Assembly: GCA_947089425.1 (NCBI GenBank) | Contig: CAMUKG010000010.1 | Location: forward strand, 1-64,000 | Length of the DNA stretch: 64,000 nucleotides | Direction of reading: 5' to 3' | Source of the DNA: an uncultured Clostridia bacterium | GTDB lineage: Bacteria; Bacillota; Clostridia; Christensenellales; Pumilibacteraceae | In this document: positions 1-64,000 of the stretch, piece after piece | How positions within the stretch are numbered: the stretch's first letter is position 1 | How the letters are laid out: the number at the start of each line of letters is the position of its first letter | The notes under the pieces: model-generated | Databases searched by the model: none | Told to the model about the DNA's origin: nothing | The model's input: the letters and a program-made list of their open reading frames with translations, nothing else | Made by a program: the position numbers and the translations under genes

Positions 1-73
1 TCTTTTCTTCAATATTGATTTCTCTTTCTTCTTCTATGCAGTTGTCAATGTGCGATTTGCGCTCGTGCGACAC
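1..73 (-). other. Possible 5' end of a gene running off the left edge
   Basis: Read leftward, an open frame runs from a GTG at 73 to the window edge and encodes an acidic, protein-like stretch (…HIDNCIEEEREINIEE…). There is a promoter upstream, but no Shine-Dalgarno sequence precedes the GTG and two small hairpins occupy the presumed leader. It could be the start of a coding gene or part of a structured leader. Too little is visible to choose. Confidence 0.3.
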
Positions 74-112
74 AACGGTCGCAGGCTGTCTCTCAAAGCG
101 ACAGCTTAAATA

Positions 113-141
113 GAATACCACACTCCAAAGATAAAGTCAAC
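113..141 (-). promoter_or_regulatory. SigA-type promoter reading leftward
   Basis: TTGACT (136-141) and TATTCT (113-118) are separated by 17 bp on the minus strand. Immediately downstream lie two hairpins: GCTGTC/GACAGC and TGCGAC/GTCGCA, the second with a six-base loop. This suggests a structured 5' leader of a transcript leaving the window. Confidence 0.5.
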
Positions 142-212
142 TGTTTTTTAATAAATAATTTGCTAAATTTTAAAAGATTTTCTCTATTTCCAAAAATAGC
201 GCGTATATTCGC

Positions 213-241
213 CGTTTTGCGACTTTCAAAATCGCAAAACG
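213..241. repeat. Inverted repeat upstream of the metallo-hydrolase promoter
   Basis: A perfect 10-bp inverted repeat, CGTTTTGCGA / TCGCAAAACG, has a 9-base loop and ends 9 bp before the -35 box at 250. No T-run follows, so it is not a normal terminator. It could be a regulator-binding site, but no regulator can be assigned. Confidence 0.4.
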
Positions 242-249
242 CGGCACAG

Positions 250-279
250 TTGACAAAAACGCTTTATGTGCGGTATAAT
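250..279 (+). promoter_or_regulatory. Strong SigA promoter of the metallo-hydrolase gene
   Basis: TTGACA (250-255) and TATAAT (274-279) are consensus hexamers separated by 18 bp, 30 bp before the ATG at 310. Confidence 0.85.
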
Positions 280-309
280 TATATAGAACAGCATAGAAAG
301 GAGCGCGCT

Positions 310-1149
310 ATGAAATTGACGTTTTTGGGAACGGCAGCGGCGGAAGGATTGCCCGCAGTGTGGTGCAACTGCTCAGTTTGCCGAAAAGCCAAAGAAATGG
401 GCGGAATAGAGTTCCGCACTCGCAGTCAAATACTAATCGACTCGAAACTACTCGTTGACTTCCCTATGGACACCTACATGCACATGCTGACGCACAAGTT
501 CGACCTGTCGGCAATCGACTCTGTTTTGATTACTCACGCGCACATGGACCACTGCTACCCGCAAGAGTTCGTTTTGCACGGCGAGCCGTTCGCTCACGGC
601 ATGACCGAACCCAAAATAACAGTTTACGGAAATGCAACAGTGGCCGAGTCGTTCGAAAGCGCAACCCGCGCCGAATTAAAGCCCGAAATCGCGCCCTCCG
701 TTCCCATGAAAAAGGTTGAGCCGTTCGATTGCTTTACAACCGAATCGGGCTATAAAATAACCGCTCTTCCCGCCGTGCACACAGCGGGCGAACAATGTCT
801 GTTTTATGCTGTTGAGCATTGCGGCAAAACGGCGCTTTTATTTAACGACAGCGGAATATTGCCGAACGAGACCTACGACAAAATGGCTAAGCTCGGTTTA
901 AAATTCGACCTTGTGAGCTTTGACTGCACCTACGGACACGCAAAGCACGGCAAGGGCAGACACATGGGCGCGCTCGACGCCGACGGCGAACGAGACAAAA
1001 TGAAAGAATGCAACCTTGTGCACAACGGCACGAAATACGTGCTCACCCATTTTTCGCACAACTGCAACCTAACCCACAGCGAACTGTGCAAAAAAGAAAA
1101 AGATTACGGGTTCACCGTAGCCTACGACGGAATGACTGTGGAAATATAA
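310..1149 (+). CDS. MBL-fold metallo-hydrolase
   Basis: A 279-residue cytoplasmic protein of the metallo-beta-lactamase fold. It has the HAHMDH metal motif near residue 75, later histidines (AVHTAGE) and aspartate (FNDSG), and a terminal LTHFSHNC histidine motif, so it should bind two metal ions. The N-terminus FLGTAAAEGLP and the general pattern resemble the PhnP/RNase Z-like branch that acts on phosphodiesters or cyclic phosphates; the substrate is not known. The ATG at 310 is chosen because GAAAGGAGCG precedes it and a consensus promoter lies just upstream; a longer open frame back to 160 would span that promoter. It is monocistronic, ending at a bidirectional terminator shared with the convergent mscS gene. 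The fold is secure, the exact role is not. Confidence 0.85.
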   Translation: MKLTFLGTAAAEGLPAVWCNCSVCRKAKEMGGIEFRTRSQILIDSKLLVDFPMDTYMHMLTHKFDLSAIDSVLITHAHMDHCYPQEFVLHGEPFAHGMTEPKITVYGNATVAESFESATRAELKPEIAPSVPMKKVEPFDCFTTESGYKITALPAVHTAGEQCLFYAVEHCGKTALLFNDSGILPNETYDKMAKLGLKFDLVSFDCTYGHAKHGKGRHMGALDADGERDKMKECNLVHNGTKYVLTHFSHNCNLTHSELCKKEKDYGFTVAYDGMTVEI

Positions 1150-1172
1150 AATTTAATGCTTATTTCACGCGA

Positions 1173-1207
1173 AAAAGCCCGAACGAAAGTTGTTCGTTCG
1201 GGCTTTT
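1173..1207. terminator. Bidirectional terminator between metallo-hydrolase and mscS
   Basis: A perfect 15-bp hairpin has arms AAAAGCCCGAACGAA and TTCGTTCGGGCTTTT and a 5-base loop. The A/T-rich ends give a U-run in both directions, serving two convergent genes. Confidence 0.9.
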
Positions 1208-1227
1208 AATATTTATTTTTCTTTCTT

Positions 1228-2103
1228 TTATTTTTTCGCTTCTTTTTGAGAAATCACGTTTACGTCGAGTTTGTTGTAAGGAATTTCTATGCCCTCGTCC
1301 GCAAAACGCTTCACCATTCTCTCGTTGAGGTCGTAGAACACCGACCAATAATCTGCGCTCTTAACCCAGCAACGGCACACGAAGTTCAACGAACTCGCCG
1401 CCTGTTCGCCGAGACGCACGGTGTAGCCGTCGTCGTGCAACACAAGCTCGTGCTTATCGAGTTCCGACACGATTGTGAGCTTAACCTTGTCTACGTCCGA
1501 CCCGTAAGCCACGCCGAACGTGAGGTCTACGCGGCGTTTTTCTTCGGTGGAATAGTTTATGATATTGCCGCCCGCAACCGACGAGTTGGGCACCGATATA
1601 ACTTTGTTGTCGGGAGTCTTGATTTTTGTGGAAAACAGCGTTATTTTTTCAACCGTGCCGCTCACTCCCGCGATTTCAACAAAGTCGCCCTCTTTGAACG
1701 GGTGATTAGTCACCAAAATCATGCCGCTCGCAAAGTTGGATATAACCGACTGAATGGCAAGCGAAATCGCCAAAGTTCCTACGGTGAACAGAGCCACAAA
1801 ACTCGACGTATTTATGCCGAGAACGTGCAATACGGTGATAAGGTAAATGAATATTAAAGCTATCTTTATAATTGTTACTATAAAGTTGCCGGCAATGCCT
1901 TTAAGCTTGCTCTTGCCTATTATCTTTCTTATAACCGTTAAAATAATTTTAACGATTATAAACCCCACAATAACTACGGCGAGCAAAGCTATAATTTTAA
2001 GCCACCCGCGTTCGTCGATAAACCAACTCGTGAGCGACGTCCAAATTCTTTTGAAAAAGTTCGTTACGCGCGAACCTGCCATAAGCGATGCCAAAACGCT
2101 CAT
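1228..2103 (-). CDS. mscS: MscS-family mechanosensitive channel
   Basis: A 291-residue inner-membrane protein of the small-conductance mechanosensitive channel family, which opens under membrane tension to release solutes in hypo-osmotic shock. The sequence shows a first hydrophobic segment (IIALLAVVIVGFIIVKIIL), a second (TIIKIALIFIYLITVLHVLG) and the pore helix region with small residues (VGTLAISLAIQSVISNFASG). These are followed by the beta domain signature HPFKEGDFVEIAGVSGTVEKI and a C-terminal alpha/beta domain. The length is typical for MscS (about 286). The start at 2103 has AGGAGGAA placed correctly and a consensus promoter upstream. The final residues are lysine-rich. The family call is firm; the particular ion preference cannot be seen. 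Confidence 0.93.
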   Translation of the reverse strand: MSVLASLMAGSRVTNFFKRIWTSLTSWFIDERGWLKIIALLAVVIVGFIIVKIILTVIRKIIGKSKLKGIAGNFIVTIIKIALIFIYLITVLHVLGINTSSFVALFTVGTLAISLAIQSVISNFASGMILVTNHPFKEGDFVEIAGVSGTVEKITLFSTKIKTPDNKVISVPNSSVAGGNIINYSTEEKRRVDLTFGVAYGSDVDKVKLTIVSELDKHELVLHDDGYTVRLGEQAASSLNFVCRCWVKSADYWSVFYDLNERMVKRFADEGIEIPYNKLDVNVISQKEAKK

Positions 2104-2139
2104 TAGTTCCTCCTATCTAAAATACTTTTTAACGAATTT

Positions 2140-2168
2140 ATTATATCATTTACAAAACGCCGTGTCAA
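2140..2168 (-). promoter_or_regulatory. Promoter of mscS
   Basis: On the minus strand TTGACA (2163-2168) and TATAAT (2140-2145) are separated by 17 bp. The RBS AGGAGGAA follows at 2107-2114. Confidence 0.85.
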
Positions 2169-2219
2169 AGTATTTTACAAATTTTCAATTTAAAATCGTC
2201 GATTTTTTTAACGCGCATG

Positions 2220-2256
2220 AAAAACGACGAACGATATTTCGCGTTCGCCGTTTTTT
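2220..2256 (-). terminator. Terminator of the P-type ATPase gene
   Basis: A hairpin of 13 bp with one mismatch has arms 2221-2233 and 2242-2254 and is flanked by A and T runs. It lies 12 bp past the ATPase stop codon. Confidence 0.75.
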
Positions 2257-2267
2257 CACTTATTATT

Positions 2268-4937
2268 TTACGCTCTTTTTCTCGCCTTTGCCGCGCGAGT
2301 TATGAGCTTATAAAGTTCGTTAAACACCACTATCGAAACGGTGAAGCCCAGCACTTTTAGCCACGTTATGAAATCGAGCGCCGCCACGTCGAACACTACG
2401 GAGCCGAATTGAGTTATAAGCACTTGAAGCCCGAAAGTAATAGCCATTACAATCCACATTATTTTGTTGCGGCGAAGCCCCTCGAACACACTGCGAGTGC
2501 CGAGCTCGCGCGCATTCACGGCGTTGAAAAGTTGGAAGAGCACAAACGCAGTGAAGATCACCGATTTTTCCATTCCGCCCGGCACTTTAAGGAAGTTAAA
2601 TTCGCCTTGAAGCAAAAGCATTGCCGTAACAAACAGTCCGTTGGTTAAAATTCTCGCGAGCATGGTTTTGGTAACTATTCCGCTGTTTCGCCTTATAGGC
2701 TTGCGGTTCATAAGCTCGGGGCCTCCCGCTTCGAGCCCCAAACTGAGCGCGGGAGGTCCGTCCATGATAAGATTCACCCACAACAGTTCGAGAGCGTTAA
2801 AAGGCGGTTCGCCGCCCGGAATGAGCGAGTATATTATGGTTAGGAGCACCGCCGAAATATTTACGGTGAGCTGAAAGAGAATAAACCGTTGAAAATTCTC
2901 GTAAATTCCTCGCCCCCATTGCACGCTTTTCACTATGGTTGAAAAGCTGTCGTCCAAAAGAACTATGTCGCTCGCCTCTTTGCTCACTTCGGTGCCCGTT
3001 ATGCCCATAGCTATGCCTATGTCGGCGTTCTTTATGGCGGGCGCGTCGTTTATGCCGTCGCCCGTAACAGCTACCACCTCTCCCACAGCCATAAGCGCGT
3101 TTACTATGCGCAATTTGGTTTGAGGAGTGGAACGCGCCACAACTCTGATTTCGGGCAAGCGGCGATAAAGTTCGGCGTCGGGCATTTCTTCTATTTGAGC
3201 AGCCGTATACACTTGCTCGTCCGACTCCGCGATTTTGAGTTCGCGCGCAATGGCGCGAGCAGTCACAACGTTGTCGCCCGTAAGCATTTTAATTCCCACG
3301 CCCGCCGCACGGCATTTATCCACAGCTTCATACACTTCTTTGCGCACGGGGTCGCTAATCACCGCAAAACCGTCGAACACCAAATTGCGCTCTATCGCGG
3401 CGCGGTCGGTCTCATAGTTTGGCGCGCCGCTCACGGTGCCGTGAGCAAACGCAATAACGCGCTTTGCTTGCGCCTGTTTTTCGGCGAGTTCGCGCTCTAT
3501 TCTGCGCTTGTCGTTCGCCGACATTTCACACATATCGAGAACTTTTTCGGGAGCGCCTTTAACGAAAGCCACGAGCGAGCCGCCTTTTTTTACGACAGTA
3601 GTCATTTTCTTTTCTTCGCTTGAAAACGCGTAACGGTGCGCGATTTGCGCCGCCATGCGCGCCGCTTCGTATTGCTCGCAACCCGCCGCTTGATATGCTT
3701 TTAACAGAGCGCATTCGGTGGGGTTGCCCACAAAAATCTCTTTGCCGTTTTCGTCTTCGCCCAAGTTAGCCGTGCTGTTAACGGCAAAATTTTCGAGCAT
3801 GAATTTGTTTTTAAGCGATTGCGGAGCAATAAGTTTGCCATCCGAGTACACTTCGCCCACAGTCATTTTGTTTTCGGTGAGAGTGCCCGTTTTATCCGAG
3901 CATATCACGCTTATGCAACCCACCGTTTCGCACGCGACCATCTTTTTAACGAGTGCGTTTTGCTTAGCCATTTTAATAACGTTGAGCGCGAGCGACACCG
4001 CCACTATTGTGGGAAGTCCTTCGGGCACCGACGCAACAATCAAAACTATGCTCGTTATAAAAATTTCCTGCACGTTGTCGAAGCTCGCCGACTTTGTGAC
4101 AAGCATCGTTATGAGACGCACCAAAAATACCGTTACCGCCGCAAGCGCGCCCGTTAAAGTTATTATTTTGCCGAGCTTATCGAGTTTGTGTTGGAGCGGC
4201 GTGAGTTGCGTTTTAACTCCGCTGAGCGATTTCGCTATTTGCCCTATTTCGGTGTTGTCGCCCACCGCAACCACAACGGCGGTAGCGTTGCCCGCCGTTA
4301 CGTAGCAACCGCCGTAAACCATGTTTTTGCGTTCGGCGAGCGGCACCGCGCGGTCTTTATACACCTCGCCCGCTTTCTTTCGCACGGGGTGACTTTCGCC
4401 CGTGAGCGGCGATTCGTCTACCGCAAAATTTTCGCAATCGAGAAGTCGGCAGTCAACGGGAATTTTGTCGCCCGTTTCGAACAGCACTATGTCGCCCGCC
4501 ACAAGTTCGCTTTGCTTTATTTTTTCGGTCTTGCCCGAACGCCGCACTTTCACGAGCACGTCTTCACCCATGCGCTTCAATGCGTCGAACGCTTTTAGGC
4601 TCTTGCCCTCCATAATTATAGTTATAGTTACGCTTATAACTATCGCCGCGACTATTCCCACGCACTCTATGTAGTCGAACCTGTCGCCGCGCGCAACTTT
4701 GATTATATTCACCGTGACGGTAATCGCGAGCGCAACAAGCAAAATGAGCATCATAGGTTCGGTTAGCCCGTCTATGATTCTCTTGAAAAGCGATTTGGGC
4801 TTTGCCGCGCTCAGCTTATTTTCTCCCCACTTTTTGGCGTGAGCCGCTATTTGCTCGCCGTTCAGTCCCGTGTCGGGGTTTGTGTCCCATTCGACTACTG
4901 CTTCTTGCGCCGTCAGTTTTTCCGCGTTTACTGCCAT
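2268..4937 (-). CDS. P-type cation ATPase (P2A, Ca2+/Mn2+ type)
   Basis: An 889-residue membrane pump of the P2 Ca2+-ATPase family that exports cations using ATP. Visible are an N-terminal cation-ATPase domain (MAVNAEKLTAQE…), TGES in the actuator domain, TM4 VPEGLPTIVAVSLA, the phosphorylation site DKTGTLTENK, KGAPE in the nucleotide domain, the hinge GDGINDAPA, and TM6 NLIMDGPPALSLGLE with the ion-binding Asn and Asp. The start at 4937 (ATG with GAAGGAGA) is preferred over the upstream in-frame codon at 5060, which lies within the leader RNA. Sequence alone would suggest calcium. The leader, however, looks like a manganese-sensing riboswitch with a terminator, and homologues under that riboswitch are known Mn2+ exporters. 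I therefore infer manganese (possibly also calcium) efflux. Confidence 0.9.
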   Translation of the reverse strand: MAVNAEKLTAQEAVVEWDTNPDTGLNGEQIAAHAKKWGENKLSAAKPKSLFKRIIDGLTEPMMLILLVALAITVTVNIIKVARGDRFDYIECVGIVAAIVISVTITIIMEGKSLKAFDALKRMGEDVLVKVRRSGKTEKIKQSELVAGDIVLFETGDKIPVDCRLLDCENFAVDESPLTGESHPVRKKAGEVYKDRAVPLAERKNMVYGGCYVTAGNATAVVVAVGDNTEIGQIAKSLSGVKTQLTPLQHKLDKLGKIITLTGALAAVTVFLVRLITMLVTKSASFDNVQEIFITSIVLIVASVPEGLPTIVAVSLALNVIKMAKQNALVKKMVACETVGCISVICSDKTGTLTENKMTVGEVYSDGKLIAPQSLKNKFMLENFAVNSTANLGEDENGKEIFVGNPTECALLKAYQAAGCEQYEAARMAAQIAHRYAFSSEEKKMTTVVKKGGSLVAFVKGAPEKVLDMCEMSANDKRRIERELAEKQAQAKRVIAFAHGTVSGAPNYETDRAAIERNLVFDGFAVISDPVRKEVYEAVDKCRAAGVGIKMLTGDNVVTARAIARELKIAESDEQVYTAAQIEEMPDAELYRRLPEIRVVARSTPQTKLRIVNALMAVGEVVAVTGDGINDAPAIKNADIGIAMGITGTEVSKEASDIVLLDDSFSTIVKSVQWGRGIYENFQRFILFQLTVNISAVLLTIIYSLIPGGEPPFNALELLWVNLIMDGPPALSLGLEAGGPELMNRKPIRRNSGIVTKTMLARILTNGLFVTAMLLLQGEFNFLKVPGGMEKSVIFTAFVLFQLFNAVNARELGTRSVFEGLRRNKIMWIVMAITFGLQVLITQFGSVVFDVAALDFITWLKVLGFTVSIVVFNELYKLITRAAKARKRA

Positions 4938-5006
4938 GAAACGTATCTCCTTCTCAACAAATTTATGCCGCCGAATTGCGGCAAATACCCGTTTGCCAAA
5001 TTGGTT

Positions 5007-5045
5007 TAAAAAAAGACTTCTGCCATTAAAAAATGACAAAAGTCT
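5007..5045 (-). terminator. Riboswitch expression-platform terminator
   Basis: In the RNA, AGACUUUUGUCA pairs with UGGCAGAAGUCU (two G-U pairs) and is followed by seven U residues at 5007-5013. The 5' arm overlaps the conserved GAGAC end of the aptamer, as expected for a switch in which ligand-bound aptamer prevents terminator formation. Confidence 0.8.
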
Positions 5046-5138
5046 CATTACCTCGCGCATGTTCTGAGGCGACGGGCGCCAGCCGCTTTAAGCGCGGCAC
5101 GTTGTTGACATCCCGTCCTTAGAATTACTCCCTTTTGA
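5040..5138 (-). promoter_or_regulatory. yybP-ykoY family (manganese) riboswitch aptamer
   Basis: The leader RNA begins AAAGGGAGUA, continues with GAUGUCAACAACGUG, a CCGCGCUUAAAGCGG hairpin and ends GGUAAUGAGACUUUUG. These match the landmarks of the yybP-ykoY family (GGGGAGUA … GUCAACAUAC … GCGAGACCUUUG), which binds Mn2+ and commonly precedes Mn exporters and P-type ATPases. A promoter lies just upstream and an intrinsic terminator overlaps the 3' end. This is recognition by eye; a covariance-model search (Rfam RF00080) would settle it. Confidence 0.8.
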
Positions 5139-5145
5139 TGATACT

Positions 5146-5174
5146 ATTGTAACACTTAAACACAATTATGTCAA
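5146..5174 (-). promoter_or_regulatory. Promoter of the riboswitch-ATPase transcript
   Basis: TTGACA (5169-5174) and TACAAT (5146-5151) are separated by 17 bp on the minus strand. The -35 box overlaps the last codons of the upstream 246-residue gene, so the ATPase has its own transcript starting close to the aptamer. Confidence 0.85.
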
Positions 5175-5906
5175 ACGATTTATAGGGTCATGTAATTCAT
5201 AATAGCGCAATACTCTTTTTGCAAATAACTCTCTATTGCTAATTTGAATAAACCTAAAAGCAGCCATTACCGACAGCTTATATTCTAAGCTGTCGGTATC
5301 ATTATTATTCAAAACTAAAGTAGCCCATTTTACTCTTGTTATTCTTTTTATATAGTCGGGAAGATTATTGATACGCGCTAACCAAAAGCTCACCTTTCTT
5401 CCGTTTTTTAATTTCAATAATTTAATTGCCGCAACAAATTTTTCAACTCTTAAAGCGTTGCTTGGCGTTAACGCCTCCGTTTCTATATTCTCATATTTCT
5501 CAACGTTGAGCACGCCTTGAAACACTTCATGAATTTTTTCAAAAAATAATTCTTCGTCTTCAATTTTTCTCGAAATATTTCTCTTATCAAAAACACTATA
5601 TTCTAATATCGGATTTTCCCAAAAAATACGTTTGATTTGGTTACAAAAAAACTCGCTTCTAAAATCGTCTATCTTTCGATTAGAAACACATTCACTTTCC
5701 CCGATAGCAAAACCCGAGAGCCGCATTCGCAATTCATACACCCTACACGGCAATTTTAAATAGTGCATATAATCTTCAAGCGGAATTCTTTCGCCGGGTT
5801 TAATATTCCCTAACACAACGTCTTCAATAATGCAATTATTGATTTGAATTACGCCATTCGTTAATATACTTTCTTGTTTTTGTTCTTTCAAAATAGTACT
5901 TCCCAT
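5166..5906 (-). CDS. Unknown protein of an AT-rich island
   Basis: A 246-residue protein that I do not recognise. It has no signal peptide or membrane segment. It is rich in Ile, Asn, Glu and Lys, with several charged helical stretches (for example EDEELFFEKIHEVFQ) and a basic C-terminus ending RVLRYYELHDPINRLT. Codon use is far more A/T-rich than in neighbouring genes, which points to recent acquisition. The ATG at 5906 is preceded by a weak AGGA. It diverges from the tandem Cro/CI-like regulators, and the 88-bp space between them holds repeated operator-like sequences, so it may be controlled by them. No function is proposed. Confidence 0.6.
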   Translation of the reverse strand: MGSTILKEQKQESILTNGVIQINNCIIEDVVLGNIKPGERIPLEDYMHYLKLPCRVYELRMRLSGFAIGESECVSNRKIDDFRSEFFCNQIKRIFWENPILEYSVFDKRNISRKIEDEELFFEKIHEVFQGVLNVEKYENIETEALTPSNALRVEKFVAAIKLLKLKNGRKVSFWLARINNLPDYIKRITRVKWATLVLNNNDTDSLEYKLSVMAAFRFIQISNRELFAKRVLRYYELHDPINRLT

Positions 5907-5927
5907 ATCATTATCCTATTGCACCTG

Positions 5928-5969
5928 TATCCAACAGTTAGAAAGCCGTTCTTGTGTATCCACCAGATA
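5928..5969. promoter_or_regulatory. Paired operator-like motifs before regulator 1
   Basis: TATCCAACAGTTA (5928-5940) and TATCCACCAGATA (5957-5969) are two copies of one motif, 29 bp apart; a third weak copy starts at 5912. The second copy directly abuts a TATAAA -10-like box (5968-5973). They sit between the divergent unknown gene and the first regulator and are probably binding sites for these regulators. Confidence 0.55.
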
Positions 5970-5994
5970 TAAAATTAAATAAAGGAGTGTACAT

Positions 5995-6210
5995 ATGATT
6001 ACATTACAAAAAATACAAGCCAAACTATCAGATGCTATCAAGAATAGCGGCTATACTCAAGTGGAACTAAGCAAACGTATAGGAGTAAAACATCCTCAAA
6101 TATCTTGCTATATTCATGGTAAAAAAATGCCGGCGCTTGATACTTTCGCAAGACTTATAGCTGTATTAGATGTTGACCCAGCCGACATACTTTGCTTAGA
6201 TGAATATTAA
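5995..6210 (+). CDS. Small Cro/CI-type HTH regulator, array copy 1
   Basis: A 71-residue protein that is essentially a single XRE-family helix-turn-helix domain. The HTH spans about residues 19-45 (YTQVELSKRIGVKHPQISCY), followed by a fixed tail (DPADILCLDEY). It should bind DNA as a small repressor. The start has the RBS AAAGGAGTG at 5981-5989. It is AT-rich and shares most residues with copies 2 and 5. It lies first in the array and is divergent from the unknown gene at 5166-5906. Without a partner toxin or phage genes, its target is most likely the repeated motif upstream of itself and of copy 2; that is inference. Confidence 0.85.
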   Translation: MITLQKIQAKLSDAIKNSGYTQVELSKRIGVKHPQISCYIHGKKMPALDTFARLIAVLDVDPADILCLDEY

Positions 6211-6228
6211 ATTATATATAGTATATCT

Positions 6229-6271
6229 TATCCAATAGGTGCATGTCAAGCCTTTTTGTATCTAATAGATA
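6229..6271. promoter_or_regulatory. Paired operator-like motifs before regulator 2
   Basis: TATCCAATAGGT (6229-6240) and the perfect 13-bp palindrome TATCTAATAGATA (6259-6271) repeat the arrangement found before regulator 1, again 30 bp apart and again directly next to a TATAAA box (6272-6277). Confidence 0.6.
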
Positions 6272-6289
6272 TATAAATATTTTAATTTT

Positions 6290-6529
6290 ATGATTACACT
6301 TGAGAAAATTCAAATTAAACTTGCCGAAGCAATTAGAAACAGCGGAATGACTCAAAAAGAAATTGCCGAACGCATAGGAGTACGCCGCCAACAAATATCG
6401 TATTATATTCATGGCAAGAAAATGCCAGCAATCGATACTTTCGCAAAATTGATTGCAGTTTTAGATGAAGACCCCGCCGATATTTTATGTCTTGATGAAT
6501 ATGACAAAGATAACACACCAACAAAATAA
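6290..6529 (+). CDS. Small Cro/CI-type HTH regulator, array copy 2
   Basis: A 79-residue XRE-family protein, nearly all HTH domain (MTQKEIAERIGVRRQQISYY). By hand count 66 of its first 75 residues are identical to copy 5 at 6991, so the two arose by duplication. No Shine-Dalgarno sequence precedes the ATG; the sequence before it is almost only A and T, and a TATAAA box ends 12 nt upstream, so the leader may be very short. The substituted residues cluster in the recognition helix (RRQQISY versus RHPQISC), so the copies may differ in DNA target. Confidence 0.85.
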   Translation: MITLEKIQIKLAEAIRNSGMTQKEIAERIGVRRQQISYYIHGKKMPAIDTFAKLIAVLDEDPADILCLDEYDKDNTPTK

Positions 6530-6746
6530 CCAATGCAAGAACATTGCGCAAAAAGTAGGCGAAAATCTTGCCGCCGCGAGAAAAGCGGCGGGACTTACTC
6601 AGGCGCAACTTGCGAAAGAACTGCATAAATATCAATCGGATTACAGCGATTACGAAACGGGAAAAGTTCAACTCGACTATGAAAAAATCGAGTTTCTTTG
6701 CAAGCGTTTGGATATTACGCCGAACGAACTTTTCGGAATAGAATAA
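6501..6746 (+). CDS. Cro/CI-type HTH regulator, array copy 3 (divergent)
   Basis: About 81 residues, HTH region LTQAQLAKELHKYQSDYSDYETGK followed by ITPNELFGIE, a classic XRE layout but not a close relative of copies 1, 2 and 5. The start is uncertain: ATG codons at 6495 and 6501 both lie inside the end of copy 2 in another frame, and neither has a clear RBS, so expression may rely on translational coupling. Its stop is 2 bp before the ATG of the next gene. Confidence 0.75.
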   Translation: MTKITHQQNNQCKNIAQKVGENLAAARKAAGLTQAQLAKELHKYQSDYSDYETGKVQLDYEKIEFLCKRLDITPNELFGIE

Positions 6747-6748
6747 CA

Positions 6749-6994
6749 ATGAAAACGCGCGAAAAGAGCTACGGCGACAAAAACACAGTAGGCAAAACGA
6801 TAGAACGTTTGCGCAAAGAACGAAACATTTCGCAAAAAGATTTTATTGCGCGGCTTCAAGTAGCGGGACTCGACATAAACCCTACAAGTTACTCTAAGCT
6901 CGAAAGGCAATTGCGGATAGCAACCGACAAAGAAATTTATATAATTGCAAAAGTTTTAAACGTGCAAATGGAAAAATTATTCGAAGACTTATGA
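6749..6994 (+). CDS. Cro/CI-type HTH regulator, array copy 4 (divergent)
   Basis: 81 residues with a basic N-terminus (MKTREKSYGDKNT), then an HTH domain (ERLRKERNISQKDFIARLQ…NPTSYSKLER) and a short helical tail ending MEKLFEDL. It is an XRE-family protein with only general similarity to the other four. Its stop TGA overlaps the ATG of copy 5 (ATGA at 6991-6994), showing tight translational coupling. Confidence 0.8.
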   Translation: MKTREKSYGDKNTVGKTIERLRKERNISQKDFIARLQVAGLDINPTSYSKLERQLRIATDKEIYIIAKVLNVQMEKLFEDL

Positions 6995-7221
6995 TTACGT
7001 TAGAAAAAATACAAAAGAAACTTGCCGAAGCAATTAAAAACAGCGGAATGACCCAAAAAGAACTCGGCGAACGCATAGGCGTGCGTCACCCGCAAATTTC
7101 GTGCTACATTCACGGCAAGAAAATGCCCGCAATCGACACCTTTGCAAGGTTGATAGCAGTTTTAGGCGAAGACCCCGCCGACATTTTGTGTCTCGACGAA
7201 TACGACAAAGATAATTTGTAA
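6991..7221 (+). CDS. Small Cro/CI-type HTH regulator, array copy 5
   Basis: A 76-residue XRE protein with the same frame MITLEKIQ…HGKKMPAIDTFA…DPADILCLDEY as copies 1 and 2. Its codons are noticeably more G/C-rich and host-like than those of copies 1 and 2, although the proteins are nearly the same. This suggests an older resident copy or codon adaptation. It is the last gene of the array, ahead of a dispersed repeat and a terminator. Confidence 0.85.
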   Translation: MITLEKIQKKLAEAIKNSGMTQKELGERIGVRHPQISCYIHGKKMPAIDTFARLIAVLGEDPADILCLDEYDKDNL

Positions 7222-7223
7222 TT

Positions 7224-7251
7224 GAGATTGCTTCGCTACGCTCGCAATGAC
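7224..7251 (+). repeat. Dispersed palindromic repeat, type A
   Basis: A 28-bp element starts GAGATTGCTTCGC and ends GCTCGCAATGAC; its ends pair (ATTGC/GCAAT) and the centre is the palindrome CGCTACG. An identical copy lies at 38676-38703 and variants at 11457-11482 and 24634-24654, always between genes. Confidence 0.8.
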
Positions 7252-7287
7252 GGAGCGCCCGTAGCCGTCTCGCCCGAAGTCTTGCAA

Positions 7288-9381
7288 CTACTCCTCTTTA
7301 AACCTCGTTCCGAACGAGGTTTTTTGAATAACTTTATCAAGCAAATACAAAAGCTCGGGCAACAGCACAAGCACGAGCACTATTGCGGCAAGGGCTCCGC
7401 GCCCCAAAAGCATTCCTATTGTTGAAATTGCGGCGCTCGACGATATGCCACCCACTATAAAGCCCGCTATGGTTAGAATGAGTCCGCTCGTGAGCACTGT
7501 GGGCATACTGCTACCGAGCGCCGCTTTGAGCGATTCGAGTTTCCCCGCCGTTTTGCGCATTTTTGTGTAGTGCTCGGTGATTAAAATCGCATAGTCTATC
7601 GTGGCGCCCATTAAAATGGCGGACGCGATTAAATACGACATAAAGAAAATGGGCGTGCTCATTAAAAACGACACCGACATTGCGGCGTAGACTGCGCCCT
7701 GAATGATGAGCACGAGCACTACGGGCAACGAGAACGAACGAAAAGTGAGCCCTATAATCAGCAAGATGGAAAACACGGTTATAAGATTGGTTACAAGCAA
7801 ATCGCCGCCGAACGACTTGCTAATATCGTAGTTGCTCATAACGCCGCCTGCAATAAACGTGTTGCCTTTGCCGTAAAGCGCGTCGAGTTCCGCTTTCATG
7901 TCGTCTATATAGTTAAACGCCTCTTGATTCGCTTCGGGAATATCGAAAGACAAAATCATGCGGGAGTGCTCGCTCCCGTTCAAAAGCTCGCCCACTTGCG
8001 CGCAAACTTCCGCCCTAACCTGTTCTTCAACTACGGGTCGCCAAAAAGCGGGAAAAGTTTGAAGAACGGACTGCGTGGCTTGTTCCACAGCCGAATTATA
8101 CGTTTGAGCAGATTTAAAAGGGACTTTCTCGCCCATTTTCAATTCCGAAAGCTTTTCGACGAACTCGTCTTGCTTAGCGTAATCGTTTTCGTTTTCCGCT
8201 TTGGGAATTATAACAATCATGCTCGAATCGGGCGCGAACACCGCCTCTATTTGGTCGCGGTCGGCGCTCGGTTGAACTTCGGTGAAAGAATACGTATTGA
8301 ACGACTGCAACACCGCGCCCGTCGCGATTAGCGCAACCAAAAGCACGGGGAGCACGTAGCGCGCTTTCACGACTCCCGTAGCGAGCTTGTCGCCTCCGAG
8401 CGGAAGCGGGCGGTGCTTTAATTTGAGTAGAGGCTTATTCAACAACACCAACAGTCCCGGCATTAAGAAAAACACCGTCAGCATGCTTATTATAATGCCC
8501 TTGCTCATAACAAGCCCTATGTCGAGCCCTATTCCGAAACTCATGAACATGAGCGCCACGAGCCCCGCAACGGTCGTGAGCGACGAAGATATGATGGGCT
8601 TAACCGACACGGCGAGCGCTTTTGCGGCGGCGTCGGAAATAGAGCCGCCCTTTTCCGCGCAAGAATCGAAGTTGTGTAATAACACTATGGAATAGTCCAT
8701 AGCGAGCGCAAGTTGCAAAATCGCCGCGACCGATTTCGTGATATAAGATATTTCGCCAAAAAAGAAATTCGTGCCCAAATTGATTAAAATCGCCACGCCG
8801 ACAACGAGCAAGAAAATTACGGGCTCGAACCACGAACGCGACGTAACGAGCAATATGGCAACCACCACGAGCACGGCTATAATCATGATGAGCGTCATTT
8901 CTCCGCCTATGCCGTTTTGCATACGAGTGCCGTCTACCGCGCTCCCGCTTGTGTAGCTCTCGTAGCCCTCTCTTTCGAGGAGCGCCTCGACCTCGCGCAC
9001 GGCGTCTTGCGCGCTGTCCGAAAAGTCGCCGCCCTTAACCGTGAGCCTAATTAGCGCGCAGTTGTCTTTGTAACTGCTTTCGCTACTACGGTCGAACGAC
9101 GCAAGGCTGACGTTTTGCAATTCTTTCAATCGCTCGGATAGCGATTGAGCGTTTTCCGCGCTCACGTCTTTAATCATTACGTTCACAAAGCTGTTCATGC
9201 CCCATTCCTTTTCTATAACGGTGAGGGCTTGCCTTGTTTCCATATCGGGCGGAAGATAGCTCGCAATATCGTAGTTAGCCGAAACTTTGGGGAGCAAAAT
9301 TAAAGACACGACAAGCATTGCCGCAAAAGCTCCGAATAGCAAATATCTGTATTTAACCGTAAAACACCCTAACTTTTCCAT
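7288..9381 (-). CDS. RND-superfamily MMPL-type exporter
   Basis: A 697-residue membrane protein of the MMPL/YdfJ branch of the RND superfamily. It shows the two-fold repeat of this family. TM1 near residues 12-30 is followed by an extracytoplasmic domain, then a block of TM segments with LAMDYSIVLLHNF. A second extracytoplasmic domain (about 330-500) follows, then a second TM block with GATIDYAILITEHYTKM. The intramembrane aspartates in both blocks are the expected proton-relay residues. Such pumps export lipids, peptides or drugs by proton antiport, and the substrate here is unknown. The ATG at 9381 has no clear Shine-Dalgarno sequence. It stands alone, convergent with the regulator array; there is no adaptor or TetR regulator beside it. 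Confidence 0.88.
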   Translation of the reverse strand: MEKLGCFTVKYRYLLFGAFAAMLVVSLILLPKVSANYDIASYLPPDMETRQALTVIEKEWGMNSFVNVMIKDVSAENAQSLSERLKELQNVSLASFDRSSESSYKDNCALIRLTVKGGDFSDSAQDAVREVEALLEREGYESYTSGSAVDGTRMQNGIGGEMTLIMIIAVLVVVAILLVTSRSWFEPVIFLLVVGVAILINLGTNFFFGEISYITKSVAAILQLALAMDYSIVLLHNFDSCAEKGGSISDAAAKALAVSVKPIISSSLTTVAGLVALMFMSFGIGLDIGLVMSKGIIISMLTVFFLMPGLLVLLNKPLLKLKHRPLPLGGDKLATGVVKARYVLPVLLVALIATGAVLQSFNTYSFTEVQPSADRDQIEAVFAPDSSMIVIIPKAENENDYAKQDEFVEKLSELKMGEKVPFKSAQTYNSAVEQATQSVLQTFPAFWRPVVEEQVRAEVCAQVGELLNGSEHSRMILSFDIPEANQEAFNYIDDMKAELDALYGKGNTFIAGGVMSNYDISKSFGGDLLVTNLITVFSILLIIGLTFRSFSLPVVLVLIIQGAVYAAMSVSFLMSTPIFFMSYLIASAILMGATIDYAILITEHYTKMRKTAGKLESLKAALGSSMPTVLTSGLILTIAGFIVGGISSSAAISTIGMLLGRGALAAIVLVLVLLPELLYLLDKVIQKTSFGTRFKEE
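7301..7326 (+). terminator. Terminator of the regulator array
   Basis: AACCTCG / CGAGGTT with the loop TTCCGAA is followed by six T residues. It overlaps the last codons of the convergent exporter gene (stop at 7288). Confidence 0.8.
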
Positions 9382-9485
9382 TTCTGTTAATGTATTAAAT
9401 GCGTTTTTTTATTGCCGTAAATGTAGCCTTTTTATAAACGCAACTTTTTTAATGTCATAAATGAAACTTTCTCGCAAACAAAAAA
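9382..9485. other. Short AT-rich intergenic spacer
   Basis: Between fbp and the exporter gene. There is no clear hairpin terminator or strong promoter; a TACATT box 7 nt before the exporter ATG lacks a good -35 partner. Confidence 0.5.
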
Positions 9486-11396
9486 CTAAACTTCTTTGCC
9501 GAATTTTTCTTTAAGCAAAGTTTTTAACGCGGCGATTTGACTGCGAATATTCTCGCCCGTATCGGTGTCGCTAACTTTCAGTCTGCTACCCACCGTGTCG
9601 AACACGGTAACGTTCGACACTATGTCGCGGTTGGAGGCAATCGCCTCTTCCGCTCCGCAAAACGGGCTGTGCGCCGCAAGTCGCATTCCGTAGGAATTAT
9701 ATATAAGAGTGTAGCCGGCTATTCCCGTCCTCTCGTGATAAGCTCTGCAAAAGCCGCCGTCGATTACCACGAGTTTGCCGTTCGCCTTCACGGGGTTTTC
9801 GCCCTCTTTGAAATGCACGGGAATGTGCCCGTTTATTATGCGGCAATGCTCGCCTATAAGCCCGAACTCCGCCAAAATCTTCTCGGCGACTTCCCTCTTA
9901 CGGCTTAGAGTGTAATACGGGTTTTTCTCTTCGGCACATAAATCGGAATCTTGCAAATATATGTTTTCGAACGTTGCGAGCTTTTTGCGCCCGAACAGCG
10001 GGCTTCCGCTTCCGCACCATAAATACCAAAACACGTCGGTGTCTTTCTCTTTGCCGCTTGCCGCCGCCTTTTTTACGAGACGCGCAAATTCGTCCATGCA
10101 AGCCTTACCGCGCTTATTGCCGCAAGCCGCTACGGGCAAAAAGTCGCCGTTTGCGTCAAGCGGAATGCACCCGTGAAAAATGAGGTTGCCGTTGCAAACC
10201 GAATAAACCGAACCTTTGCTCATCAAAAAGCTTACGTGACGGCGCAATTTTTCGCTTCCCGTAAACGACTTGACGAGACACGCGAGCACGTTCTCCTCTT
10301 CCGCCGAGAGCTTTAACGGTTCGCGCGAATTGAGCGAGGCAAAGTCGGATAAGTCTATTTGCACGCGCATTCCGTCTATTTCAACCGTGCCGTTCCTCAA
10401 ATCTATTTTATTGAGTAGCGCGCGGTTTTCCATGCCGTATTCGGGATGGCGCGCAATGGCTTGCCCTTCGAGTTTTAACAGCATTAAAAATATCGCTTTA
10501 CGCATTTTCGCCGATAACACCGCGTCGGTCTCGCTTATTTTTTTGCCCGATGCGTTTATTGCGAATTTCGGGTCGTATTTTTGCTTGTCGGCAAAAAACG
10601 CGAGTTCCCTGAGTGATATTCCGTAACCCATTTCGAGTAATTCGAGGTTGCCGTATTTGAGGCAAAGTTCCACAACGGTGGCAACGCACGCCCGCGAGCC
10701 GTAAAACGCCCCCATCCACAAAATATCATGATTGCCCCACTGAAAGTCTATGCTGTGGTGCGAGCAGAGAATGTCCATAATTTTATCGGGGTTTTCGCCT
10801 CTGTCGAAAACGTCGCCCACTATATGAAGCTTATCTATTGCCAAACGCTTGATTAGCGCGGCGATCGTTTCCAAAAACGTGTCGGCACAACCGAGTTTTA
10901 TTATTTCCGAAAAGATTTCGTCGTAATACGCTTCGCGGTCGCCGCCGTCGGCTGTGGAATGGAGCATCTCGTCTATTATGTAATCGAAACGGGGCGGCAT
11001 GGCTTTGCGCACCTTGCTTCGCGTATACTTTTTCCCGCATTCGCGCGCAAGCAACGTGAGGCGGTAAAGCATGGTTTTATACCACCCCGACATTTCCGCG
11101 CCCGATAACTTCGCCGCCGCTATTTTCTCTGCGGGATAATACACCGTTGTGGCAAGTTCGCTCCGCTCCGAAGAGGAAAGCAATTTTCCAAAAAGCTCGT
11201 CTATTTTCGCGCGTATTACACCGCTGCAATTATTCATTAGGTGGCAAAACGCGCCGTATTCGCCGTGCAAGTCGCTCAAAAAGTGCTCCGTGCCCTTAGG
11301 CAACCTCAATATAGCTTCGAGGTTTATAATTTCGGTAACCGCGTCTTGCGCGGTGGGAAAACGTTCGCCGAACAGCTTTTCGGTAAGTCCGTCCAA
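9486..11396 (-). CDS. fbp: Class III fructose-1,6-bisphosphatase
   Basis: A 636-residue cytoplasmic enzyme that hydrolyses fructose 1,6-bisphosphate to fructose 6-phosphate in gluconeogenesis. It belongs to the calcineurin-like metallophosphatase class found in Firmicutes. Metal-binding motifs are clear: SDLHGEYGAF near residue 40, GDVFDRGENPD and QWGNHDILWMG near residues 190-225, and later INGHIPVH. The length matches Bacillus Fbp (about 640-670). Translation most likely starts with TTG at 11396, preceded by AAAAAGGAG; no nearby ATG fits. It has its own promoter about 170 bp upstream, and that long leader contains dispersed repeats. In this window it would supply hexose phosphate to the glycogen operon. 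Confidence 0.95.
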   Translation of the reverse strand: MDGLTEKLFGERFPTAQDAVTEIINLEAILRLPKGTEHFLSDLHGEYGAFCHLMNNCSGVIRAKIDELFGKLLSSSERSELATTVYYPAEKIAAAKLSGAEMSGWYKTMLYRLTLLARECGKKYTRSKVRKAMPPRFDYIIDEMLHSTADGGDREAYYDEIFSEIIKLGCADTFLETIAALIKRLAIDKLHIVGDVFDRGENPDKIMDILCSHHSIDFQWGNHDILWMGAFYGSRACVATVVELCLKYGNLELLEMGYGISLRELAFFADKQKYDPKFAINASGKKISETDAVLSAKMRKAIFLMLLKLEGQAIARHPEYGMENRALLNKIDLRNGTVEIDGMRVQIDLSDFASLNSREPLKLSAEEENVLACLVKSFTGSEKLRRHVSFLMSKGSVYSVCNGNLIFHGCIPLDANGDFLPVAACGNKRGKACMDEFARLVKKAAASGKEKDTDVFWYLWCGSGSPLFGRKKLATFENIYLQDSDLCAEEKNPYYTLSRKREVAEKILAEFGLIGEHCRIINGHIPVHFKEGENPVKANGKLVVIDGGFCRAYHERTGIAGYTLIYNSYGMRLAAHSPFCGAEEAIASNRDIVSNVTVFDTVGSRLKVSDTDTGENIRSQIAALKTLLKEKFGKEV

Positions 11397-11566
11397 AATT
11401 GCTTTTCTCCTTTTTGTTATGCGTATTGTTAAAATGCGACATTCGCTCCACCAGAAGACTGCTTCGCTACGCTCGCGGTGACATTTGTCCTTAGCCGAGC
11501 GCGCGCATACTTGTCATTGCAAGAAGCCGACAAGCGACGCGGCAATCTCAACTCGCCGCCGTTGCA
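11397..11566 (-). repeat. fbp leader with two dispersed repeats
   Basis: The about 170-nt leader between the fbp promoter and TTG start contains a type A repeat variant (11457-11482). It also holds a second palindromic repeat (about 11513-11550) with arms TGTCATTGC and GCGGCAATCTCA around AAGAAGCCGACAAGCGACG. Both look like mobile-type intergenic repeats and not like a known riboswitch. Confidence 0.55.
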
Positions 11567-11596
11567 ATTATAGCCTCGTTGTTGCGAATTTGTCAA
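11567..11596 (-). promoter_or_regulatory. Promoter of fbp
   Basis: TTGACA (11591-11596) and TATAAT (11567-11572) are separated by 18 bp on the minus strand. Confidence 0.8.
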
Positions 11597-11680
11597 GCGT
11601 TCGCCCATTGCCAAAACCGAAAAGCGACCCGCCAAACTTTGCAAGCCGCTTTTTCGAATATGAAATTATTTTCGTTTTCC

Positions 11681-12937
11681 CTATTTTTTGCTCGCCGTGC
11701 TCATTGCTTTTAAAAGAGTGGAAAGAGCCTCTTTGAATTTTTGTTGGAGCTCGGGCGAATTGTTTTCGGGCTTGCCGCGTTCGCGTTGGAGTTGCAACGC
11801 TACTTCTTTCATAGTGGCTATGGGAGCGCCCTCTCGACTGATTGCGTCTATTCTCGCCAAAACGTCTTGCGCGGTTGAAGAGCCTTGCGCGGCAGACGCG
11901 GGGCGAGTTTGAGTTTTGGGAATAGGTTGCGGTGCGGGCTCGGCTGTTTTGGGCGTTTGCTCGGGTTTTTCTTGCGCGCGAGCCGCTTCGCGTTGAGCCT
12001 GTTCGGCACGAAGTCTTGCAAGCGCTTCGGCGCGAGCTTTCGCTCTCGTTTCCGCTTCGCTCTCTTGCGGCGCCGCCATAACGGGTTCGCTCGCACTCGC
12101 AGGTTCCGCCGCAACTGCGGGTTCGGGTTCAGCCATAGGTTCCGCCGTTTGCATAACAACAGGTTCAGCCATAGGCTCTTGCATAACTACGGTGTGAGGT
12201 ATTTCTTCCTCTTCTTCGGCAAGTTCCACGTTTATGCGCTCGGGCTCTCCGAAAGTGGGGTCGAACGCTATTGTTTTGGGCTCTGCGGTAATCGGCTCGC
12301 TTTGCGCAAACGGAACGTCGGGGGCGCTCATTTCGGAGTTAGCGGCGTGCGATGCGGAAGAACCGCCCATGCAGTTTCCGAGCGCTTCGATATAAGCGTC
12401 GTAAGTTTTGAGTCCGCTCTTTAAAATAGCCGAAGATATTAGCCCCGCCGCAAGGCGCAACAACATAACTCCTACGGTAACGACAGCAGGCACCACGTAC
12501 ATAAGTCCGCCAGGAAATTTTTCGCTATCGAATTTAGCGGTGCCGCTCACCACTCCCGCCAAAAAGAACGAAAGTAGTATGCTTAGAACCCCCGCAGCCA
12601 TAACCACGCCGGGCAAATGCGCCGCGACGCTTTCTTTAAACGGAGAATACACGCATACGTCTTGCGTAATATAATCGTCGGGCTTGCCGCCGTTTTGCTT
12701 ATACGCCTTATATTGCTTTTTCACGCGCAACGGCATTTTTTCCTTTGCGGACTTTTGAAATTCTTCAAGGGTGCCGCCCTTAATTGCGGCTTTCGCGCCC
12801 TTTTTGAATTTGGCGAGTTCGCCGCCGAACGACAGCAAAAGCCCCGCAACAAACGCGAGCACGACAATGCCAAAGCCTACCGCAATAAGCACGGTTCCGT
12901 TCAATTTTCCTACTATTTGAGCTATTTTTTCCAACAT
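11681..12937 (-). CDS. Membrane protein with long Pro/Ala/Glu-rich tail
   Basis: A 418-residue protein of unknown function. The N-terminal half has about four hydrophobic segments: residues 15-37 (VLIAVGFGIVVLAFVAGLLL), about 110-130, 150-170 and a short one near 175. The first and second are separated by a basic cytoplasmic-type stretch (KKQYKAYKQNGGKPDD). The second half is low-complexity and acidic, with repeated EPMAEP/EPVVMQ units and then an Ala/Arg/Glu helix (RAEALARLRAEQAQ), ending in a predicted helical domain (SPELQQKFKEALSTLLKAM). The ATG at 12937 with GGAGAGG is preferred to an upstream TTG at 12955. It is a single gene downstream of addA on the same strand. A role in cell envelope scaffolding is conceivable, but nothing in the sequence proves it. 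Confidence 0.75.
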   Translation of the reverse strand: MLEKIAQIVGKLNGTVLIAVGFGIVVLAFVAGLLLSFGGELAKFKKGAKAAIKGGTLEEFQKSAKEKMPLRVKKQYKAYKQNGGKPDDYITQDVCVYSPFKESVAAHLPGVVMAAGVLSILLSFFLAGVVSGTAKFDSEKFPGGLMYVVPAVVTVGVMLLRLAAGLISSAILKSGLKTYDAYIEALGNCMGGSSASHAANSEMSAPDVPFAQSEPITAEPKTIAFDPTFGEPERINVELAEEEEEIPHTVVMQEPMAEPVVMQTAEPMAEPEPAVAAEPASASEPVMAAPQESEAETRAKARAEALARLRAEQAQREAARAQEKPEQTPKTAEPAPQPIPKTQTRPASAAQGSSTAQDVLARIDAISREGAPIATMKEVALQLQRERGKPENNSPELQQKFKEALSTLLKAMSTASKK

Positions 12938-13076
12938 TTCGGTTTGCCTCTCCAAGTAGTGTTTTTTCTATATATAACTTATTATACCACACCGAAAACA
13001 AAAACGCTATACTTTTTAACCGTTTTTTTCTTAAAATTTGTTTAAAACAGCCTATTTCGGCGCCGAATTACGCCCG

Positions 13077-16000
13077 TTATTCCGTTTTTATAAATTTTCC
13101 CGTCTTAAACGCATATAAATACGTGCCTTTCACATTCTTTCCGAGCACCTTTTCGACCGCCGCTTTATAAAGCGCAAGCTGACGGAAATACGACTCGTTT
13201 TTCGCGATGCGCTTTTCCGCTCCCGTCTTGTAGTCCGCTATTATAACGCTTCCGTCCGGCTCGAACACCATTAGGTCTATAACGCCCTGCACAAGTATTT
13301 TGTTAAATTCGGAGCCGCCAGCGACGGAAGCCGGCGCCGCAAACATAAATTGCTTTTCGCGCAAAAACTCCCGCCCTGCGATAAATTTTTCCACAACGAG
13401 CAACGCCGTTTCGAACTCTTCTCGCTCGACGAGCGCCGCCTCTTGGGGGAAACGGGCGCAAAGTCGTTCCCATTCCCCGCTTGCGCCGAAGTTCGCCCAC
13501 TGCATGAATTTGTGATACGCGCTTCCTTTTTCCGCCGCTCTGTCGTCGGAAGAGAAAAGCGATGGCACGCTGTCTTCGTCGCCGATATGCGCCACGCCCG
13601 AAACCGACGCTTTCACCCGTTCGCCGCGAGAATAGGGATAAACCCATGCAAAATTTTCTTTCAACGCGGCAACGATTTTTTCGTTCGGCTCGCGCTCGAC
13701 TTTTTTCTCGGGCAATTCTTCGCGCTCTCTCGGCTCTAATTTCGTTTTGCTCACATAGGGATAAAGCCAATCGATATATGCAACGGTGTCTTCGGCGGCG
13801 CGCTCCGATTGCGGCGGTTGCGAAAACATAACGAGTTTGTTTTTGGCTCTCGTCATGGCAACGTACAGCACCCGCAATTCTTCTTCGGCGAGTGCGCGTT
13901 TGAGTTTTTGAGCGCACACCGCAAAACGCGGATTCTCTTTCACTACGCGCTCGATAAAGTCGAACGAACGCAACACGATTCCCTCTTCTTCGTCGCAAAT
14001 AACGCTCGCGTATACGTCGCGCAAATTAAACCGTTTATGCAGTTGCGGCAAAATCACGCATTTGAATTCAAGCCCTTTCGAGGCATGAACAGTCATAATT
14101 TTCACAGCTCTGCCGCCCTCGCGCACTTTCAAACTCGGCGCGCCCGTTCTCTTTATAAAGCGCAAATATCCGTGCAAAGTATTCTCTTGCGCCGCCGCGA
14201 GGTGTTCTAAGTATGCGTCGAGCGCCGCCGCCTCGCGTTCCCCTCCCGCCGAAAGCGCTCCGTTAAAGCAATCGAATTCCGCCGTTATTTTTCCCGCAAG
14301 TTCGGCAACGGTGGCGCACGCCGCTTCTTTTCTAAACGCCGAAACCCTATCGGCGAACTCCGCGAGCTTATTCGATAGCGGCGACGGCAAATTTTTTATA
14401 ACGCCGCCGCACAAACAGTTGCACAGTTCTCCGCAAGTGTGTAAACGCACTTCGGCAAGTTCGCTGGGCGTAAGTTTTCCGAACGAACTCGACAGCAAAA
14501 TCGCCGCAAGGTTTACGTCGTCGTGCAAATTGTCGAGAACGCGCAAAAACGATATGAGCGTGGAAACGGAGCGAAAGCTTTCCGCCGACTGTTCGGACGA
14601 GACGACCGACACGGGCACCGACGCGGCGCGCAACTTTCTTTCCAACAAGTCGGTGAAAGCGCCGCGCGAGCGAACGAGCACGGCAATGTCGCCGTAGTCC
14701 ACTCCCTCTTCCGTACCGTCGCCGTCGAGCATATCGAGTATTTCGTCAACAACCGCGTCAGCTTCCGATTCAAGCGACTTGCTCGCGCGCTCGGCGGTAT
14801 CGTTTTTCACCGAATATATTTTCGGCGCAAGTTCCGTCTTTTCTTCGTCGGGCGGAATTATAACGGTTTTAACCGACGAATTTATTTGCGAACCCGCCGT
14901 AAACCGTTCGCACGCATAATCGGTGCCGCCGAATTTATCCGTCATTACGGCGGAAAAAATGCCGTTTACGGTATCGAGAATTCGAGCGCCGCTTCTGAAA
15001 TTCGCGGTGAGCTCCACAGTTTCGCCCTCGCCCTTTCGATAGCGCTCGCGCTTTTCAACAAAGAACTTGGGGCGACACATGCGAAAGCCGTAAATAGACT
15101 GTTTAACGTCGCCCACGAAAAACATTTCACACTTGAACTTTTTGAGTATTTCTTCTTGAAGCGGACTTATGTCTTGATACTCGTCCACAAAGACGTGGGT
15201 GTATTCCGAGAGTATTCTCTCGCCGTGTTCGCTTCCGAGTATTTTCAAAGTTTGATGTTCGAGGTCGGAATAGTCCGCTTTTCCCTTTTCTCTCTTGCTC
15301 GCCGAATACTTTTCTCCGAGTTTAAACGCGAGTTCGGCGAGAGCCTTGCAGTATTTCATGCTTTCGTCGTGGCTCGGCATCGTTTCCGTTTTCTCGCGGC
15401 GGCGGCACAGTTCTGCATATTGCGCTTTGAGCGCCTTGAATCTGCCGTGAAGTTCTTCAAGCTCCGGCTTGTTTCTTAACTGAGGAGTTGCGAGGGTGCA
15501 CGCAACTTCGCTTTCCATGCACGCTTTTAAAGATTCGAGCGCCTCGTAATCTTTAATAAAACTTGCGGCGGCAAGGTCGCGTAAAAGATTCTCCGCGTCG
15601 CGCACAAGCTTTTCGGCGTCCTTTTTTATTGCCGAAAAAAGCATTTCTCTGTATTCGTAATCGCTATGAGCGGCACAGGTAAAAAGCCATTCGTCTGGTT
15701 TGGGTTGCGCGCGCGAATAATCGTATACGGCGAGCATTGCCTCTTTCAGTTTTTTGTGCGAGCGGTTGGCTAAAAACGCGGCATAAAGTCCCGCGAAAGC
15801 TTCGTCGCCCTTCTCTTTTTCCTCTTCGAGCACTTCTTCGGCGGCTTCGCTTTTTAGCGCCGCTTCTTCCGCCTCTTCCGCTACCGTGAACTCGGGCTCC
15901 AAATCGCTGTAAAAGAACCATTTTTTTATAATGTGCGCGCACCACGAGTGAAGCGTGGAAATTTCGGCGGCGGGAAGCCTTGCGAGTTGTTTTTCAAGCC

Positions 16001-16244
16001 TGACGTCGCCCGTCTTTTCTATACGCTCGGCGAGCGTTTCCGAAAGCTTACGCCGCATGTCGGCGGCGGCGGTTTTGGTAAACGTGCACACAGTCATTTT
16101 GCAAATGTCCGCGCCCTCCTCTAAAAGAGAACAAATTCGCTCAATCATAACCGCCGTTTTGCCGCTACCCGCACCCGCCGACACCAAAAGGTTGCAATCG
16201 CGCAACGAAATGGCTTTAAGCTGTTGTTGCGTCCATTCTCTCAT
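13077..16244 (-). CDS. addA: AddA helicase-nuclease subunit
   Basis: A 1055-residue UvrD-like helicase with a C-terminal RecB-type nuclease, the catalytic partner of AddB. Together they process double-strand DNA ends for RecA-dependent repair. Visible are Walker A VSAGAGSGKT (residues 21-30), the DEYQDISPLQEEIL Walker B/motif II, motif IV-V (ELTANFRSG; VHASKGLEFKCV), motif VI (LYVAMTRAKNKLV) and the nuclease core (GVIDLMVFEPDGS…IADYKTG) near the C-terminus. It is somewhat shorter than Bacillus AddA (about 1230). The start ATG overlaps the addB stop (ATGA at 16241-16244), so translation is coupled; the longer in-frame extension to 16460 lies inside addB and is not used. Confidence 0.95.
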   Translation of the reverse strand: MREWTQQQLKAISLRDCNLLVSAGAGSGKTAVMIERICSLLEEGADICKMTVCTFTKTAAADMRRKLSETLAERIEKTGDVRLEKQLARLPAAEISTLHSWCAHIIKKWFFYSDLEPEFTVAEEAEEAALKSEAAEEVLEEEKEKGDEAFAGLYAAFLANRSHKKLKEAMLAVYDYSRAQPKPDEWLFTCAAHSDYEYREMLFSAIKKDAEKLVRDAENLLRDLAAASFIKDYEALESLKACMESEVACTLATPQLRNKPELEELHGRFKALKAQYAELCRRREKTETMPSHDESMKYCKALAELAFKLGEKYSASKREKGKADYSDLEHQTLKILGSEHGERILSEYTHVFVDEYQDISPLQEEILKKFKCEMFFVGDVKQSIYGFRMCRPKFFVEKRERYRKGEGETVELTANFRSGARILDTVNGIFSAVMTDKFGGTDYACERFTAGSQINSSVKTVIIPPDEEKTELAPKIYSVKNDTAERASKSLESEADAVVDEILDMLDGDGTEEGVDYGDIAVLVRSRGAFTDLLERKLRAASVPVSVVSSEQSAESFRSVSTLISFLRVLDNLHDDVNLAAILLSSSFGKLTPSELAEVRLHTCGELCNCLCGGVIKNLPSPLSNKLAEFADRVSAFRKEAACATVAELAGKITAEFDCFNGALSAGGEREAAALDAYLEHLAAAQENTLHGYLRFIKRTGAPSLKVREGGRAVKIMTVHASKGLEFKCVILPQLHKRFNLRDVYASVICDEEEGIVLRSFDFIERVVKENPRFAVCAQKLKRALAEEELRVLYVAMTRAKNKLVMFSQPPQSERAAEDTVAYIDWLYPYVSKTKLEPREREELPEKKVEREPNEKIVAALKENFAWVYPYSRGERVKASVSGVAHIGDEDSVPSLFSSDDRAAEKGSAYHKFMQWANFGASGEWERLCARFPQEAALVEREEFETALLVVEKFIAGREFLREKQFMFAAPASVAGGSEFNKILVQGVIDLMVFEPDGSVIIADYKTGAEKRIAKNESYFRQLALYKAAVEKVLGKNVKGTYLYAFKTGKFIKTE

Positions 16245-19200
16245 ACGCCTTTCTCCTCGCGCATAACCTCTTCGATAAACGCCGCTTTCACCGCGCTCTT
16301 CTTTCTTTCCGAAAGTTTGCCTCCGCACGCCGAGCAAACGGGTTTCATTTCGCAATACGAACACTCGCATAGTCGCCCCGACGCAAGAGGGGACGGAGCG
16401 CAATAGCCCGACAGCATTTCTTCGGCGCCCGCTTTTAGCACCGCTTCGGCATAGTCGCACACCGCGCCGAGCGTGTTCGCGCTCACAGCCGAACCGCCCG
16501 CCTTATGTAAAACGGGACTATACGGCGCCGAACCTTTCACCGAGCGAGCGTTTACAACGGCGCTCGAATATCCCTCGTTCCCCAACCCGTTGTCCATTTC
16601 GTAAGCGTACTTTTCGTCGAATATGCCCATTAGCCTATAACTGCTTTTATCCGACGAGAATGTGGACGAAAACGGAAAGTAAAACATTCCCGTCGGTAAA
16701 AAACCGTTTTCTTGCAACACCTTTAAATACACGGGAAGCTGTATTTTCTTGCCGTAATAAATATCCGCAAGCGAAAACTCGACATAACCCGTTTTGTAAT
16801 CGATTACGCGCGCCGCGTTGCCGCACAAGTCCACGCGGTCTATAACCCCTTCGGTTGTGAGCACGTCGTCGCCGAGCGCTATTTCGTGCCCTTTAAACGG
16901 CGCGGGGGGCTTCCCGAACGCCGCTTCGGTAAACTTAGCCTCGAAACTTCCTTGCATGAGTTGCGACGCAACCACCGCCGAAATGCCCGTAGCCTCTTCG
17001 GTTAGCTCGCCTATAAAACTTTCGCTCGCGCCCTTCAAAATTTGCGGCTCGTTTTCGAGTATTTCTTTCACGATTGCCGCAACGGTAGTTTTGGGCGACG
17101 AGAGATCGCCGCGCGATACGAAAAGTTCTATCACTCGGTGCAAAAACGTGCCGAGTTCCAACGCCGACACTTCGCCGTCGGGACGCTCTTCGAGCTTTAA
17201 CCCGTAACGCAAAAAACACCTGAACGGGCACGAAAAATATTCTTGTACGCGACTTATGGAAATTTTGCGGCGATACAGTTCGTTCGCTTGCGGCACGAAC
17301 ACTTCGCGCTCTTTTTTTTCAACAACTCCGCCGAGAGCTTGTTCTATTTCCCGTTCGACCCCGAACCCGTCGCCGCCCGCCTCTATTTCACCCTTGCCGA
17401 GCAAGCACAGTTCGAGCGCCGACGCGGGCGTGGGGCAAAGCCTCGACAGTAGTTCGGCGGCGCGCTCGCCCGACGAAAGCCGTTCGCGCTCATCTTCGAA
17501 ACTCGTAATCTTTTCGGCGATTTTCTTTTTGCGGCACTCGCTTTTTATTCGCTCTAAAAACGGCGACGGCGATTCTCCCGCTATATACGACAAAAACATT
17601 CCGTCGCACGACGAAAGCACCGACGCAAGTTCTTGCTCGGCGCGCATATTCAGCGCCTCTATGCTCGGCTCTATAACCGCTCTTTTGTTGCCGAATTCAG
17701 CGAGAGTCTCCAAATCTTTATCGCTCAAAATGCCGTCGTCGCGCATTACGGGCGGCAACTCGCCCTCGTGCATTCCGAGCGCGAACATATATTTTTTTCC
17801 GCTCGCCCGAAACACCGACACGTCGCCAACTTCCACCGTGTCGGAAAGGTTTGGGAGCACCGAAACTTCTTTGAGCGAAAAGCTCTCTTCGAGCGCGTCC
17901 AAAAGAGTTTGAACGCTCGTCGGCACAGGGAAAACCTGCGAAAGAACTTCCGCCGCCGCAGTGATTTCGGCGAGAGGATTCTCGATTGCCGTATTAAACG
18001 TAGCAGTGATTTCCGCCTCTTTGCGAGGCAACGCTTTAATAACGGCTTTGCAAAAATCTTCGCCCGTTTTCACTTTTGAAAGTTTTACGGCGTGCACAGC
18101 CGAAACCAAACGAGAGCGCACGCTCTCGGCAACCGAAAGCTTTCCTTTAAGCGCTGCGCCGTCGGGCTCTAACGTGAACGGAAACCGTGCGCTACCCTCT
18201 TTGAGCGCGCAATAGTAAACGTAGTTTTCGAATACGTCCGCATCGAAAGGCGAAATTTCAGAATATGGATTTTTGGCAAGCGTTATGTAATTTTCGTTGG
18301 TCTCGGCGCGCGCGGTTTTGAACAACTCCAAAACGTATCTTGCAAGCGGGTGAGAGGAAAGCGCGTATTTTACGTCGGTAAAAAACGGAATGCCGTATTC
18401 CTCGAAAATTCTTTTCAAGCGGTTAAAGTCGGCGTTGGGCGCGATTACCCCTATGTCGCCGTAGCGCGCACCGCTTTTCACAAGAGCGCATATTCTCTCC
18501 GCCGCCGCTTTCAATTCGTCCGCTCTCGTCGGCGCCTCGTATTCTTCTACCGCCGTCGCTTTCACGTTTAACTTGCAAACGGCGTTTACGATAGCGGCAT
18601 TGTCGCTCAGCTCGCAAATCTTTGCGGCTATTCGCGCGGCAAGCGGAGTGAAACCGTCGTAACAGGCAAAATACACGCTCGCCCCTTTAAAATAGTCGGT
18701 GGAGCGGAGCATTCTTTCAAGCCACAGCAGTCTGCCCGCAGAATCCACGTATTTTCCCGAAGTCGCCTTTTCGTATTCCGAATACACAAGTTTCAAGTCG
18801 CGCAACTTGTAACTTGTCACGCTGTCGTCGTTTAGGTCGGGCAAATCGCCTGCACTCAGTCCGCTCGACGCGATTTGGCATATGTTGTCATACATTATTT
18901 CGCCGAAGCCCGCAAACCCCGCGCTCTTATTAAAACAAACGAGCTTATCTTTGTTTTCGTTCAAAATCCTGCGCACCGTCAAAACCGCTCCCAAACGCGA
19001 CAGCGGGCGCTCTTCGGCGGGTTTTCCCTCGTAGTCCGAAAGTTTATAACACAATCGGTTCAGCGTGAGCACTTCGGCGTCGAACGCTCCGCCGCCCTCG
19101 TACAAGAGCTTTTCGGCAAGCAAAGTGTATTTGTCGGGAACGAACAGCAAATATTTGCGCGCGGGATCGAAACCTCGCTCGCGTTTTCTCTCCCTAAGCA

Positions 19201-19303
19201 TATTCACCGCCGTTTTCAGCGCTTCGGCATAGGTGTTAGGCGAATGCGCGCAAACGTATTTATTCAGTTTATTCGCGTCGTTCACACGATTTTTATCTTT
19301 CAT
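16241..19303 (-). CDS. addB: AddB nuclease/helicase-like subunit
   Basis: A 1020-residue AddB, the Chi-recognising, iron-sulfur-containing partner of AddA. The C-terminal part shows the RecB-like nuclease (GVIDRVDLCGNAARVIDYKTG) and the cysteine cluster for the 4Fe-4S pin: one Cys in EYFSCPFRCF and three in CECSYCEMKPVC. The N-terminal helicase half is degenerate, as is usual for AddB, with FVPDKYTLLAEKLLYE in place of a good Walker A. The ATG at 19303 has no Shine-Dalgarno sequence, and a TACAAT box ends 6 nt before it, so the mRNA is probably leaderless. addB and addA form one operon. Confidence 0.93.
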   Translation of the reverse strand: MKDKNRVNDANKLNKYVCAHSPNTYAEALKTAVNMLRERKRERGFDPARKYLLFVPDKYTLLAEKLLYEGGGAFDAEVLTLNRLCYKLSDYEGKPAEERPLSRLGAVLTVRRILNENKDKLVCFNKSAGFAGFGEIMYDNICQIASSGLSAGDLPDLNDDSVTSYKLRDLKLVYSEYEKATSGKYVDSAGRLLWLERMLRSTDYFKGASVYFACYDGFTPLAARIAAKICELSDNAAIVNAVCKLNVKATAVEEYEAPTRADELKAAAERICALVKSGARYGDIGVIAPNADFNRLKRIFEEYGIPFFTDVKYALSSHPLARYVLELFKTARAETNENYITLAKNPYSEISPFDADVFENYVYYCALKEGSARFPFTLEPDGAALKGKLSVAESVRSRLVSAVHAVKLSKVKTGEDFCKAVIKALPRKEAEITATFNTAIENPLAEITAAAEVLSQVFPVPTSVQTLLDALEESFSLKEVSVLPNLSDTVEVGDVSVFRASGKKYMFALGMHEGELPPVMRDDGILSDKDLETLAEFGNKRAVIEPSIEALNMRAEQELASVLSSCDGMFLSYIAGESPSPFLERIKSECRKKKIAEKITSFEDERERLSSGERAAELLSRLCPTPASALELCLLGKGEIEAGGDGFGVEREIEQALGGVVEKKEREVFVPQANELYRRKISISRVQEYFSCPFRCFLRYGLKLEERPDGEVSALELGTFLHRVIELFVSRGDLSSPKTTVAAIVKEILENEPQILKGASESFIGELTEEATGISAVVASQLMQGSFEAKFTEAAFGKPPAPFKGHEIALGDDVLTTEGVIDRVDLCGNAARVIDYKTGYVEFSLADIYYGKKIQLPVYLKVLQENGFLPTGMFYFPFSSTFSSDKSSYRLMGIFDEKYAYEMDNGLGNEGYSSAVVNARSVKGSAPYSPVLHKAGGSAVSANTLGAVCDYAEAVLKAGAEEMLSGYCAPSPLASGRLCECSYCEMKPVCSACGGKLSERKKSAVKAAFIEEVMREEKGV

Positions 19304-19309
19304 ATTTAT

Positions 19310-19315
19310 ATTGTA
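19310..19315 (-). promoter_or_regulatory. -10 box of a probable leaderless addB promoter
   Basis: TACAAT is followed by 6 nt and then the addB ATG. A weak TTGTTT lies 17 bp upstream. Transcription would start at or next to the A of the ATG. Confidence 0.55.
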
Positions 19316-19460
19316 ACATTAAAACTCGCAAAAAACAAGTTTTTTGTTTGCCGCTTTCGCGGCTTTGTTGTGCTTTCTCAAAACTCGTTTTATCTTCGCG
19401 CAAATCACAAAAATGCCCTTGCAAGCAAGCATTTTTGTTTACATTATAACGTGTTTTGAG

Positions 19461-19489
19461 TTGATAAATCAAGCGAATAGTGCTATAAT
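19461..19489 (+). promoter_or_regulatory. Promoter of the lipoprotein gene
   Basis: TTGATA (19461-19466) and TATAAT (19484-19489) are separated by 17 bp. Confidence 0.85.
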
Positions 19490-19542
19490 ACTTTTAACGA
19501 AATGAAAAAAATCATTGAAATAAAGGAGCTAATGCCTTCATA

Positions 19543-20658
19543 ATGAAGAAAAAAATTATTTGCGTACTGCTTTCGGCGGTTTTCGCCGCAGTGGGCTTCG
19601 GTTGCAGCGGCGGAGATGCAAAAGTGTCGTTCGACGAAAAAATGCCGTGGGACGTTCAAGAAACTTGCACTTACGACGTTAAAAAAGTTTACGTCGGCGG
19701 CAACGATGAAATCGTGGTGGCTACGGGAAAATACGTCACCGAAGTTACCACTACGGGCGAAGAATCGTATATTGCCAACTCTTTCGAACTCACATATAAC
19801 GATAGCGACCAAGCGGAGAGCGTTGACGAAACGGGCAGAATAGTGAAAAATAAAGGGCTCACCGACTCTTTTGTGAGCACGGCAAAGTTTTCACGCAACA
19901 CCCTTGTGCCCATAGAAGCTGAAAAAACTTTCAGTTTGGCTCAACGTCCGCTTTGCGACGGAGAGGCTCCCAAGAAAATCGAATCGACCGACGAAAACGT
20001 GAACTATACGTTAAAACTTCCCGCGAACGTGAAATACGCCGACCCGCGCGGATACTCTTATTCGGTTAAATACAACGAAAACAAAGCCACCCTCGCAACC
20101 GACAGCGGAGAAACAACCCAAAACGGCGACGGCACCTACACGCGCACTTATAAGAAGATAAACAAAGACATATCGGTGGCGAGCAACACCCGTTTCGACA
20201 ACGAGCAGTTAAATTACGTTGTGCGCGCCCTTTCGAACGTTAAAAAGAAAGGTTCGGCAACGTTCTATCTTTCCAACATTTTCGACTCTTACATTCGCGG
20301 CGAATACGTGCGCTACACCATGAGCATGAGTTGCGCCGAAAAGAACGTTTCCGTAACCCCCAACCTTTCGCCCGACAAATTCTTACTCACCGACTCGGAG
20401 GGCGCGCTCGACGCGGAGGGCGGAAAGTATTCGGTTCAATGCGTGCAAGCGTCGGTGAGCGTGTCGTCTTCCACTCCCGGTCCCGCAATTTCGATGCTTA
20501 TAACCGACCCGAGCATAACGGTGCGCCAACGCAGTAACAACGCCGAAACCAAAAAGCTCATTTTGGAAATGACCTACACCGAATATTCCCCTCTTTCGGT
20601 GAACATAAGCTACAAAACGATTTACACTTTAACCGATTACACCACCGAAAAAAATTAA
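19543..20658 (+). CDS. Secreted lipoprotein of unknown function
   Basis: A 371-residue exported lipoprotein: signal peptide MKKKIICVLLSAVFAAVGF and lipobox GFGC with the modified Cys at residue 21. The mature part is rich in Thr, Ser, Asn and Tyr with alternating beta-type sequence (for example YTLKLPANVKYADPRGYSYSVKY) and no recognised catalytic motif, suggesting a beta-sandwich envelope protein. The RBS AAAGGAGC (19523-19530) is unusually far from the ATG; a three-codon mini-ORF (ATG CCT TCA TAA) lies between and its stop overlaps the start as TAATG. It has its own promoter and a bidirectional terminator, so it is monocistronic. Confidence 0.8.
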   Translation: MKKKIICVLLSAVFAAVGFGCSGGDAKVSFDEKMPWDVQETCTYDVKKVYVGGNDEIVVATGKYVTEVTTTGEESYIANSFELTYNDSDQAESVDETGRIVKNKGLTDSFVSTAKFSRNTLVPIEAEKTFSLAQRPLCDGEAPKKIESTDENVNYTLKLPANVKYADPRGYSYSVKYNENKATLATDSGETTQNGDGTYTRTYKKINKDISVASNTRFDNEQLNYVVRALSNVKKKGSATFYLSNIFDSYIRGEYVRYTMSMSCAEKNVSVTPNLSPDKFLLTDSEGALDAEGGKYSVQCVQASVSVSSSTPGPAISMLITDPSITVRQRSNNAETKKLILEMTYTEYSPLSVNISYKTIYTLTDYTTEKN

Positions 20659-20680
20659 AAACTTATTATTTTCGATATGA

Positions 20681-20717
20681 AAAGAGTTCGCACGGTTTAT
20701 TTATGCGAACTCTTTTT
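20681..20717. terminator. Bidirectional terminator
   Basis: AAAGAGTTCGCA (20681-20692) pairs with TGCGAACTCTTT (20704-20715) and is followed by a T-run. It serves the lipoprotein gene and the convergent LRR gene. Confidence 0.85.
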
Positions 20718-20739
20718 TTGTTGCGTTTTTTTCAGCGAT

Positions 20740-21729
20740 TTAATCTTTAATTATGTCGCCGTCGGTGCAACGAATCGTTACGCTTTGCGTGGTGGCGTTG
20801 TTCGCTTCTTCGAAAGCTTGCCACTCCGCCTGCGTGCCGTTAAAAATTATAGTTTTTATGCTTGGGCATTTGAGGAATGCGTTTTTGCCCGTCTTCATGT
20901 TTTTGTTGTTTATAGTTATGCTTTCAAGCGCACCGCAATCGTTAAAAGCCAACTCGCCCACTTCTTGCACATTTTCGGGGAATGTAATCGATTTAAGTTT
21001 AAAGCAATATTTAAAAGCTTCTTTTTCTATCGTTTTTAAGCTGTCGGGCAAAGTTATTCTTTCGAGGTGAGTGCAATAACAAAAAGCCTTTTCGCCTATT
21101 GTTTCTATCCCCTCGCCGAGAGTGACGCTCGTAAGCGAAACGCAGTCTTTGCACGTGCCCGCAGGAACGGTCTTTACGCTACCGGGTAACGACACGCTTT
21201 GCAGAGCTTTCAGTCCGTTGCAGATTGAATTGCCGAGCTCGGTTACGTTTTTCGGAATAGTTAGGTTTTTAAGCGCGTCGCACCTCGTAAAAGCGCCGCC
21301 GCCGAGTACGGTAAGGCTATCGGGCAAAGAAATACTTTCAAGATAATAATTGGAACTGAAAGTGTAGGCTTCGATTTTCGTTATACTATCGGGAATAGTT
21401 ATGCTTTTTGCGTTAGTTCTCAACGATTTGATATAGGTTACGGGGAGTCCGTCCAATTCGGTAAGAATATAGTTAAGCGGCGCGGTAACGTCTATGCTTA
21501 ACACCCCTTCAACCCAAAACTCTTTCGCGTCGTTCCTACTGCGCGCATATCTGATATTTCCAACGTCCACGCTCAAATCTCCGTTGCCGTCTAACGTGTA
21601 TTTATATCCCTCGACGGTCGTTCCGTAATCTATTTTTTCGTCCTTTACGAAAAAACAACCCGACAGGCAAAGCGACGCGAAAACCGCGCACAAAATCGCG
21701 CAAACAATAAACGAAAATTTCTTTTTCAT
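20740..21729 (-). CDS. BspA-like leucine-rich-repeat lipoprotein
   Basis: A 329-residue surface lipoprotein: signal peptide MKKKFSFIVCAILCAVFASLCLSGC with lipobox LSGC, then a lead-in domain and about seven LRR_5 (BspA-type) repeats. The repeats have the typical core ITIPDSITKIEAYTF / ISLPDSLTVLGGGAF / ITLPDSLKTIEKEAF. Such repeats form a curved surface used for adhesion or protein binding. The start at 21729 is set by GGAGGAGAA and the signal peptide; an upstream in-frame ATG at 21780 lies in the leader. A 17-bp sequence in its leader is repeated 138 bp upstream. Confidence 0.88.
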   Translation of the reverse strand: MKKKFSFIVCAILCAVFASLCLSGCFFVKDEKIDYGTTVEGYKYTLDGNGDLSVDVGNIRYARSRNDAKEFWVEGVLSIDVTAPLNYILTELDGLPVTYIKSLRTNAKSITIPDSITKIEAYTFSSNYYLESISLPDSLTVLGGGAFTRCDALKNLTIPKNVTELGNSICNGLKALQSVSLPGSVKTVPAGTCKDCVSLTSVTLGEGIETIGEKAFCYCTHLERITLPDSLKTIEKEAFKYCFKLKSITFPENVQEVGELAFNDCGALESITINNKNMKTGKNAFLKCPSIKTIIFNGTQAEWQAFEEANNATTQSVTIRCTDGDIIKD

Positions 21730-21770
21730 GTTCTCCTCCGAAACAATTTTTTCATTTCGAAAAAGTACGC

Positions 21771-21934
21771 AGAATAACATATTCTATGTGCTTTTTCGCG
21801 ATTATTATATATGATTTAAGAGGAAAACGCAAGCAAAACGACGGCGCACAAACAATAATTTACACATATACGACAATTTGCGAACACTTTAAAAGTATTT
21901 AGTTACATAGAATATGTTATTCTATGTGCTTTTT
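21771..21934. repeat. Pair of palindromic 17-bp repeats
   Basis: TATTCTATGTGCTTTTT occurs at 21780-21796 and 21918-21934. Each copy is part of a palindrome: AGAATA-ACA-TATTCT at 21771-21785, and the longer ACATAGAATA-TGT-TATTCTATGT at 21905-21927. The pair flanks the likely promoter of the LRR gene, so these may be operator sites, or small transcript ends. Confidence 0.6.
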
Positions 21935-21963
21935 ATAATAAAACGTTTTTAGCTATTAAATAT

Positions 21964-21992
21964 AAAACGGCGCTCGAAACGAACGCCGTTTT
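21964..21992 (-). terminator. Terminator of copA
   Basis: AAAACGGCG (21964-21972) and CGCCGTTTT (21984-21992) form a 9-bp stem with an A/T-rich tail, 19 bp beyond the copA stop. Confidence 0.75.
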
Positions 21993-22011
21993 ATATTTGT
22001 TTATAAGGCTA

Positions 22012-22215
22012 TTACTCTATCTCCGTAACTTCGTAACCCGCGTCTTGAACCGCTTTTTTCAGTTCGTCGGCGGTTGCCGTGCCGTTATAGTGGGCTATGC
22101 CCGTAGTGTGGTCTACCGCCACTTGCGTGGTGCCGGGCAAGTCGGAAAGCGCTTTTTGCACGCGCGCGGAGCAATGCCCGCAACTCATACCCGATATGTG
22201 CAACGTTTTTTTCAT
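22012..22215 (-). CDS. copZ: CopZ-like copper chaperone made by internal initiation in copA
   Basis: The last 67 codons of the copper ATPase gene form a complete heavy-metal-associated domain (MKKTLHISGMSCGHCSARV…YEVTEIE) with the Cu(I)-binding motif MSCGHC. An ATG at 22215 begins this domain exactly. It is preceded by AAAAGGAGA with 8 nt spacing, a better RBS than that of copA itself. The domain is in frame with copA, with no stop between, so a free chaperone and a fused CopA-CopZ can both be made. Free production is inference from the RBS; the domain identity is clear. Confidence 0.65.
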   Translation of the reverse strand: MKKTLHISGMSCGHCSARVQKALSDLPGTTQVAVDHTTGIAHYNGTATADELKKAVQDAGYEVTEIE

Positions 22216-24594
22216 GTTTATATTCTCCTTTTCTTTTTTATTTTCCTCTTTAATATTTTGCTCTTCGGCTACCTCGCAAGCCGAAGAGCAAGCGAGCTGA
22301 CAAGCGCCGTCCGCTCTCGCGGGCTCTTGCGCGGTTTTATCTGCCTTAAAAAATCTGAGGCGCAACGCGTTTAGCACAACGCAAACGGAGCTCACGCTCA
22401 TTGCGGCGGAGGCAAACATGGGGTTCAGCTTTATTCCCGCCCACACGAACGCACCCGCCGCAAGCGGTATGCACAAAAGATTATAGAAAAACGCCCAAAA
22501 CAAATTTTCTTTTATGTTCTTCACCGTTTTGCGACTAAGTCGCAAAGCCGCTTCGGCGTCGGATAAACGCGATTGCATGAGCACAACGTCGGCGGCTTCG
22601 ATTGCTATGTCGGTTCCCGCGCCGATTGCGATACCCACGTCGGCGGCGGCAAGTGCGGGAGCGTCGTTTATTCCGTCGCCAACCATAGCCACGCATTCGC
22701 CTTTGCTTTTGAGCTCGCTCACGAATTTTTCCTTGTCTTCGGGCAAAACTTCGGCTCTGAATTCTTTTATTCCCGCCTGCGCCGCGATTGCGCTTGCAAC
22801 CGTCTTATTGTCGCCCGTGAGCATATAAACTTTTATGCCGAGTTTTTCGAACTTTTCCACCGCTTTGCGGCTATCCGATTTAACTTCGTCGGCAAGAGCG
22901 AACAGCGCTATAATTTCGCCGTCCGCCGCCAAATACAGCGGCGTTTTTCCGTTCTCGGCAAACTCTTGCGCGCGCTCCGAAAACGAGGCGAACCCGTTCA
23001 TATCTCCGCACAGTTTGGCGTTGCCCGCAACGATTTTTTTGCCGCCTATTACCGCGCTCACTCCGCCGCCCGCAGTCGCTTTAAATTCGTCGCTTTCGAT
23101 AGCCGTGGCGCCGTTACTCAAAGCGTAGGCGCACAATGCCGACGCGAACGGATGCTCGCTGTTCTTTTCGAGCGAATAAATAAGATTGAGCGCACGCGAC
23201 GAGTCGAAAGCCACGAAATCGGTTACGCTCGGTTTGCCCACCGTAACGGTGCCCGTTTTGTCGAGCACTACGGCGGTGACTTTGTGCGCCCGCTCCAACG
23301 CTTCCGCCGTTTTATACAGCACTCCCAAATTCGCGCCGCGCCCCGTGCCCACCATAATAGCGGTGGGAGTGGCAAGCCCGAGCGCGCACGGGCAAGATAT
23401 AACGAGCACCGAAATCGCAATGCCGAGCGCGTAAGCAAAGCTTTTGCCCGCAATTAGCCACGCTACCGCCGCAACAACCGCTATTGCGAGCACTGTGGGC
23501 ACAAAATATGCGCTCACTCTGTCGGCAAGCCGCGCTATGGGCGCCTTAGAACCGCCCGCCTCTTCCACGAGCCGAGCAATTTTGCTAAGCGCCGTGTCTT
23601 CGCCCACAGCCGTAACGCGCACCTCTATAACGCCCTGACGACTGACGGTGCCGCCGGTAACTTTATTGTCTTTTTCTTTTTCGGCGGGCACGCTCTCGCC
23701 CGTAATAGCCGACTCGTCTATGCTCGCGCTTCCTTTCACTATCACGCCGTCGGCGGGCACTCCCATGCCGGGACGCACAAGCACAATATCGCCTATTTTC
23801 AATTCGGACGCGGGGATTTCTTTTTCTCCGTCGCCCGCGAGCAAAACCGCCGTTTTGGGACTGAGGTTCAAAAGCTTTTCAACGGCGTCGCTCGCCTTGC
23901 CCTTCGAGAGCTCTTCGAGGTATTTTCCCACCGATATAAGAGTGAGAATAGTTCCGGCCGACTCGAAATACAAGTCGTGCCCAAACCTCTCGGCAAGAGC
24001 AAAGTTGCCGTGTCCGAGTCCGTATCCTATCGCGAATATCGCCGCAACGCCGTACAATAGAGCCGCGCCCGCGCCGAGAGCTATAAGCGTGTCCATGTTC
24101 GGCGCGCCGCGAAAAATAGCCTTAACGCCGTTTATAAAGAATTTTCCGTTCAAGAGCACTATGGGCAAACAAAGCAGCAGTTGAGAAAAAGCGAAAATCA
24201 AAAGGTTCTCTTTTCCGAGAAATATGCTCGGCAACGGAAGCCCGAACATGTGCCCCATTGAAAGATACATTAAAAGCACCAAAAAGCCGACGCTCACCCA
24301 AAGTCGAATAAGACGATTTCGGCGCTCCTTTTTTCCGCTCGCTTTCTCGGGCTTTGCCGACGCGACTTTGCCGCTCTTTAACTCCGCTCCGTAGCCCGCG
24401 TGTTTCACCGCCGCGATTATATCGTCGGGCGTAACGCTTTCGTCGCATTGCACAACCATATAAGCGCGCAACAAATTCACTGCAACGCTTTTCACGCCGC
24501 TCACTTTGCCTACGCTTTTTTCAACGTGCGCCGAACACGCCGCGCACGTCATTCCGCTTACGTTAAATTCGTATTTCTTCACATTCTTTTCCAT
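22012..24594 (-). CDS. copA: Copper-exporting P1B ATPase with C-terminal CopZ domain
   Basis: An 860-residue Cu(I)-exporting P-type ATPase. The N-terminal metal-binding domain has SGMTCAACSAHV (near residue 13). Eight TM segments are expected, with the CPC ion site SCPCALGLATP in TM6. Also present are TGES, phosphorylation site DKTGTVTVG, nucleotide-domain HP (NSEHPFASAL), hinge GDGINDAPALAAADVG and TM8 MSVSSVCVVLNALRL. Unusually, the protein does not end after TM8. A Cys-rich linker (CQLACSSACEVAEEQ) and a Lys/Glu linker lead into a second, CopZ-like metal-binding domain. The upstream RBS at 24594 is weak (AAAGAAAC). No CsoR or CopY repressor is adjacent. It is downstream of the yccF-like gene on the same strand. 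Confidence 0.93.
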   Translation of the reverse strand: MEKNVKKYEFNVSGMTCAACSAHVEKSVGKVSGVKSVAVNLLRAYMVVQCDESVTPDDIIAAVKHAGYGAELKSGKVASAKPEKASGKKERRNRLIRLWVSVGFLVLLMYLSMGHMFGLPLPSIFLGKENLLIFAFSQLLLCLPIVLLNGKFFINGVKAIFRGAPNMDTLIALGAGAALLYGVAAIFAIGYGLGHGNFALAERFGHDLYFESAGTILTLISVGKYLEELSKGKASDAVEKLLNLSPKTAVLLAGDGEKEIPASELKIGDIVLVRPGMGVPADGVIVKGSASIDESAITGESVPAEKEKDNKVTGGTVSRQGVIEVRVTAVGEDTALSKIARLVEEAGGSKAPIARLADRVSAYFVPTVLAIAVVAAVAWLIAGKSFAYALGIAISVLVISCPCALGLATPTAIMVGTGRGANLGVLYKTAEALERAHKVTAVVLDKTGTVTVGKPSVTDFVAFDSSRALNLIYSLEKNSEHPFASALCAYALSNGATAIESDEFKATAGGGVSAVIGGKKIVAGNAKLCGDMNGFASFSERAQEFAENGKTPLYLAADGEIIALFALADEVKSDSRKAVEKFEKLGIKVYMLTGDNKTVASAIAAQAGIKEFRAEVLPEDKEKFVSELKSKGECVAMVGDGINDAPALAAADVGIAIGAGTDIAIEAADVVLMQSRLSDAEAALRLSRKTVKNIKENLFWAFFYNLLCIPLAAGAFVWAGIKLNPMFASAAMSVSSVCVVLNALRLRFFKADKTAQEPARADGACQLACSSACEVAEEQNIKEENKKEKENINMKKTLHISGMSCGHCSARVQKALSDLPGTTQVAVDHTTGIAHYNGTATADELKKAVQDAGYEVTEIE

Positions 24595-24862
24595 GTTTCT
24601 TTATTTTTTATTATTAGTGCGCTTATCGTTTGGGACTGCTTCACTCGCAGTGACAAGACGCGCAAAGGCGGCGAAGAAGGGTTGCGGATTTTCGCAACAG
24701 TTGCCGAGCCCACAACAAACCCTAAGGCGGTACAGACGGGTGCAAAGAGGTACCGAATCCGACTTTCGCGGGCGTGTACCGCGAAAGGACTCCTTATCGA
24801 GTTCGCCCAAGTCGAGTTAAGCAAGCGTCAGCATAGCGCCGACTTGCGCTTGGGCGACAATC
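24595..24862. repeat. Hairpin-rich intergenic region
   Basis: About 268 bp between copA and the yccF-like gene. It contains a type A repeat variant (24634-24654), GTTGCG/CGCAAC, GGTAC/GTACC and TTTCGCGG/CCGCGAAA hairpins. A larger stem-loop has arms CGCCCAAG (24804-24811) and CTTGGGCG (24849-24856). I see no tRNA or known RNA family. It shares GCAACAGTTGCCGAG with the palindromic element at 52088. Confidence 0.5.
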
Positions 24863-25306
24863 TTATAATTCGAAGTTGTGCTCCTCCCTAAGCCTCGCCA
24901 CCGCCGTCTCCCCTCCAGTGAGGAGCTTTGTGGGGTAGCACTTTGTTCCGAAAGGCGAAACGCAATACTGCGCCAAATGAAAGTAACGGGAGCCTAAGTA
25001 AGCGCCGAAAACGGTGGCGTACCAAAACGCGGCGAACACAAGGCACACAAACGCCGCCTGCCAACCCGTAGTAACCGCCCAAAACGTATTGCCGAATTTG
25101 TGCGACATAAAATCGGTGTAGGCGTTCTTTCCGAAAGGCATAAGGCAAAACGACGCGCATTTTAAGAGCGCATAAGCCTTTTTCGCGCCTATAATCGTAA
25201 GCGCGTAAACTATGGCAAGCGAGGTAAAATACAGGCAAAGAAACCAACCGCCGCTCAATCCGAAAGCAATGTTTTTTACTTTTTTCACGAGGTTAGTATG
25301 CCCCAT
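24863..25306 (-). CDS. YccF-like small membrane protein
   Basis: A 147-residue membrane protein. The segments LCLYFTSLAIVYALTIIGAKKAYALLKCASFCLMPFGK and GAYLGSRYFHLAQYCVSPFG resemble the twin YccF (DUF307) repeats, whose landmarks are LTIIG…K.a…PFG. Family members are inner-membrane proteins of unclear function. The ATG at 25306 lacks a Shine-Dalgarno sequence and sits 11 nt after a TATACT -10 box, giving a leader of only a few bases. The gene precedes copA on the same strand, but 268 bp of repeats separate them, so co-function with copper export is doubtful. Confidence 0.65.
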   Translation of the reverse strand: MGHTNLVKKVKNIAFGLSGGWFLCLYFTSLAIVYALTIIGAKKAYALLKCASFCLMPFGKNAYTDFMSHKFGNTFWAVTTGWQAAFVCLVFAAFWYATVFGAYLGSRYFHLAQYCVSPFGTKCYPTKLLTGGETAVARLREEHNFEL

Positions 25307-25317
25307 CTCGCGCTTTC

Positions 25318-25346
25318 AGTATAGCACAACTCCCGAATTTTGTCAA
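25318..25346 (-). promoter_or_regulatory. Promoter of the yccF-like gene
   Basis: TTGACA (25341-25346) and TATACT (25318-25323) are separated by 17 bp on the minus strand. The expected +1 is about 5 nt before the ATG. Confidence 0.8.
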
Positions 25347-25381
25347 TCTTTTTGTTAGCTTTGCTTAACTTTGTACATTTA

Positions 25382-25413
25382 AAAAATGCTCGCATTAGTT
25401 CGCGAGCATTTTT
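25382..25413 (-). terminator. Terminator of the glycogen operon
   Basis: A perfect 12-bp stem AAAAATGCTCGC / GCGAGCATTTTT with an 8-base loop lies 8 bp after the GH13 stop codon. Confidence 0.9.
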
Positions 25414-25420
25414 AAGCGTT

Positions 25421-27292
25421 TTATTTCTTCGTTTTCTTTTCGGGGAACACGACTTCCGCCGTCTTTTTAAGAATTACAACGTCGAGAGGCTCCACCGTGC
25501 CGCCGAACGGTTTCAGTGTTGCAAGCTCGGTATATTTTTCGTCGGGACGGAAAACGAACGGTTTGTCGCTTCTGTTCGCTATAATCACGAGTTCGCCCGC
25601 GTCGCTCTCTCTGCGGAAAGCGAACACTCCGTTTTCGGCGGACATCGGCACATATTTTCCGTCCGAAAGTATCGCTTTTTCACGAGTGCGCACCGCGCCG
25701 AGTTTTTTATACATTTTAAGGCAGTTGCGGTCTTCTTGCCCCCACGGATAGCACCGACGGTTAAACGGGTCTTCGAACCCTTCGAGTCCCGCTTCGTCGC
25801 CATAGTAAAGGCAAGGCACGCCGGGAAGAGTATATTGAAGAGTTGCGGCGATTTTCATAAGTTTAAGCGTGTGCTCGGTGTCTGAAATCTTCGCTACGGC
25901 TCGCTTTTGCCTTGTTGACGTGTCTCCGCTGTCGCCGAGCACGCTTTTAAGCCGCGCGGTGTCGTGAGTGTCGAGCAGATTCATGAGGTTGTTCACCACT
26001 CCCGACGGATAGTTATTCAAAATAACGTTTACGGTGTTGTTCAGCTTGTGAGCGTCGCCGCAACGCACGAAGTTCAAAATATCTTCCTTAAAAGGATAGT
26101 TAGTCACGCTGTCAAGCTGACCGCCGTTTAAATACCGCCTGCGCTTAGAATACGATATTTTGTTGCTCGCGTCTTCCCACACCTCGCCGAGTACTATGCA
26201 GTCGGGGTTTGCGGCTTTGGCGGCGTGCACCGCCCTATCCAAAAAGCAGTCGGGCAATTCGTCGGCAACGTCGAGACGCCAACCGCCTATTCCCATTTCC
26301 GTCCAATAGCGAATTATTCCGTCTTCGCCGCAAATATACTCCGAAAAGCTCGGTTCGCATTCGCGCGTTTGCGGCAAAATGTCTATGTTCCACCAACTCT
26401 CGTATTCGTCGGGGAAATTTTTGAAAGTATACCACTTGTAATACGGGCTAAAAACCGATTGATATGCGCCAACGCTGTCGTAACGCCCGTACTTATTAAA
26501 GTATATGCTGTCGTCGCCCGTGTGCGAGAAAACGCCGTCGAGAATGATTTTCATTCCCTTTTTGTCCGCTTTCTTTATGAGTTCTTTGAGGTCGTCGATA
26601 GTTCCGAAATCGGAATCCACCTTGCGGTAGTTGCCCGTATCGTACTTGTGATTGCTGTGCGCTTCAAAAATAGGGTTAAGATATATGCACGTCACGCCGA
26701 GCGACTTCAAGTAGCCGAGTTTTTTTATGATGCCGCGCAAATTGCCGCCGAAAAAGTCTTCGTTGCGAATTTTTCCGTCGGCGTCGGGCTCGTATTCGGG
26801 AAGCCCGAACCAATCGTCGCGATAGCGGGCGTAAGATTTGGTTTTGCGCCGCGCTCCGCCGTCGAAAAACCTGTCGGGCATTATTTGATAAATCAGTCCG
26901 CCTTTCAAAAATTCCGACGCCTTATACGTTTCTTCGAAGACGGTGAGTTGCCACTCGTGCCCTTTCCCGAGCATGGCGTGCAAGTCGTCGCCGCAACCTA
27001 TTCTGAATTGCTTATCTTCGGTATTCACTATAAAGTGATAAAAATACAAGCCTTTGGTGGTTACGGTTACGTTCACCGTATATTCCATTGTTGAATCGGG
27101 CGCCACGCTCACGAAATTCATCGGATAATACACGTCGCTTTCGCCGTCTTTGGTGAGCACCAAAAACACTTCGCTCGGATTGCTCGGACGATTGAATTTG
27201 AGATTGAGCGTAAGCGGCTCGCCCGCACGAAGCGCCCCGAAAGGCTTTTTAAACTCCTCGCTGTTTGGAAAAAATCTGACTTGTTCGTTCAT
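25421..27292 (-). CDS. GH13 alpha-amylase family enzyme (neopullulanase-like)
   Basis: A 623-residue cytoplasmic glycoside hydrolase of family 13. An N-terminal beta-sandwich (about residues 1-125) is followed by the (beta/alpha)8 barrel starting QIMPDRFFDGG. The catalytic motifs are DGVFSHTGDDS, GWRLDVADE (nucleophile Asp), GEVWED (acid/base Glu) and NLLDTHDTAR (third carboxylate). A C-terminal beta domain has GELVIIANRSDKPFV. The N-terminal domain and QIMPDRF motif point to the neopullulanase/maltogenic amylase/cyclomaltodextrinase group. No signal peptide is present, so it acts on internal glycogen or imported maltodextrins. It is the last gene of the glycogen operon, with the RBS AGGGAGGAAC. 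Confidence 0.92.
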   Translation of the reverse strand: MNEQVRFFPNSEEFKKPFGALRAGEPLTLNLKFNRPSNPSEVFLVLTKDGESDVYYPMNFVSVAPDSTMEYTVNVTVTTKGLYFYHFIVNTEDKQFRIGCGDDLHAMLGKGHEWQLTVFEETYKASEFLKGGLIYQIMPDRFFDGGARRKTKSYARYRDDWFGLPEYEPDADGKIRNEDFFGGNLRGIIKKLGYLKSLGVTCIYLNPIFEAHSNHKYDTGNYRKVDSDFGTIDDLKELIKKADKKGMKIILDGVFSHTGDDSIYFNKYGRYDSVGAYQSVFSPYYKWYTFKNFPDEYESWWNIDILPQTRECEPSFSEYICGEDGIIRYWTEMGIGGWRLDVADELPDCFLDRAVHAAKAANPDCIVLGEVWEDASNKISYSKRRRYLNGGQLDSVTNYPFKEDILNFVRCGDAHKLNNTVNVILNNYPSGVVNNLMNLLDTHDTARLKSVLGDSGDTSTRQKRAVAKISDTEHTLKLMKIAATLQYTLPGVPCLYYGDEAGLEGFEDPFNRRCYPWGQEDRNCLKMYKKLGAVRTREKAILSDGKYVPMSAENGVFAFRRESDAGELVIIANRSDKPFVFRPDEKYTELATLKPFGGTVEPLDVVILKKTAEVVFPEKKTKK

Positions 27293-27377
27293 TTTGTTCC
27301 TCCCTTTTTCTTATGACATTTTATTATGCGTTAAAACTTTTTTGCGTGCTTATTTTCTGCTTCGTAAAAATAACGCG

Positions 27378-29810
27378 TCATTTGCTTGTTTTGTATTTTC
27401 TTACTTTTCTGAGATTCCAAATGTTTGCGGCGTATTCCTCTATGCTTCGGTCGGCGGCGAATATTCCCGCTTTCGCAATGTTTATAAGCGCCATGCGGTT
27501 CCATTTAACTTTGTCTTTATACGCCTCGTCTATGTCGTGCGCCGCGCGAACGTAGTCGCCGTAGTCCGCCAAACACATATACGGGTCGGCAATGTTGTTA
27601 TTTCTCAAAATAAGATAGTTGGCAATATCCGCAAAGCTTTCGCCGTTAAATCCAACGCGCAAACGGTCGACTATTCTCCGAATTTCGGCGTTGCCCGTGT
27701 AAAGATTGCTCGGTTCGTAGTTGCCCCAAAGCTTTTCCACCTCTTGGGCGCGCATACCGAAAATAAATATGTTGTCGTCGCCCACTTCTTCGCGAATTTC
27801 CACGTTGGCGCCGTCGAGCGTGCCGAGCGTTATTGCGCCGTTTAGCATAAACTTCATGTTGCTCGTGCCGCTCGCCTCTTTGCCCGCGAGCGATATTTGT
27901 TCGCTCACTTCGCTTGCGGGAATGAGCCTTTCGGCGCGCGTTACGTTGTAATTCTCCACAAACAATACGTCGAGCTTTTCCTTTATTGCGGGGTTCTTTT
28001 GAATTTCGGCGCTAAGGCAATTTATGAGGCAAATAATGCGCTTTGCGTGATAGTAACCACCCGCCGCCTTTGCCCCGAACACGAACGTTTGAGGCGTAAC
28101 CTCTTTATTCGGATTATCGAGCAAATCGAGGTATTGCGAAATTATTTTGAGCACGTTCATAAGTTGGCGCTTGTATTCGTGCAATCTCTTTATTTGCGTG
28201 TCTATTCTGCTGTCGGGATTCAGCACAAAGCCCGAAGTGTCTTTTATATACTTTGCGAAACTCACTTTGCGGCTGTGCTTTATTTTCCCTATTTCGGAAA
28301 GCACTTGCCTATCGTCTTTATATTTTAAAAGTCCTTCGAGTTTTGACGCGTCGCGCTCGAACCCCTCGCCCACAAGTTCGCTCACGAGCTTTTTCAACTC
28401 GGGGTTAGACTGCGACAGCCAACGGCGGTGAGCTATGCCGTTGGTCACGTTTGTGAATTTTTCGGGCGTAATGGTGTAAAAATCGTGGAACACGCTCTCT
28501 TTTATTATGTTGCTGTGCAGTGCGCTCACGCCGTTCACCGCGTGAGAACCTATTACCGCAAGATTTGCCATACGAGCCTTGCCGCCGCCGAACACAGCCA
28601 TGCGGTTTACCTTGTCGAAGTCGCCGCACCGAGACATTGCCCAAATGCAAAATCTGCGGTCGATTTCTTTCATAATCATATACACGCGCGGCAACAAATA
28701 GCGAACCAAACGTTCGTCCCACTTTTCGAGCGCTTCCGCCATAACCGTGTGGTTCGTGTATGCGATTGTGCGCTCGGTTATGCTCCAAGCGGTGTCCCAG
28801 TCGTAGCCGTATTCGTCCACAAGCAACCGCATGAGCTCGGGCACGGCAAGCGCGGGATGCGTGTCGTTTATGTGAATTGCCGCACGGTCGGGCAAATTGT
28901 CGAGCGTGGGGTTATTTTTCAGATGGTCTTTAATTATGCTTTGAAGCGACGCCGAAACCATAAAATACTGTTGGCTCAGCCGCAGTTGTTTGCCTTGCTC
29001 GTGGTCGTCGCTCGGATACAAAACTTTATTTATAAGTTCGGCTTCGTTGTCGGCGCGCATGGCGTCCATATAATTGCCTTGCGTGAACTGTCTCATATCG
29101 AAATCGCTTTTGCCCGACGCGCGCCAAAGCCTGAGCACGCTCACGCCGTCGCTGTCGCCGCCCGAAATCATAACGTCGTAAGGTTGCGCCTCAATCACGT
29201 CGGCGCCCACGTGCTCTATTCTGCACCTGCCGTCTTCCCATTTTTCGTTTACGGTGCCGCCGAACTTGATTTCGAAATTCTTGTCGGAACGGGGCATTTG
29301 CCACACTTCGCCGCTGTCGAGCCACAACTCGGGAAGCTCCACCTGTTGCGACTCCACTATTTTTTGACGGAATAAGCCGTATTCGTACCTAATCGAAAAC
29401 CCCATAGCGGGATAGTTGAGCGTTGCAAGGCTGTCCATAAAGCAAGCGGCAAGGCGCCCGAGTCCTCCGTTGCCGAGTCCCGCGTCCGCTTCGAGCTCAT
29501 AGAGCTTATCGAGATTGTAGCCCATGCTTTTAAGCGCTTCTCTCGCGCTGTCTTCGAGCCCCAAATTGTAAAGATTATTTCTAAGGCTCCTGCCGAGCAA
29601 AAATTCCATGCAAAGGTAATAAACCCGCTTATATTTGCCCTGCACTATTTTTTGATTGTTCGCTTGTTTTTTCTTTAAGAGTTTGTCCCTAAGCACCAAA
29701 GCAAGCGCTTTATACACTTGCTCTTCGGTAGCCGTCTTTTTTGTGGCGGCAAAATATTTGTTTAATTTGTCGGATATAAGTTCGAGCATTTCTTCGGTAG
29801 CAAAAGTCAT
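27378..29810 (-). CDS. glgP: Glycogen/maltodextrin phosphorylase
   Basis: An 810-residue GT35 phosphorylase that releases glucose 1-phosphate from alpha-1,4-glucan ends with phosphate, using pyridoxal phosphate. The N-terminal region YYLCMEFLLGRSL, the active-site loop (DLPDRAAIHINDTHPALAVPE region), and the PLP-lysine motif EASGTSNMKFMLNGAIT near residue 655 are all present and intact. Its length is normal for bacteria (about 800). GGAGG precedes the ATG. It sits fifth in the glycogen operon, between glgA and the GH13 gene, so synthesis and breakdown enzymes share one transcript. Confidence 0.96.
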   Translation of the reverse strand: MTFATEEMLELISDKLNKYFAATKKTATEEQVYKALALVLRDKLLKKKQANNQKIVQGKYKRVYYLCMEFLLGRSLRNNLYNLGLEDSAREALKSMGYNLDKLYELEADAGLGNGGLGRLAACFMDSLATLNYPAMGFSIRYEYGLFRQKIVESQQVELPELWLDSGEVWQMPRSDKNFEIKFGGTVNEKWEDGRCRIEHVGADVIEAQPYDVMISGGDSDGVSVLRLWRASGKSDFDMRQFTQGNYMDAMRADNEAELINKVLYPSDDHEQGKQLRLSQQYFMVSASLQSIIKDHLKNNPTLDNLPDRAAIHINDTHPALAVPELMRLLVDEYGYDWDTAWSITERTIAYTNHTVMAEALEKWDERLVRYLLPRVYMIMKEIDRRFCIWAMSRCGDFDKVNRMAVFGGGKARMANLAVIGSHAVNGVSALHSNIIKESVFHDFYTITPEKFTNVTNGIAHRRWLSQSNPELKKLVSELVGEGFERDASKLEGLLKYKDDRQVLSEIGKIKHSRKVSFAKYIKDTSGFVLNPDSRIDTQIKRLHEYKRQLMNVLKIISQYLDLLDNPNKEVTPQTFVFGAKAAGGYYHAKRIICLINCLSAEIQKNPAIKEKLDVLFVENYNVTRAERLIPASEVSEQISLAGKEASGTSNMKFMLNGAITLGTLDGANVEIREEVGDDNIFIFGMRAQEVEKLWGNYEPSNLYTGNAEIRRIVDRLRVGFNGESFADIANYLILRNNNIADPYMCLADYGDYVRAAHDIDEAYKDKVKWNRMALINIAKAGIFAADRSIEEYAANIWNLRKVRKYKTSK

Positions 29811-29892
29811 TTTATTAAAAGCCTCCGGTAACGCCGACGGTTCGCGTCGGTTGATAGCAAGTAATTTTTTGCCGCAAAAACGGCGTATTCGT

Positions 29893-31593
29893 TTATTGCA
29901 ATAGTTCGGCGTAAAATTTAATATATTCTCCCGCCGACGAATTCCAAGTGAAGTCGGTTGTCATTGCACGGCGCACGAGCCCCGCCCATTTGTCTTTGTA
30001 GTCGCAATAAAGTCCTACGGCTCTGTCGAGCGCCATCATCATATCGTCGGCGGCATATCGGGCGAATCTGAATCCGTTGCCTATGTCGCCGTTGTAGCAG
30101 TCCACTATACTGTCGGCAAGTCCGCCCGTTTCGCGCACTACGGGAACGGTGCCGTAACGGCACGCCATCATTTGGCTGAGCCCGCAAGGCTCGCTCTTGC
30201 TCGGCATAAGGAATATGTCGGCGCCCGCATAAATCTTGTGCGACAAGTCCTTATTAAACGCAATAACGGCGCTGAACTTTTGCGGATACATTTTTTGAAC
30301 GTGCGAAAAGTAGTTTTCGTATTCGGGGTCTCCTTTCCCGAGCAACACAACTTGCACGTTCTTTTTCAAAATGTCGTTCATGGCCGCGCGAATAAGGTCG
30401 AGTCCTTTGTGCCCCACAAGACGGGATATAACCGCAATTATGGGAGTGTCGGGCGACGCAGGCAAGCTGAGCATTTTTTGAAGCTCCGCTTTCCCTTTCG
30501 CTTTGCCCGCGATATTGTTTTCGTCGTAGTTGCAAAACAATGCGGGTTGAGTGCGGGGATTGTAGCTGTCAACGTCTATGCCGTTCAGTATTCCGCGCAA
30601 CTTATGCGCGTTTTTACACAGCACGTTTTCAAGCCCGTGCGCGTAATAGGGGTCCATAATTTCGCGTGCATAGGTGGGGCTCACGGTGCTTATGGCGTCC
30701 GAATAATCGATAGCGCCCTTCATTAAGTTTATGCACCCTCTGTGCTCTATGCTCATGTATTCTCTGTCGGGAATACCGAAAACGTCTTCTATAATGCTAC
30801 GGCTGTACTTTCCTTGATACTCTATATTATGAATGGTGAACACCGTTCTGATTCCGCCTAAGCCCTCGCGGTACATGTAAAACAGCTTGTAATACACGGG
30901 CACGAGAGCGGTTTGCCAGTCTTGGCAGTGCAAAACGTCGGGCTTAAACCCGAGATGCGGAATGAGCTCCACAACGGCGCGCGAGAGAAAAGCAAATCTT
31001 TCGCCGTCGTCGTAATATCCGTAAAGGTTGGGGCGCTTGAAGTAATATTCGTTGTCCACAAAGTAGTAAACTGTGCCCGCGCGCTCCAACTTAAAAAGTC
31101 CGCAATATTGATTGCGCCACGCAAGAGGCACGTTTATGTGGCAAACGAATTGCAAGTTCTTTCTTTCCGACTCGGGAAAACTCTCGTAGAGCGGCAAAAT
31201 AATTCTTGCCTCATAGCCCGCTTTTTTCGCGTTAATCGCTTGCGGCAAGCTTCCCATAACCTCTCCGAGCCCGCCCGTTCCCGCGAACGGAAAAGCTTCG
31301 CTGCACACAAAAAGAATCTTTTTCGGCTCGCGTGTTTTGGGCGCGGCAGTGTTTTCGGCTTTGGCAACAATCGCTTTGGGCGCAGTCTTGGCAAGCGGCT
31401 TAGGCTGCGATTTTACAACCGACTTCTCAACCGCGATTTTTTCGGCAACAGGCTTATCCGCTTTCTGCGGTTGTTGCGCAACAGTCTTTTTTGCGGTGAC
31501 GTCCTTTTTTACCGCCGGCTTTTTATCCGCGCTTACTGCGAGTTTCGATTTCTTTTCCGTAGCGGAATCTTTTGTGTTCGCTTTGGTAGCCAT
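29893..31593 (-). CDS. glgA: Glycogen synthase with Lys/Ala/Pro-rich N-terminal extension
   Basis: A 566-residue GT5 glycogen synthase, which extends alpha-1,4-glucan from ADP-glucose. The catalytic part starts near residue 90 (ILFVCSEAFPFAGTGGLGEV) and shows FTIHNIEYQGKY, the hinge and the C-terminal EPCGLSQMMACRYGTVP nucleotide-binding motif. Two oddities stand out. The first 88 residues are a disordered Lys/Ala/Pro/Val tail (many KK, AK and PK pairs) absent from ordinary GlgA. The N-terminal glycine loop reads GTGGL where Escherichia coli has KTGGL, so the usual ADP-glucose lysine is replaced. The RBS AAAGGAGA supports the start at 31593, so the tail is translated. Confidence 0.95.
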   Translation of the reverse strand: MATKANTKDSATEKKSKLAVSADKKPAVKKDVTAKKTVAQQPQKADKPVAEKIAVEKSVVKSQPKPLAKTAPKAIVAKAENTAAPKTREPKKILFVCSEAFPFAGTGGLGEVMGSLPQAINAKKAGYEARIILPLYESFPESERKNLQFVCHINVPLAWRNQYCGLFKLERAGTVYYFVDNEYYFKRPNLYGYYDDGERFAFLSRAVVELIPHLGFKPDVLHCQDWQTALVPVYYKLFYMYREGLGGIRTVFTIHNIEYQGKYSRSIIEDVFGIPDREYMSIEHRGCINLMKGAIDYSDAISTVSPTYAREIMDPYYAHGLENVLCKNAHKLRGILNGIDVDSYNPRTQPALFCNYDENNIAGKAKGKAELQKMLSLPASPDTPIIAVISRLVGHKGLDLIRAAMNDILKKNVQVVLLGKGDPEYENYFSHVQKMYPQKFSAVIAFNKDLSHKIYAGADIFLMPSKSEPCGLSQMMACRYGTVPVVRETGGLADSIVDCYNGDIGNGFRFARYAADDMMMALDRAVGLYCDYKDKWAGLVRRAMTTDFTWNSSAGEYIKFYAELLQ

Positions 31594-31629
31594 AAAAACA
31601 ATCTCCTTTTTTCTTTGTCCCGTTGTCGA

Positions 31630-32745
31630 TTATATAACAGTGCCTTTCGCAATAAAGTAAGGATGCGTTTGATATCCCGAAAGCGTTCTGCCTCCGAGCA
31701 CCCTAACCGCTTTATCGGCAATAACGCAATGAAGGTTTGTGTCTTCCCCAACTTCTGTATCTTGAAAAACAATCGAATCGCTGATTACAGCGCCTTTCGC
31801 CACTTTTACGCCGCGAAACAGAATTGAGTTTGACACCGTACCCTCTATAACGCAACCGTCGGCTATAAGCGAATTGCTCACTTTCGCATTACCTATCATG
31901 CGGCAAGGCGCGGAGTCGCGCACCTTTGTGTAAATATTCGCGCCGTCTTTATAGAAAAGCTCGTCGCGCTTTTTCTTGTCGAGAAGTTCGAGAGAGCAAG
32001 CGTAGTAATTAGCGAGCGAATCAACCGACGCAAAATAGCCGTCGTATTCGTAGGCGAAAATTCTGTGCTCGCCGCAACCGCGCACAAGCACGTCGCGCGA
32101 AAAGCTGCTGTATCCCCAATCTTGCGCGTTTTCAATGAGCCGCAACAAAAAGCTGCGAGTAACCACGAGCATGTTGGTGAAAAGTTTTTTTTCGCCCGTA
32201 AGCTTATCCGAATTCACAACCTTGTTCACTCTCATATCGGCGTCGTAACGCACCGAAGTGCGCATACGCTTTTCGAGAGAGTCAGCCTTAACTTTCCGCA
32301 CAATCACCGTAATGTCGGCGTGGTTTTCAATGTGCTTTTGCAACACGTCGCCGAAGTTAAAATTGCAAACGGCGTCGCAATCGCTCATCACAACGTAATC
32401 TTCGTCGCTGCGTTTTAAAAAAGTTTCTATACCGCAAATAGCGTCGAATCGCGATTTGTAAAGCGACCTGTCGCTCGCCCCGTACGGCGGAAGCATCATA
32501 AGTCCGCCGTTTTTGCGGCTTAGGTCCCAGTGTTTGCCGCTTCCCAAATGGTCCATAAGCGACTGATAGTTCATTTTGGTTATAACGCCCACTTTGGTAA
32601 TTCCGCTGTTCACCATGTTGCTCAAAGCAAAGTCTATAAGGCGATATCTTCCGCCGAAAGGAATTGACGCAAGCGTACGCTTGCCCGTGAGCTCGTTTAT
32701 TTCTTTATCGTGAATATTGCTGAATATCACGCCTAAGGTTTTCAT
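31630..32745 (-). CDS. glgD: GlgD, regulatory subunit of ADP-glucose pyrophosphorylase
   Basis: A 371-residue homologue of GlgC. The N-terminal loop reads IFSNIHDKEINELTGKRTLASIPFGGRYR and so lacks the GGxGTRL catalytic loop. This is the hallmark of GlgD, the non-catalytic or regulatory partner in Firmicute GlgCD heteromers. The left-handed beta-helix repeats at the C-terminus (GCVIEGTVSNSILFRGVKVAKGAVI) are intact. The gene lies 36 bp after glgC with the RBS TAGGAGA. Confidence 0.95.
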   Translation of the reverse strand: MKTLGVIFSNIHDKEINELTGKRTLASIPFGGRYRLIDFALSNMVNSGITKVGVITKMNYQSLMDHLGSGKHWDLSRKNGGLMMLPPYGASDRSLYKSRFDAICGIETFLKRSDEDYVVMSDCDAVCNFNFGDVLQKHIENHADITVIVRKVKADSLEKRMRTSVRYDADMRVNKVVNSDKLTGEKKLFTNMLVVTRSFLLRLIENAQDWGYSSFSRDVLVRGCGEHRIFAYEYDGYFASVDSLANYYACSLELLDKKKRDELFYKDGANIYTKVRDSAPCRMIGNAKVSNSLIADGCVIEGTVSNSILFRGVKVAKGAVISDSIVFQDTEVGEDTNLHCVIADKAVRVLGGRTLSGYQTHPYFIAKGTVI

Positions 32746-32781
32746 CCTTTTTCATCTCCTATCATTTTTGCGCGCAAGTCG

Positions 32782-33957
32782 CTAATCTATTATTTCGCCC
32801 GACGCCACAATCGTACCCGCCGCAAGGTTATTTCCGCGTCCTACAAGCGTTATTCTCTCTCGCGAGCTTTTGTCGTCGCCTAGCACGGCGCCGTCGCCCA
32901 CCGTAACGTTTTCGTCAACCATTCCGTAACGAATCGTCACGTTTTTGCCTATAACCGAGTTTGTCATTATCACGCTGTCTTCCACAACCGACCCCTCGCC
33001 TATAACAACGCCCTCGCCTATAACCGAGTTTTTTACTTTTCCGTAAATTTCGCAACCCGTAGTCATTACGCAGTTGTCCACTTCGGCGCTCTCGCCTATA
33101 AACGTGGGTGGAAGCGGCGCATTTCGCGAATAAATCTTATGGTTTGAGTCCGAAAGTCCGAGCACGGGAGTCTCGCCGAGCAAATCCATATTCGCCTCCC
33201 ACAAGCTCGCAACGGTGCCCACGTCTTTCCAGTAGCCTTTAAACGAATACGCGAACATTCGTTTTCCTTCTTTCAGCATTGTGGGAATAACGTTTTTGCC
33301 GAAGTCTTTGCTCGACGCGGGATTATTTTCGTCGGCTATAAGCTCGCTCACGAGCACATCTTTTTTAAAGATATATATTCCCATGCTCGCGTGGTTCGAC
33401 TTGGGATTTTTCGGTTTTTCTTCAAACGACGTTATTCGCTTGCCCGCGTCGAAATCCATTATCCCGAATCTGCTCGCCTCTTTTTCGTCTACGTCTATCA
33501 CGCTAATCGTGCAATCGGCGTTGTGCTCTATGTGCTCGGCAAGCATGGCGGAATAGTCCATCTTGTAAATGTGGTCGCCCGATAAAACGAGAACGTGTTC
33601 GGAGTCGAATTCGTTCAAAAAGTGCAGATTTTGATATATGGCGTTAGCCGTGCCTTTATACCACTCGCCGCCCTTTTTCGCTTGATACGGCGGAAGCATG
33701 TGCACGCCGCCGTAAGTGCGGTCGAGGTCCCACGGCTCGCCCGTACCTATATACTCGTTGAGTATGAGAGGTTGATACTGCGTTAGAATTCCCACAGTGT
33801 CTATCCCCGAGTTTGTGCAGTTAGCGAGCGGAAAATCTATAATCCGATATTTCGCCCCGAACGACACGGCGGGTTTGGGCGTTCCGCTCGTTAGCGCATA
33901 CAGCCGAGTGCCTTGCCCTCCCGCAAGCAACATTGCAACACATTTTTTCTTCTTCAT
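32782..33957 (-). CDS. glgC: Glucose-1-phosphate adenylyltransferase
   Basis: A 391-residue enzyme that makes ADP-glucose from ATP and glucose 1-phosphate, the committed step of bacterial glycogen synthesis. The catalytic loop [24 protein letters not shown] is at residues 9-32. Substrate motifs [23 protein letters not shown] and [20 protein letters not shown] are present, and the C-terminal beta-helix domain ([19 protein letters not shown]) is complete. The RBS AAGGGGAGC is well placed. It forms a heteromer with GlgD by family precedent. Confidence 0.97.
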
Positions 33958-34007
33958 AAGCTCCCCTTTCTTTTTAAAACACGCAACTTTTAAATTGCGG
34001 CTATTTT

Positions 34008-35966
34008 CTATTTTGCAGTCTGTTTTTCGGCAGACTTTGTCGCGCGCTCTTCCGACGCGCCCGAACGCCGTGCGTTAGCTCCTTTCTTAACCGAAACTTT
34101 CGTTTCTGAGTTTTTTGCGGCGCTCTTTTTTCGCGATACCGCTTTACCGCTCATGTATATGCCGCACATGGGCGGAATATTCATTTTTATGCTCGTTTGC
34201 TTTCCGTGACTCGCTCGCTCTTCGGTTACGTGCTCGATAGGCTTAAAACCGAACCCAAGCGCGTCGCTGCGCAATATCTCGATGAATTTCCCCTCGTCGC
34301 AACCGAAAACGTAATCTTTATATTCGAGCGGCGAAAAATTGAAAACGCAAAGTATGCGGTTCCCTTTTCCGTCCCGCCGCTCGTACACAATTACGTTATT
34401 ATTTCTGTCGTCGGGCACAAGCCAACTAAACCCATCCCACGAATCGTCGATTTCGTAAAACGGCGTATGCTTTTTATATAGTTCGTTCAGTCGCGTAACG
34501 AATTCGAGCGCGCCTTTGTGAGCGGGATAATCGAGAAGCACCCAGTCGAGTTCGGACGCAAAATCCCATTCTTTAAACATGCCGAGCTCGCAACCCATCA
34601 TTAGCAACTTTTTGCCGGGATGAGCGAACATATTCATTAAATAGTTGCGGAATCCCGCGAACTTCAATTCGTAGTCGCCAGGCATTTTGTTTAAAAGCGA
34701 GCCTTTGCCGTGCACGATTTCGTCGTGCGATATGGGCAAAATATAATTCTCGCTGAACGCGTACGTCATGGAGAACGTGAGGTTATTGTGTTTGCCCGAC
34801 CGAAACAGCGGGTCGGTTTTGGCATAGTCGAGGGTGTCGTTCATCCACCCCATGTTCCACTTGTAATTAAATCCGAGTCCGCCGTCCGAAACGGGACGGG
34901 TAACGAGCGGCCACGCCGTGCTCTCTTCGGCTATCATCATAACGTTATTGAATTCGGAAAACACGGCGGTGTTCAAACTTCTGAAAAATTCGATTGCCTC
35001 CAAGTTTTCTTTTCCGCCGTATTTATTAGGGTGCCACTCTTTGCGCGCGTAATCAAGATACAGCATGCTTGCAACCGCGTCTACCCTAAGCCCGTCTATA
35101 TGATATTCTCTGAGCCAATACAGCGCGTTGGAAATCAAAAAGCTTTTCACTTCCGTTCTGCCGTAATCGAAGCATCTTGTGCCCCATTCCTTGTGCTCAC
35201 GCATAACGAGGTCTTCGGGCTCGTACAGCGGCATTCCGTCGAATTCGTAAAGCCCGTGAGCGTCTTTGGGAAAATGTCCGGGAACCCAGTCGAGAATTAC
35301 GCCTATTCCCGCTCGGTGAAATTTATTCACCAAATACGCGAAATCGGCGGGAGTGCCGTAGCGCGAAGTGGGCGCGTAATATCCCGTAACTTGATACCCC
35401 CAACTTCCGTCATACGGATATTCGGCTATTCCCATAAGCTCTATGTGAGTAAAACCCGCGTTTTTTACGTATGGCACGGCTTCGTCGGCAAACTTACGGT
35501 AACCGAAATAATTATCGTCGGCATATTTGCGCCACGAACCTATATGCGCTTCGTAAATGCTCACGGGCGCACGGTAAGAGTTTGTCTTTTCCCGCGCCGA
35601 CATATATTCGCCATCCGAAAATTCAAGTTCCGCCAAATCGTAGAGCTTGCTTGCAAAACTTCCGCCGTTTTCGCCGTGAACGCCGTAGGGGTCCGACTTA
35701 TAAAGAGTTCTGCCGTCTTGCGTTTGTATAACGTATTTATAATTGTCGAATTTTTTAACGCCGCAAACTGTGCCCGACCAAATTCCGCGCTCGCACGAAA
35801 GCGGAACGGGTTCCCAACCGCTGAAATCGCCGCTAACCGCAACCGATTTCGCTCTCGGAGCAAACACCGCAAAACTCGCCCTATTTTCTTTTAATTTGCA
35901 ACCGAAATATTTGTAGCCGTCCGTTTGTGTTCCGTTATAGAATGCGCGAATATCATTTTCGTCCAT
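34008..35966 (-). CDS. glgB: 1,4-alpha-glucan branching enzyme with Lys-rich tail
   Basis: A 652-residue GH13 branching enzyme that introduces alpha-1,6 branches into glycogen. An N-terminal CBM48-type module ([20 protein letters not shown]) is followed by the barrel, with [25 protein letters not shown] (nucleophile), [10 protein letters not shown] (acid/base) and [15 protein letters not shown]. The final 45 or so residues are a Lys/Ala/Ser-rich disordered tail ([11 protein letters not shown]…[10 protein letters not shown]…) that ordinary GlgB lacks and that resembles the N-terminal tail of GlgA in the same operon. It is the first gene of the operon, with a promoter about 40 bp upstream and a weak RBS. 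Confidence 0.96.
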
Positions 35967-36004
35967 GAAGTTATTTTACGCCTCGTTGCCCTTTGTTATA
36001 TACT

Positions 36005-36033
36005 ATTTTACCACACATTTTCAGAAATTTCAA
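36005..36033 (-). promoter_or_regulatory. Promoter of the glycogen operon
   Basis: TTGAAA (36028-36033) and TAAAAT (36005-36010) are separated by 17 bp on the minus strand, about 40 bp before the glgB ATG. Confidence 0.7.
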
Positions 36034-36073
36034 TAGGTTTTCAAATTTTATTTACAAAATTTTCAAAATGCGT

Positions 36074-36102
36074 TTGACACTATTGACTTCGCGTGATATA
36101 AT
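36074..36102 (+). promoter_or_regulatory. Promoter P1 of glutamine synthetase
   Basis: TTGACA (36074-36079) and TATAAT (36097-36102) are separated by 17 bp. P1 transcripts run into a terminator-like hairpin at 36116-36155. Confidence 0.8.
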
Positions 36103-36115
36103 GTAATTATAGAAA

Positions 36116-36155
36116 GTAGGCTCTGCGAAAAAAGGCGCAAAAACCTGCTTTTTTT
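36116..36155 (+). terminator. Early terminator-like hairpin in the glnN leader
   Basis: GTAGG pairs with CCTGC, with an inner TGCG/CGCA stem, followed by seven T residues. It begins about 7 bp after the expected P1 start, so it may attenuate P1. Confidence 0.5.
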
Positions 36156-36168
36156 GTTATAAAAACGG

Positions 36169-36196
36169 TTGACTTTTAATTTTAATGTGCTATAAT
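36169..36196 (+). promoter_or_regulatory. Promoter P2 of glutamine synthetase
   Basis: TTGACT (36169-36174) and TATAAT (36191-36196) are separated by 16 bp, placed between the two leader hairpins. Confidence 0.75.
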
Positions 36197-36223
36197 TATA
36201 CGCGTAAATGCTTAGCGGCAACG

Positions 36224-36280
36224 GCGCTGTAAGAATTTTCGACTATAAAACAAACGAAAATTCTCGGCGCTTTTTTCTTT
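36224..36280 (+). terminator. Leader attenuator before glnN
   Basis: A perfect 10-bp stem AGAATTTTCG / CGAAAATTCT, extended by GCGC/GCGC and followed by TTTTTTCTTTT, lies 65 bp before the glnN ATG. An alternative stem CTTAGCG/CGCT(GT)AAG overlaps its 5' side (36210-36232) and could act as an anti-terminator. The regulator or ligand is unknown. Confidence 0.6.
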
Positions 36281-36345
36281 TGCGAGAAAACGGACCGCCG
36301 CGAAAACAGAAGAAACAAACACAATAAAGGAGACACCGAAAGACA

Positions 36346-38427
36346 ATGACTAACGTACCCGAATTGTTCGGCACACTCGTGTTTAACGACAAAGTAATGC
36401 GCCAACGACTTCCCAAAGAAACATACACCGCGCTCAAAAAGACGGTTGACAGCGGCGCGTGCCTCGACCCCGCGCTCGCCAACACAATCGCCGCCGTAAT
36501 GAAAGACTGGGCGATAGAGCACGGCGCTACGCACTACACTCACTGGTTTCAACCCATGACGGGAATAACCGCCGAAAAACACGACAGCTTTATTAGCCCC
36601 GCAGGCGACGGCACCGTTATAATGAACTTTTCGGGCAAAGAGCTCATTCACGGCGAGCCCGACGCGTCGAGTTTTCCGTCGGGCGGATTACGCTCAACGT
36701 TCGAAGCGCGCGGCTACACGGCATGGGACCCGAGCAGTTATGCCTTTATTAAAGACGGCGCGCTTTGCATTCCCACCGCATTCATTTCGTATTCGGGGCA
36801 AGTGCTCGATAAAAAAACTCCTTTGCTGCGCTCGATGAAAGCTCTCAGCGAGCAAGCGGTGCGGGTTTTGCACCTTTTGGGCGAAAAAGATGTTACGAGA
36901 GTTACGGCAACGGTAGGACCCGAACAGGAATATTTTTTAATCGACAAAAAGCTTTGGGAAAAGAGAAAAGACCTAATATTTACGGGAAGAACGCTTTTCG
37001 GCGCGCGCCCGCCCAAAGGTCAGGAACTCGAAGACCACTATTTCGGGAACATTCGCCCGCGCGTTATAGCCTATATGGACGACCTCGACCGCGAGCTGTG
37101 GAAATTCGGCATACTCGCCAAAACGCGGCACAACGAAGTGGCCCCCGCGCAACATGAGCTCGCCCCCATTTTCACGTCGGTAAATATCGCCACCGACCAC
37201 AATCAGCTCACAATGGAAGTGATGAAAAAAGTTGCCGACCGTCACGGGCTTGTGTGCCTTTTGCATGAAAAGCCGTTTGCGGGCGTTAACGGAAGCGGCA
37301 AACACAACAACTGGTCTATATCCACCGACACGGGAGCAAATCTTTTGGAGCCGGGCAAATCGCCCGAAACCAACTTGCGCTTTTTGCTGTTTTTAACGGC
37401 AGTAATAAAAGCGGTGGACATGCACCAAGATTTGCTAAGATTGAGCGTGGCAAGCGCGGGCAACGACCACCGTTTGGGCGCCAACGAAGCTCCTCCCGCA
37501 ATAATCTCGATATTTCTCGGCAGCGAGCTCACTTCCATTCTCGAATCGATGCAAAGCGGCACCGCTTATCAGGGCAAGAAAGGAAGCAAAATGCAGGTTG
37601 CCGAATCCATTCCCGAATTTATGTCGGACACCACCGACCGCAACCGTACGTCGCCGTTCGCGTTCACGGGCAACAAATTCGAATTCCGCAGTTTGGGCTC
37701 CACGTTTAACATAGCTTGCCCCAACGTTATGCTAAATACTTCGGTCGCCGACGTGCTTTCCGAATTTGCCGACGTGCTCGAAAAGAGCAAAGACGCGGAA
37801 AAAGCGATAAAAAAACTTATTACCGACACTTACACCGCTCACAAACGCATTGTGTTTAACGGCAACAACTATTCGGAAGAGTGGGTTGAAGAAGCGAAAA
37901 AACGAGGGCTTTTGAACCTTAAAACCACGCCCGAAGCTCTCCCCTACTATTCGAACGAAGAAAACCTCGCAATGTTCGCTCGCCATAAAGTATACACGGG
38001 CGAAGAAATTGTTGCGAGAAAAGAAATATTGCTCGAAAACTACTGCAAAGTTTTGAATATCGAAGCTCTCACCATGATAGACATGGCGGGCAAGCAAATA
38101 ATTCCCGCTTGCATAAAATACATGAAAACGTTAGCCGAAACGGCTCAAAGCAAAGAAGCGCTCGGCATAAGCGCGGAAATGGAAAAAGAACTGCTGATAA
38201 AAATATCCGCGCTCACAAACGAGGCATTTAAAGCGAACGGACGACTTTCGGAAGCCGCCGTTAAAGTGAAAAACATAGAGGGAAACGAAAAGCAAGCGTC
38301 CGCCTATCGCGACATAGTGTTCGCCGCCATGAAAGAGCTTCGCGCCTCGTGCGATGAGCTTGAAACTCTCGTGCCCGAAAGCGACTGGCCCATTCCTTCC
38401 TACGCCGACCTACTGTTTTCGGTGTAA
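36346..38427 (+). CDS. glnN: Glutamine synthetase type III
   Basis: A 693-residue GSIII, which makes glutamine from glutamate, ammonia and ATP. The N-terminal [56 protein letters not shown] and [16 protein letters not shown] motifs are the type III hallmarks, and the length (about 700) fits that type and not GSI (about 450). The start has AAAGGAG at 36326, a slightly long 13 nt away. The gene is alone, preceded by two promoters and two terminator-like hairpins, which suggests transcription attenuation in response to nitrogen status. Known clostridial cases use ANTAR proteins, but I could not find clear ANTAR-type twin hexaloops. Confidence 0.97.
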
Positions 38428-38959
38428 AAGATTACCAGCCTTTTTGAGGCGCCAAAAAGGCTTAGGCGAAAAAGCGTGCAGGGGGAACACTTTCGACTGT
38501 GTTCCCCCTATCTGAGCCCCTCGCAACGATAAGGGGCTCTGCCCCTTAACCCCTCTTTGCGGTTGGGAAGAGAAAAACCGTAACTATACTGCCCTTAGCC
38601 AAGCGCGAACGCCACGAGCGTATGCGAGTATTGCGAGGAGGCGTAGGCGACGTTGCAATCGTTATTTTAATTATAGAGATTGCTTCGCTACGCTCGCAAT
38701 GACATTTGAGAACAGCATTTGCATTTTTGCGTCACCGACTTCTACGCCGTAAGGCGTGAGGGGTGCAGGGCGCTCCCTGCTCTTTGCGGGTGGGGTTTTA
38801 AGAGGGGCGGGACACAGTCGAAAGTGTCCCGCCCCTCTTATCGTTTTCGCCAGAAATCTTTTGCAACCAAAAGGCCTGCGTTACGTGAGAACAATAAAAC
38901 TTACAACATAAGTATCAAAAAAAGCGACACGTTGCTCGCAAGGCAACAAAACCCGATTT
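38428..38959. repeat. Hairpin-rich non-coding region
   Basis: 532 bp without a credible gene. In order: AGCCTTTTTG/CAAAAAGGCT (38437-38462); GGGGGAACAC/GTGTTCCCCC (38481-38508); GAGCCCCT/AGGGGCTC (38514-38539); a type A dispersed repeat (38676-38703); GCAGGG/CCCTGC (38766-38781); and a perfect 15-bp stem AGAGGGGCGGGACAC / GTGTCCCGCCCCTCT (38801-38838). The last hairpin recurs, diverged, at 45644-45677 after prs. The region looks like a cluster of intergenic repeat elements, some probably serving as terminators for glnN and the convergent LRR gene. Confidence 0.6.
38676..38703 (+). repeat. Dispersed palindromic repeat, type A (identical copy)
   Basis: Identical over 28 bp to 7224-7251; it starts GAGATTGCTTCGC and ends GCTCGCAATGAC. 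Confidence 0.8.
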
Positions 38960-40954
38960 TTACCACTCAGTTATTACGTCGTCAACGTAATGCCAATATT
39001 TTAACGTGTCGCCCTCTACGGGTTTCGTTTCGCTGTAATAGAAAACGTTTTCGCCGAGCACGGCGTTACCTTCGCCTTGCGCGATAACGAGCCATTCGAA
39101 CGAATTCCCCGCAAAATAGGTCTTTTCAACCGAAGTGCCGCGAAAAGCGTAATCGCCTATTCTCGATACGTTCGAGCCTATGCACACGCGCGTAAGTCCG
39201 GTTAGTCCGTCGAACGCATACGCGCCTATTTCGGTAACGGTTGTTTTTCCCGACTCGGGCGAGTTGTTAAACAACGCTATTTCGGTAACAAGTTCGTTGT
39301 CAATATATAAATTGTGCGCAATGGTAACGGGGTTTGAGTTTGGTGCAAACGATATTGCGCACCACTCTTCTATTGTTCCGTTGTACTTCACTAGTGTAAT
39401 CGGGCACTTATCGGAAGCATCGGGAGTTTCGCCGTCCGAACCGAAAGCGGACTCTCCGAGCGAGGCAAGCGACTTGCCGAGCGACACGGTTTTCAACTTC
39501 GAGCAACCCGCGAACGCTCTTTCTTCCACAGCTATAACGCTGTCGGGCAAAACGAGTTCCGCTATTTCCGTACAGTTCTCAAACGCTCCGTAGCCTATGC
39601 GCTCTACTCCGTTTTCAAGCGTCACGGCGGCAAGAGTCGCGCATTCTCCAAACGCATGATTTCCTAAGGTTGCTTCGCCTTTAACCGTTAAGGCGGTTAT
39701 AGCCGTAGCGCGGAAAGCCTCGCTGTCCGCTCTTTTCAAAGAAGCGGGCAAATCAAGTCTGCCGCCGAGCGCGTTACAACCTTTAAACGCGGCGGCTCCT
39801 ATATACTCCAAAGTATCGGGAAAGGTTACGCTCGTAAGCGCGGCGCAGTTGCCGAAAGCCGCATATTCAAGCGACGTTATTTTTCCGCTCAACGCGAGTG
39901 AAGAAAGTTTTTTGCAATTATAAAACGCGTAAGGCTTGATTTGCGTAACTTTTTCGGGCACGGTTATTGCCGTAAGTTCTTCGCAACCGTAAAAAGCCGC
40001 GTCGCCTATGCTTTCCACCGAAGCGGGCAACGAAAACGTGCTCAATGCTTTGCAACCGTAAAAAGCCGAATTGTCTATAAATTTAACGCTATCGCCCGCA
40101 AAAGTCACTTCGGCGAGTTTGTCGCAATTTTCGAACGAATAACCGAATATGCCCGTAGTGTCGGAGCGAAGCGTCACGCTCGTTGCGGCTTTGTCGCAAC
40201 CTATAACGCTTGTTCCCGCATATTGCACTCCGCCTTCGGTCTTTATAAGAGCGGCGCAATCTTTAAATGCGTCGCGCCCCACGCTTATTTTGCTTGCGGG
40301 AATATTTATTTCCTTTAACGCCTTGCAACCCGAAAACGCTGAATTGCCTATAATGCTCGTAGCGCTCGACAGTTCGACCTTTTCGAGTGCCGAGCATCCC
40401 TCGAACGCCGATTCGCTTATTGCGGTAACTGCCGCAGGAAGAGCGACGCTTTTAAGTGAGCCGCAATTTTTAAACGCGCCCGCGTAAATTTTACTCACGC
40501 TATTCGGAATCGTAATAGAAGTAGCTTTCGAATTTGCAAACGCGCCGTTCCCTATTGCCTTAACCGGAACTCCCTCGAACTCGCTCGGAACAACTATTTG
40601 GGCGCTATCCGACGCGCACGAAACAATAGTGTAGCCGTTTTGCGAAAGTTCCAAAACGAACGGAAGCCACTTTGCGTATAGCGTCACGTTTTCGGTGGGC
40701 GTGAATTTCGAGTCAAGCTTTTCGCCCGAATAATCGGCGGAAGCATACCAACCCGCGAAAGTGTGACCGTCGCGCTCGGGCGCGGGCAAATCGAATTCTC
40801 CGCTCGACACAACCGACTCTACTGCGGGACCGCCCATAGCGTCGAAGCTCACGGTGTAGCCCACATTTTTTTTGCCGCACGCCGACAGCGCAAGCAAACA
40901 GCTTACAGCCGACAGCGCGAGCAACGCAATAACGAATTTGTGCAATTTCTTCAT
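38960..40954 (-). CDS. BspA-like LRR lipoprotein with InlB-type repeat
   Basis: A 664-residue surface lipoprotein. The signal peptide MKKLHKFVIALLALSAVSCL leads to lipobox LSAC near residue 26. One InlB B-type repeat follows (YTVSFDAMGGPAVESVV…TFAGWYASADYSGEKLDSKFTPTENVTLYAKW), then about 18 LRR_5 repeats with the recurring cores ITIPNSVSKIYAGAF, FSLPASVESIGDAAF and VTFPDTLEYIGAAAF. This is an adhesion or ligand-binding architecture. The RBS GGGGAGGTG lies at the very end of jag, 14-20 nt before the ATG, so the gene may be read through from the rpmH operon although its role is unrelated. There are no enzymatic motifs. Confidence 0.9.
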   Translation of the reverse strand: MKKLHKFVIALLALSAVSCLLALSACGKKNVGYTVSFDAMGGPAVESVVSSGEFDLPAPERDGHTFAGWYASADYSGEKLDSKFTPTENVTLYAKWLPFVLELSQNGYTIVSCASDSAQIVVPSEFEGVPVKAIGNGAFANSKATSITIPNSVSKIYAGAFKNCGSLKSVALPAAVTAISESAFEGCSALEKVELSSATSIIGNSAFSGCKALKEINIPASKISVGRDAFKDCAALIKTEGGVQYAGTSVIGCDKAATSVTLRSDTTGIFGYSFENCDKLAEVTFAGDSVKFIDNSAFYGCKALSTFSLPASVESIGDAAFYGCEELTAITVPEKVTQIKPYAFYNCKKLSSLALSGKITSLEYAAFGNCAALTSVTFPDTLEYIGAAAFKGCNALGGRLDLPASLKRADSEAFRATAITALTVKGEATLGNHAFGECATLAAVTLENGVERIGYGAFENCTEIAELVLPDSVIAVEERAFAGCSKLKTVSLGKSLASLGESAFGSDGETPDASDKCPITLVKYNGTIEEWCAISFAPNSNPVTIAHNLYIDNELVTEIALFNNSPESGKTTVTEIGAYAFDGLTGLTRVCIGSNVSRIGDYAFRGTSVEKTYFAGNSFEWLVIAQGEGNAVLGENVFYYSETKPVEGDTLKYWHYVDDVITEW

Positions 40955-40974
40955 AAGCGTTCGAGCACCTCCCC

Positions 40975-41952
40975 TCAGCGGCGTTTGGGAACTATAACCA
41001 CTCTGCGCGCGGGCTCGTGTCCCTCGCTACGCGTAAACACGTCTTCGCGTTCTCCGAGAGCCGCGTGAACTATTCTTCGGTCGGCGCTGTTCATTGCGTC
41101 GAGCGCCACCTTTCGGCGAATACGCACCGCTTTATCCGCCATACGGCGAGCAAGTCCTTCGAGCGTTTCTTTTCTACGGTCGCGGTATCCGAGACCGTCA
41201 ACGGTAACATGCACAAACTTTCCGTGCGTGTTGTTTATAACCGAACTAATCAGCTGTTGCATAGAATCGAGAACTTCGCCTCTGTGCCCTATAACGCGCG
41301 CGTCTTCGGTTTCGAGGTTCACTCTCATTCCCTCGTCTACCGCAATATCCACGCTACCCTCTATTTTCATGAGCGAAAGCAATTCGGTAACGAAATCTTT
41401 CGCGAGCGAGAGTTGTTCTTCGGTGGGAAGCACCGACTCGCGGTTTTGCTTTTTGCGGCTATGCCGCTCGTTCTCTCCGCGCGGGGTTTCATCCGCAGCA
41501 GTCTCCGCATTTTGCTCGACGTTTTCTTCCGCATTCTCGCGCTTAGGCGGCTTATTTTGCGACTTTCCGAAGTTGGGCGCGGTTGTGGGTTCGCGCTTTA
41601 TCGGCGCGCTTCCCCAACGCGGTTCGTCATCGGGCGCCGCCTGCCGAGCCGCGCGCGCGTCCTTTTTCTTATCGAATTTTTTCTCTTTATTTTCTTTTTC
41701 TAAAACGGCGTCGCTCTTTGCCGAAGATAAAACCGCTTCGGTCGCATCGTTCGTTTTGGAAGTTTTGGGTTTCGGTTCTTCTCCCTCTTTCAAGCCGTCG
41801 TCGTAGCAAATGAGCACTTTCGCTTTTTTAAACAATCCGCCGTTAGAAAGAATTTTTATTTCGGCGTCGTCGAGAGTTATACCCAAAGAGGCAAGTCCCT
41901 CGTTCACCGCGTCTTGAACTTTCTTTCCCGTAAATTCTGCCTGTCTTTCCAT
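40975..41952 (-). CDS. jag: Jag/KhpB RNA-binding protein
   Basis: A 325-residue protein of the Jag (SpoIIIJ-associated, KhpB) family. An N-terminal Jag domain (VQDAVNEGLASLGITLDDAEIKILSNGGLFKKAKVLICY, residues 12-50) is followed by a long charged linker (about 55-160, rich in K/E/N). Then come a KH domain (VETEDARVIGHRGEVLDSMQQLISSVIN) and an R3H domain (MNSADRRIVHAALGEREDVFTRSEGHEPARRVVIVP). It binds RNA and in Firmicutes affects cell-wall synthesis and sporulation. It follows yidC, as in the conserved rpmH-rnpA-yidD-yidC-jag order. Confidence 0.95.
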   Translation of the reverse strand: MERQAEFTGKKVQDAVNEGLASLGITLDDAEIKILSNGGLFKKAKVLICYDDGLKEGEEPKPKTSKTNDATEAVLSSAKSDAVLEKENKEKKFDKKKDARAARQAAPDDEPRWGSAPIKREPTTAPNFGKSQNKPPKRENAEENVEQNAETAADETPRGENERHSRKKQNRESVLPTEEQLSLAKDFVTELLSLMKIEGSVDIAVDEGMRVNLETEDARVIGHRGEVLDSMQQLISSVINNTHGKFVHVTVDGLGYRDRRKETLEGLARRMADKAVRIRRKVALDAMNSADRRIVHAALGEREDVFTRSEGHEPARRVVIVPKRR

Positions 41953-42050
41953 TTTCCGTTATGTCTCCTGTTCCGAATTCTTCTTTTCATCGGCGCACGC
42001 AATTTGCATTCCCCTTTGCAAAACGCCGCAACCTTGCGTACCGCAATATA

Positions 42051-43373
42051 TTATAAATCGTTGGGGTCGGGGCGTCCGTACTTTTGAATGCCCGTGGTTT
42101 GCTGTTTTTCTTTTTTCTTGCTCCTGCCGTCCATAGCGATTGAAGTAATCACGTTTATAAGAATTGTGGACGCCGAGTTCACCACGATATAGAGCGTGAA
42201 CATTGCGGTGTAGCTTAGAGCGAACATACCCATCATGAGCGGCATAATAATCATCATCATTTTCATGCTTCCGCCCATACCGCCTTCGGGAGCCGCCTGA
42301 CCCGACTTTTTCTGCAATCTGCTCGTTATGAACTGGCTCAAAAAGCTTAGTCCCACCGACAACAGCGGCAACACCAAAAAGCCGTTGACTTTGTTATAGT
42401 CTTTGTCGGAGCGAAGCTTACCCGTTACGGCGTTATATTTAGCCTCGCTAATCATATCGTCGAACTCCGTTTGACTGAGGCTGTCACTCTTTATTTTCAG
42501 CTTTTTAGCCGCCTTACTATACGTCTTGTAACCCGATATGTTGGATATAAAATTATCGTGCGACAAAATAGCCTTGCGCCAAGGAACGTCGGGCGACCAA
42601 ATGTTGCTAACCCAAAGGAACGACTCTTTCACTTCGCCATACTTTTCGACCGACGCATTTTGCGCCAAATCTTTAATAGAATACATTTCGAACTTCGCGC
42701 CGTCTTTTGTTCCCGAGAACAAATGCGGCACGTCTTCGTCCGCTTCGTTCTTGTCGGAATAGCCGTCGTAAATTCTGTCCATAGCGCGCTGTAAGTCGGT
42801 TATTCTCTTGTTGTCGTCTTCCGTCTTTTCCTCTTTCGCGTTGAGTTCCGTTTGCTCGGCGCTAAGCTTATTCCACGAAATCGTTACAACGGCGTCGCCC
42901 ACTTGAACGCTTTCGAACTCAACCTCTTTGAGGTCTGTTTCCACCGCCGTGTAAGCGTCGTAAAGTTCGGCGTATTGATAGAGGTTTTTGTATTGCGAAA
43001 TGTTGTTCAGCCCCGCGAAAAGATAGAAGAAAATAACGAGCGTGACAATCATAGGCAAACAGCTCGAAAAATAGCTGAACCCCTCACGCTTATTCAGTTC
43101 CATTTGCTTTTGCGAAAGCGTTTGCCTGTCGCCCGCATATTGCTGTTGGAGCTTTTCGAGCTGAGGCTTTAAGCGTTCGGTAATAAGTTGGTTTTTGCGC
43201 ATTTTAAACCGCTGAAAAAGGTCGAGCGGCAACAGCAAAAGTTTTAGGCAAACTGTGAAAAATACTATTCTCCAACCGTAGTTGCCTATAAACTTAAAAA
43301 CTTTTAATATGAGTATTTCCCAAAGTCCGCCCGGGTCGCTCATCGCTTCCGCAGCGCCTATCAGAAAAGCCAT
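42051..43373 (-). CDS. yidC: YidC/SpoIIIJ membrane insertase with long extracytoplasmic insert
   Basis: A 440-residue YidC/Oxa1-family insertase that places proteins into the membrane with or without SecYEG. TM segments include NYGWRIVFFTVCLKLLLLPLDLFQRFKMRKNQ, LPMIVTLVIFFYLFAGLNNIS, GFLVLPLLSVGLSFLSQFITS and MMMIIMPLMMGMFALSYTAMFTLYIVVNSAST. Two features are unusual. Between the YLFAGL segment and the FLWVSNIW motif there is an acidic insert of about 120 residues (about 150-275), where most homologues have a short loop. The conserved groove arginine of TM1 is a lysine (VCLKLLLLPL). The ATG at 43373 with AAAAGGAGAC overlaps the yidD stop; the longer frame to 43442 is inside yidD. Confidence 0.93.
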   Translation of the reverse strand: MAFLIGAAEAMSDPGGLWEILILKVFKFIGNYGWRIVFFTVCLKLLLLPLDLFQRFKMRKNQLITERLKPQLEKLQQQYAGDRQTLSQKQMELNKREGFSYFSSCLPMIVTLVIFFYLFAGLNNISQYKNLYQYAELYDAYTAVETDLKEVEFESVQVGDAVVTISWNKLSAEQTELNAKEEKTEDDNKRITDLQRAMDRIYDGYSDKNEADEDVPHLFSGTKDGAKFEMYSIKDLAQNASVEKYGEVKESFLWVSNIWSPDVPWRKAILSHDNFISNISGYKTYSKAAKKLKIKSDSLSQTEFDDMISEAKYNAVTGKLRSDKDYNKVNGFLVLPLLSVGLSFLSQFITSRLQKKSGQAAPEGGMGGSMKMMMIIMPLMMGMFALSYTAMFTLYIVVNSASTILINVITSIAMDGRSKKKEKQQTTGIQKYGRPDPNDL

Positions 43374-43654
43374 TTCATGTCTCCTTTTGGATTGTCGGGC
43401 ACGGGGTCGAACCCGCCCTCGCCCCACGGCGAGCAACGCCAAATACGTTTAGCGCCCATAATTATTCCGCGAAACACTCCGAATTTGCGAATTGCTTCGA
43501 GCATATAGCTCGAACAGCTCGGATAATACATGCACACGTTCGGCAAAATCGGCGATATACATTTTTTATAAAAGAGCACAAGCCCTTCGAAAAGCCACCG
43601 TAGCGTAATAATATATTTAATCACGAAAAGCGGCGTCGGTTTCTTTCTTTTCAT
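43361..43654 (-). CDS. yidD: Membrane protein insertion efficiency factor YidD
   Basis: A 97-residue YidD family protein, a small membrane-associated helper of YidC. The signature YKKCISPILPNVCMYYPSCSSYMLEAI with its three cysteines is intact, as is KRIWRCSPWGEGGFDPVP. It overlaps the end of rnpA (start 43654) and the start of yidC (stop 43361), so the three are translationally coupled. Confidence 0.95.
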   Translation of the reverse strand: MKRKKPTPLFVIKYIITLRWLFEGLVLFYKKCISPILPNVCMYYPSCSSYMLEAIRKFGVFRGIIMGAKRIWRCSPWGEGGFDPVPDNPKGDMKWLF

Positions 43655-43979
43655 ACAGTCCCGCCTTTGCGAAAAGTTCGATAACGGAATTTTCTATTTG
43701 CGTGTAGGTCATTGCGTCGGCGCCCTTTCGCGCCGACAGCACTATTTGAGCGGGCTTAACGTTTTGCACGAGTTTGCGCGCCGCCGCTCTTATTCTTCGG
43801 CGGACTTTATTTCGCACCACCGCCTTGCCCACCGTGTTTGGCACGCTCACTCCTATTTTGGGAAGTCCTTTTCCCTTAACGTAAGTGAGGCGAATCGCGC
43901 CGCGAGTTTGCGACGCGCCCTTTTTATACACATAGTTGAACGAACCGCGTTTTGTGAGCCTGTAACGCTTGTTAAGCAC
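43617..43979 (-). CDS. rnpA: Ribonuclease P protein component
   Basis: A 120-residue RnpA, the protein cofactor of RNase P that matures the 5' ends of tRNAs. The basic core RYRLTKRGSFNYVYKKG and the family signature KAVVRNKVRRRIRAA are present. The GTG at 43979, preceded by AGAGGAAAC, is preferred over the in-frame ATG at 44036, because it gives the standard length and the extra residues look like leader sequence. It follows rpmH and overlaps yidD. Confidence 0.95.
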   Translation of the reverse strand: MLNKRYRLTKRGSFNYVYKKGASQTRGAIRLTYVKGKGLPKIGVSVPNTVGKAVVRNKVRRRIRAAARKLVQNVKPAQIVLSARKGADAMTYTQIENSVIELFAKAGLYEKKETDAAFRD

Positions 43980-44080
43980 CTTGTTTCCTCTTATGCCTAC
44001 GGCAAACCTATTTGCGTCTAGCATATAAAGAGCCATCGCTTTGGCAATGACTCTTATGTTCCACCGTTATATACGAAAAA

Positions 44081-44233
44081 TCAGTTGCTGCCCAGCGGCT
44101 TGGGAGTGATGTGTGCGCGACCCTTTCTTCTTCTGCGGCTGAGCACGTTACGTCCCGACTTGGACTTCATACGGTTGCGGAATCCGTGCACCTTATTTTG
44201 CGCACGCTTTTTGGGTTGATACGTTCTTTTCAT
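44081..44233 (-). CDS. rpmH: Ribosomal protein L34
   Basis: A 50-residue L34: [14 protein letters not shown] at the start, then [20 protein letters not shown], ending PKPLGSN. The family is normally 44-46 residues, so this has a slightly extended C-terminus. It has the RBS TAGGAGGTCGG and a promoter at 44315-44344. It is the first gene of the rpmH-rnpA-yidD-yidC-jag operon. Confidence 0.96.
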
Positions 44234-44314
44234 GTTTAAACTGCCGACCTCCTATGTCGCAAAGCGAATTGCTTTATTGGCACTCGCTCTTTATGTTCAA
44301 AATTATGCCTTTAT

Positions 44315-44344
44315 ATTATAATTCAGGCTTGCCCAAAAAGTCAA
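44315..44344 (-). promoter_or_regulatory. Promoter of the rpmH operon
   Basis: TTGACT (44339-44344) and TATAAT (44315-44320) are separated by 18 bp on the minus strand. Confidence 0.85.
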
Positions 44345-44382
44345 CTGTTTGCGCCCACTTTTCGGCGGCTTCGCATTTTAGC

Positions 44383-44412
44383 TTGCCAAAACGCGAAAAT
44401 ATGTAATATAAT
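44383..44412 (+). promoter_or_regulatory. Leaderless promoter of the ttcA-like gene
   Basis: TTGCCA (44383-44388) and TATAAT (44407-44412) are separated by 18 bp. Only 6 nt (AGTGGC) separate the -10 box from the ATG at 44419, so transcription should start at the start codon. Confidence 0.75.
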
Positions 44413-44418
44413 AGTGGC

Positions 44419-45153
44419 ATGAATATTCAAAAAATACTGTCGGGCATGAGAAGAGCATGCTCCGAACTAAAACTCATTGACGACGGCGACAAAATCGCGG
44501 TGGGCGTGTCGGGCGGCAAAGACAGCATAGCTCTTCTCGCCGCTCTCGCCGCGTTCAGGCGCTTTTCGCCCGAACGGTTCGAATTGCACGCGATTACAAT
44601 CGATTTGGGACTTGGCGCCGATTATTCACCGGTGCAAAAATTTTGCGACGCGCTGAACGTACCGTACGCTCTCGAAAAAACGGACATAGGCGACGTAATA
44701 TTCAACGTGCGCAAAGAAAAAAATCCGTGCTCGCTGTGCTCCAAAATGAGGCGCGGCGCTCTTGCGAACGCCATGAACTCAATAGGTTGCAATAAGCTCG
44801 CGCTCGGGCACCATGCCGACGACCTTGCCGAAACGTTTTTGCTATCGCTGTTTTACGAGGGTCGGCTCTCCACCTTTTCGCCCAAAGCTTATATGAGCCG
44901 TAGTGAAATAACCGTAATACGCCCGTTCGTGTATATATCGGAAGCGGACGTTGCCGCTCTCGCTCGCGACGAAAAATTGCCGATAGTGCACAACCCTTGC
45001 CCCGCCAACCACAACACCCAACGCGAATATGTTAAAAACCTTATAAAAGACATTACCCGCGACATTCCCATAGCGAAAGAGCGCATGATTTCGGCGCTAA
45101 CCCACCCCGAAAGAAACAACCTTTGGGAAAGCGCGGTTCAAAAAGAATCATAA
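44419..45153 (+). CDS. TtcA-like tRNA thiolation ATPase
   Basis: A 244-residue PP-loop enzyme of the TtcA/TtuA family, which adenylates and thiolates a tRNA base with an iron-sulfur cluster. The PP-loop VGVSGGKDSIALLAAL is at residues 29-44. Cluster-binding cysteines occur in NPCSLCSKMRRGAL (CxxC) and in HNPCPAN, and LGHHADDLAETFLL is the characteristic middle motif. It lacks the N-terminal zinc ribbons of TtuA, so a TtcA-like 2-thiocytidine role is more likely. No ribosome-binding site is present and the mRNA appears leaderless. It is divergent from rpmH and ends at a bidirectional terminator. Confidence 0.88.
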   Translation: MNIQKILSGMRRACSELKLIDDGDKIAVGVSGGKDSIALLAALAAFRRFSPERFELHAITIDLGLGADYSPVQKFCDALNVPYALEKTDIGDVIFNVRKEKNPCSLCSKMRRGALANAMNSIGCNKLALGHHADDLAETFLLSLFYEGRLSTFSPKAYMSRSEITVIRPFVYISEADVAALARDEKLPIVHNPCPANHNTQREYVKNLIKDITRDIPIAKERMISALTHPERNNLWESAVQKES

Positions 45154-45216
45154 GCAGATTATTCTATTATCGAGCTAAATTCTATATATAAAACGTTCGT
45201 TTAAGCACGCGCAAAA

Positions 45217-45258
45217 AAAACGAACGACCGAACAAAATGCGTTTCGGTCGCTCGTTTT
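45217..45258. terminator. Bidirectional terminator between ttcA-like gene and spoIIID
   Basis: A 16-bp stem with one mismatch, AAAACGAACGACCGAA / TTCGGTCGCTCGTTTT, with a 10-base loop and A/T tails on both sides. Confidence 0.85.
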
Positions 45259-45295
45259 TAAGGAGGGTAATGATTTTCTTCTTGTGCTCGCCTTT

Positions 45296-45553
45296 TTATT
45301 CTTCGCGTTCCCGTCTGTACTTTTCTTTGGTGGCGTTGCCGCCTCGCAGGTGTCTTTCGTTTAAGTTCAGTTCGAGTATTTCTTTTACCCGCATATACAG
45401 CTGAGCGTCGATGTCTCGGAGCCGCTCGGTAACGTCTTTGTGTACGGTGCTTTTGCTTACGCCGAATTTTTCTCCGGCGCCGCGCACGGTGTCGCCCGTT
45501 GCCGCTATGTGTTCGGCAAGCGTCCGAGCGCGCGATACTATGTAAGTTTTCAT
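45296..45553 (-). CDS. spoIIID: Sporulation transcription factor SpoIIID
   Basis: An 85-residue SpoIIID, the mother-cell DNA-binding regulator that acts in stage III of sporulation. The helix-turn-helix VRGAGEKFGVSKSTVHKDVTERL (residues 23-45) and the C-terminal basic motif ERHLRGGNATKEKY are diagnostic. The length is as in Bacillus (93) within a few residues. The RBS GAGGTAG is well placed. Its presence indicates an endospore-forming organism or one of recent sporulating ancestry. Confidence 0.95.
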   Translation of the reverse strand: MKTYIVSRARTLAEHIAATGDTVRGAGEKFGVSKSTVHKDVTERLRDIDAQLYMRVKEILELNLNERHLRGGNATKEKYRREREE

Positions 45554-45634
45554 TGCGCTACCTCTTTTTTTCGTCGTATTAAAAAGATATGCGCAAAATC
45601 GACAATATATTACCTAATTCGTGTCATAGCCGCA

Positions 45635-45677
45635 AAAAAACATAAGGGCGGGACACATTCAACCGTGCCCGCCCCTC
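45635..45677 (-). terminator. Terminator of prs, related to a dispersed hairpin
   Basis: On the minus strand GGGCGGGCAC pairs imperfectly with GTGTCCCGCCC and is followed by TTATGTTTTTTT. The same hairpin family, in a perfect form, lies at 38801-38838. Confidence 0.75.
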
Positions 45678-45719
45678 TTGACGTTTTTGCAAAGACTTTT
45701 TCAACCGAAAGGCCGTTTA

Positions 45720-46682
45720 TTATTCGTACAGTTTGCTCACCGGCAAATCGGCATAAATCGATTCGATAGCTTCGGCGAATATGGGAGCAACAGTAACTTC
45801 CTTTATTTTTGCTATACGCTTTTCGGGCGGAAGCTCTATCGTGTCAAGCACGAAAATTTCTTCGAGCACCGAGTTTTCAAGCCGTTCCATTGCGGGACCC
45901 GAAAGCACGGGATGAGTGCAACAAGCGTATACCGCCGTAGCTCCGCCCACTTCCATAAGGGCTTTGGCGCCTTGCGTAATGGTGCCCGCCGTGTCTATCA
46001 TGTCGTCTACCAAAAGGCATTTTTTGCCGCGAACGTCGCCCACGATATTCATAACTTCCATAACGTTGGCTTTGGGGCGGCGCTTGTCCACAATCGCAAG
46101 ATTGAGGTTGAGCTTTTGCGCCATTTGGCGAGCTCTGCCCACGCTTCCCACGTCGGGCGACACCACAATCATTTCATCTTTATCTTTCATAAAGTCTTGT
46201 TTTAAAAGCGCTTTTGTGAGCACGGGAATGCCGAGCAAATGGTCTACGGGAATATCGAAAAAGCCTTGAATTTGGGCGGCGTGCAAGTCCATAGTCAGCA
46301 CGCGGTCGGCGCCCGCACTCGTGAGAAGGTCGGCAACGAGCTTAGCGGTGATGGGGTCGCGCGCGCGAGCCTTGCGGTCTTGCCGTGCGTAGCCGAAATA
46401 CGGCATAACGGCGGTAATTCTTCCCGCGCTCGCACGCCTCAATGCGTCTATCATAACGAGCAATTCCATAAGATTGTCGTTTACGGGATAGGCGGTGCTC
46501 TGAATAACGAACACGTCGCAACCGCGAACCGTTTCGCCTATGTGAATCGCACATTCGCCGTCGCTGAAAGTGCCCACTTCCGCATCCGAAAGCTGCATTT
46601 TGAGCTTGTCCGCTATTGCCTGAGCGAGCTTTCTGCTTCCGTTGCCCGCAAACAGCTTAATCTTGTTGCCGTGTGCTATCAT
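45720..46682 (-). CDS. prs: Ribose-phosphate pyrophosphokinase
   Basis: A 320-residue PRPP synthetase, which makes phosphoribosyl pyrophosphate for nucleotide, His and Trp synthesis. The sequence has FAGNGSRKLAQAIAD, the subunit-interface motif GTFSDGECAIHIGETVRG, the ATP loop PYFGYARQDRKARARDPITAK, MDLHAAQIQGFFDIPVDHL and the PRPP-binding CLLVDDMIDTAGTI. The RBS is AAAGGAG. It follows the glmU-like gene by 33 bp, an order conserved in Firmicutes. Confidence 0.97.
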   Translation of the reverse strand: MIAHGNKIKLFAGNGSRKLAQAIADKLKMQLSDAEVGTFSDGECAIHIGETVRGCDVFVIQSTAYPVNDNLMELLVMIDALRRASAGRITAVMPYFGYARQDRKARARDPITAKLVADLLTSAGADRVLTMDLHAAQIQGFFDIPVDHLLGIPVLTKALLKQDFMKDKDEMIVVSPDVGSVGRARQMAQKLNLNLAIVDKRRPKANVMEVMNIVGDVRGKKCLLVDDMIDTAGTITQGAKALMEVGGATAVYACCTHPVLSGPAMERLENSVLEEIFVLDTIELPPEKRIAKIKEVTVAPIFAEAIESIYADLPVSKLYE

Positions 46683-46715
46683 TGTTCTTTATGTACTCCT
46701 TTGGTTTTATATCGA

Positions 46716-47813
46716 TTATTTTTGTTTTGGCGCAAATTTGTTGCCGAGCCAATCGGGTTTGTTCACCTGACGCGCCCGAGCTATGGCAAGACTTCCTGCG
46801 GGGACGTCTTGCGTGAGCGTGCTTCCCGCCGCTATAAACGAGCCGTCTTCGAGCACTACGGGCGCTATTATGTTGCTGTTGCTCCCCACGAAAACGCGGT
46901 TGCCCACTTTGGAGCGGAATTTGTCTTTCCCGTCGTAGTTCACGAACACAACGCCGCAACCTATGTTGCATTCGTTGCCCATTTCGCAGTCGCCCACGTA
47001 AGAGAGGTGACTCACTTTACACCCCGTGCCTATTATGCTCTTTTTGATTTCCACAAAGTCGCCTATTCTGCAATCGGGACCTATTATGCTGTCGGGACGG
47101 ATATACGCGAACGGCCCCACCTTAGTGCGCTCACCCACATAACTGCGATAAATTCTGCTGCTGTTGATTTCGGCGCCCTCGCCTATGATTGCGTCTTCGA
47201 GCACGTTTGCATAGAGCAATTTAGCGCCGTCGCGCACAACCGTTTTGCCCTTTAAAATATTTTGAGGCCCCACCTCTACGCCCGCCGCAATAGCCACGTC
47301 GCCCTCCACGACCGTCGTGCCCAAGTCGGCAAAACGCACGCCGCGCTCCGAATGATAGCGCAAAATCCTATTGCGCATAACGTCGGATATGAGCGCGAAA
47401 TTGTGGGGCGAATTAGCGGTCAAAAAGTCCTCTTCCGCAAAATAATGAGTGTTCTCGGTGTAAAGTTTTTCGCAAGACAGCAAAAACGCCGTGCGGAACA
47501 CATATCCGCGCGTCATTCTCACAACATTCAAATTCCCGTTTTCGGCTACGGCAACCGCGTCAACGACCGTTTTTTTGGTAATTAGCGGCGTGTCGGAATA
47601 GAGCACCACCGTATATTTCTTGCTTACGTCGGCATAGTGCTTCACTAAGAGCGGCACTTCCAAGTTCTCGTCATATTCGACTGCGGCGAATTGAGCCTCG
47701 CCGAGCGAGAGCCGCACCCAGTCGAGCATCGTTTTACCCAAAAGCTCCGTAGAGGCGGTGTCGCCTACGGAATCGTAGCGCACTTTCAAAATAATGCCGA
47801 ATACGTTTTCCAT
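46716..47813 (-). CDS. glmU: GlmU-like protein with degenerate uridyltransferase domain
   Basis: A 365-residue homologue of the bifunctional UDP-GlcNAc synthesis enzyme GlmU, normally about 450 residues. The C-terminal left-handed beta-helix acetyltransferase domain is intact: RPDSIIGPDCRIGDFVEIKKS, KVSHLSYVGDCEMGNECNIGCG with the catalytic His, VFVNYDGKDKF, VGSNSNIIAPV. The N-terminal nucleotidyltransferase domain is shortened to about 160 residues. It lacks the glycine-rich LAAGxGTRM loop and starts MENVFGIILKVRYDS instead, though the YSDTPLI motif survives. It should retain acetyltransferase activity; uridyl transfer looks lost. The position upstream of prs supports orthology with glmU. 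A TATAAT box lies 9 nt before the ATG and there is no Shine-Dalgarno sequence. Confidence 0.85.
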   Translation of the reverse strand: MENVFGIILKVRYDSVGDTASTELLGKTMLDWVRLSLGEAQFAAVEYDENLEVPLLVKHYADVSKKYTVVLYSDTPLITKKTVVDAVAVAENGNLNVVRMTRGYVFRTAFLLSCEKLYTENTHYFAEEDFLTANSPHNFALISDVMRNRILRYHSERGVRFADLGTTVVEGDVAIAAGVEVGPQNILKGKTVVRDGAKLLYANVLEDAIIGEGAEINSSRIYRSYVGERTKVGPFAYIRPDSIIGPDCRIGDFVEIKKSIIGTGCKVSHLSYVGDCEMGNECNIGCGVVFVNYDGKDKFRSKVGNRVFVGSNSNIIAPVVLEDGSFIAAGSTLTQDVPAGSLAIARARQVNKPDWLGNKFAPKQK

Positions 47814-47822
47814 AACGGTTTT

Positions 47823-47851
47823 ATTATAGTCCCTTTGAATAATATTGTCAA
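47823..47851 (-). promoter_or_regulatory. Promoter of glmU-prs (near-leaderless)
   Basis: TTGACA (47846-47851) and TATAAT (47823-47828) are separated by 17 bp on the minus strand. Only 9 nt separate the -10 box from the ATG, so the leader would be about 2-3 nt. Confidence 0.85.
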
Positions 47852-47886
47852 GCGTCGCGCGCGCCTTTGCGCTCGCCTATTTTAAA

Positions 47887-48423
47887 TTATTCTTCCGCGT
47901 CGAATTTTCTTTTGCCGAGCTTTCGCTTGTCGCGGAAAAATTCTTTGATGGGAGCAATGCACTCTTCCTTTAAAATTCCGCCCTCCACTTCGGCGCGGTG
48001 ATTGAGGCGCGGCTCTTGCGCAAGGTTCATTATTGTGCCGCAACAACCGAACCGCAAGTCGTCGGCTCCGTAATACACCGTGCGAACGCGCGAATACACT
48101 ATGGCGCCGCTGCACATAACGCAAGGTTCGAGCGTTACGAACAAATCGCAATCGGATAAGTTCCAACGCCCCAGCTTTTTGCCCGCCTTTCTTATGGCTA
48201 CCACTTCGGCGTGAGCTGTGGGGTCTTTTTTCGTTTCGCGCTCATTCTTGCCGCGCGATACTATTTTGCCGCTTTTCACCAAAACGGCGCCTACGGGCAC
48301 CTCTCCCGCTTCGCCCGCCTTAAAAGCCTCTTTAAGCGCCGCGCGCATAAATTTTTCTTTTTCTTTTTGGGTGTATCTTTGGGAAAAGTCGCCGCTCAGG
48401 CGTTCCGCGCTTTCGTTTGGCAT
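47887..48423 (-). CDS. tadA: tRNA-specific adenosine deaminase TadA
   Basis: A 178-residue zinc deaminase that converts A34 to inosine in tRNA-Arg. The motifs HAEVVAIRKAG (Zn His and proton-shuttling Glu) and TLEPCVMCSGAIVYSRV (two Zn Cys) are intact, followed by the usual YYGADDLRFGCCG. The start at 48423 has CGGAGAAAA upstream; a downstream in-frame ATG at 48348 would give a shorter, equally functional enzyme, so the first 25 residues are uncertain. It lies 23 bp after the M14 peptidase gene. Confidence 0.94.
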   Translation of the reverse strand: MPNESAERLSGDFSQRYTQKEKEKFMRAALKEAFKAGEAGEVPVGAVLVKSGKIVSRGKNERETKKDPTAHAEVVAIRKAGKKLGRWNLSDCDLFVTLEPCVMCSGAIVYSRVRTVYYGADDLRFGCCGTIMNLAQEPRLNHRAEVEGGILKEECIAPIKEFFRDKRKLGKRKFDAEE

Positions 48424-48446
48424 AAATTGAATTTTCTCCGTGTTGA

Positions 48447-49295
48447 TTAAATGTATCCGTGTTGCTCCACGAATAAGTAAAGCTTTTCGGGAAGCATGGG
48501 CTCGCGCTCGAAATCGTCGGCAATCGCGCAATCGGGAAGCGGGTGCTCCATGTCGTCGGGCGCAAGTTCGAGAGTAAGCGACGGAATTTTAAGCGACTGT
48601 ATGCACCAGTCTTTATAGCCGCCCGCACTGCCTCGCGTTCCGTTTATAAGCGTAAATCCCGTGAGCGACGCGGCATATTCGGCAATGTCGCGGTCGCGTT
48701 CGAGAGTAGCTCCGCTTTGCCCGAACTCGTAATATATTTCGCGCCCTTTCGCGTGATACGACAGCGTTAGGCACGGCTTTATCTTTTTGGTAAACTCGGC
48801 GAGCGCGAGAGTTTCGGGCTCGGAGAACGCGCGCTCTCCCACAAAGTTCTCGCTTCCCGCAATCCGCGAATTGAGCTTGCCCTCGCCCCATTTCGCGTCG
48901 AAATTTACGTTTAAATCAACTCCCGCCGCATTCGCTTTCCAAAGCGAAAAATCGTGATTGCCGCCGTTTAGAGCAAGCAATTTGTTCTTTTCGAAACCGA
49001 ACGCTTCCGCGCCGCTAGACGCAAGTACGTTGCCGTCGGGATTTACCATAGGCACCCACCACACGTCGGACACGTGCGTCACCGAAAAAAATTTGTAAAT
49101 CTGCTTGATTGCAAACAGCGACGAAACATGCTCGCGGGCGTGAATTCCCGCCGTTACGAGCACGGGTTTTCCTTTTCCTTCCATGTGAACAAACGGAATG
49201 AGCCGTCCGAACCTGCTCGCCCCTACACAGCCCGTTTCCACGCCGAAACGCGAAAGATAATTCACGTCGTCCAAAAGCTCGCCGTAGGTATACAT
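48447..49295 (-). CDS. M14-family zinc carboxypeptidase
   Basis: A 282-residue cytoplasmic metallopeptidase of family M14. The zinc motif HAREH is near residue 51, the third ligand His and substrate loop are in LSYHAKGREIYY, MVNPDGN and DLNVNFDAKWGEG are typical middle motifs, and the catalytic glutamate is in LTLELAPDD. There is no signal peptide. Its closest architecture is the gamma-D-glutamyl-(L)-meso-diaminopimelate peptidase group that trims peptidoglycan fragments; this substrate is inferred, not shown. The SD and ATG lie within a perfect hairpin (49293-49323), suggesting control of translation. It is part of the CPBP-CPBP-rlmH-M14-tadA cluster. Confidence 0.88.
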   Translation of the reverse strand: MYTYGELLDDVNYLSRFGVETGCVGASRFGRLIPFVHMEGKGKPVLVTAGIHAREHVSSLFAIKQIYKFFSVTHVSDVWWVPMVNPDGNVLASSGAEAFGFEKNKLLALNGGNHDFSLWKANAAGVDLNVNFDAKWGEGKLNSRIAGSENFVGERAFSEPETLALAEFTKKIKPCLTLSYHAKGREIYYEFGQSGATLERDRDIAEYAASLTGFTLINGTRGSAGGYKDWCIQSLKIPSLTLELAPDDMEHPLPDCAIADDFEREPMLPEKLYLFVEQHGYI

Positions 49296-49323
49296 ATAAA
49301 GACCTCCACTCTGTCTTTATATG
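49293..49323 (-). promoter_or_regulatory. Start-codon-masking hairpin of the M14 gene
   Basis: In the mRNA, CATATAAAGAC pairs perfectly (11 bp) with GTCTTTATATG around the loop AGAGTGGAG. The last three bases of the 3' arm are the ATG, and the Shine-Dalgarno GGAGG spans loop and stem. The stem is mostly A-U and therefore easily melted. Confidence 0.7.
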
Positions 49324-49341
49324 CGCCCCGCGTCTCGCGCG

Positions 49342-49797
49342 TCACTTATGATACGGCGTGCCCGCGCTTATGGTAAACGCCCTGTAAATCTGCTCCAAAA
49401 GAATCACACGCATAAGTTGGTGCGGATACGTAACTCTTCCGAAGCTCACGCGCTTATCCGCCGCTTTTCGTATTCTGTCGTCTACTCCGCAACTTCCGCC
49501 TATTATAAACCGAACCGAGCTTTTGCCCGAAGAATACGCGTTTTCTATTATGTTCGAGAGTTCTTCGCTCGAAACAAGCTCGCCGCCCACGTCGGCAAGT
49601 ATGCGATATTCGCCGCCGCGAAACGTCTTTTCTATTGCGTCGCTCTCCCGTCGCACTTCGTCGGCGTGCGCAACGTCTTCCACTTCGCTAACCGTGAGTT
49701 TGCAATATTTGCCGAGACGCTTTGAATACTCCGCAACCGCGTCCGAAAAATACTTTTCTTTGAGCTTACCAACGCATGTAACGAAAACCGACTTCAT
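49342..49797 (-). CDS. rlmH: 23S rRNA pseudouridine-1915 N3-methyltransferase
   Basis: A 151-residue SPOUT methyltransferase that modifies Psi1915 of 23S rRNA using SAM. KLKEKYFSDAVAEYSKRL, the SAM-knot motif FIIGGSCGVDDRI and the C-terminal SFGRVTYPHQLMRVILLEQIYRAF…PYHK are all present. Its ATG lies 1 bp after the stop of the upstream CPBP gene and lacks an RBS, so it probably depends on translational coupling. Confidence 0.96.
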   Translation of the reverse strand: MKSVFVTCVGKLKEKYFSDAVAEYSKRLGKYCKLTVSEVEDVAHADEVRRESDAIEKTFRGGEYRILADVGGELVSSEELSNIIENAYSSGKSSVRFIIGGSCGVDDRIRKAADKRVSFGRVTYPHQLMRVILLEQIYRAFTISAGTPYHK

Positions 49798-49798
49798 G

Positions 49799-50914
49799 CT
49801 AAATTATATAACCGAATATAAACGAGAAAACAGTGGTGAGCACGCTCACGGCAATGGCTCCGAAGAAAAACGCGTTGTCGCGCATCGACGGTTTATATAA
49901 GTCCTCTTTGAGTTTTTCGCCATACACCTCTTTGTCGAGTCCGAGCTCGCGCACTTTTTCTTTGTCCTCTTCTCCCACAAGAACCACGCGGTTGTTGGTG
50001 TGATCGTAGCCCGAAGACGCAATCACGTCTTTTTTAGCCGCCAAATGCTTAGTGGAATTTAGATTTACGAGCAAAAAAGTAAGCCCCACCAAAATAGCCG
50101 CGAAAACCGCGAACATAAACAGCAAAAGCTGAGGACGCGTGTCGGCGGCGGAATATATAATTTCGTAGAACCCGCCGTTTAAAAAGCCGTATTCGCTGCA
50201 ATAGTCGTTGATTACAGCCGCCGTATTGTTCACGAAATGTATTACCATAGCGGGAAAAACGCTTTTCACTTTAAGAGTTACAAACACCATAAACGCGCCG
50301 AAAATCATGGTGTAGAACACCTGCGTTATGTTTTGGTGAAACAGCCCGAATTCCATGCCCATAATTATAATAGCGGTAACCATAGGAAAACTTCCGCGCA
50401 CTGTAGTGAGAAGCCCGCCGCGATTGAAAAACTCTTCGCAAAATCCGGGCAATATTCCGGTGAGAACTATCGTTAGAATCATAACGCCCGCCGAAAACGT
50501 TTCGGGCATGGGGCTCGAACTGTGAGTGTAGCCGAGCGACATTAAAATGCTTTGCCAAATACTGCTTACCCAAATGGTTACGATATGGCAACAAATTCCG
50601 ATGGGAATTGCGAGCGCTATATTAACCCATTTCGTTTTTTTCAAGTTAGAGAACGCGAAAATCTGTTTTACGCTCATTTTCAACAAAAGTTTATAGAACA
50701 GAAACGGCATAACCGTGAGCACGCACACCTGAATCAAAAGCGTGAAAACGAGGTCGGAAACGGTTTCGTTCTCGATAGGCAAATAATACGACACAAGCCT
50801 CACTACGGGCAACGCTACGGCAACGCAAAACGTGAGCAACGCCATAATTCGGTATTGCTTTTGGCGGCTAACCGATTCCGCCCTTTGATGATAAAGCGCT
50901 ATTGCATTTTCCAT
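49799..50914 (-). CDS. CPBP-family intramembrane protease (copy 1)
   Basis: A 371-residue polytopic membrane protein of the CPBP (Abi/CAAX protease-like) family. The catalytic signatures are GFCEEFFNRGGLLT (EExxxR), GLFHQN (His with following Asn) and VIHFVNNTAAV. About eight TM segments precede a soluble cytoplasmic tail (about 290-350: SSGYDHTNNRVVLVGEEDKEKVRELG). Members cleave membrane-embedded peptides or protect against bacteriocins; the target here is unknown. The RBS AAAAGGAG is good. It is immediately followed by rlmH and preceded by a second CPBP gene. Confidence 0.9.
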   Translation of the reverse strand: MENAIALYHQRAESVSRQKQYRIMALLTFCVAVALPVVRLVSYYLPIENETVSDLVFTLLIQVCVLTVMPFLFYKLLLKMSVKQIFAFSNLKKTKWVNIALAIPIGICCHIVTIWVSSIWQSILMSLGYTHSSSPMPETFSAGVMILTIVLTGILPGFCEEFFNRGGLLTTVRGSFPMVTAIIIMGMEFGLFHQNITQVFYTMIFGAFMVFVTLKVKSVFPAMVIHFVNNTAAVINDYCSEYGFLNGGFYEIIYSAADTRPQLLLFMFAVFAAILVGLTFLLVNLNSTKHLAAKKDVIASSGYDHTNNRVVLVGEEDKEKVRELGLDKEVYGEKLKEDLYKPSMRDNAFFFGAIAVSVLTTVFSFIFGYII

Positions 50915-50976
50915 AAAGTAAAACTCCTTTTGATTTTACATTCGTTTCAGTTGAAAGGCGTAGTTATAACACGTTT

Positions 50977-52053
50977 TCAAATCATGCTTGTTATAAACAC
51001 AAACACCCACATAAGAGCGCACAGCCCTATTGCCGCGACATAAATAGCAACGCCCGTTTTTCGGTCGCTTTTGGCGCGAAGGAGCGGACGAGCTTGCCCC
51101 GCATTAGGCGAGGGCGGCACAAGCGGCGCAAATTCTTTCGCCTCGACTTCGGCGCTTTCTTTCTCGGGCTCTTCGGGAGTTGCAACGATTTCGTCGCCGT
51201 CCCGCTCATCTTTCCTTTTTAGTTTGCCCAAAAGTCTGCATATAAAATATATTGCCGCCGAACACGCGAGCGCGAGCCCGAGCGTAATAAACACGGTGGC
51301 AACGGCGTGAGCGTCGAAAAAAGCGAACAATTTGTTCACATACTTTGCTATGGGGTTTAAGTCGAGCAACACGGCGATAAGATTGCTAACGCCGTGAATT
51401 ATAACCGGCGCGAGCAAATTGCCGCTCTCGATTGCGGCGAGCGCGCACACAAAGCCGAGACAAAATTGATAGACCGTTTGTTCGGGGTTCATGTGCATGA
51501 GCGAAAAAGCCGCCGCGCACAAAGCCGCCGCCGCATATTTGGTGAATTTTTTGCGTAACCCGCTTAAAAGAAATCCTCTGAAAATGAGCTCCTCAACGCA
51601 AGGCGCAACAACGCACACGAGCAAGAGCCCGCACACCAACTTTCCGGGCGTGTCGAAATTTATTCCCGCGCTCAAATTGTAACCTATCTTATATAGAAAC
51701 GCCGAAAAATATTGCGCGGGAAGTATGAAGCCCGCAATGCACAAAAAGGGCAACGCGAGACTCAAAAACGTGCTCGGCTCGGGCTTTTTGACGGGAGCGG
51801 ACAACACGGGAGTATATTTTTTAGCCACTCCGTAGTATATGCACGGCACAGCCAAAAACGCGAGTTGAAAAAACAGCATTGCGGCAAACTGAAAATAGTC
51901 GCTTGTAAGCAAATCTTTTTTAATCATTTCGCCCGCCGACGCCACAAGCGAAACCAAAAGCTGGGCGGCAAGATTTGCGATTATTGCAAACAAATATATT
52001 AAAATACCGTCGGAAAACCCTACTTCTTTTTTCGTTCTCATGTTTATTTTCAT
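50977..52053 (-). CDS. CPBP-family intramembrane protease (copy 2)
   Basis: A 358-residue membrane protein with the CPBP motifs APCVEELIFRGFLLSGLR, FSLMHMNPEQTV and PVIIHGVSNLIA, about eight TM segments, and a cytoplasmic Glu/Lys-rich linker before one last TM segment (YVAAIGLCALMWVFVFIT). The catalytic residues are more canonical than in copy 1. The ATG at 52053 follows AAGGAG by about 13 nt; the in-frame extension to 52179 would run through a palindromic repeat and is rejected. It is paralogous to, and co-directional with, copy 1. Confidence 0.88.
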   Translation of the reverse strand: MKINMRTKKEVGFSDGILIYLFAIIANLAAQLLVSLVASAGEMIKKDLLTSDYFQFAAMLFFQLAFLAVPCIYYGVAKKYTPVLSAPVKKPEPSTFLSLALPFLCIAGFILPAQYFSAFLYKIGYNLSAGINFDTPGKLVCGLLLVCVVAPCVEELIFRGFLLSGLRKKFTKYAAAALCAAAFSLMHMNPEQTVYQFCLGFVCALAAIESGNLLAPVIIHGVSNLIAVLLDLNPIAKYVNKLFAFFDAHAVATVFITLGLALACSAAIYFICRLLGKLKRKDERDGDEIVATPEEPEKESAEVEAKEFAPLVPPSPNAGQARPLLRAKSDRKTGVAIYVAAIGLCALMWVFVFITSMI

Positions 52054-52087
52054 GCTTATGAAAGCGAACTCCTTATCACAAAAATTA

Positions 52088-52214
52088 TTGAAAGCACAGT
52101 CGCGCGTCAGGCGGGCAACAGTTGCCGAGTCGACAAAGGGAGTGTACATAAAACGCACATGACCGAGAAGACTCGGCAAGCGTAGCCCGCATTACGCGAT
52201 GAATGTGCTTTCAA
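52088..52214. repeat. 127-bp palindromic element
   Basis: The termini TTGAAAGCACA (52088-52098) and TGTGCTTTCAA (52204-52214) are perfect inverted repeats. Nested pairs are GCGGGC/GCCCGC (52111-52116, 52185-52190) and TTGCCGAGTC/GACTCGGCAA (52122-52131, 52170-52179). The whole can fold into one long imperfect hairpin, as in miniature inverted-repeat elements. It lies just after the walJ-like stop and may serve as its terminator. It shares GCAACAGTTGCCGAG with the repeat region at 24595-24862. Confidence 0.7.
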
Positions 52215-52218
52215 CGCC

Positions 52219-53001
52219 CTACACAATTTCCATAAGCGCGGTAAACCTGTCGGCGCACGCCACTTCGAGCCCCACCTCGTCGCTTGCGCCCGCGCCTGCA
52301 AGCGCTTTGCGACAAACGTCGTAGGCAAGTTCGGGATAATTGTTTTCGCGGCTTAGGTGCGCGAGAATGAAGTGGCGCACTCCGCATTTATATAGCTTAA
52401 CCACCGCTTCGGCGCAAGCCTCGTTCGACAAATGCCCTTTCGCGCTCAAAATTCGTAGCTTTAACGAATGGGAATAAGAGCGGTTCGCCGCCAAAAGCTC
52501 GGGCGAATGATTGCATTCGAGCATCACGAGGTCGCTGTCCGAAATCGAATGTAAAACCTCGTCGGGCAAAAAACCCGTGTCGGTAACGTAAGATATTTTC
52601 TTTCCCGCGCACATCAAATTAAATCCCACGCAAAAAACGTCGTGACTGAGCGCGAGCGGCGACACAGTTATGTCGCCCACATAAAAGTCGGAAAACGAAA
52701 ACGTGCGAATTTTGCGCGAATACGCGCCCGTCCGTTCGAGTTCCGCCGCAGTCCGCTCGTGCGCGTAAACCTGCACCGACGGATACTTTTTCATTAAAGC
52801 CGCGAGCCCCGCCGTGTGGTCGGAATGGCGGTGAGTTATGAGCACGCTCACCCGCCCGCAATCGGAGCCGAGCACTTTGAGCGCTTTCTCTATTCTGCCG
52901 AGCGCCACACCCGCGTCTATAATAAGTTCGGTATTTCCGCCCGCAACGTAAGCACAGTTGCCCGTACTGCCGCTGAACAGACTGCAAATTTTAAGACTCA
53001 T
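52219..53001 (-). CDS. WalJ/YycJ-like MBL-fold hydrolase
   Basis: A 260-residue metallo-beta-lactamase-fold protein close to Bacillus YycJ/WalJ, a nuclease-type enzyme linked to cell-wall regulation and DNA repair. The start SLFSGSTGNCAYV, metal motif LITHRHSDHTAGL, ALSHDVFCVGF, TDTGFLP and LECNHSPELL match that group, and LAHLSRENN near the end supplies the last His. A TATAAT box lies 6 nt before the ATG, with no Shine-Dalgarno sequence, so the transcript is probably leaderless. It diverges from fumA, 75 bp away. Confidence 0.9.
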   Translation of the reverse strand: MSLKICSLFSGSTGNCAYVAGGNTELIIDAGVALGRIEKALKVLGSDCGRVSVLITHRHSDHTAGLAALMKKYPSVQVYAHERTAAELERTGAYSRKIRTFSFSDFYVGDITVSPLALSHDVFCVGFNLMCAGKKISYVTDTGFLPDEVLHSISDSDLVMLECNHSPELLAANRSYSHSLKLRILSAKGHLSNEACAEAVVKLYKCGVRHFILAHLSRENNYPELAYDVCRKALAGAGASDEVGLEVACADRFTALMEIV

Positions 53002-53007
53002 GCTTTA

Positions 53008-53036
53008 ATTATACTTTATTATCTCAATAATTGCAA
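53008..53036 (-). promoter_or_regulatory. Leaderless promoter of the walJ-like gene
   Basis: TTGCAA (53031-53036) and TATAAT (53008-53013) are 17 bp apart on the minus strand. Six nt (TAAAGC) separate the -10 box from the ATG. Confidence 0.7.
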
Positions 53037-53041
53037 ATAAT

Positions 53042-53070
53042 TTTACATTACAAAAATATTATGCTATACT
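53042..53070 (+). promoter_or_regulatory. Leaderless promoter of fumA
   Basis: TTTACA (53042-53047) and TATACT (53065-53070) are 17 bp apart. Six nt (AAACTC) separate the -10 box from the ATG at 53077, and there is no RBS. Confidence 0.75.
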
Positions 53071-53076
53071 AAACTC

Positions 53077-53901
53077 ATGAGAACGATAAAAGCGAACGAC
53101 ATAATTATTCCCGTTGCCGACGGAATAAAACGCGCGCTCACTAACGTTGATTGCGACGCGTTGCGGCTACTCAAACAAGCCGAAAAAAAAGAGACTTCCC
53201 CCCTTTGCAAATGGGCGCTCGGGCAAATAGTTCAAAACGACGAACTTGCCGCAAGAGAAAACGCCTACGCGTGCCAAGACTGCGGGCAAGCAATGCTGTT
53301 CGTGTCGGTCGGGCAAGATTTGCACATCGAGGGCGAACTCACGGCGGCGCTCAATAAAGCGGTTGAAAATGGTTATTCAACCGCAAGAAAATCGGTTGCC
53401 GACCCGCTCACAAGGCTTAACACTCAAACCAACACTCCCGCCGTTATTCACTACGACATAACAAGCGGCGACAGGCTTTGCGTTCGCTTTATGGCAAAAG
53501 GCGCGGGAAGCGAAAACATGAGCAAAACATATATGCTCACTCCGTCGAAAGGAACAAGCGGAATTGTAAATTGCGTAGTCGATTGCGTAAAAACGGCGGG
53601 TTCGTCCCCCTGCCCGCCCATAATTCTCGGCGTGGGAATAGGCGGCACTATGGACTTGTGCGCGCTTCTTAGCAAAAAAGCGCTCGTATTTACAAGCGCG
53701 AAAAAGCGCGACGACGAAATAGCGCTCGAAAAACGCATACTCGACGCAGTGAACGAAACGGGAATAGGCGCGCAAGGATTCGGCGGCAATATAACGGCGC
53801 TATCCGCTCACGTCATGACGGCGCCCACCCACATAGGAATGTTGCCCGTAGGCGTTACTATACAGTGCCACAGCGACAGAAAATTCGAACTGTTTTTTTG
53901 A
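53077..53901 (+). CDS. fumA: Fumarate hydratase class I, alpha subunit
   Basis: A 274-residue catalytic subunit of the oxygen-sensitive 4Fe-4S fumarase that interconverts fumarate and malate. The N-terminal ARENAYACQDCGQAM, the central MAKGAGSENMSKTYMLTPS and the VDCVKTAG…PCPPIILGVGIGG cysteine motif are characteristic. The beta subunit is the next gene, 64 bp downstream. Tartrate dehydratases share this split structure, so that activity cannot be excluded. The mRNA looks leaderless. Confidence 0.92.
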   Translation: MRTIKANDIIIPVADGIKRALTNVDCDALRLLKQAEKKETSPLCKWALGQIVQNDELAARENAYACQDCGQAMLFVSVGQDLHIEGELTAALNKAVENGYSTARKSVADPLTRLNTQTNTPAVIHYDITSGDRLCVRFMAKGAGSENMSKTYMLTPSKGTSGIVNCVVDCVKTAGSSPCPPIILGVGIGGTMDLCALLSKKALVFTSAKKRDDEIALEKRILDAVNETGIGAQGFGGNITALSAHVMTAPTHIGMLPVGVTIQCHSDRKFELFF

Positions 53902-53965
53902 TAGGCATACTCATCGCGATTATGCCTTTCAATATGCTTTCAAATTGCTTGAAAAGGAGAAAGAA

Positions 53966-54487
53966 ATGAAACATTACGACCTGCCGCTCTCTCCCGAAAA
54001 CGCGGCTATGCTTCGTTGCGGCGATATTGTGGAAATATCCGGCTTTGTGTTCACGGCGCGCGACGCGGCTCACAAAAGAATGTGCGAAGCGCTAAATAGC
54101 GGCGAGCCGCTCCCGTTCGACCTAAACGGCGCGGCGATTTACTATTGCGGTCCCACGCCCGCCTGCGACGGCGAAATTATAGGAAGTTGCGGACCCACCA
54201 CAAGCTCGCGAATGGACGATTACGCACCCGCTCTAATGGAAGCGGGCGTAAAAGTTATGCTCGGCAAAGGAAAGCGCAGTCCCGCCGTGAACGAAGCAAT
54301 TAAACGAAACGGCGCAATATATTTTGCCGCGATAGGCGGCGCGGGCGCTCTTTATAAGCATAAAATCAAAAGTTGCGAACTTGTGGCGTATCCCGAACTC
54401 GGTTGCGAAGCGGTGCGCAAACTGTATATAGAAAACGTCGAGCTTCTCGTTGCCACCGACAGCTACGGCAACACTTGCTTAAAATAA
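53966..54487 (+). CDS. fumB: Fumarate hydratase class I, beta subunit
   Basis: A 173-residue partner of the preceding subunit. LRCGDIVEISGFVFTARDAAHKRM, the YYCGPTPACDGEIIGSCGPTTSSRMD substrate motif and GKGKRSPAVNEAI are diagnostic of the class I fumarase C-terminal domain. The ATG at 53966 has AAAAGGAGA at good spacing; an upstream TTG in frame would place that RBS inside the gene. Unlike fumA, it carries a strong RBS. Confidence 0.93.
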   Translation: MKHYDLPLSPENAAMLRCGDIVEISGFVFTARDAAHKRMCEALNSGEPLPFDLNGAAIYYCGPTPACDGEIIGSCGPTTSSRMDDYAPALMEAGVKVMLGKGKRSPAVNEAIKRNGAIYFAAIGGAGALYKHKIKSCELVAYPELGCEAVRKLYIENVELLVATDSYGNTCLK

Positions 54488-54550
54488 TTTTTTGTTATTT
54501 CTTTTTGGGAGCGCAACCTCGATAAACAAACTCATTCGGCGAACACGAAA

Positions 54551-54585
54551 AAGCGACGGTTACAATAACCGCCGCCTTTCTTTTT
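54551..54585 (+). terminator. Terminator of fumAB
   Basis: GCGACGGTTA / TAACCGCCGC, one mismatch, loop CAA, followed by CTTTCTTTTT. Confidence 0.75.
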
Positions 54586-54626
54586 ATATTCCGCAAAAAA
54601 AACAAATTATTCATTGGTCGAAAATT

Positions 54627-56579
54627 TTAATAGCCGTACTTGTAGTTGAGTCTTCCTATCGGAGCGCAGTCGCCCGTGCGGTAATAATCGAGATAGTTGA
54701 ATATATCGGCTTCTCTCACGTTGTCGGTAACTTTAAACTCGATATCGTAGTTCGCGGAGCTTAGTCCCAAATCGGAAAGTTTCGCTCTCACCACCATAAC
54801 GTTGCCGTCAAGGTATAAGTCCGCAGTGCCGCAATCAACCAGCTTGCCGCCGCTCGCTTTCTGAATAACGCTCTTGTTGCCGTTCACCGAACGGTTGAGC
54901 ACAAAGTTGTAGCCGTTGTAGCTCTCTTTTGCGTTTTGGGTTTTAAGCCAAATATTCATCCAACCTTTGTCGCCGTTTTGGTAGTCGGTAATCTTCTCGC
55001 CCGCAACCGTCACACGGAAATAAACGTATTCGTCGTCGCGCGCGACTTTTATCGTGGATATGTCGTTTCTGCCAGACCTATCCACGTATTTGGGCGTAAG
55101 AATTTTGTCGTAGGTGTAGCCTTTTGCGTCGCGGTCTTTGCAATCGTTTGTAAAGTCCGCGTATTCCGCCTTAATGCTTTCCCACGCTTCGTCTTCTTTC
55201 GTTACGTCTATTGTCGTTTTGGGGTAAATATAGTGTTTGGCTTCGGTGTAGTTATTCTCGCGAATTTTCTGCGCCATTAAAAGATACGTGTTGTCGCCGT
55301 TGTTTTCCGACGGCTCTATGTCGCGCGAATACTCGGCATTGTAAGTGTCTACGGTAAAATAAACTCCGTTGGCGTCTTTCATTTTGATTGCTATCCATTC
55401 GTTCCAACCCGTAATAAACGCGAAACGCACGTTCTCTTTATCGTCGAGCACCGTTTGCCACTGTCCTTGAAAGTTAATATCCTCTCTCCAACGCGAATGG
55501 TCGGTAAGCATATTCACGGGGTCGTAGCCGCGCGCCTGAGTTCCCACGAGGTCGGAGAAACGAATGGTAACGTGTTGTCCTATCGAAACGTTCATCCAAC
55601 CGTTGTGATTGTATTGCGGATAGTTAAAATCCATCCAAGGCACGCCCTCTTCTTCGGGGGCTTCGTTAGGCCACTGGCGAGCCTTAAATTCGAAAAGCTC
55701 GAACATTGCTTTTTCGACGGGGTCGCTCATGTTCAGCCCGTAATATTGCGCCGCGCCTTTATCGTAAAAATCCTGGTGCATAGTGATTAGCGGCTTCCCG
55801 TCGGGACAGAACCACAGCGATTTATATGTGTCGGTAGCGTAAGCGAAGTTATATACCTCTTTCAAGCATGTAAGGTAACTGCTCGGGGTGGCGAGATAAT
55901 ACATGATTTTGGGAACTTTCCAACCCGCCGCTTGGTATTCCAAAAGCACTTTAAAGAGCACTTTTGCCACGTTTTGATAAGTGTAGCCGTTGGTGCAGTC
56001 GAACACGAGAAAATCTATTCCCGCCGCCACGAACATTTCCACGTGCTTGCGAATTACCCACTCATCGGTGGAATTGTAATATCCGAAAGCCGACTCGCCC
56101 CAGTGGTGATAATAGCCGTTCGGCGTGTCGGGAGTGTTGGTTTGGAAAGCGTCGTTGTCGGCTCCGTCTTTGGTGATTTTGGAAATATCGAAAATCTTTT
56201 TGCCTTGCGCGTGAGTGCCGAGCCACAAAAAGTAGAAAAGCCCCACGTATCTGTCGTCGTTCTCTTTGCCGTCTACGGTAAGAATCGTTCTTCCGAAATC
56301 GTCAACGCCCGTAGTGTTTAGCATTGTGTACTCCTGCACCGTGAGCGAACGCGTGTCGGCTATGCGTTTACTCTCGTCGTACGGAACGAAATCGCTCGGA
56401 GTTTCGTTATCGCCCGGCTTGTTGTCTCCGTCGCCGGGTTTATTATCGTCGCCGTCGCCCGGAACGGTTATGTCGGGATTATTCGAATTGCCCGAATTGT
56501 CTATGTTGCCGCAAGCGAAGAGCGCAAACAGCATTAAAAACGACAGCAAAACCGCAACAATTTTTTTCAATCTGCTCAT
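54627..56579 (-). CDS. GH71/99-like glycosidase lipoprotein
   Basis: A 650-residue surface lipoprotein. The signal peptide MSRLKKIVAVLLSFLMLFALFAC has the Cys near residue 23, followed by a spacer of PGDGD units. The catalytic-type domain (about 90-430) starts VGLFYFLWLG, contains GIDFLVFDCTNGYTY and KVPKIMYYLATPS, and ends FAFITGWNEWIA. This pattern of aspartate and NEW motifs at barrel strand ends resembles GH71/99-type endo-glycosidases. A C-terminal beta-sandwich (about 500-650) with DDEYVYFRVTV and MNIWLKTQ resembles a CBM9-like carbohydrate-binding module. The substrate is unknown, but the adjacent sugar ABC transporter suggests that released oligosaccharides are imported. The ATG at 56579 follows GGGAGG by 14 nt. 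Confidence 0.7.
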   Translation of the reverse strand: MSRLKKIVAVLLSFLMLFALFACGNIDNSGNSNNPDITVPGDGDDNKPGDGDNKPGDNETPSDFVPYDESKRIADTRSLTVQEYTMLNTTGVDDFGRTILTVDGKENDDRYVGLFYFLWLGTHAQGKKIFDISKITKDGADNDAFQTNTPDTPNGYYHHWGESAFGYYNSTDEWVIRKHVEMFVAAGIDFLVFDCTNGYTYQNVAKVLFKVLLEYQAAGWKVPKIMYYLATPSSYLTCLKEVYNFAYATDTYKSLWFCPDGKPLITMHQDFYDKGAAQYYGLNMSDPVEKAMFELFEFKARQWPNEAPEEEGVPWMDFNYPQYNHNGWMNVSIGQHVTIRFSDLVGTQARGYDPVNMLTDHSRWREDINFQGQWQTVLDDKENVRFAFITGWNEWIAIKMKDANGVYFTVDTYNAEYSRDIEPSENNGDNTYLLMAQKIRENNYTEAKHYIYPKTTIDVTKEDEAWESIKAEYADFTNDCKDRDAKGYTYDKILTPKYVDRSGRNDISTIKVARDDEYVYFRVTVAGEKITDYQNGDKGWMNIWLKTQNAKESYNGYNFVLNRSVNGNKSVIQKASGGKLVDCGTADLYLDGNVMVVRAKLSDLGLSSANYDIEFKVTDNVREADIFNYLDYYRTGDCAPIGRLNYKYGY

Positions 56580-56665
56580 TATTTTAACAGTAACCTCCCG
56601 TAATAAAATCGTAGAAAATTTTCCACGCAAGAGCGTGTCTTGCGTGGAAAACATTCTCTTAAAAA

Positions 56666-59600
56666 TTATTTATTGCCTTTTTTGCGCAAACGCAAGCCGA
56701 ATACGCCCGCAAACGCTATAAGCATAGCGCCGCCCAAAAGAGCGAAATCCGCCGATACGGCAGAACCGCAACGAACCTTTTTAACGGGCTCGGACTGTTC
56801 GGAGCCGCCTTGATTGTCGCCGTCGCCGGGCTCGTTATCCCCGTCGCCGGGTTTGTTGTCGCCGTCGCCGGGTTTGTTGTCGCCCTCTCCGTCGTCGCCC
56901 TCGACCGTAACTTCGTATTCAATCGTTCCGTCCGAGAAGTATATGGTAACTGTTTGCTTGCCCGATTTTTCAAATTCGACTTCGGAATAATACATGCTGT
57001 CGGTAACAATAATGTCCTCTTCGAAGCCGTCTTCGTAAATCGCGTGCAACACCATATCTGCGCAATCGAACGTATCGCCGATTTGATAAACGGTTTTGGA
57101 AGGCGCCGTCTTCACGGTGAGCGAAGATTCGAGCGTGTTGCCGTTTTCGTCCTGTTTCAATACGCGGCACCATTCGTTGTCGTAGCTATTGTTGTAAAGA
57201 ATTACGTCGTGCGTGAGGCAAGCGAATTTTTCGCGCTTGATTTTTGACGCGTTTTCTTTACTTGCAGCAGGCCAGTTGTCTACGGTAGACGAATAATACT
57301 GCAATCCCGCTTTAAACAAAACCGTGCCTATAATTTGAACGCCTTCGGTTTCTTCGTTGTAGTTGGGGTCCAAATCGCTGTAACAAAGTTTATTAGCTTT
57401 GTTATTTAGGGTTATAACAAGCTGACGCCCGAACCAACCCATCCATTCAATTTCGCCCTTTTTCATCCATTCGGTTGCGGTCAACCCGTTAATAACGATA
57501 TAATCGGCAAAATCGGGTTGCACAATGGTTTTAATAAAGTCATGCTGAGTGCCCAAAGCGCCACCACCGCCGGCAGCGTCTCTGCCCGCAACCATGCATG
57601 CTTTCGCGGGAATGGAAGCTGAGTTTTTGCCGAACAAATCGACGCGAACGGTAATGTTGCGGCTGTTCTTTTCAGCCGAGAACGGAGCCTCTAACGACCA
57701 GTCGAGAGTCATGCCGTAGGTTCCGTCGTAGGTCACTTCCGCTTCAAAAGTAGTCGTCTTTTCGTTGTAGGTCACTTCCACGTTTTGTTTGCCGGCAACG
57801 AACACGTTAAACGTTCCGAATTTTACGGTTGCAAGCTCCGCATCGGTAAGAACGCGCTTTTCGGTGCTCACGTTATCACCGTCGGTAACGGTGTAAACAG
57901 CCGAAATCTCTATGCCGTCCCAACTGTAATCGTAGTCGCCGAATTCGTAAGTCGTCTTTGTGGGATTTTTAGTAACTTCGATGCCCGAAAGCACGGAAGC
58001 GGCATTTCTTACGTTTACGGTAAACGTAGCGGTGGCTCCGCTCGCATAAGTAACGGTTACCGTCTTTTCTCCCGCAGTTTCGGTGTTGCAATCGTGCGTG
58101 TAATACTTTTCGTCAACTGTCCAAGTTTTTCCGTTGCCGTTCGCCTTAACAGTCAAATTTATAGTGTCCAACTCGTCTCCTACGGTAAGCGCTCCGCCCG
58201 CGTATGTTGCGGTAATAGAATCGGCAAACCTAATCCAAATGGCGCTAAATCCTTTTGTCGTAGTTTTTTTCGCAGTCAAACAAACGGTAACGTCTTCTTT
58301 GAACACGGCGTTCTCAACCGTGTAATAATCTTTAATTTTATTTTCGTCGACCGTTCCGCTTTCCCAGTTTTTGGCGTCGGATTGAACCCATTGGTATCCC
58401 GCAAGGAAAGTCACTCTTTCCACGCCTTGTAACCATGCTTGTTTATCGGCGGCTTCTTTATTTGCATACAAACTTATTCTGCTTTTCGACCAAAGAACGA
58501 CCTTTTCGAACTTATCTTCCGCAATCCACTCTTTTGCCGTCTTCGTCGTGCCGCCGTTTGTTATTTCCAAATATTCGGCAACATGAGCTTCCGCCTTTTC
58601 CAAAGAGCCTATTTGATTCGTTTTTAATGTAACGCCGTTACCGTAAACGTATATCGCCAAATAACCGCCGTTATTATACACAGCTTTCGCTTTCTCATAT
58701 TCGTATTCAACGTTTAACCCTTTCGACGTGTCAGGCTCGCTCACGTTAAGCGTGATATTTGCCGACTTAGTCGTGCCCGCGTGAGTATATGAAACAGTCA
58801 TTTGTTGGCTTGCAATAGTGGAAAGCGCCGACTTGGGCTCGCCCCACGTGTCGCACGAAATCATATCTTTCGTGACGTCAACGTCCATAGTCGAATTGTC
58901 GGTAAAATGCAACGTTGCCACAAGTCCCGCCAAGTCGGGTGTTTCGTAACGACGCGCCGTTACGGCAGTCTTATTCAAAGTAATGCTGTCAAGCGTCCTT
59001 GCGACTTCCGTAACCGCAACTTCGAATGAATGCGAGTAATTCTGATACGAAATCGTAATATTATGCGTGCCGCCCGCAGCCGTATTAACATAATCGTAAT
59101 CGCTGATTTTATATTCTTCTGCGGAAAGCTCCTTAGTAGTGCCGTCATAAAGCGTAGCCGTAACCGTCATACCCGAAAAATCTACACGGTCTCCCTCAGC
59201 AACCGAAGTCGGCGCGTCGGTAACGGAAATCGAGCTTGCGTGGCTTTGCCACTTTTCGGTGCCGCTGACGTGACCTGTCGAACCGTAACCGTCCACCCAG
59301 AAAGAAACGTCTTGCGTAAGCGCCGTTTCCGCTATCTTAACGGGCGCGTTTGCAGGTCCCGTATACCAGGTAAAGCCCGTCTTAAAGGTTACGGAACGGA
59401 TATTTGTGGGATAATTCGCGGTTGTCAAACAGAATACGATTTTACCGCCGTCGAATCTTCCTATCCAATCTATACCGTGCCCGATATATTCGGTTATGCA
59501 TTTTTCGCTGTATGCTCCGTTGCCGTCTACCGAGCCTATTATGATTTTGCTGAGATAATTCGCTTCTTCTTGCATCAGAGCGGGATTTGTTCCGCCATTT

Positions 59601-59887
59601 ACAAACGGAAAAGCATCTTCAGTATCTCTGCCGCCGCTCAGTGTCAGTCCGTCAGCCGAGCCCTCGAACCGCACGGGGAATTGCAACCACTCGCCGCCCG
59701 CGCTACCCGTCGGTCTTGCGGCGGGAGTGCCGACAGCATCGATAATCATTTTAATCGAGCTTTCGCCCGGTGTCCCCTCTTCGGCTTTCGCCGTCGTCGT
59801 GCGCATAAACGCGAACATCGATATTGCCGCTATAATCAGCAGTGCAACGAGCGACGCCGCAGTAATGCGTTTTGCCTTGATTTTCAT
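56666..59887 (-). CDS. Large Ig-like surface protein with three repeated unknown modules
   Basis: A 1073-residue exported protein: signal peptide to about residue 38 (cleavage near AKAEEG), then alternating domains. Three copies of an unrecognised module of about 150 residues occur (roughly 45-215, 395-560, 735-905). Each ends in a TFKTGFTWY / TFLAGYQWV / LFKAGLQYY strand followed by QDVSFWV / EDVTVCL / HDVILYN. Between them lie bacterial Ig-like (group 3/4) domains such as ITLNKTAVTARRYETPDLAGL and IEVTKNPTKTTYEFGDYDY. The C-terminus has PGDGDN repeats, then VRCGSAVSADFALLGGAMLIAFAGVFG and a basic tail, a membrane anchor without LPXTG. It probably binds glycan for the locus. The ATG at 59887 fits the AAGGAG spacing better than the ATG at 59893. 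Confidence 0.78.
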   Translation of the reverse strand: MKIKAKRITAASLVALLIIAAISMFAFMRTTTAKAEEGTPGESSIKMIIDAVGTPAARPTGSAGGEWLQFPVRFEGSADGLTLSGGRDTEDAFPFVNGGTNPALMQEEANYLSKIIIGSVDGNGAYSEKCITEYIGHGIDWIGRFDGGKIVFCLTTANYPTNIRSVTFKTGFTWYTGPANAPVKIAETALTQDVSFWVDGYGSTGHVSGTEKWQSHASSISVTDAPTSVAEGDRVDFSGMTVTATLYDGTTKELSAEEYKISDYDYVNTAAGGTHNITISYQNYSHSFEVAVTEVARTLDSITLNKTAVTARRYETPDLAGLVATLHFTDNSTMDVDVTKDMISCDTWGEPKSALSTIASQQMTVSYTHAGTTKSANITLNVSEPDTSKGLNVEYEYEKAKAVYNNGGYLAIYVYGNGVTLKTNQIGSLEKAEAHVAEYLEITNGGTTKTAKEWIAEDKFEKVVLWSKSRISLYANKEAADKQAWLQGVERVTFLAGYQWVQSDAKNWESGTVDENKIKDYYTVENAVFKEDVTVCLTAKKTTTKGFSAIWIRFADSITATYAGGALTVGDELDTINLTVKANGNGKTWTVDEKYYTHDCNTETAGEKTVTVTYASGATATFTVNVRNAASVLSGIEVTKNPTKTTYEFGDYDYSWDGIEISAVYTVTDGDNVSTEKRVLTDAELATVKFGTFNVFVAGKQNVEVTYNEKTTTFEAEVTYDGTYGMTLDWSLEAPFSAEKNSRNITVRVDLFGKNSASIPAKACMVAGRDAAGGGGALGTQHDFIKTIVQPDFADYIVINGLTATEWMKKGEIEWMGWFGRQLVITLNNKANKLCYSDLDPNYNEETEGVQIIGTVLFKAGLQYYSSTVDNWPAASKENASKIKREKFACLTHDVILYNNSYDNEWCRVLKQDENGNTLESSLTVKTAPSKTVYQIGDTFDCADMVLHAIYEDGFEEDIIVTDSMYYSEVEFEKSGKQTVTIYFSDGTIEYEVTVEGDDGEGDNKPGDGDNKPGDGDNEPGDGDNQGGSEQSEPVKKVRCGSAVSADFALLGGAMLIAFAGVFGLRLRKKGNK

Positions 59888-59915
59888 AAACATTTTCTCC
59901 TTATAAAAATTTTAT

Positions 59916-60806
59916 TTATCCCTTAACCGCGCCAACCGTCAAGCCGTCTATCAGATTTTTCTGAAACAGCAAGAAGATGATTGCGGGAGGAACCGACATA
60001 AACACGCCTGCCGCCATTCTCACGTTTATTGCCGACGCGCGAACGCCGACCGTGTTTTGGTAGATAGCTACGGCAAGCGTATAGCTATCCTCCGAAGTCA
60101 TATAGATTAGAGGCGACATGAAATCGCTCCAATTTGCCGTAAACGCGTTCACCGCCACAAAGATGAGAATGGGTTTGCAAAGCGGAAGCGTTACGCGCGC
60201 ATATCTTGTGAATGCGCTTGCTCCGTCGATTTTAGCCGCCTCTTCGAGCTCTTTGGGTAGCGAGCGAATGTATTGCCTAAACAAAAATATGTTTATTGCA
60301 CCGCCGCCGAACAGGTTGGGCACGGTGAGCGGCAAAACGGAGTTGAGCCAACCGAGCTTGCTAAACAACACGTAGAGAGGTAGTTGCACGATAGACGCGG
60401 GAATCATCATGGTGGCAAGCATGAGCGCAAACGTGAGTTCTTTTCCTTTCCATTTGGTGCGAGCAAACGAATAAGCGCAAAGGCTCGACGCAAACGGCAT
60501 AATCACCACGTTCACAACCACTATAATCACCGTTTTTAAGAGCGGGGTCATATACGCCCCGTCCGAAAACAAATCTTTCCAATTTTTGAGAGTGGACGCC
60601 GCCGAAAACTCGGCAAGCGAATAACCGTCGCGCATAAAACTGCGAATAATCATTACCACAAACGGGAAAATCAAGAAAACGGTAATGAGCGAAAGCACTG
60701 CGTATTGAACTATTTTCAATATAATTCGTTTGCGCCGCGCCGAACGCATTTTATCTTCGTTTGCGGCTACGGGGATATTGCCAGCGAGCGTAATATTTTG
60801 TTCCAT
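59916..60806 (-). CDS. Sugar ABC transporter permease (MalG type)
   Basis: A 296-residue inner-membrane permease of the carbohydrate uptake-1 family. Six TM segments, the first at LKIVQYAVLSLITVFLIFPFVVMII, and the ATPase-coupling EAA motif ELEEAAKIDGASAFTRYARVTLP are present. The terminal DGLTVGAVKG is typical of MalG-like permeases. The ATG at 60806 carries GAGGAGG and starts 2 bp after the preceding permease gene ends. Confidence 0.94.
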   Translation of the reverse strand: MEQNITLAGNIPVAANEDKMRSARRKRIILKIVQYAVLSLITVFLIFPFVVMIIRSFMRDGYSLAEFSAASTLKNWKDLFSDGAYMTPLLKTVIIVVVNVVIMPFASSLCAYSFARTKWKGKELTFALMLATMMIPASIVQLPLYVLFSKLGWLNSVLPLTVPNLFGGGAINIFLFRQYIRSLPKELEEAAKIDGASAFTRYARVTLPLCKPILIFVAVNAFTANWSDFMSPLIYMTSEDSYTLAVAIYQNTVGVRASAINVRMAAGVFMSVPPAIIFLLFQKNLIDGLTVGAVKG

Positions 60807-60808
60807 GT

Positions 60809-61780
60809 TCAGTCCTCCTCCCCGTAGAACACCCATTTCGAAGTGCTGAAAATAATGATGGTGAGTATTCCTATAAACGCGAACAGCACCCACGCGATAG
60901 CCGACGCGTAAGCGTAGTAAGCCCCGCCGCCGAACGCCTCGTTATATATCTTGATTGCCACGAAATACAGCGAGTTATCGAACCCCGACCCGGGCGCGCC
61001 CGTTATACCCGCCGCGTCGATTACGAGCGGCGTAGTGCATTGAAGTGCCCCTATTATGCCCGTTATAAGATTGTAGAAAATCATGGGGGTAGACATGGGG
61101 AGCGTTATTTTAACAAGACGTTGCCATGCGTTTGCGCCGTCGAGCTTGGCGGCTTCGTAAAGAGTGTCGGGAATGTTTTTAAACGCCGAAAGCCATATAA
61201 TCATGCTTCCGCCAACCGTCCACACTCCCATAAAAAGCAACGAACCCATTGCCGTTTCGCCCGAAAGGAAGAACTTGAAGTTTTTGCCTGCGCTCATGCC
61301 GAGCGCGTGCAATATTTCGTTTATAACGCCGAATTCGTTGCCGCCGAGTATCGTGCTGAACAAAATGCCGCTCACAATACCGGGAATAATTACGGGTAAA
61401 TAGAAGAGCAACCTATAAACGGGAACTCCTTTCACCTTAAAGTTGGCGGCAAGCGCCAAAAAGTAACCGAGCACGAGTCCGAGCGGCACCGACACGAAAG
61501 CATACAAAAGAGTGTTGCCGAAAATTCGCCAAATGTCGGGGTCGATTGTGAACATGTATTCGTATTGATAGAAACTCCATTCGGTGATTTCGAGCCCGTT
61601 GAAATCGGTGAAACTCCAAAAAAAGGTTTGAATCGCGGGATAGTAGGAAAATATGAGAATACCCAAAATAACGGGCAACGCAAACAAAAATCCCGTGAGC
61701 CACCCTTTAAGCGCGCGGCGGCGGCGAGGCGTGAGAAAACCTTTTTTCTCGTTTTGCTCGTTTTGAACAATTACAGACAT
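60809..61780 (-). CDS. Sugar ABC transporter permease (MalF type)
   Basis: A 323-residue permease with an N-terminal basic cytoplasmic stretch (TPRRRRALKG), six TM segments beginning WLTGFLFALPVILGILIFSYYPAI, and the EAA motif TLYEAAKLDGANAWQRLVKITLP. It forms a heterodimer with the next gene product. The RBS is AAAAGGAAC. No ATPase gene is in the locus. Confidence 0.94.
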   Translation of the reverse strand: MSVIVQNEQNEKKGFLTPRRRRALKGWLTGFLFALPVILGILIFSYYPAIQTFFWSFTDFNGLEITEWSFYQYEYMFTIDPDIWRIFGNTLLYAFVSVPLGLVLGYFLALAANFKVKGVPVYRLLFYLPVIIPGIVSGILFSTILGGNEFGVINEILHALGMSAGKNFKFFLSGETAMGSLLFMGVWTVGGSMIIWLSAFKNIPDTLYEAAKLDGANAWQRLVKITLPMSTPMIFYNLITGIIGALQCTTPLVIDAAGITGAPGSGFDNSLYFVAIKIYNEAFGGGAYYAYASAIAWVLFAFIGILTIIIFSTSKWVFYGEED

Positions 61781-61795
61781 TTACACCGTTCCTTT

Positions 61796-63268
61796 TTAGC
61801 GTTTTCTAAGCGCGGCATCCCAAGTTTTCTTTAAAGTGGTGAGAACCGTTTCATAAGTTTTGCTTCCCGCCGCATACGACGTAACGAACGTGGAAACGCC
61901 CGCGTTGAGGTCTACCGCATATTTCGAACCTTTAACGTTGAAATAGTCGGTGTTGCAATTCCAGTCGTCGTTATACGTGCCGTCTTCGAGGAGTTCGCCC
62001 GACTTATAAACGAAGGCTTGCAGGTTGATTTTTTCATAACCTTTGCCCCAGTGGTTGTTTTCCGAATCGGTGTAGTCCGCCATATCTTTGCGCACGGGAA
62101 CATAGTTAACGCCCGAATCGGCTATCGCGTTTTGTCCGTCTTTGGTGAGCATGAATTTAAGGAACTGCCACACGAGCTCGGGGTTTTCGGAGCCCGCGTA
62201 TCCGCAGTAGCCCGCCGCGCCCGCGCCTATCAGCGGCTTATCCGCCTTTACGGGCATCGTCACAACGTCGTAAACGTCGGAAGCGTTTTCAACCGTGAAC
62301 GCATTGTTGGTATCCTTATAAGCCTCTATGAGCGTTTTGATTTCTTGCGAAGCCGCCATACTGTTAAAGTAGAACACGCCTTTGCCGTATTCGAAGTCGG
62401 CGCTTTGTCCGCTCGTGGGCGACGCGCAATACCCTTGCGAAACCCAGTATTTAAAATGGTCGAGAGCCTGTTTTGTCGCTTCCGAATCGATAGCCACGTT
62501 GCCGTCTTTGTCGAAGTATTCCACGCCGTACGACTTAAACACGGGATTCCAAACAGCTTCCCACTTTATTTCGCCGTCGAGAAGGAAACGACCGCTCTTT
62601 TTAAACGTGGAGCCCTCTTTCAAAAGGTCGCACACTTCGTAAAATTCTTCCCACGTCCAACCGTTGTGAATTTTGCTCAAAATGTCTTTACCCGTTTCTT
62701 GTTCCACCTCACGAATAAGCATTTTGTTTATGTGGCACACAACGCGGTCGGCGCTGCGCGGAATCATGCACTGTGCACCGTCAAAACCTATTTGCCCGAG
62801 TTTCATATATGCGTCGTAGTAGTCGGTTAACGCGAACGTGCCCGCCTCTATTTCTTGCTCAATATAACGGGTAAAATCAAGTAGCAGTCCTTTTTTTGCC
62901 GACAGCGTGAGCATACTGAACGAATCCGACATGAAAATATCCGGCATCGTTTTGGCGTTATACAGTTTTGTAATTGCGTTAGCCGTGCCGTCGTTGTAGG
63001 CAATGAGCTCCACAGTCACGTTCTTGAAAATCTTTTTAAAGCCGTCGGCAAGCGACTGCACAATGGCTTTTTCGCTGTTTTCCGATTTATAGGCAACTTT
63101 AAGAGTTGCGGTAACGTCGTAATCAATGTCCGTTACTATTTGGTTCGGTTGCCCGTTTTCGTCTAAGTTGGGATTTTTCACTTCCTCGCAACCCGTAAGC
63201 CCGAGTAGCATTGACGCCGCCATAAGCGCGCATACTCCGAGCATCGACAATTTTTTCAACATTTTCAC
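61796..63268 (-). CDS. Sugar ABC transporter solute-binding lipoprotein
   Basis: A 490-residue family 1 extracellular binding protein: signal peptide MKMLKKLSMLGVCALMAASMLLGL with lipobox LTGC (Cys near 27). The mature part shows ATLKVAYKSENSEKAIVQSLADGFKK, the hinge motif TMPDIFMSDSFSMLTLSAKKGLLLDFT and GAAGYCGYAGSENPELVWQFLKFMLTKDGQ, all typical for oligosaccharide-binding SBPs. The start is GTG at 63268 with GGAGG 8 nt upstream; the ATG two codons later is too far from that RBS. It is the first gene of the transporter operon. Confidence 0.93.
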   Translation of the reverse strand: MKMLKKLSMLGVCALMAASMLLGLTGCEEVKNPNLDENGQPNQIVTDIDYDVTATLKVAYKSENSEKAIVQSLADGFKKIFKNVTVELIAYNDGTANAITKLYNAKTMPDIFMSDSFSMLTLSAKKGLLLDFTRYIEQEIEAGTFALTDYYDAYMKLGQIGFDGAQCMIPRSADRVVCHINKMLIREVEQETGKDILSKIHNGWTWEEFYEVCDLLKEGSTFKKSGRFLLDGEIKWEAVWNPVFKSYGVEYFDKDGNVAIDSEATKQALDHFKYWVSQGYCASPTSGQSADFEYGKGVFYFNSMAASQEIKTLIEAYKDTNNAFTVENASDVYDVVTMPVKADKPLIGAGAAGYCGYAGSENPELVWQFLKFMLTKDGQNAIADSGVNYVPVRKDMADYTDSENNHWGKGYEKINLQAFVYKSGELLEDGTYNDDWNCNTDYFNVKGSKYAVDLNAGVSTFVTSYAAGSKTYETVLTTLKKTWDAALRKR

Positions 63269-63402
63269 TTCGATTACCTCCGATTTGGATTTTTTTATTT
63301 ATGGGTGCGCAAAAAGATTCCGCGCACTAAACCAACACGCCGAAAAGACTCCCGCCCAAAATATGCGCGCGAGCCGTATTGCAAACAAACGCGACATTAA
63401 AA

Positions 63403-63466
63403 TGACGCGCGTCAAAATGAGAGCAACTTTTTCTTCTCTCTTTACATGCGCTGATTATCAGCGCAT
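63403..63466. promoter_or_regulatory. Two palindromic operator candidates before the binding-protein gene
   Basis: TGACGCGCGTCA (63403-63414) is a perfect 12-bp palindrome with a central CG, the usual form of LacI-family operators. ATGCGCTGA-TTA-TCAGCGCAT (63446-63466) is a perfect 9-bp inverted repeat. Both lie between the LacI-type gene and the operon it probably controls. Confidence 0.55.
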
Positions 63467-63514
63467 AGTTTTCAGCCCCCCCGTTGACGGTTGCGGGAGT
63501 CCGCTCTTGTAAGT

Positions 63515-64000
63515 TTATCTTTCGTATCTGCATTTCGTTATGGAACCTCTCAACCTAAGTTCGGAGCCCACGATTATTCGTTCGTAAGGACTTTCAGTGT
63601 TTTCTATTTTTTCTATGATTTTTTTCGCTATATTCGCGCCGTGCTTCATCTTGTCGAACGACATTGTGGTGAGCGGCGGATTGAAATATGCGCCGAGCGC
63701 TATGTCGTCGCACCCCACAACAGATATGTCGCTCGGGCACGACAGCCCCGCTTCGTTTATTTTGCGCATTGCCCCGAACGCAACAAGGTCGTTCATGCAA
63801 AATATAGCCGTAACGTCCGAACGCCGAGAAAGCAATCTGCCGCAAAGCTTATAGCCTATTTCTTCGGAATGCAACATATAATCGTCGTTGCAGAAAACAA
63901 GGTCGTCGGAGCAGTCGAAGCCGAATTCGGCTCGCTTAGTCAAAAATATTTCGCCGCGCTTATCCGCCTTATAACGCATATCGTCGATAGAGCTGAGGTA
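63515..64000 (-). CDS. LacI-family transcriptional regulator (5' part outside window)
   Basis: The last 161 residues of a LacI/GalR-type repressor; the open frame continues through the window edge (YLSSIDDMRYKADKRGEIFL…). The sugar-binding domain shows YKLCGRLLSRRSDVTAIFCMNDLVAFGAMR, then ISVVGCDDIALGAYFNPPLTTMSFDKMKHG, which are the standard LacI C-terminal landmarks. The DNA-binding HTH is not in the window. It lies just upstream of the transporter operon on the same strand and is likely its regulator. Confidence 0.92.
   Translation of the reverse strand, partial: YLSSIDDMRYKADKRGEIFLTKRAEFGFDCSDDLVFCNDDYMLHSEEIGYKLCGRLLSRRSDVTAIFCMNDLVAFGAMRKINEAGLSCPSDISVVGCDDIALGAYFNPPLTTMSFDKMKHGANIAKKIIEKIENTESPYERIIVGSELRLRGSITKCRYER

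Follow-up and report, generated by a model that had tools for sequence, protein, structure and literature searches.

A putative copper chaperone gene nested in frame within copA of an uncultured Clostridia bacterium, with an internal start conserved among relatives

Introduction

Copper pumps and copper chaperones are joined, separated and co-produced in different ways among prokaryotes. In Archaeoglobus fulgidus, CopZ exists as a protein of its own with an Fe-S domain fused to it, and the C-terminal domain of CopA has reportedly been studied as a tethered domain; in Escherichia coli, translation of copA is truncated after the N-terminal metal-binding domain. According to the passages of PMC7558416 and PMC10187127 that cite Meydan 2017 (Mol Cell) and Drees 2017 (Mol Microbiol), programmed ribosomal frameshifting within E. 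coli copA yields both CopA and a free copper chaperone. The A. fulgidus CopA carries metal-binding domains at both its N and C termini, as stated where Agarwal 2010 is cited in PMC7558416 and where these domains are discussed in PMC11970713. Internal in-frame products are described for Cas11, which arises within the large subunit gene of type I-B and I-D systems (PMC11899642, PMC10327210), and for RpnS, which arises within rpn genes (PMC10327210).

Here, a copA gene is described in a 64,000-nucleotide stretch of DNA (the whole stretch analyzed, hereafter the window) from an uncultured member of the Clostridia. Judged from sequence comparisons, this gene very probably holds a maintained in-frame nested gene, so that both a CopA-CopZ fusion and a free CopZ would be produced. 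No description of a start inside copA turned up in searches of the open literature, although one may exist elsewhere.

The copA frame and its C-terminal CopZ domain

The gene (22012..24594, minus strand) consists of a single frame of 860 codons read from 24594 to 22012 and closed by TAA, and encodes a predicted 860-aa Cu(I)-exporting P1B-type ATPase with, in order, an HMA domain, the ATPase, a linker and a C-terminal CopZ domain. The product matches the Pfam E1-E2 ATPase and Hydrolase families and contains two HMA domains, located by profile search at residues 10-68 (N-terminal) and at window positions 22206-22030. It scores 586.5 bits against TIGR01511 (copper-translocating P-type ATPase; cut-off 397) and 633.4 bits against the E. 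coli-type CopA equivalog NF007952, which is below the cut-off of 1316. The translation includes ISCPCALG, with the CPC motif of the membrane helix, as well as DKTGT and VGDGINDAPAL (GDGINDAP). The locus belongs to the Pumilibacteraceae (Clostridia), and the nearest named relative, Pumilibacter muris, shares 79% identity over the tail.

The ATPase core ends at approximately residue 751 and is followed by a linker (22216..22341, minus strand) with a Lys/Glu-rich end. The first-pass annotation had proposed that a C-x3-C-x3-C cluster in this linker may bind copper. The cluster is indeed present, as CQLACSSAC in a Cys-rich stretch (22262-22310), whereas its role as a copper site finds little support: among 233 linkers, the C-x3-C-x3-C pattern is shared by 2, cysteines are absent from 152, and a Cys pair at a spacing of 2-3 occurs in 35 (~15%). 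The cluster is not conserved and is at most a lineage-specific extra.

The 67-aa predicted chaperone encoded by the nested frame (22012..22215, minus strand) begins M-KKTLHISGMSCGHCS and carries a CxxC metal site (GMSCGHC), whose cysteines C12 and C15 are invariant in 23 sequences. That copA ends in a full CopZ domain, as the same annotation had claimed, is borne out by a PF00403 HMA match of 58.1 bits (cut-off 24.8) and by an AlphaFold2 model (pLDDT 91) in which strand-helix-strand-strand-helix-strand spans the full length, so that the free-standing product is predicted to form a whole ferredoxin-like fold; the top PDB match of this model in Foldseek is the CopZ metallochaperone 6ff2 (TM 0.90). 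The product covers positions 2 to 61 of the 62 in NF047957 (CopZ family metallochaperone). Its score of 73.5 bits is below the cut-off of 85, and it is therefore not a formal member of that equivalog; scores for NF033794 (55 vs 95 bits) and NF033795 (54 vs 91 bits) are also below the cut-offs. Judged from the model coverage and the whole predicted fold together, the internal ATG coincides exactly with the expected beginning of a stand-alone CopZ.

The internal start at this locus

The proposed start codon (ATG, 22213..22215, minus strand) is preceded by a Shine-Dalgarno (SD) sequence, AAAAGGAGA (22224..22232, minus strand), which is read as E-K-E-N in the fused protein; both are found at the same place in relatives. 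The spacing is 8 nt, the frame is that of copA and no stop codon lies between the two (minus-strand junction GAA AAG GAG AAT ATA AAC ATG AAA AAA ACG), just as first described. AGGAG located 9 nt upstream of an ATG is uncommon genome-wide, with 76 matches in 1.94 Mb that are presumably mostly ordinary gene starts, and its occurrence at the copA/CopZ boundary is more than chance. Nevertheless, since the amino acids at this site are alike within the same genus, this locus alone proves little.

The start of copA itself (AATAAAGAAAC-ATG; AATAAAGAAACATGG) is preceded by no evident SD, in contrast to the good SD of the internal start. Free CopZ may thus outnumber the pump here, and such an excess is plausible in this genome. 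Averaged over 142 relatives, the SD of the internal start is stronger than that of the copA start (-9.4 vs -8.1 kcal/mol), though not always, being the stronger one in 85 of them.

In the proposed mechanism, ribosomes initiating at 24594 would produce the pump with its CopZ domain tethered at the C terminus, while others would bind the internal SD (22232-22224) and start at 22215, yielding a soluble 67-aa CopZ, with no frameshift needed. If stable, the free protein would bring cytosolic Cu(I) to the HMA domain or the entry site of the pump, and the tethered copy may also bind copper. Alternatively, a short transcript begun inside copA might give rise to free CopZ through the same internal start, as in the rpn genes of E. 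coli, where a promoter inside the gene is combined with a start inside the frame (PMC10327210), and the title of Drees 2017 refers to differential transcripts for E. coli copA. Such a transcript is considered unlikely here. A consensus scan (a weak method limited to one promoter type) of the coding strand in the window detected nothing resembling a sigma-70 site ahead of the start. Moreover, this reading shares the translation start and leaves the claim about the protein unchanged.

Conservation of the internal start among relatives

Searches covered the order (347 genomes, of which 153 gave a match), the phylum (398 genomes) and additional named genomes, and yielded 286 loci, of which 270 unique loci could be classified. 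Inclusion of the linker peptide among the queries introduces a slight bias in amino acids and none in codon choice or phase. In the largest comparison, comprising 233 single-fusion loci in which one CopZ domain follows the ATPase and no separate copZ lies alongside, 206 have an ATG with an SD at the start of the CopZ domain; 187 of these SDs have a strong core (AGGAG, GGAGG, AAGGA, GAGGT etc.), and the other 19 were accepted on a pairing energy of at most -6 kcal/mol. Three further loci have GTG with an SD at the same place.

Among the genera sampled, 102 have C-terminal CopZ fusions, which named isolates carry as well. The internal start is present at all loci in 82 genera, at some in 4 and at none in 16 (86/102 with a start), and spans 46 family codes or names overall. 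Among the named carriers are Acetatifactor muris DSM 23669, Lachnospiraceae bacterium 28-4, Tyzzerella sp. An114, Pectinatus cerevisiiphilus DSM 20467 (Negativicutes) and Anaerococcus sp. (Tissierellia). The fusion was originally thought possibly frozen, with both forms kept; instead, most lineages actively maintain the start, and some have lost it.

In the remaining 24 of the 233 single-fusion loci, no convincing internal start was detected even when GTG was allowed, and no adjacent substitute copZ was found, which implies that the free form is dispensable or otherwise supplied in some lineages. Full compensation, in which every start-less fusion would be matched by another copZ, is not borne out: a next-door copZ accompanies only 5 start-less single fusions, and the others have only distant, weaker HMA proteins.

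Separate, split and tandem copZ arrangements

Six loci combine a fused CopZ domain with a separate copZ directly downstream. In five of them, belonging to two genera, ATG and SD are missing from the fused domain but both present at the separate gene (Fisher p = 2e-4 relative to the 206/233, with kinship ignored). The internal start is hence absent in most cases in which a separate copZ adjoins the fusion.

Relatives in which copZ is separate, a comparison suggested at the outset, mostly have an SD before the stand-alone gene. In one split relative (L163), the copZ start overlaps the copA stop (ATGA), with the SD AAAGGAGGG upstream. Fused, overlapping and separate arrangements therefore intergrade, and the count of changes gives no direction to these conversions.

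CopA proteins with two tandem C-terminal HMA domains were observed at six loci. A strong SD with ATG precedes the last domain in three of the six and the first domain in none.

Evidence for selection on the nucleotide sequence

Selection on the internal start could not be proven from a single locus; at the level of sequence, it is proven by 132 related order-level fusions that carry an ATG. Of these, 90.9% have a strong SD ahead of the ATG, compared with 33.5% after synonymous recoding with each gene's own codon usage (paired Wilcoxon p = 2e-22, a plain value inflated by kinship because loci within one clade are not independent, which makes codon-phase changes and genus counts the safer figures). 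Only 1.8% of 2580 other in-frame ATGs of the same genes have a strong SD, and the proportion falls to 2-5% when the window is shifted 9-12 nt off the internal ATG.

The linker is variable among relatives, ranging from 7 to 140 residues without conserved sequence, and contains 24% Lys+Glu. Within it, the SD occurs in all three codon phases, encoding Lys-Glu (AAG GAG) and similar pairs at 111 loci, Gly-Gly/Gly-Glu/Gly-Asp (GGA Gxx) at 55 and Arg-Ser/Arg-Arg (AGG AGx) at 22, and the ATPase tree (FastTree; many weak branches) implies a minimum of 32 switches between phases. Because different amino acids are used in the three phases and the phase has changed so often, the selection is on nucleotides; a constraint at the protein level would not give such a pattern. 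The predicted mRNA is also more open at the internal SD, with a mean unpaired probability of 0.66 vs 0.38 at control ATGs.

These data bear on the view that the C-terminal HMA domain, as in Archaeoglobus CopA, only binds metal in a tethered, regulatory role, and that the SD-like string is an accident of the Lys/Glu linker. Purine-rich codons in such linkers do favor SD-like strings, as the one-third of recoded sequences with a strong SD attests, and some fused domains lack any start. However, an accidental origin fits neither the observed frequency, the sharp peak in position exactly at the ATG and the scarcity of SDs at control ATGs nor the three codon phases and the loss of the start beside a separate copZ. 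Chance formation of the SD from a Lys/Glu-rich linker is ruled out by recoding, position profile and codon phases, and the tethered-only explanation as a whole is very improbable.

Proteolysis of the flexible linker, with the ATG unused, might release any free CopZ, since the linkers are long, hydrophilic and variable and hence potentially cleavable; yet cleavage would account neither for the conservation of SD, ATG and spacing nor for the open mRNA, and this route deserves even less credence. That a sequencing or assembly error erased a stop codon between separate genes, an alternative raised in the first-pass annotation and recalling the adjacent separate copA and copZ of some relatives, is excluded for practical purposes by open fusions at over 230 independent loci, some of them in isolate genomes.

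The proposal that free CopZ arises by internal initiation is thus strongly supported by several comparisons, namely the conserved SD and ATG, conservation at the nucleotide level, loss beside a separate copZ and predicted openness of the mRNA. More broadly, it is likely that nested copZ, retained across Clostridia, Negativicutes and Tissierellia through selection on its ribosome-binding site, is the main or only source of free chaperone in these bacteria, and that the two starts compete on a single mRNA and so determine the ratio of tethered to free forms.

Genomic context

Directly after the stop codon shared by copA and copZ lies a predicted intrinsic terminator (21955..21998, minus strand; -25.8 kcal/mol, z = -8.1), composed of a hairpin followed by a U-rich tail. 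Between this terminator and the next gene, a perfect palindrome, CATAGAATA-TGT-TATTCTATG (21906-21926), was observed. Only one other near-copy exists genome-wide, and the palindrome is a possible operator. A CsoR-like repressor frame was noticed by eye after the fused copA-copZ stop in several relatives, and none adjoining copA was seen in the window.

Only three HMA domains were found in the genome, two in copA and one of the Zn/Cd type (DLDCANC) before another ATPase; no separate copper-type copZ was found in this 94%-complete assembly. This Zn/Cd-type HMA domain is a separate 72-aa protein beginning MKKVYKVEDLDCANCAAK, encoded on contig C22 of the same genome (C22:18203-18420; L003:1493-1710). 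Its stop overlaps the ATG of the following heavy-metal ATPase (ATGA), with the N-terminal metal-binding domain forming a gene of its own that is probably coupled.

Comparison with known systems

If the proposed internal initiation is true, the production of a pump plus a chaperone from one copA would have been reached by a second route, in a different phylum and at the opposite end of the gene, and a large, well-conserved family would be added to the few known bacterial genes-within-genes. Annotation limited to long frames would miss nested genes such as copZ in copA. In addition, the natural losses, splits and duplications of this arrangement offer a direct way to test what the tethered and the free CopZ each do.

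Archaeoglobus CopA resembles the fused protein in having an HMA-type domain at both termini, but its C-terminal domain is treated as tethered, and CopZ is separate and has an Fe-S domain. The copZ-copA operons of Bacillota, exemplified by Bacillus subtilis CopZ (PDB 1k0v, 2qif), involve the same two protein families and the same expected copper route; they use two open frames, whereas a single frame with a nested start is found here. E. coli likewise derives both products, pump and free copper chaperone, from a single copA, although by a frameshift that gives an N-terminal product, in contrast to the second in-frame start, C-terminal domain and different phylum of the present case. Mechanistically, the closest systems are Cas11 and RpnS, in which an internal ribosome-binding site and an in-frame start produce a separate C-terminal-domain protein that works with the full-length one. 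Those examples come from CRISPR effector complexes and nuclease toxins, while the nested gene described here would encode a metallochaperone for which a separate-gene version exists in relatives.
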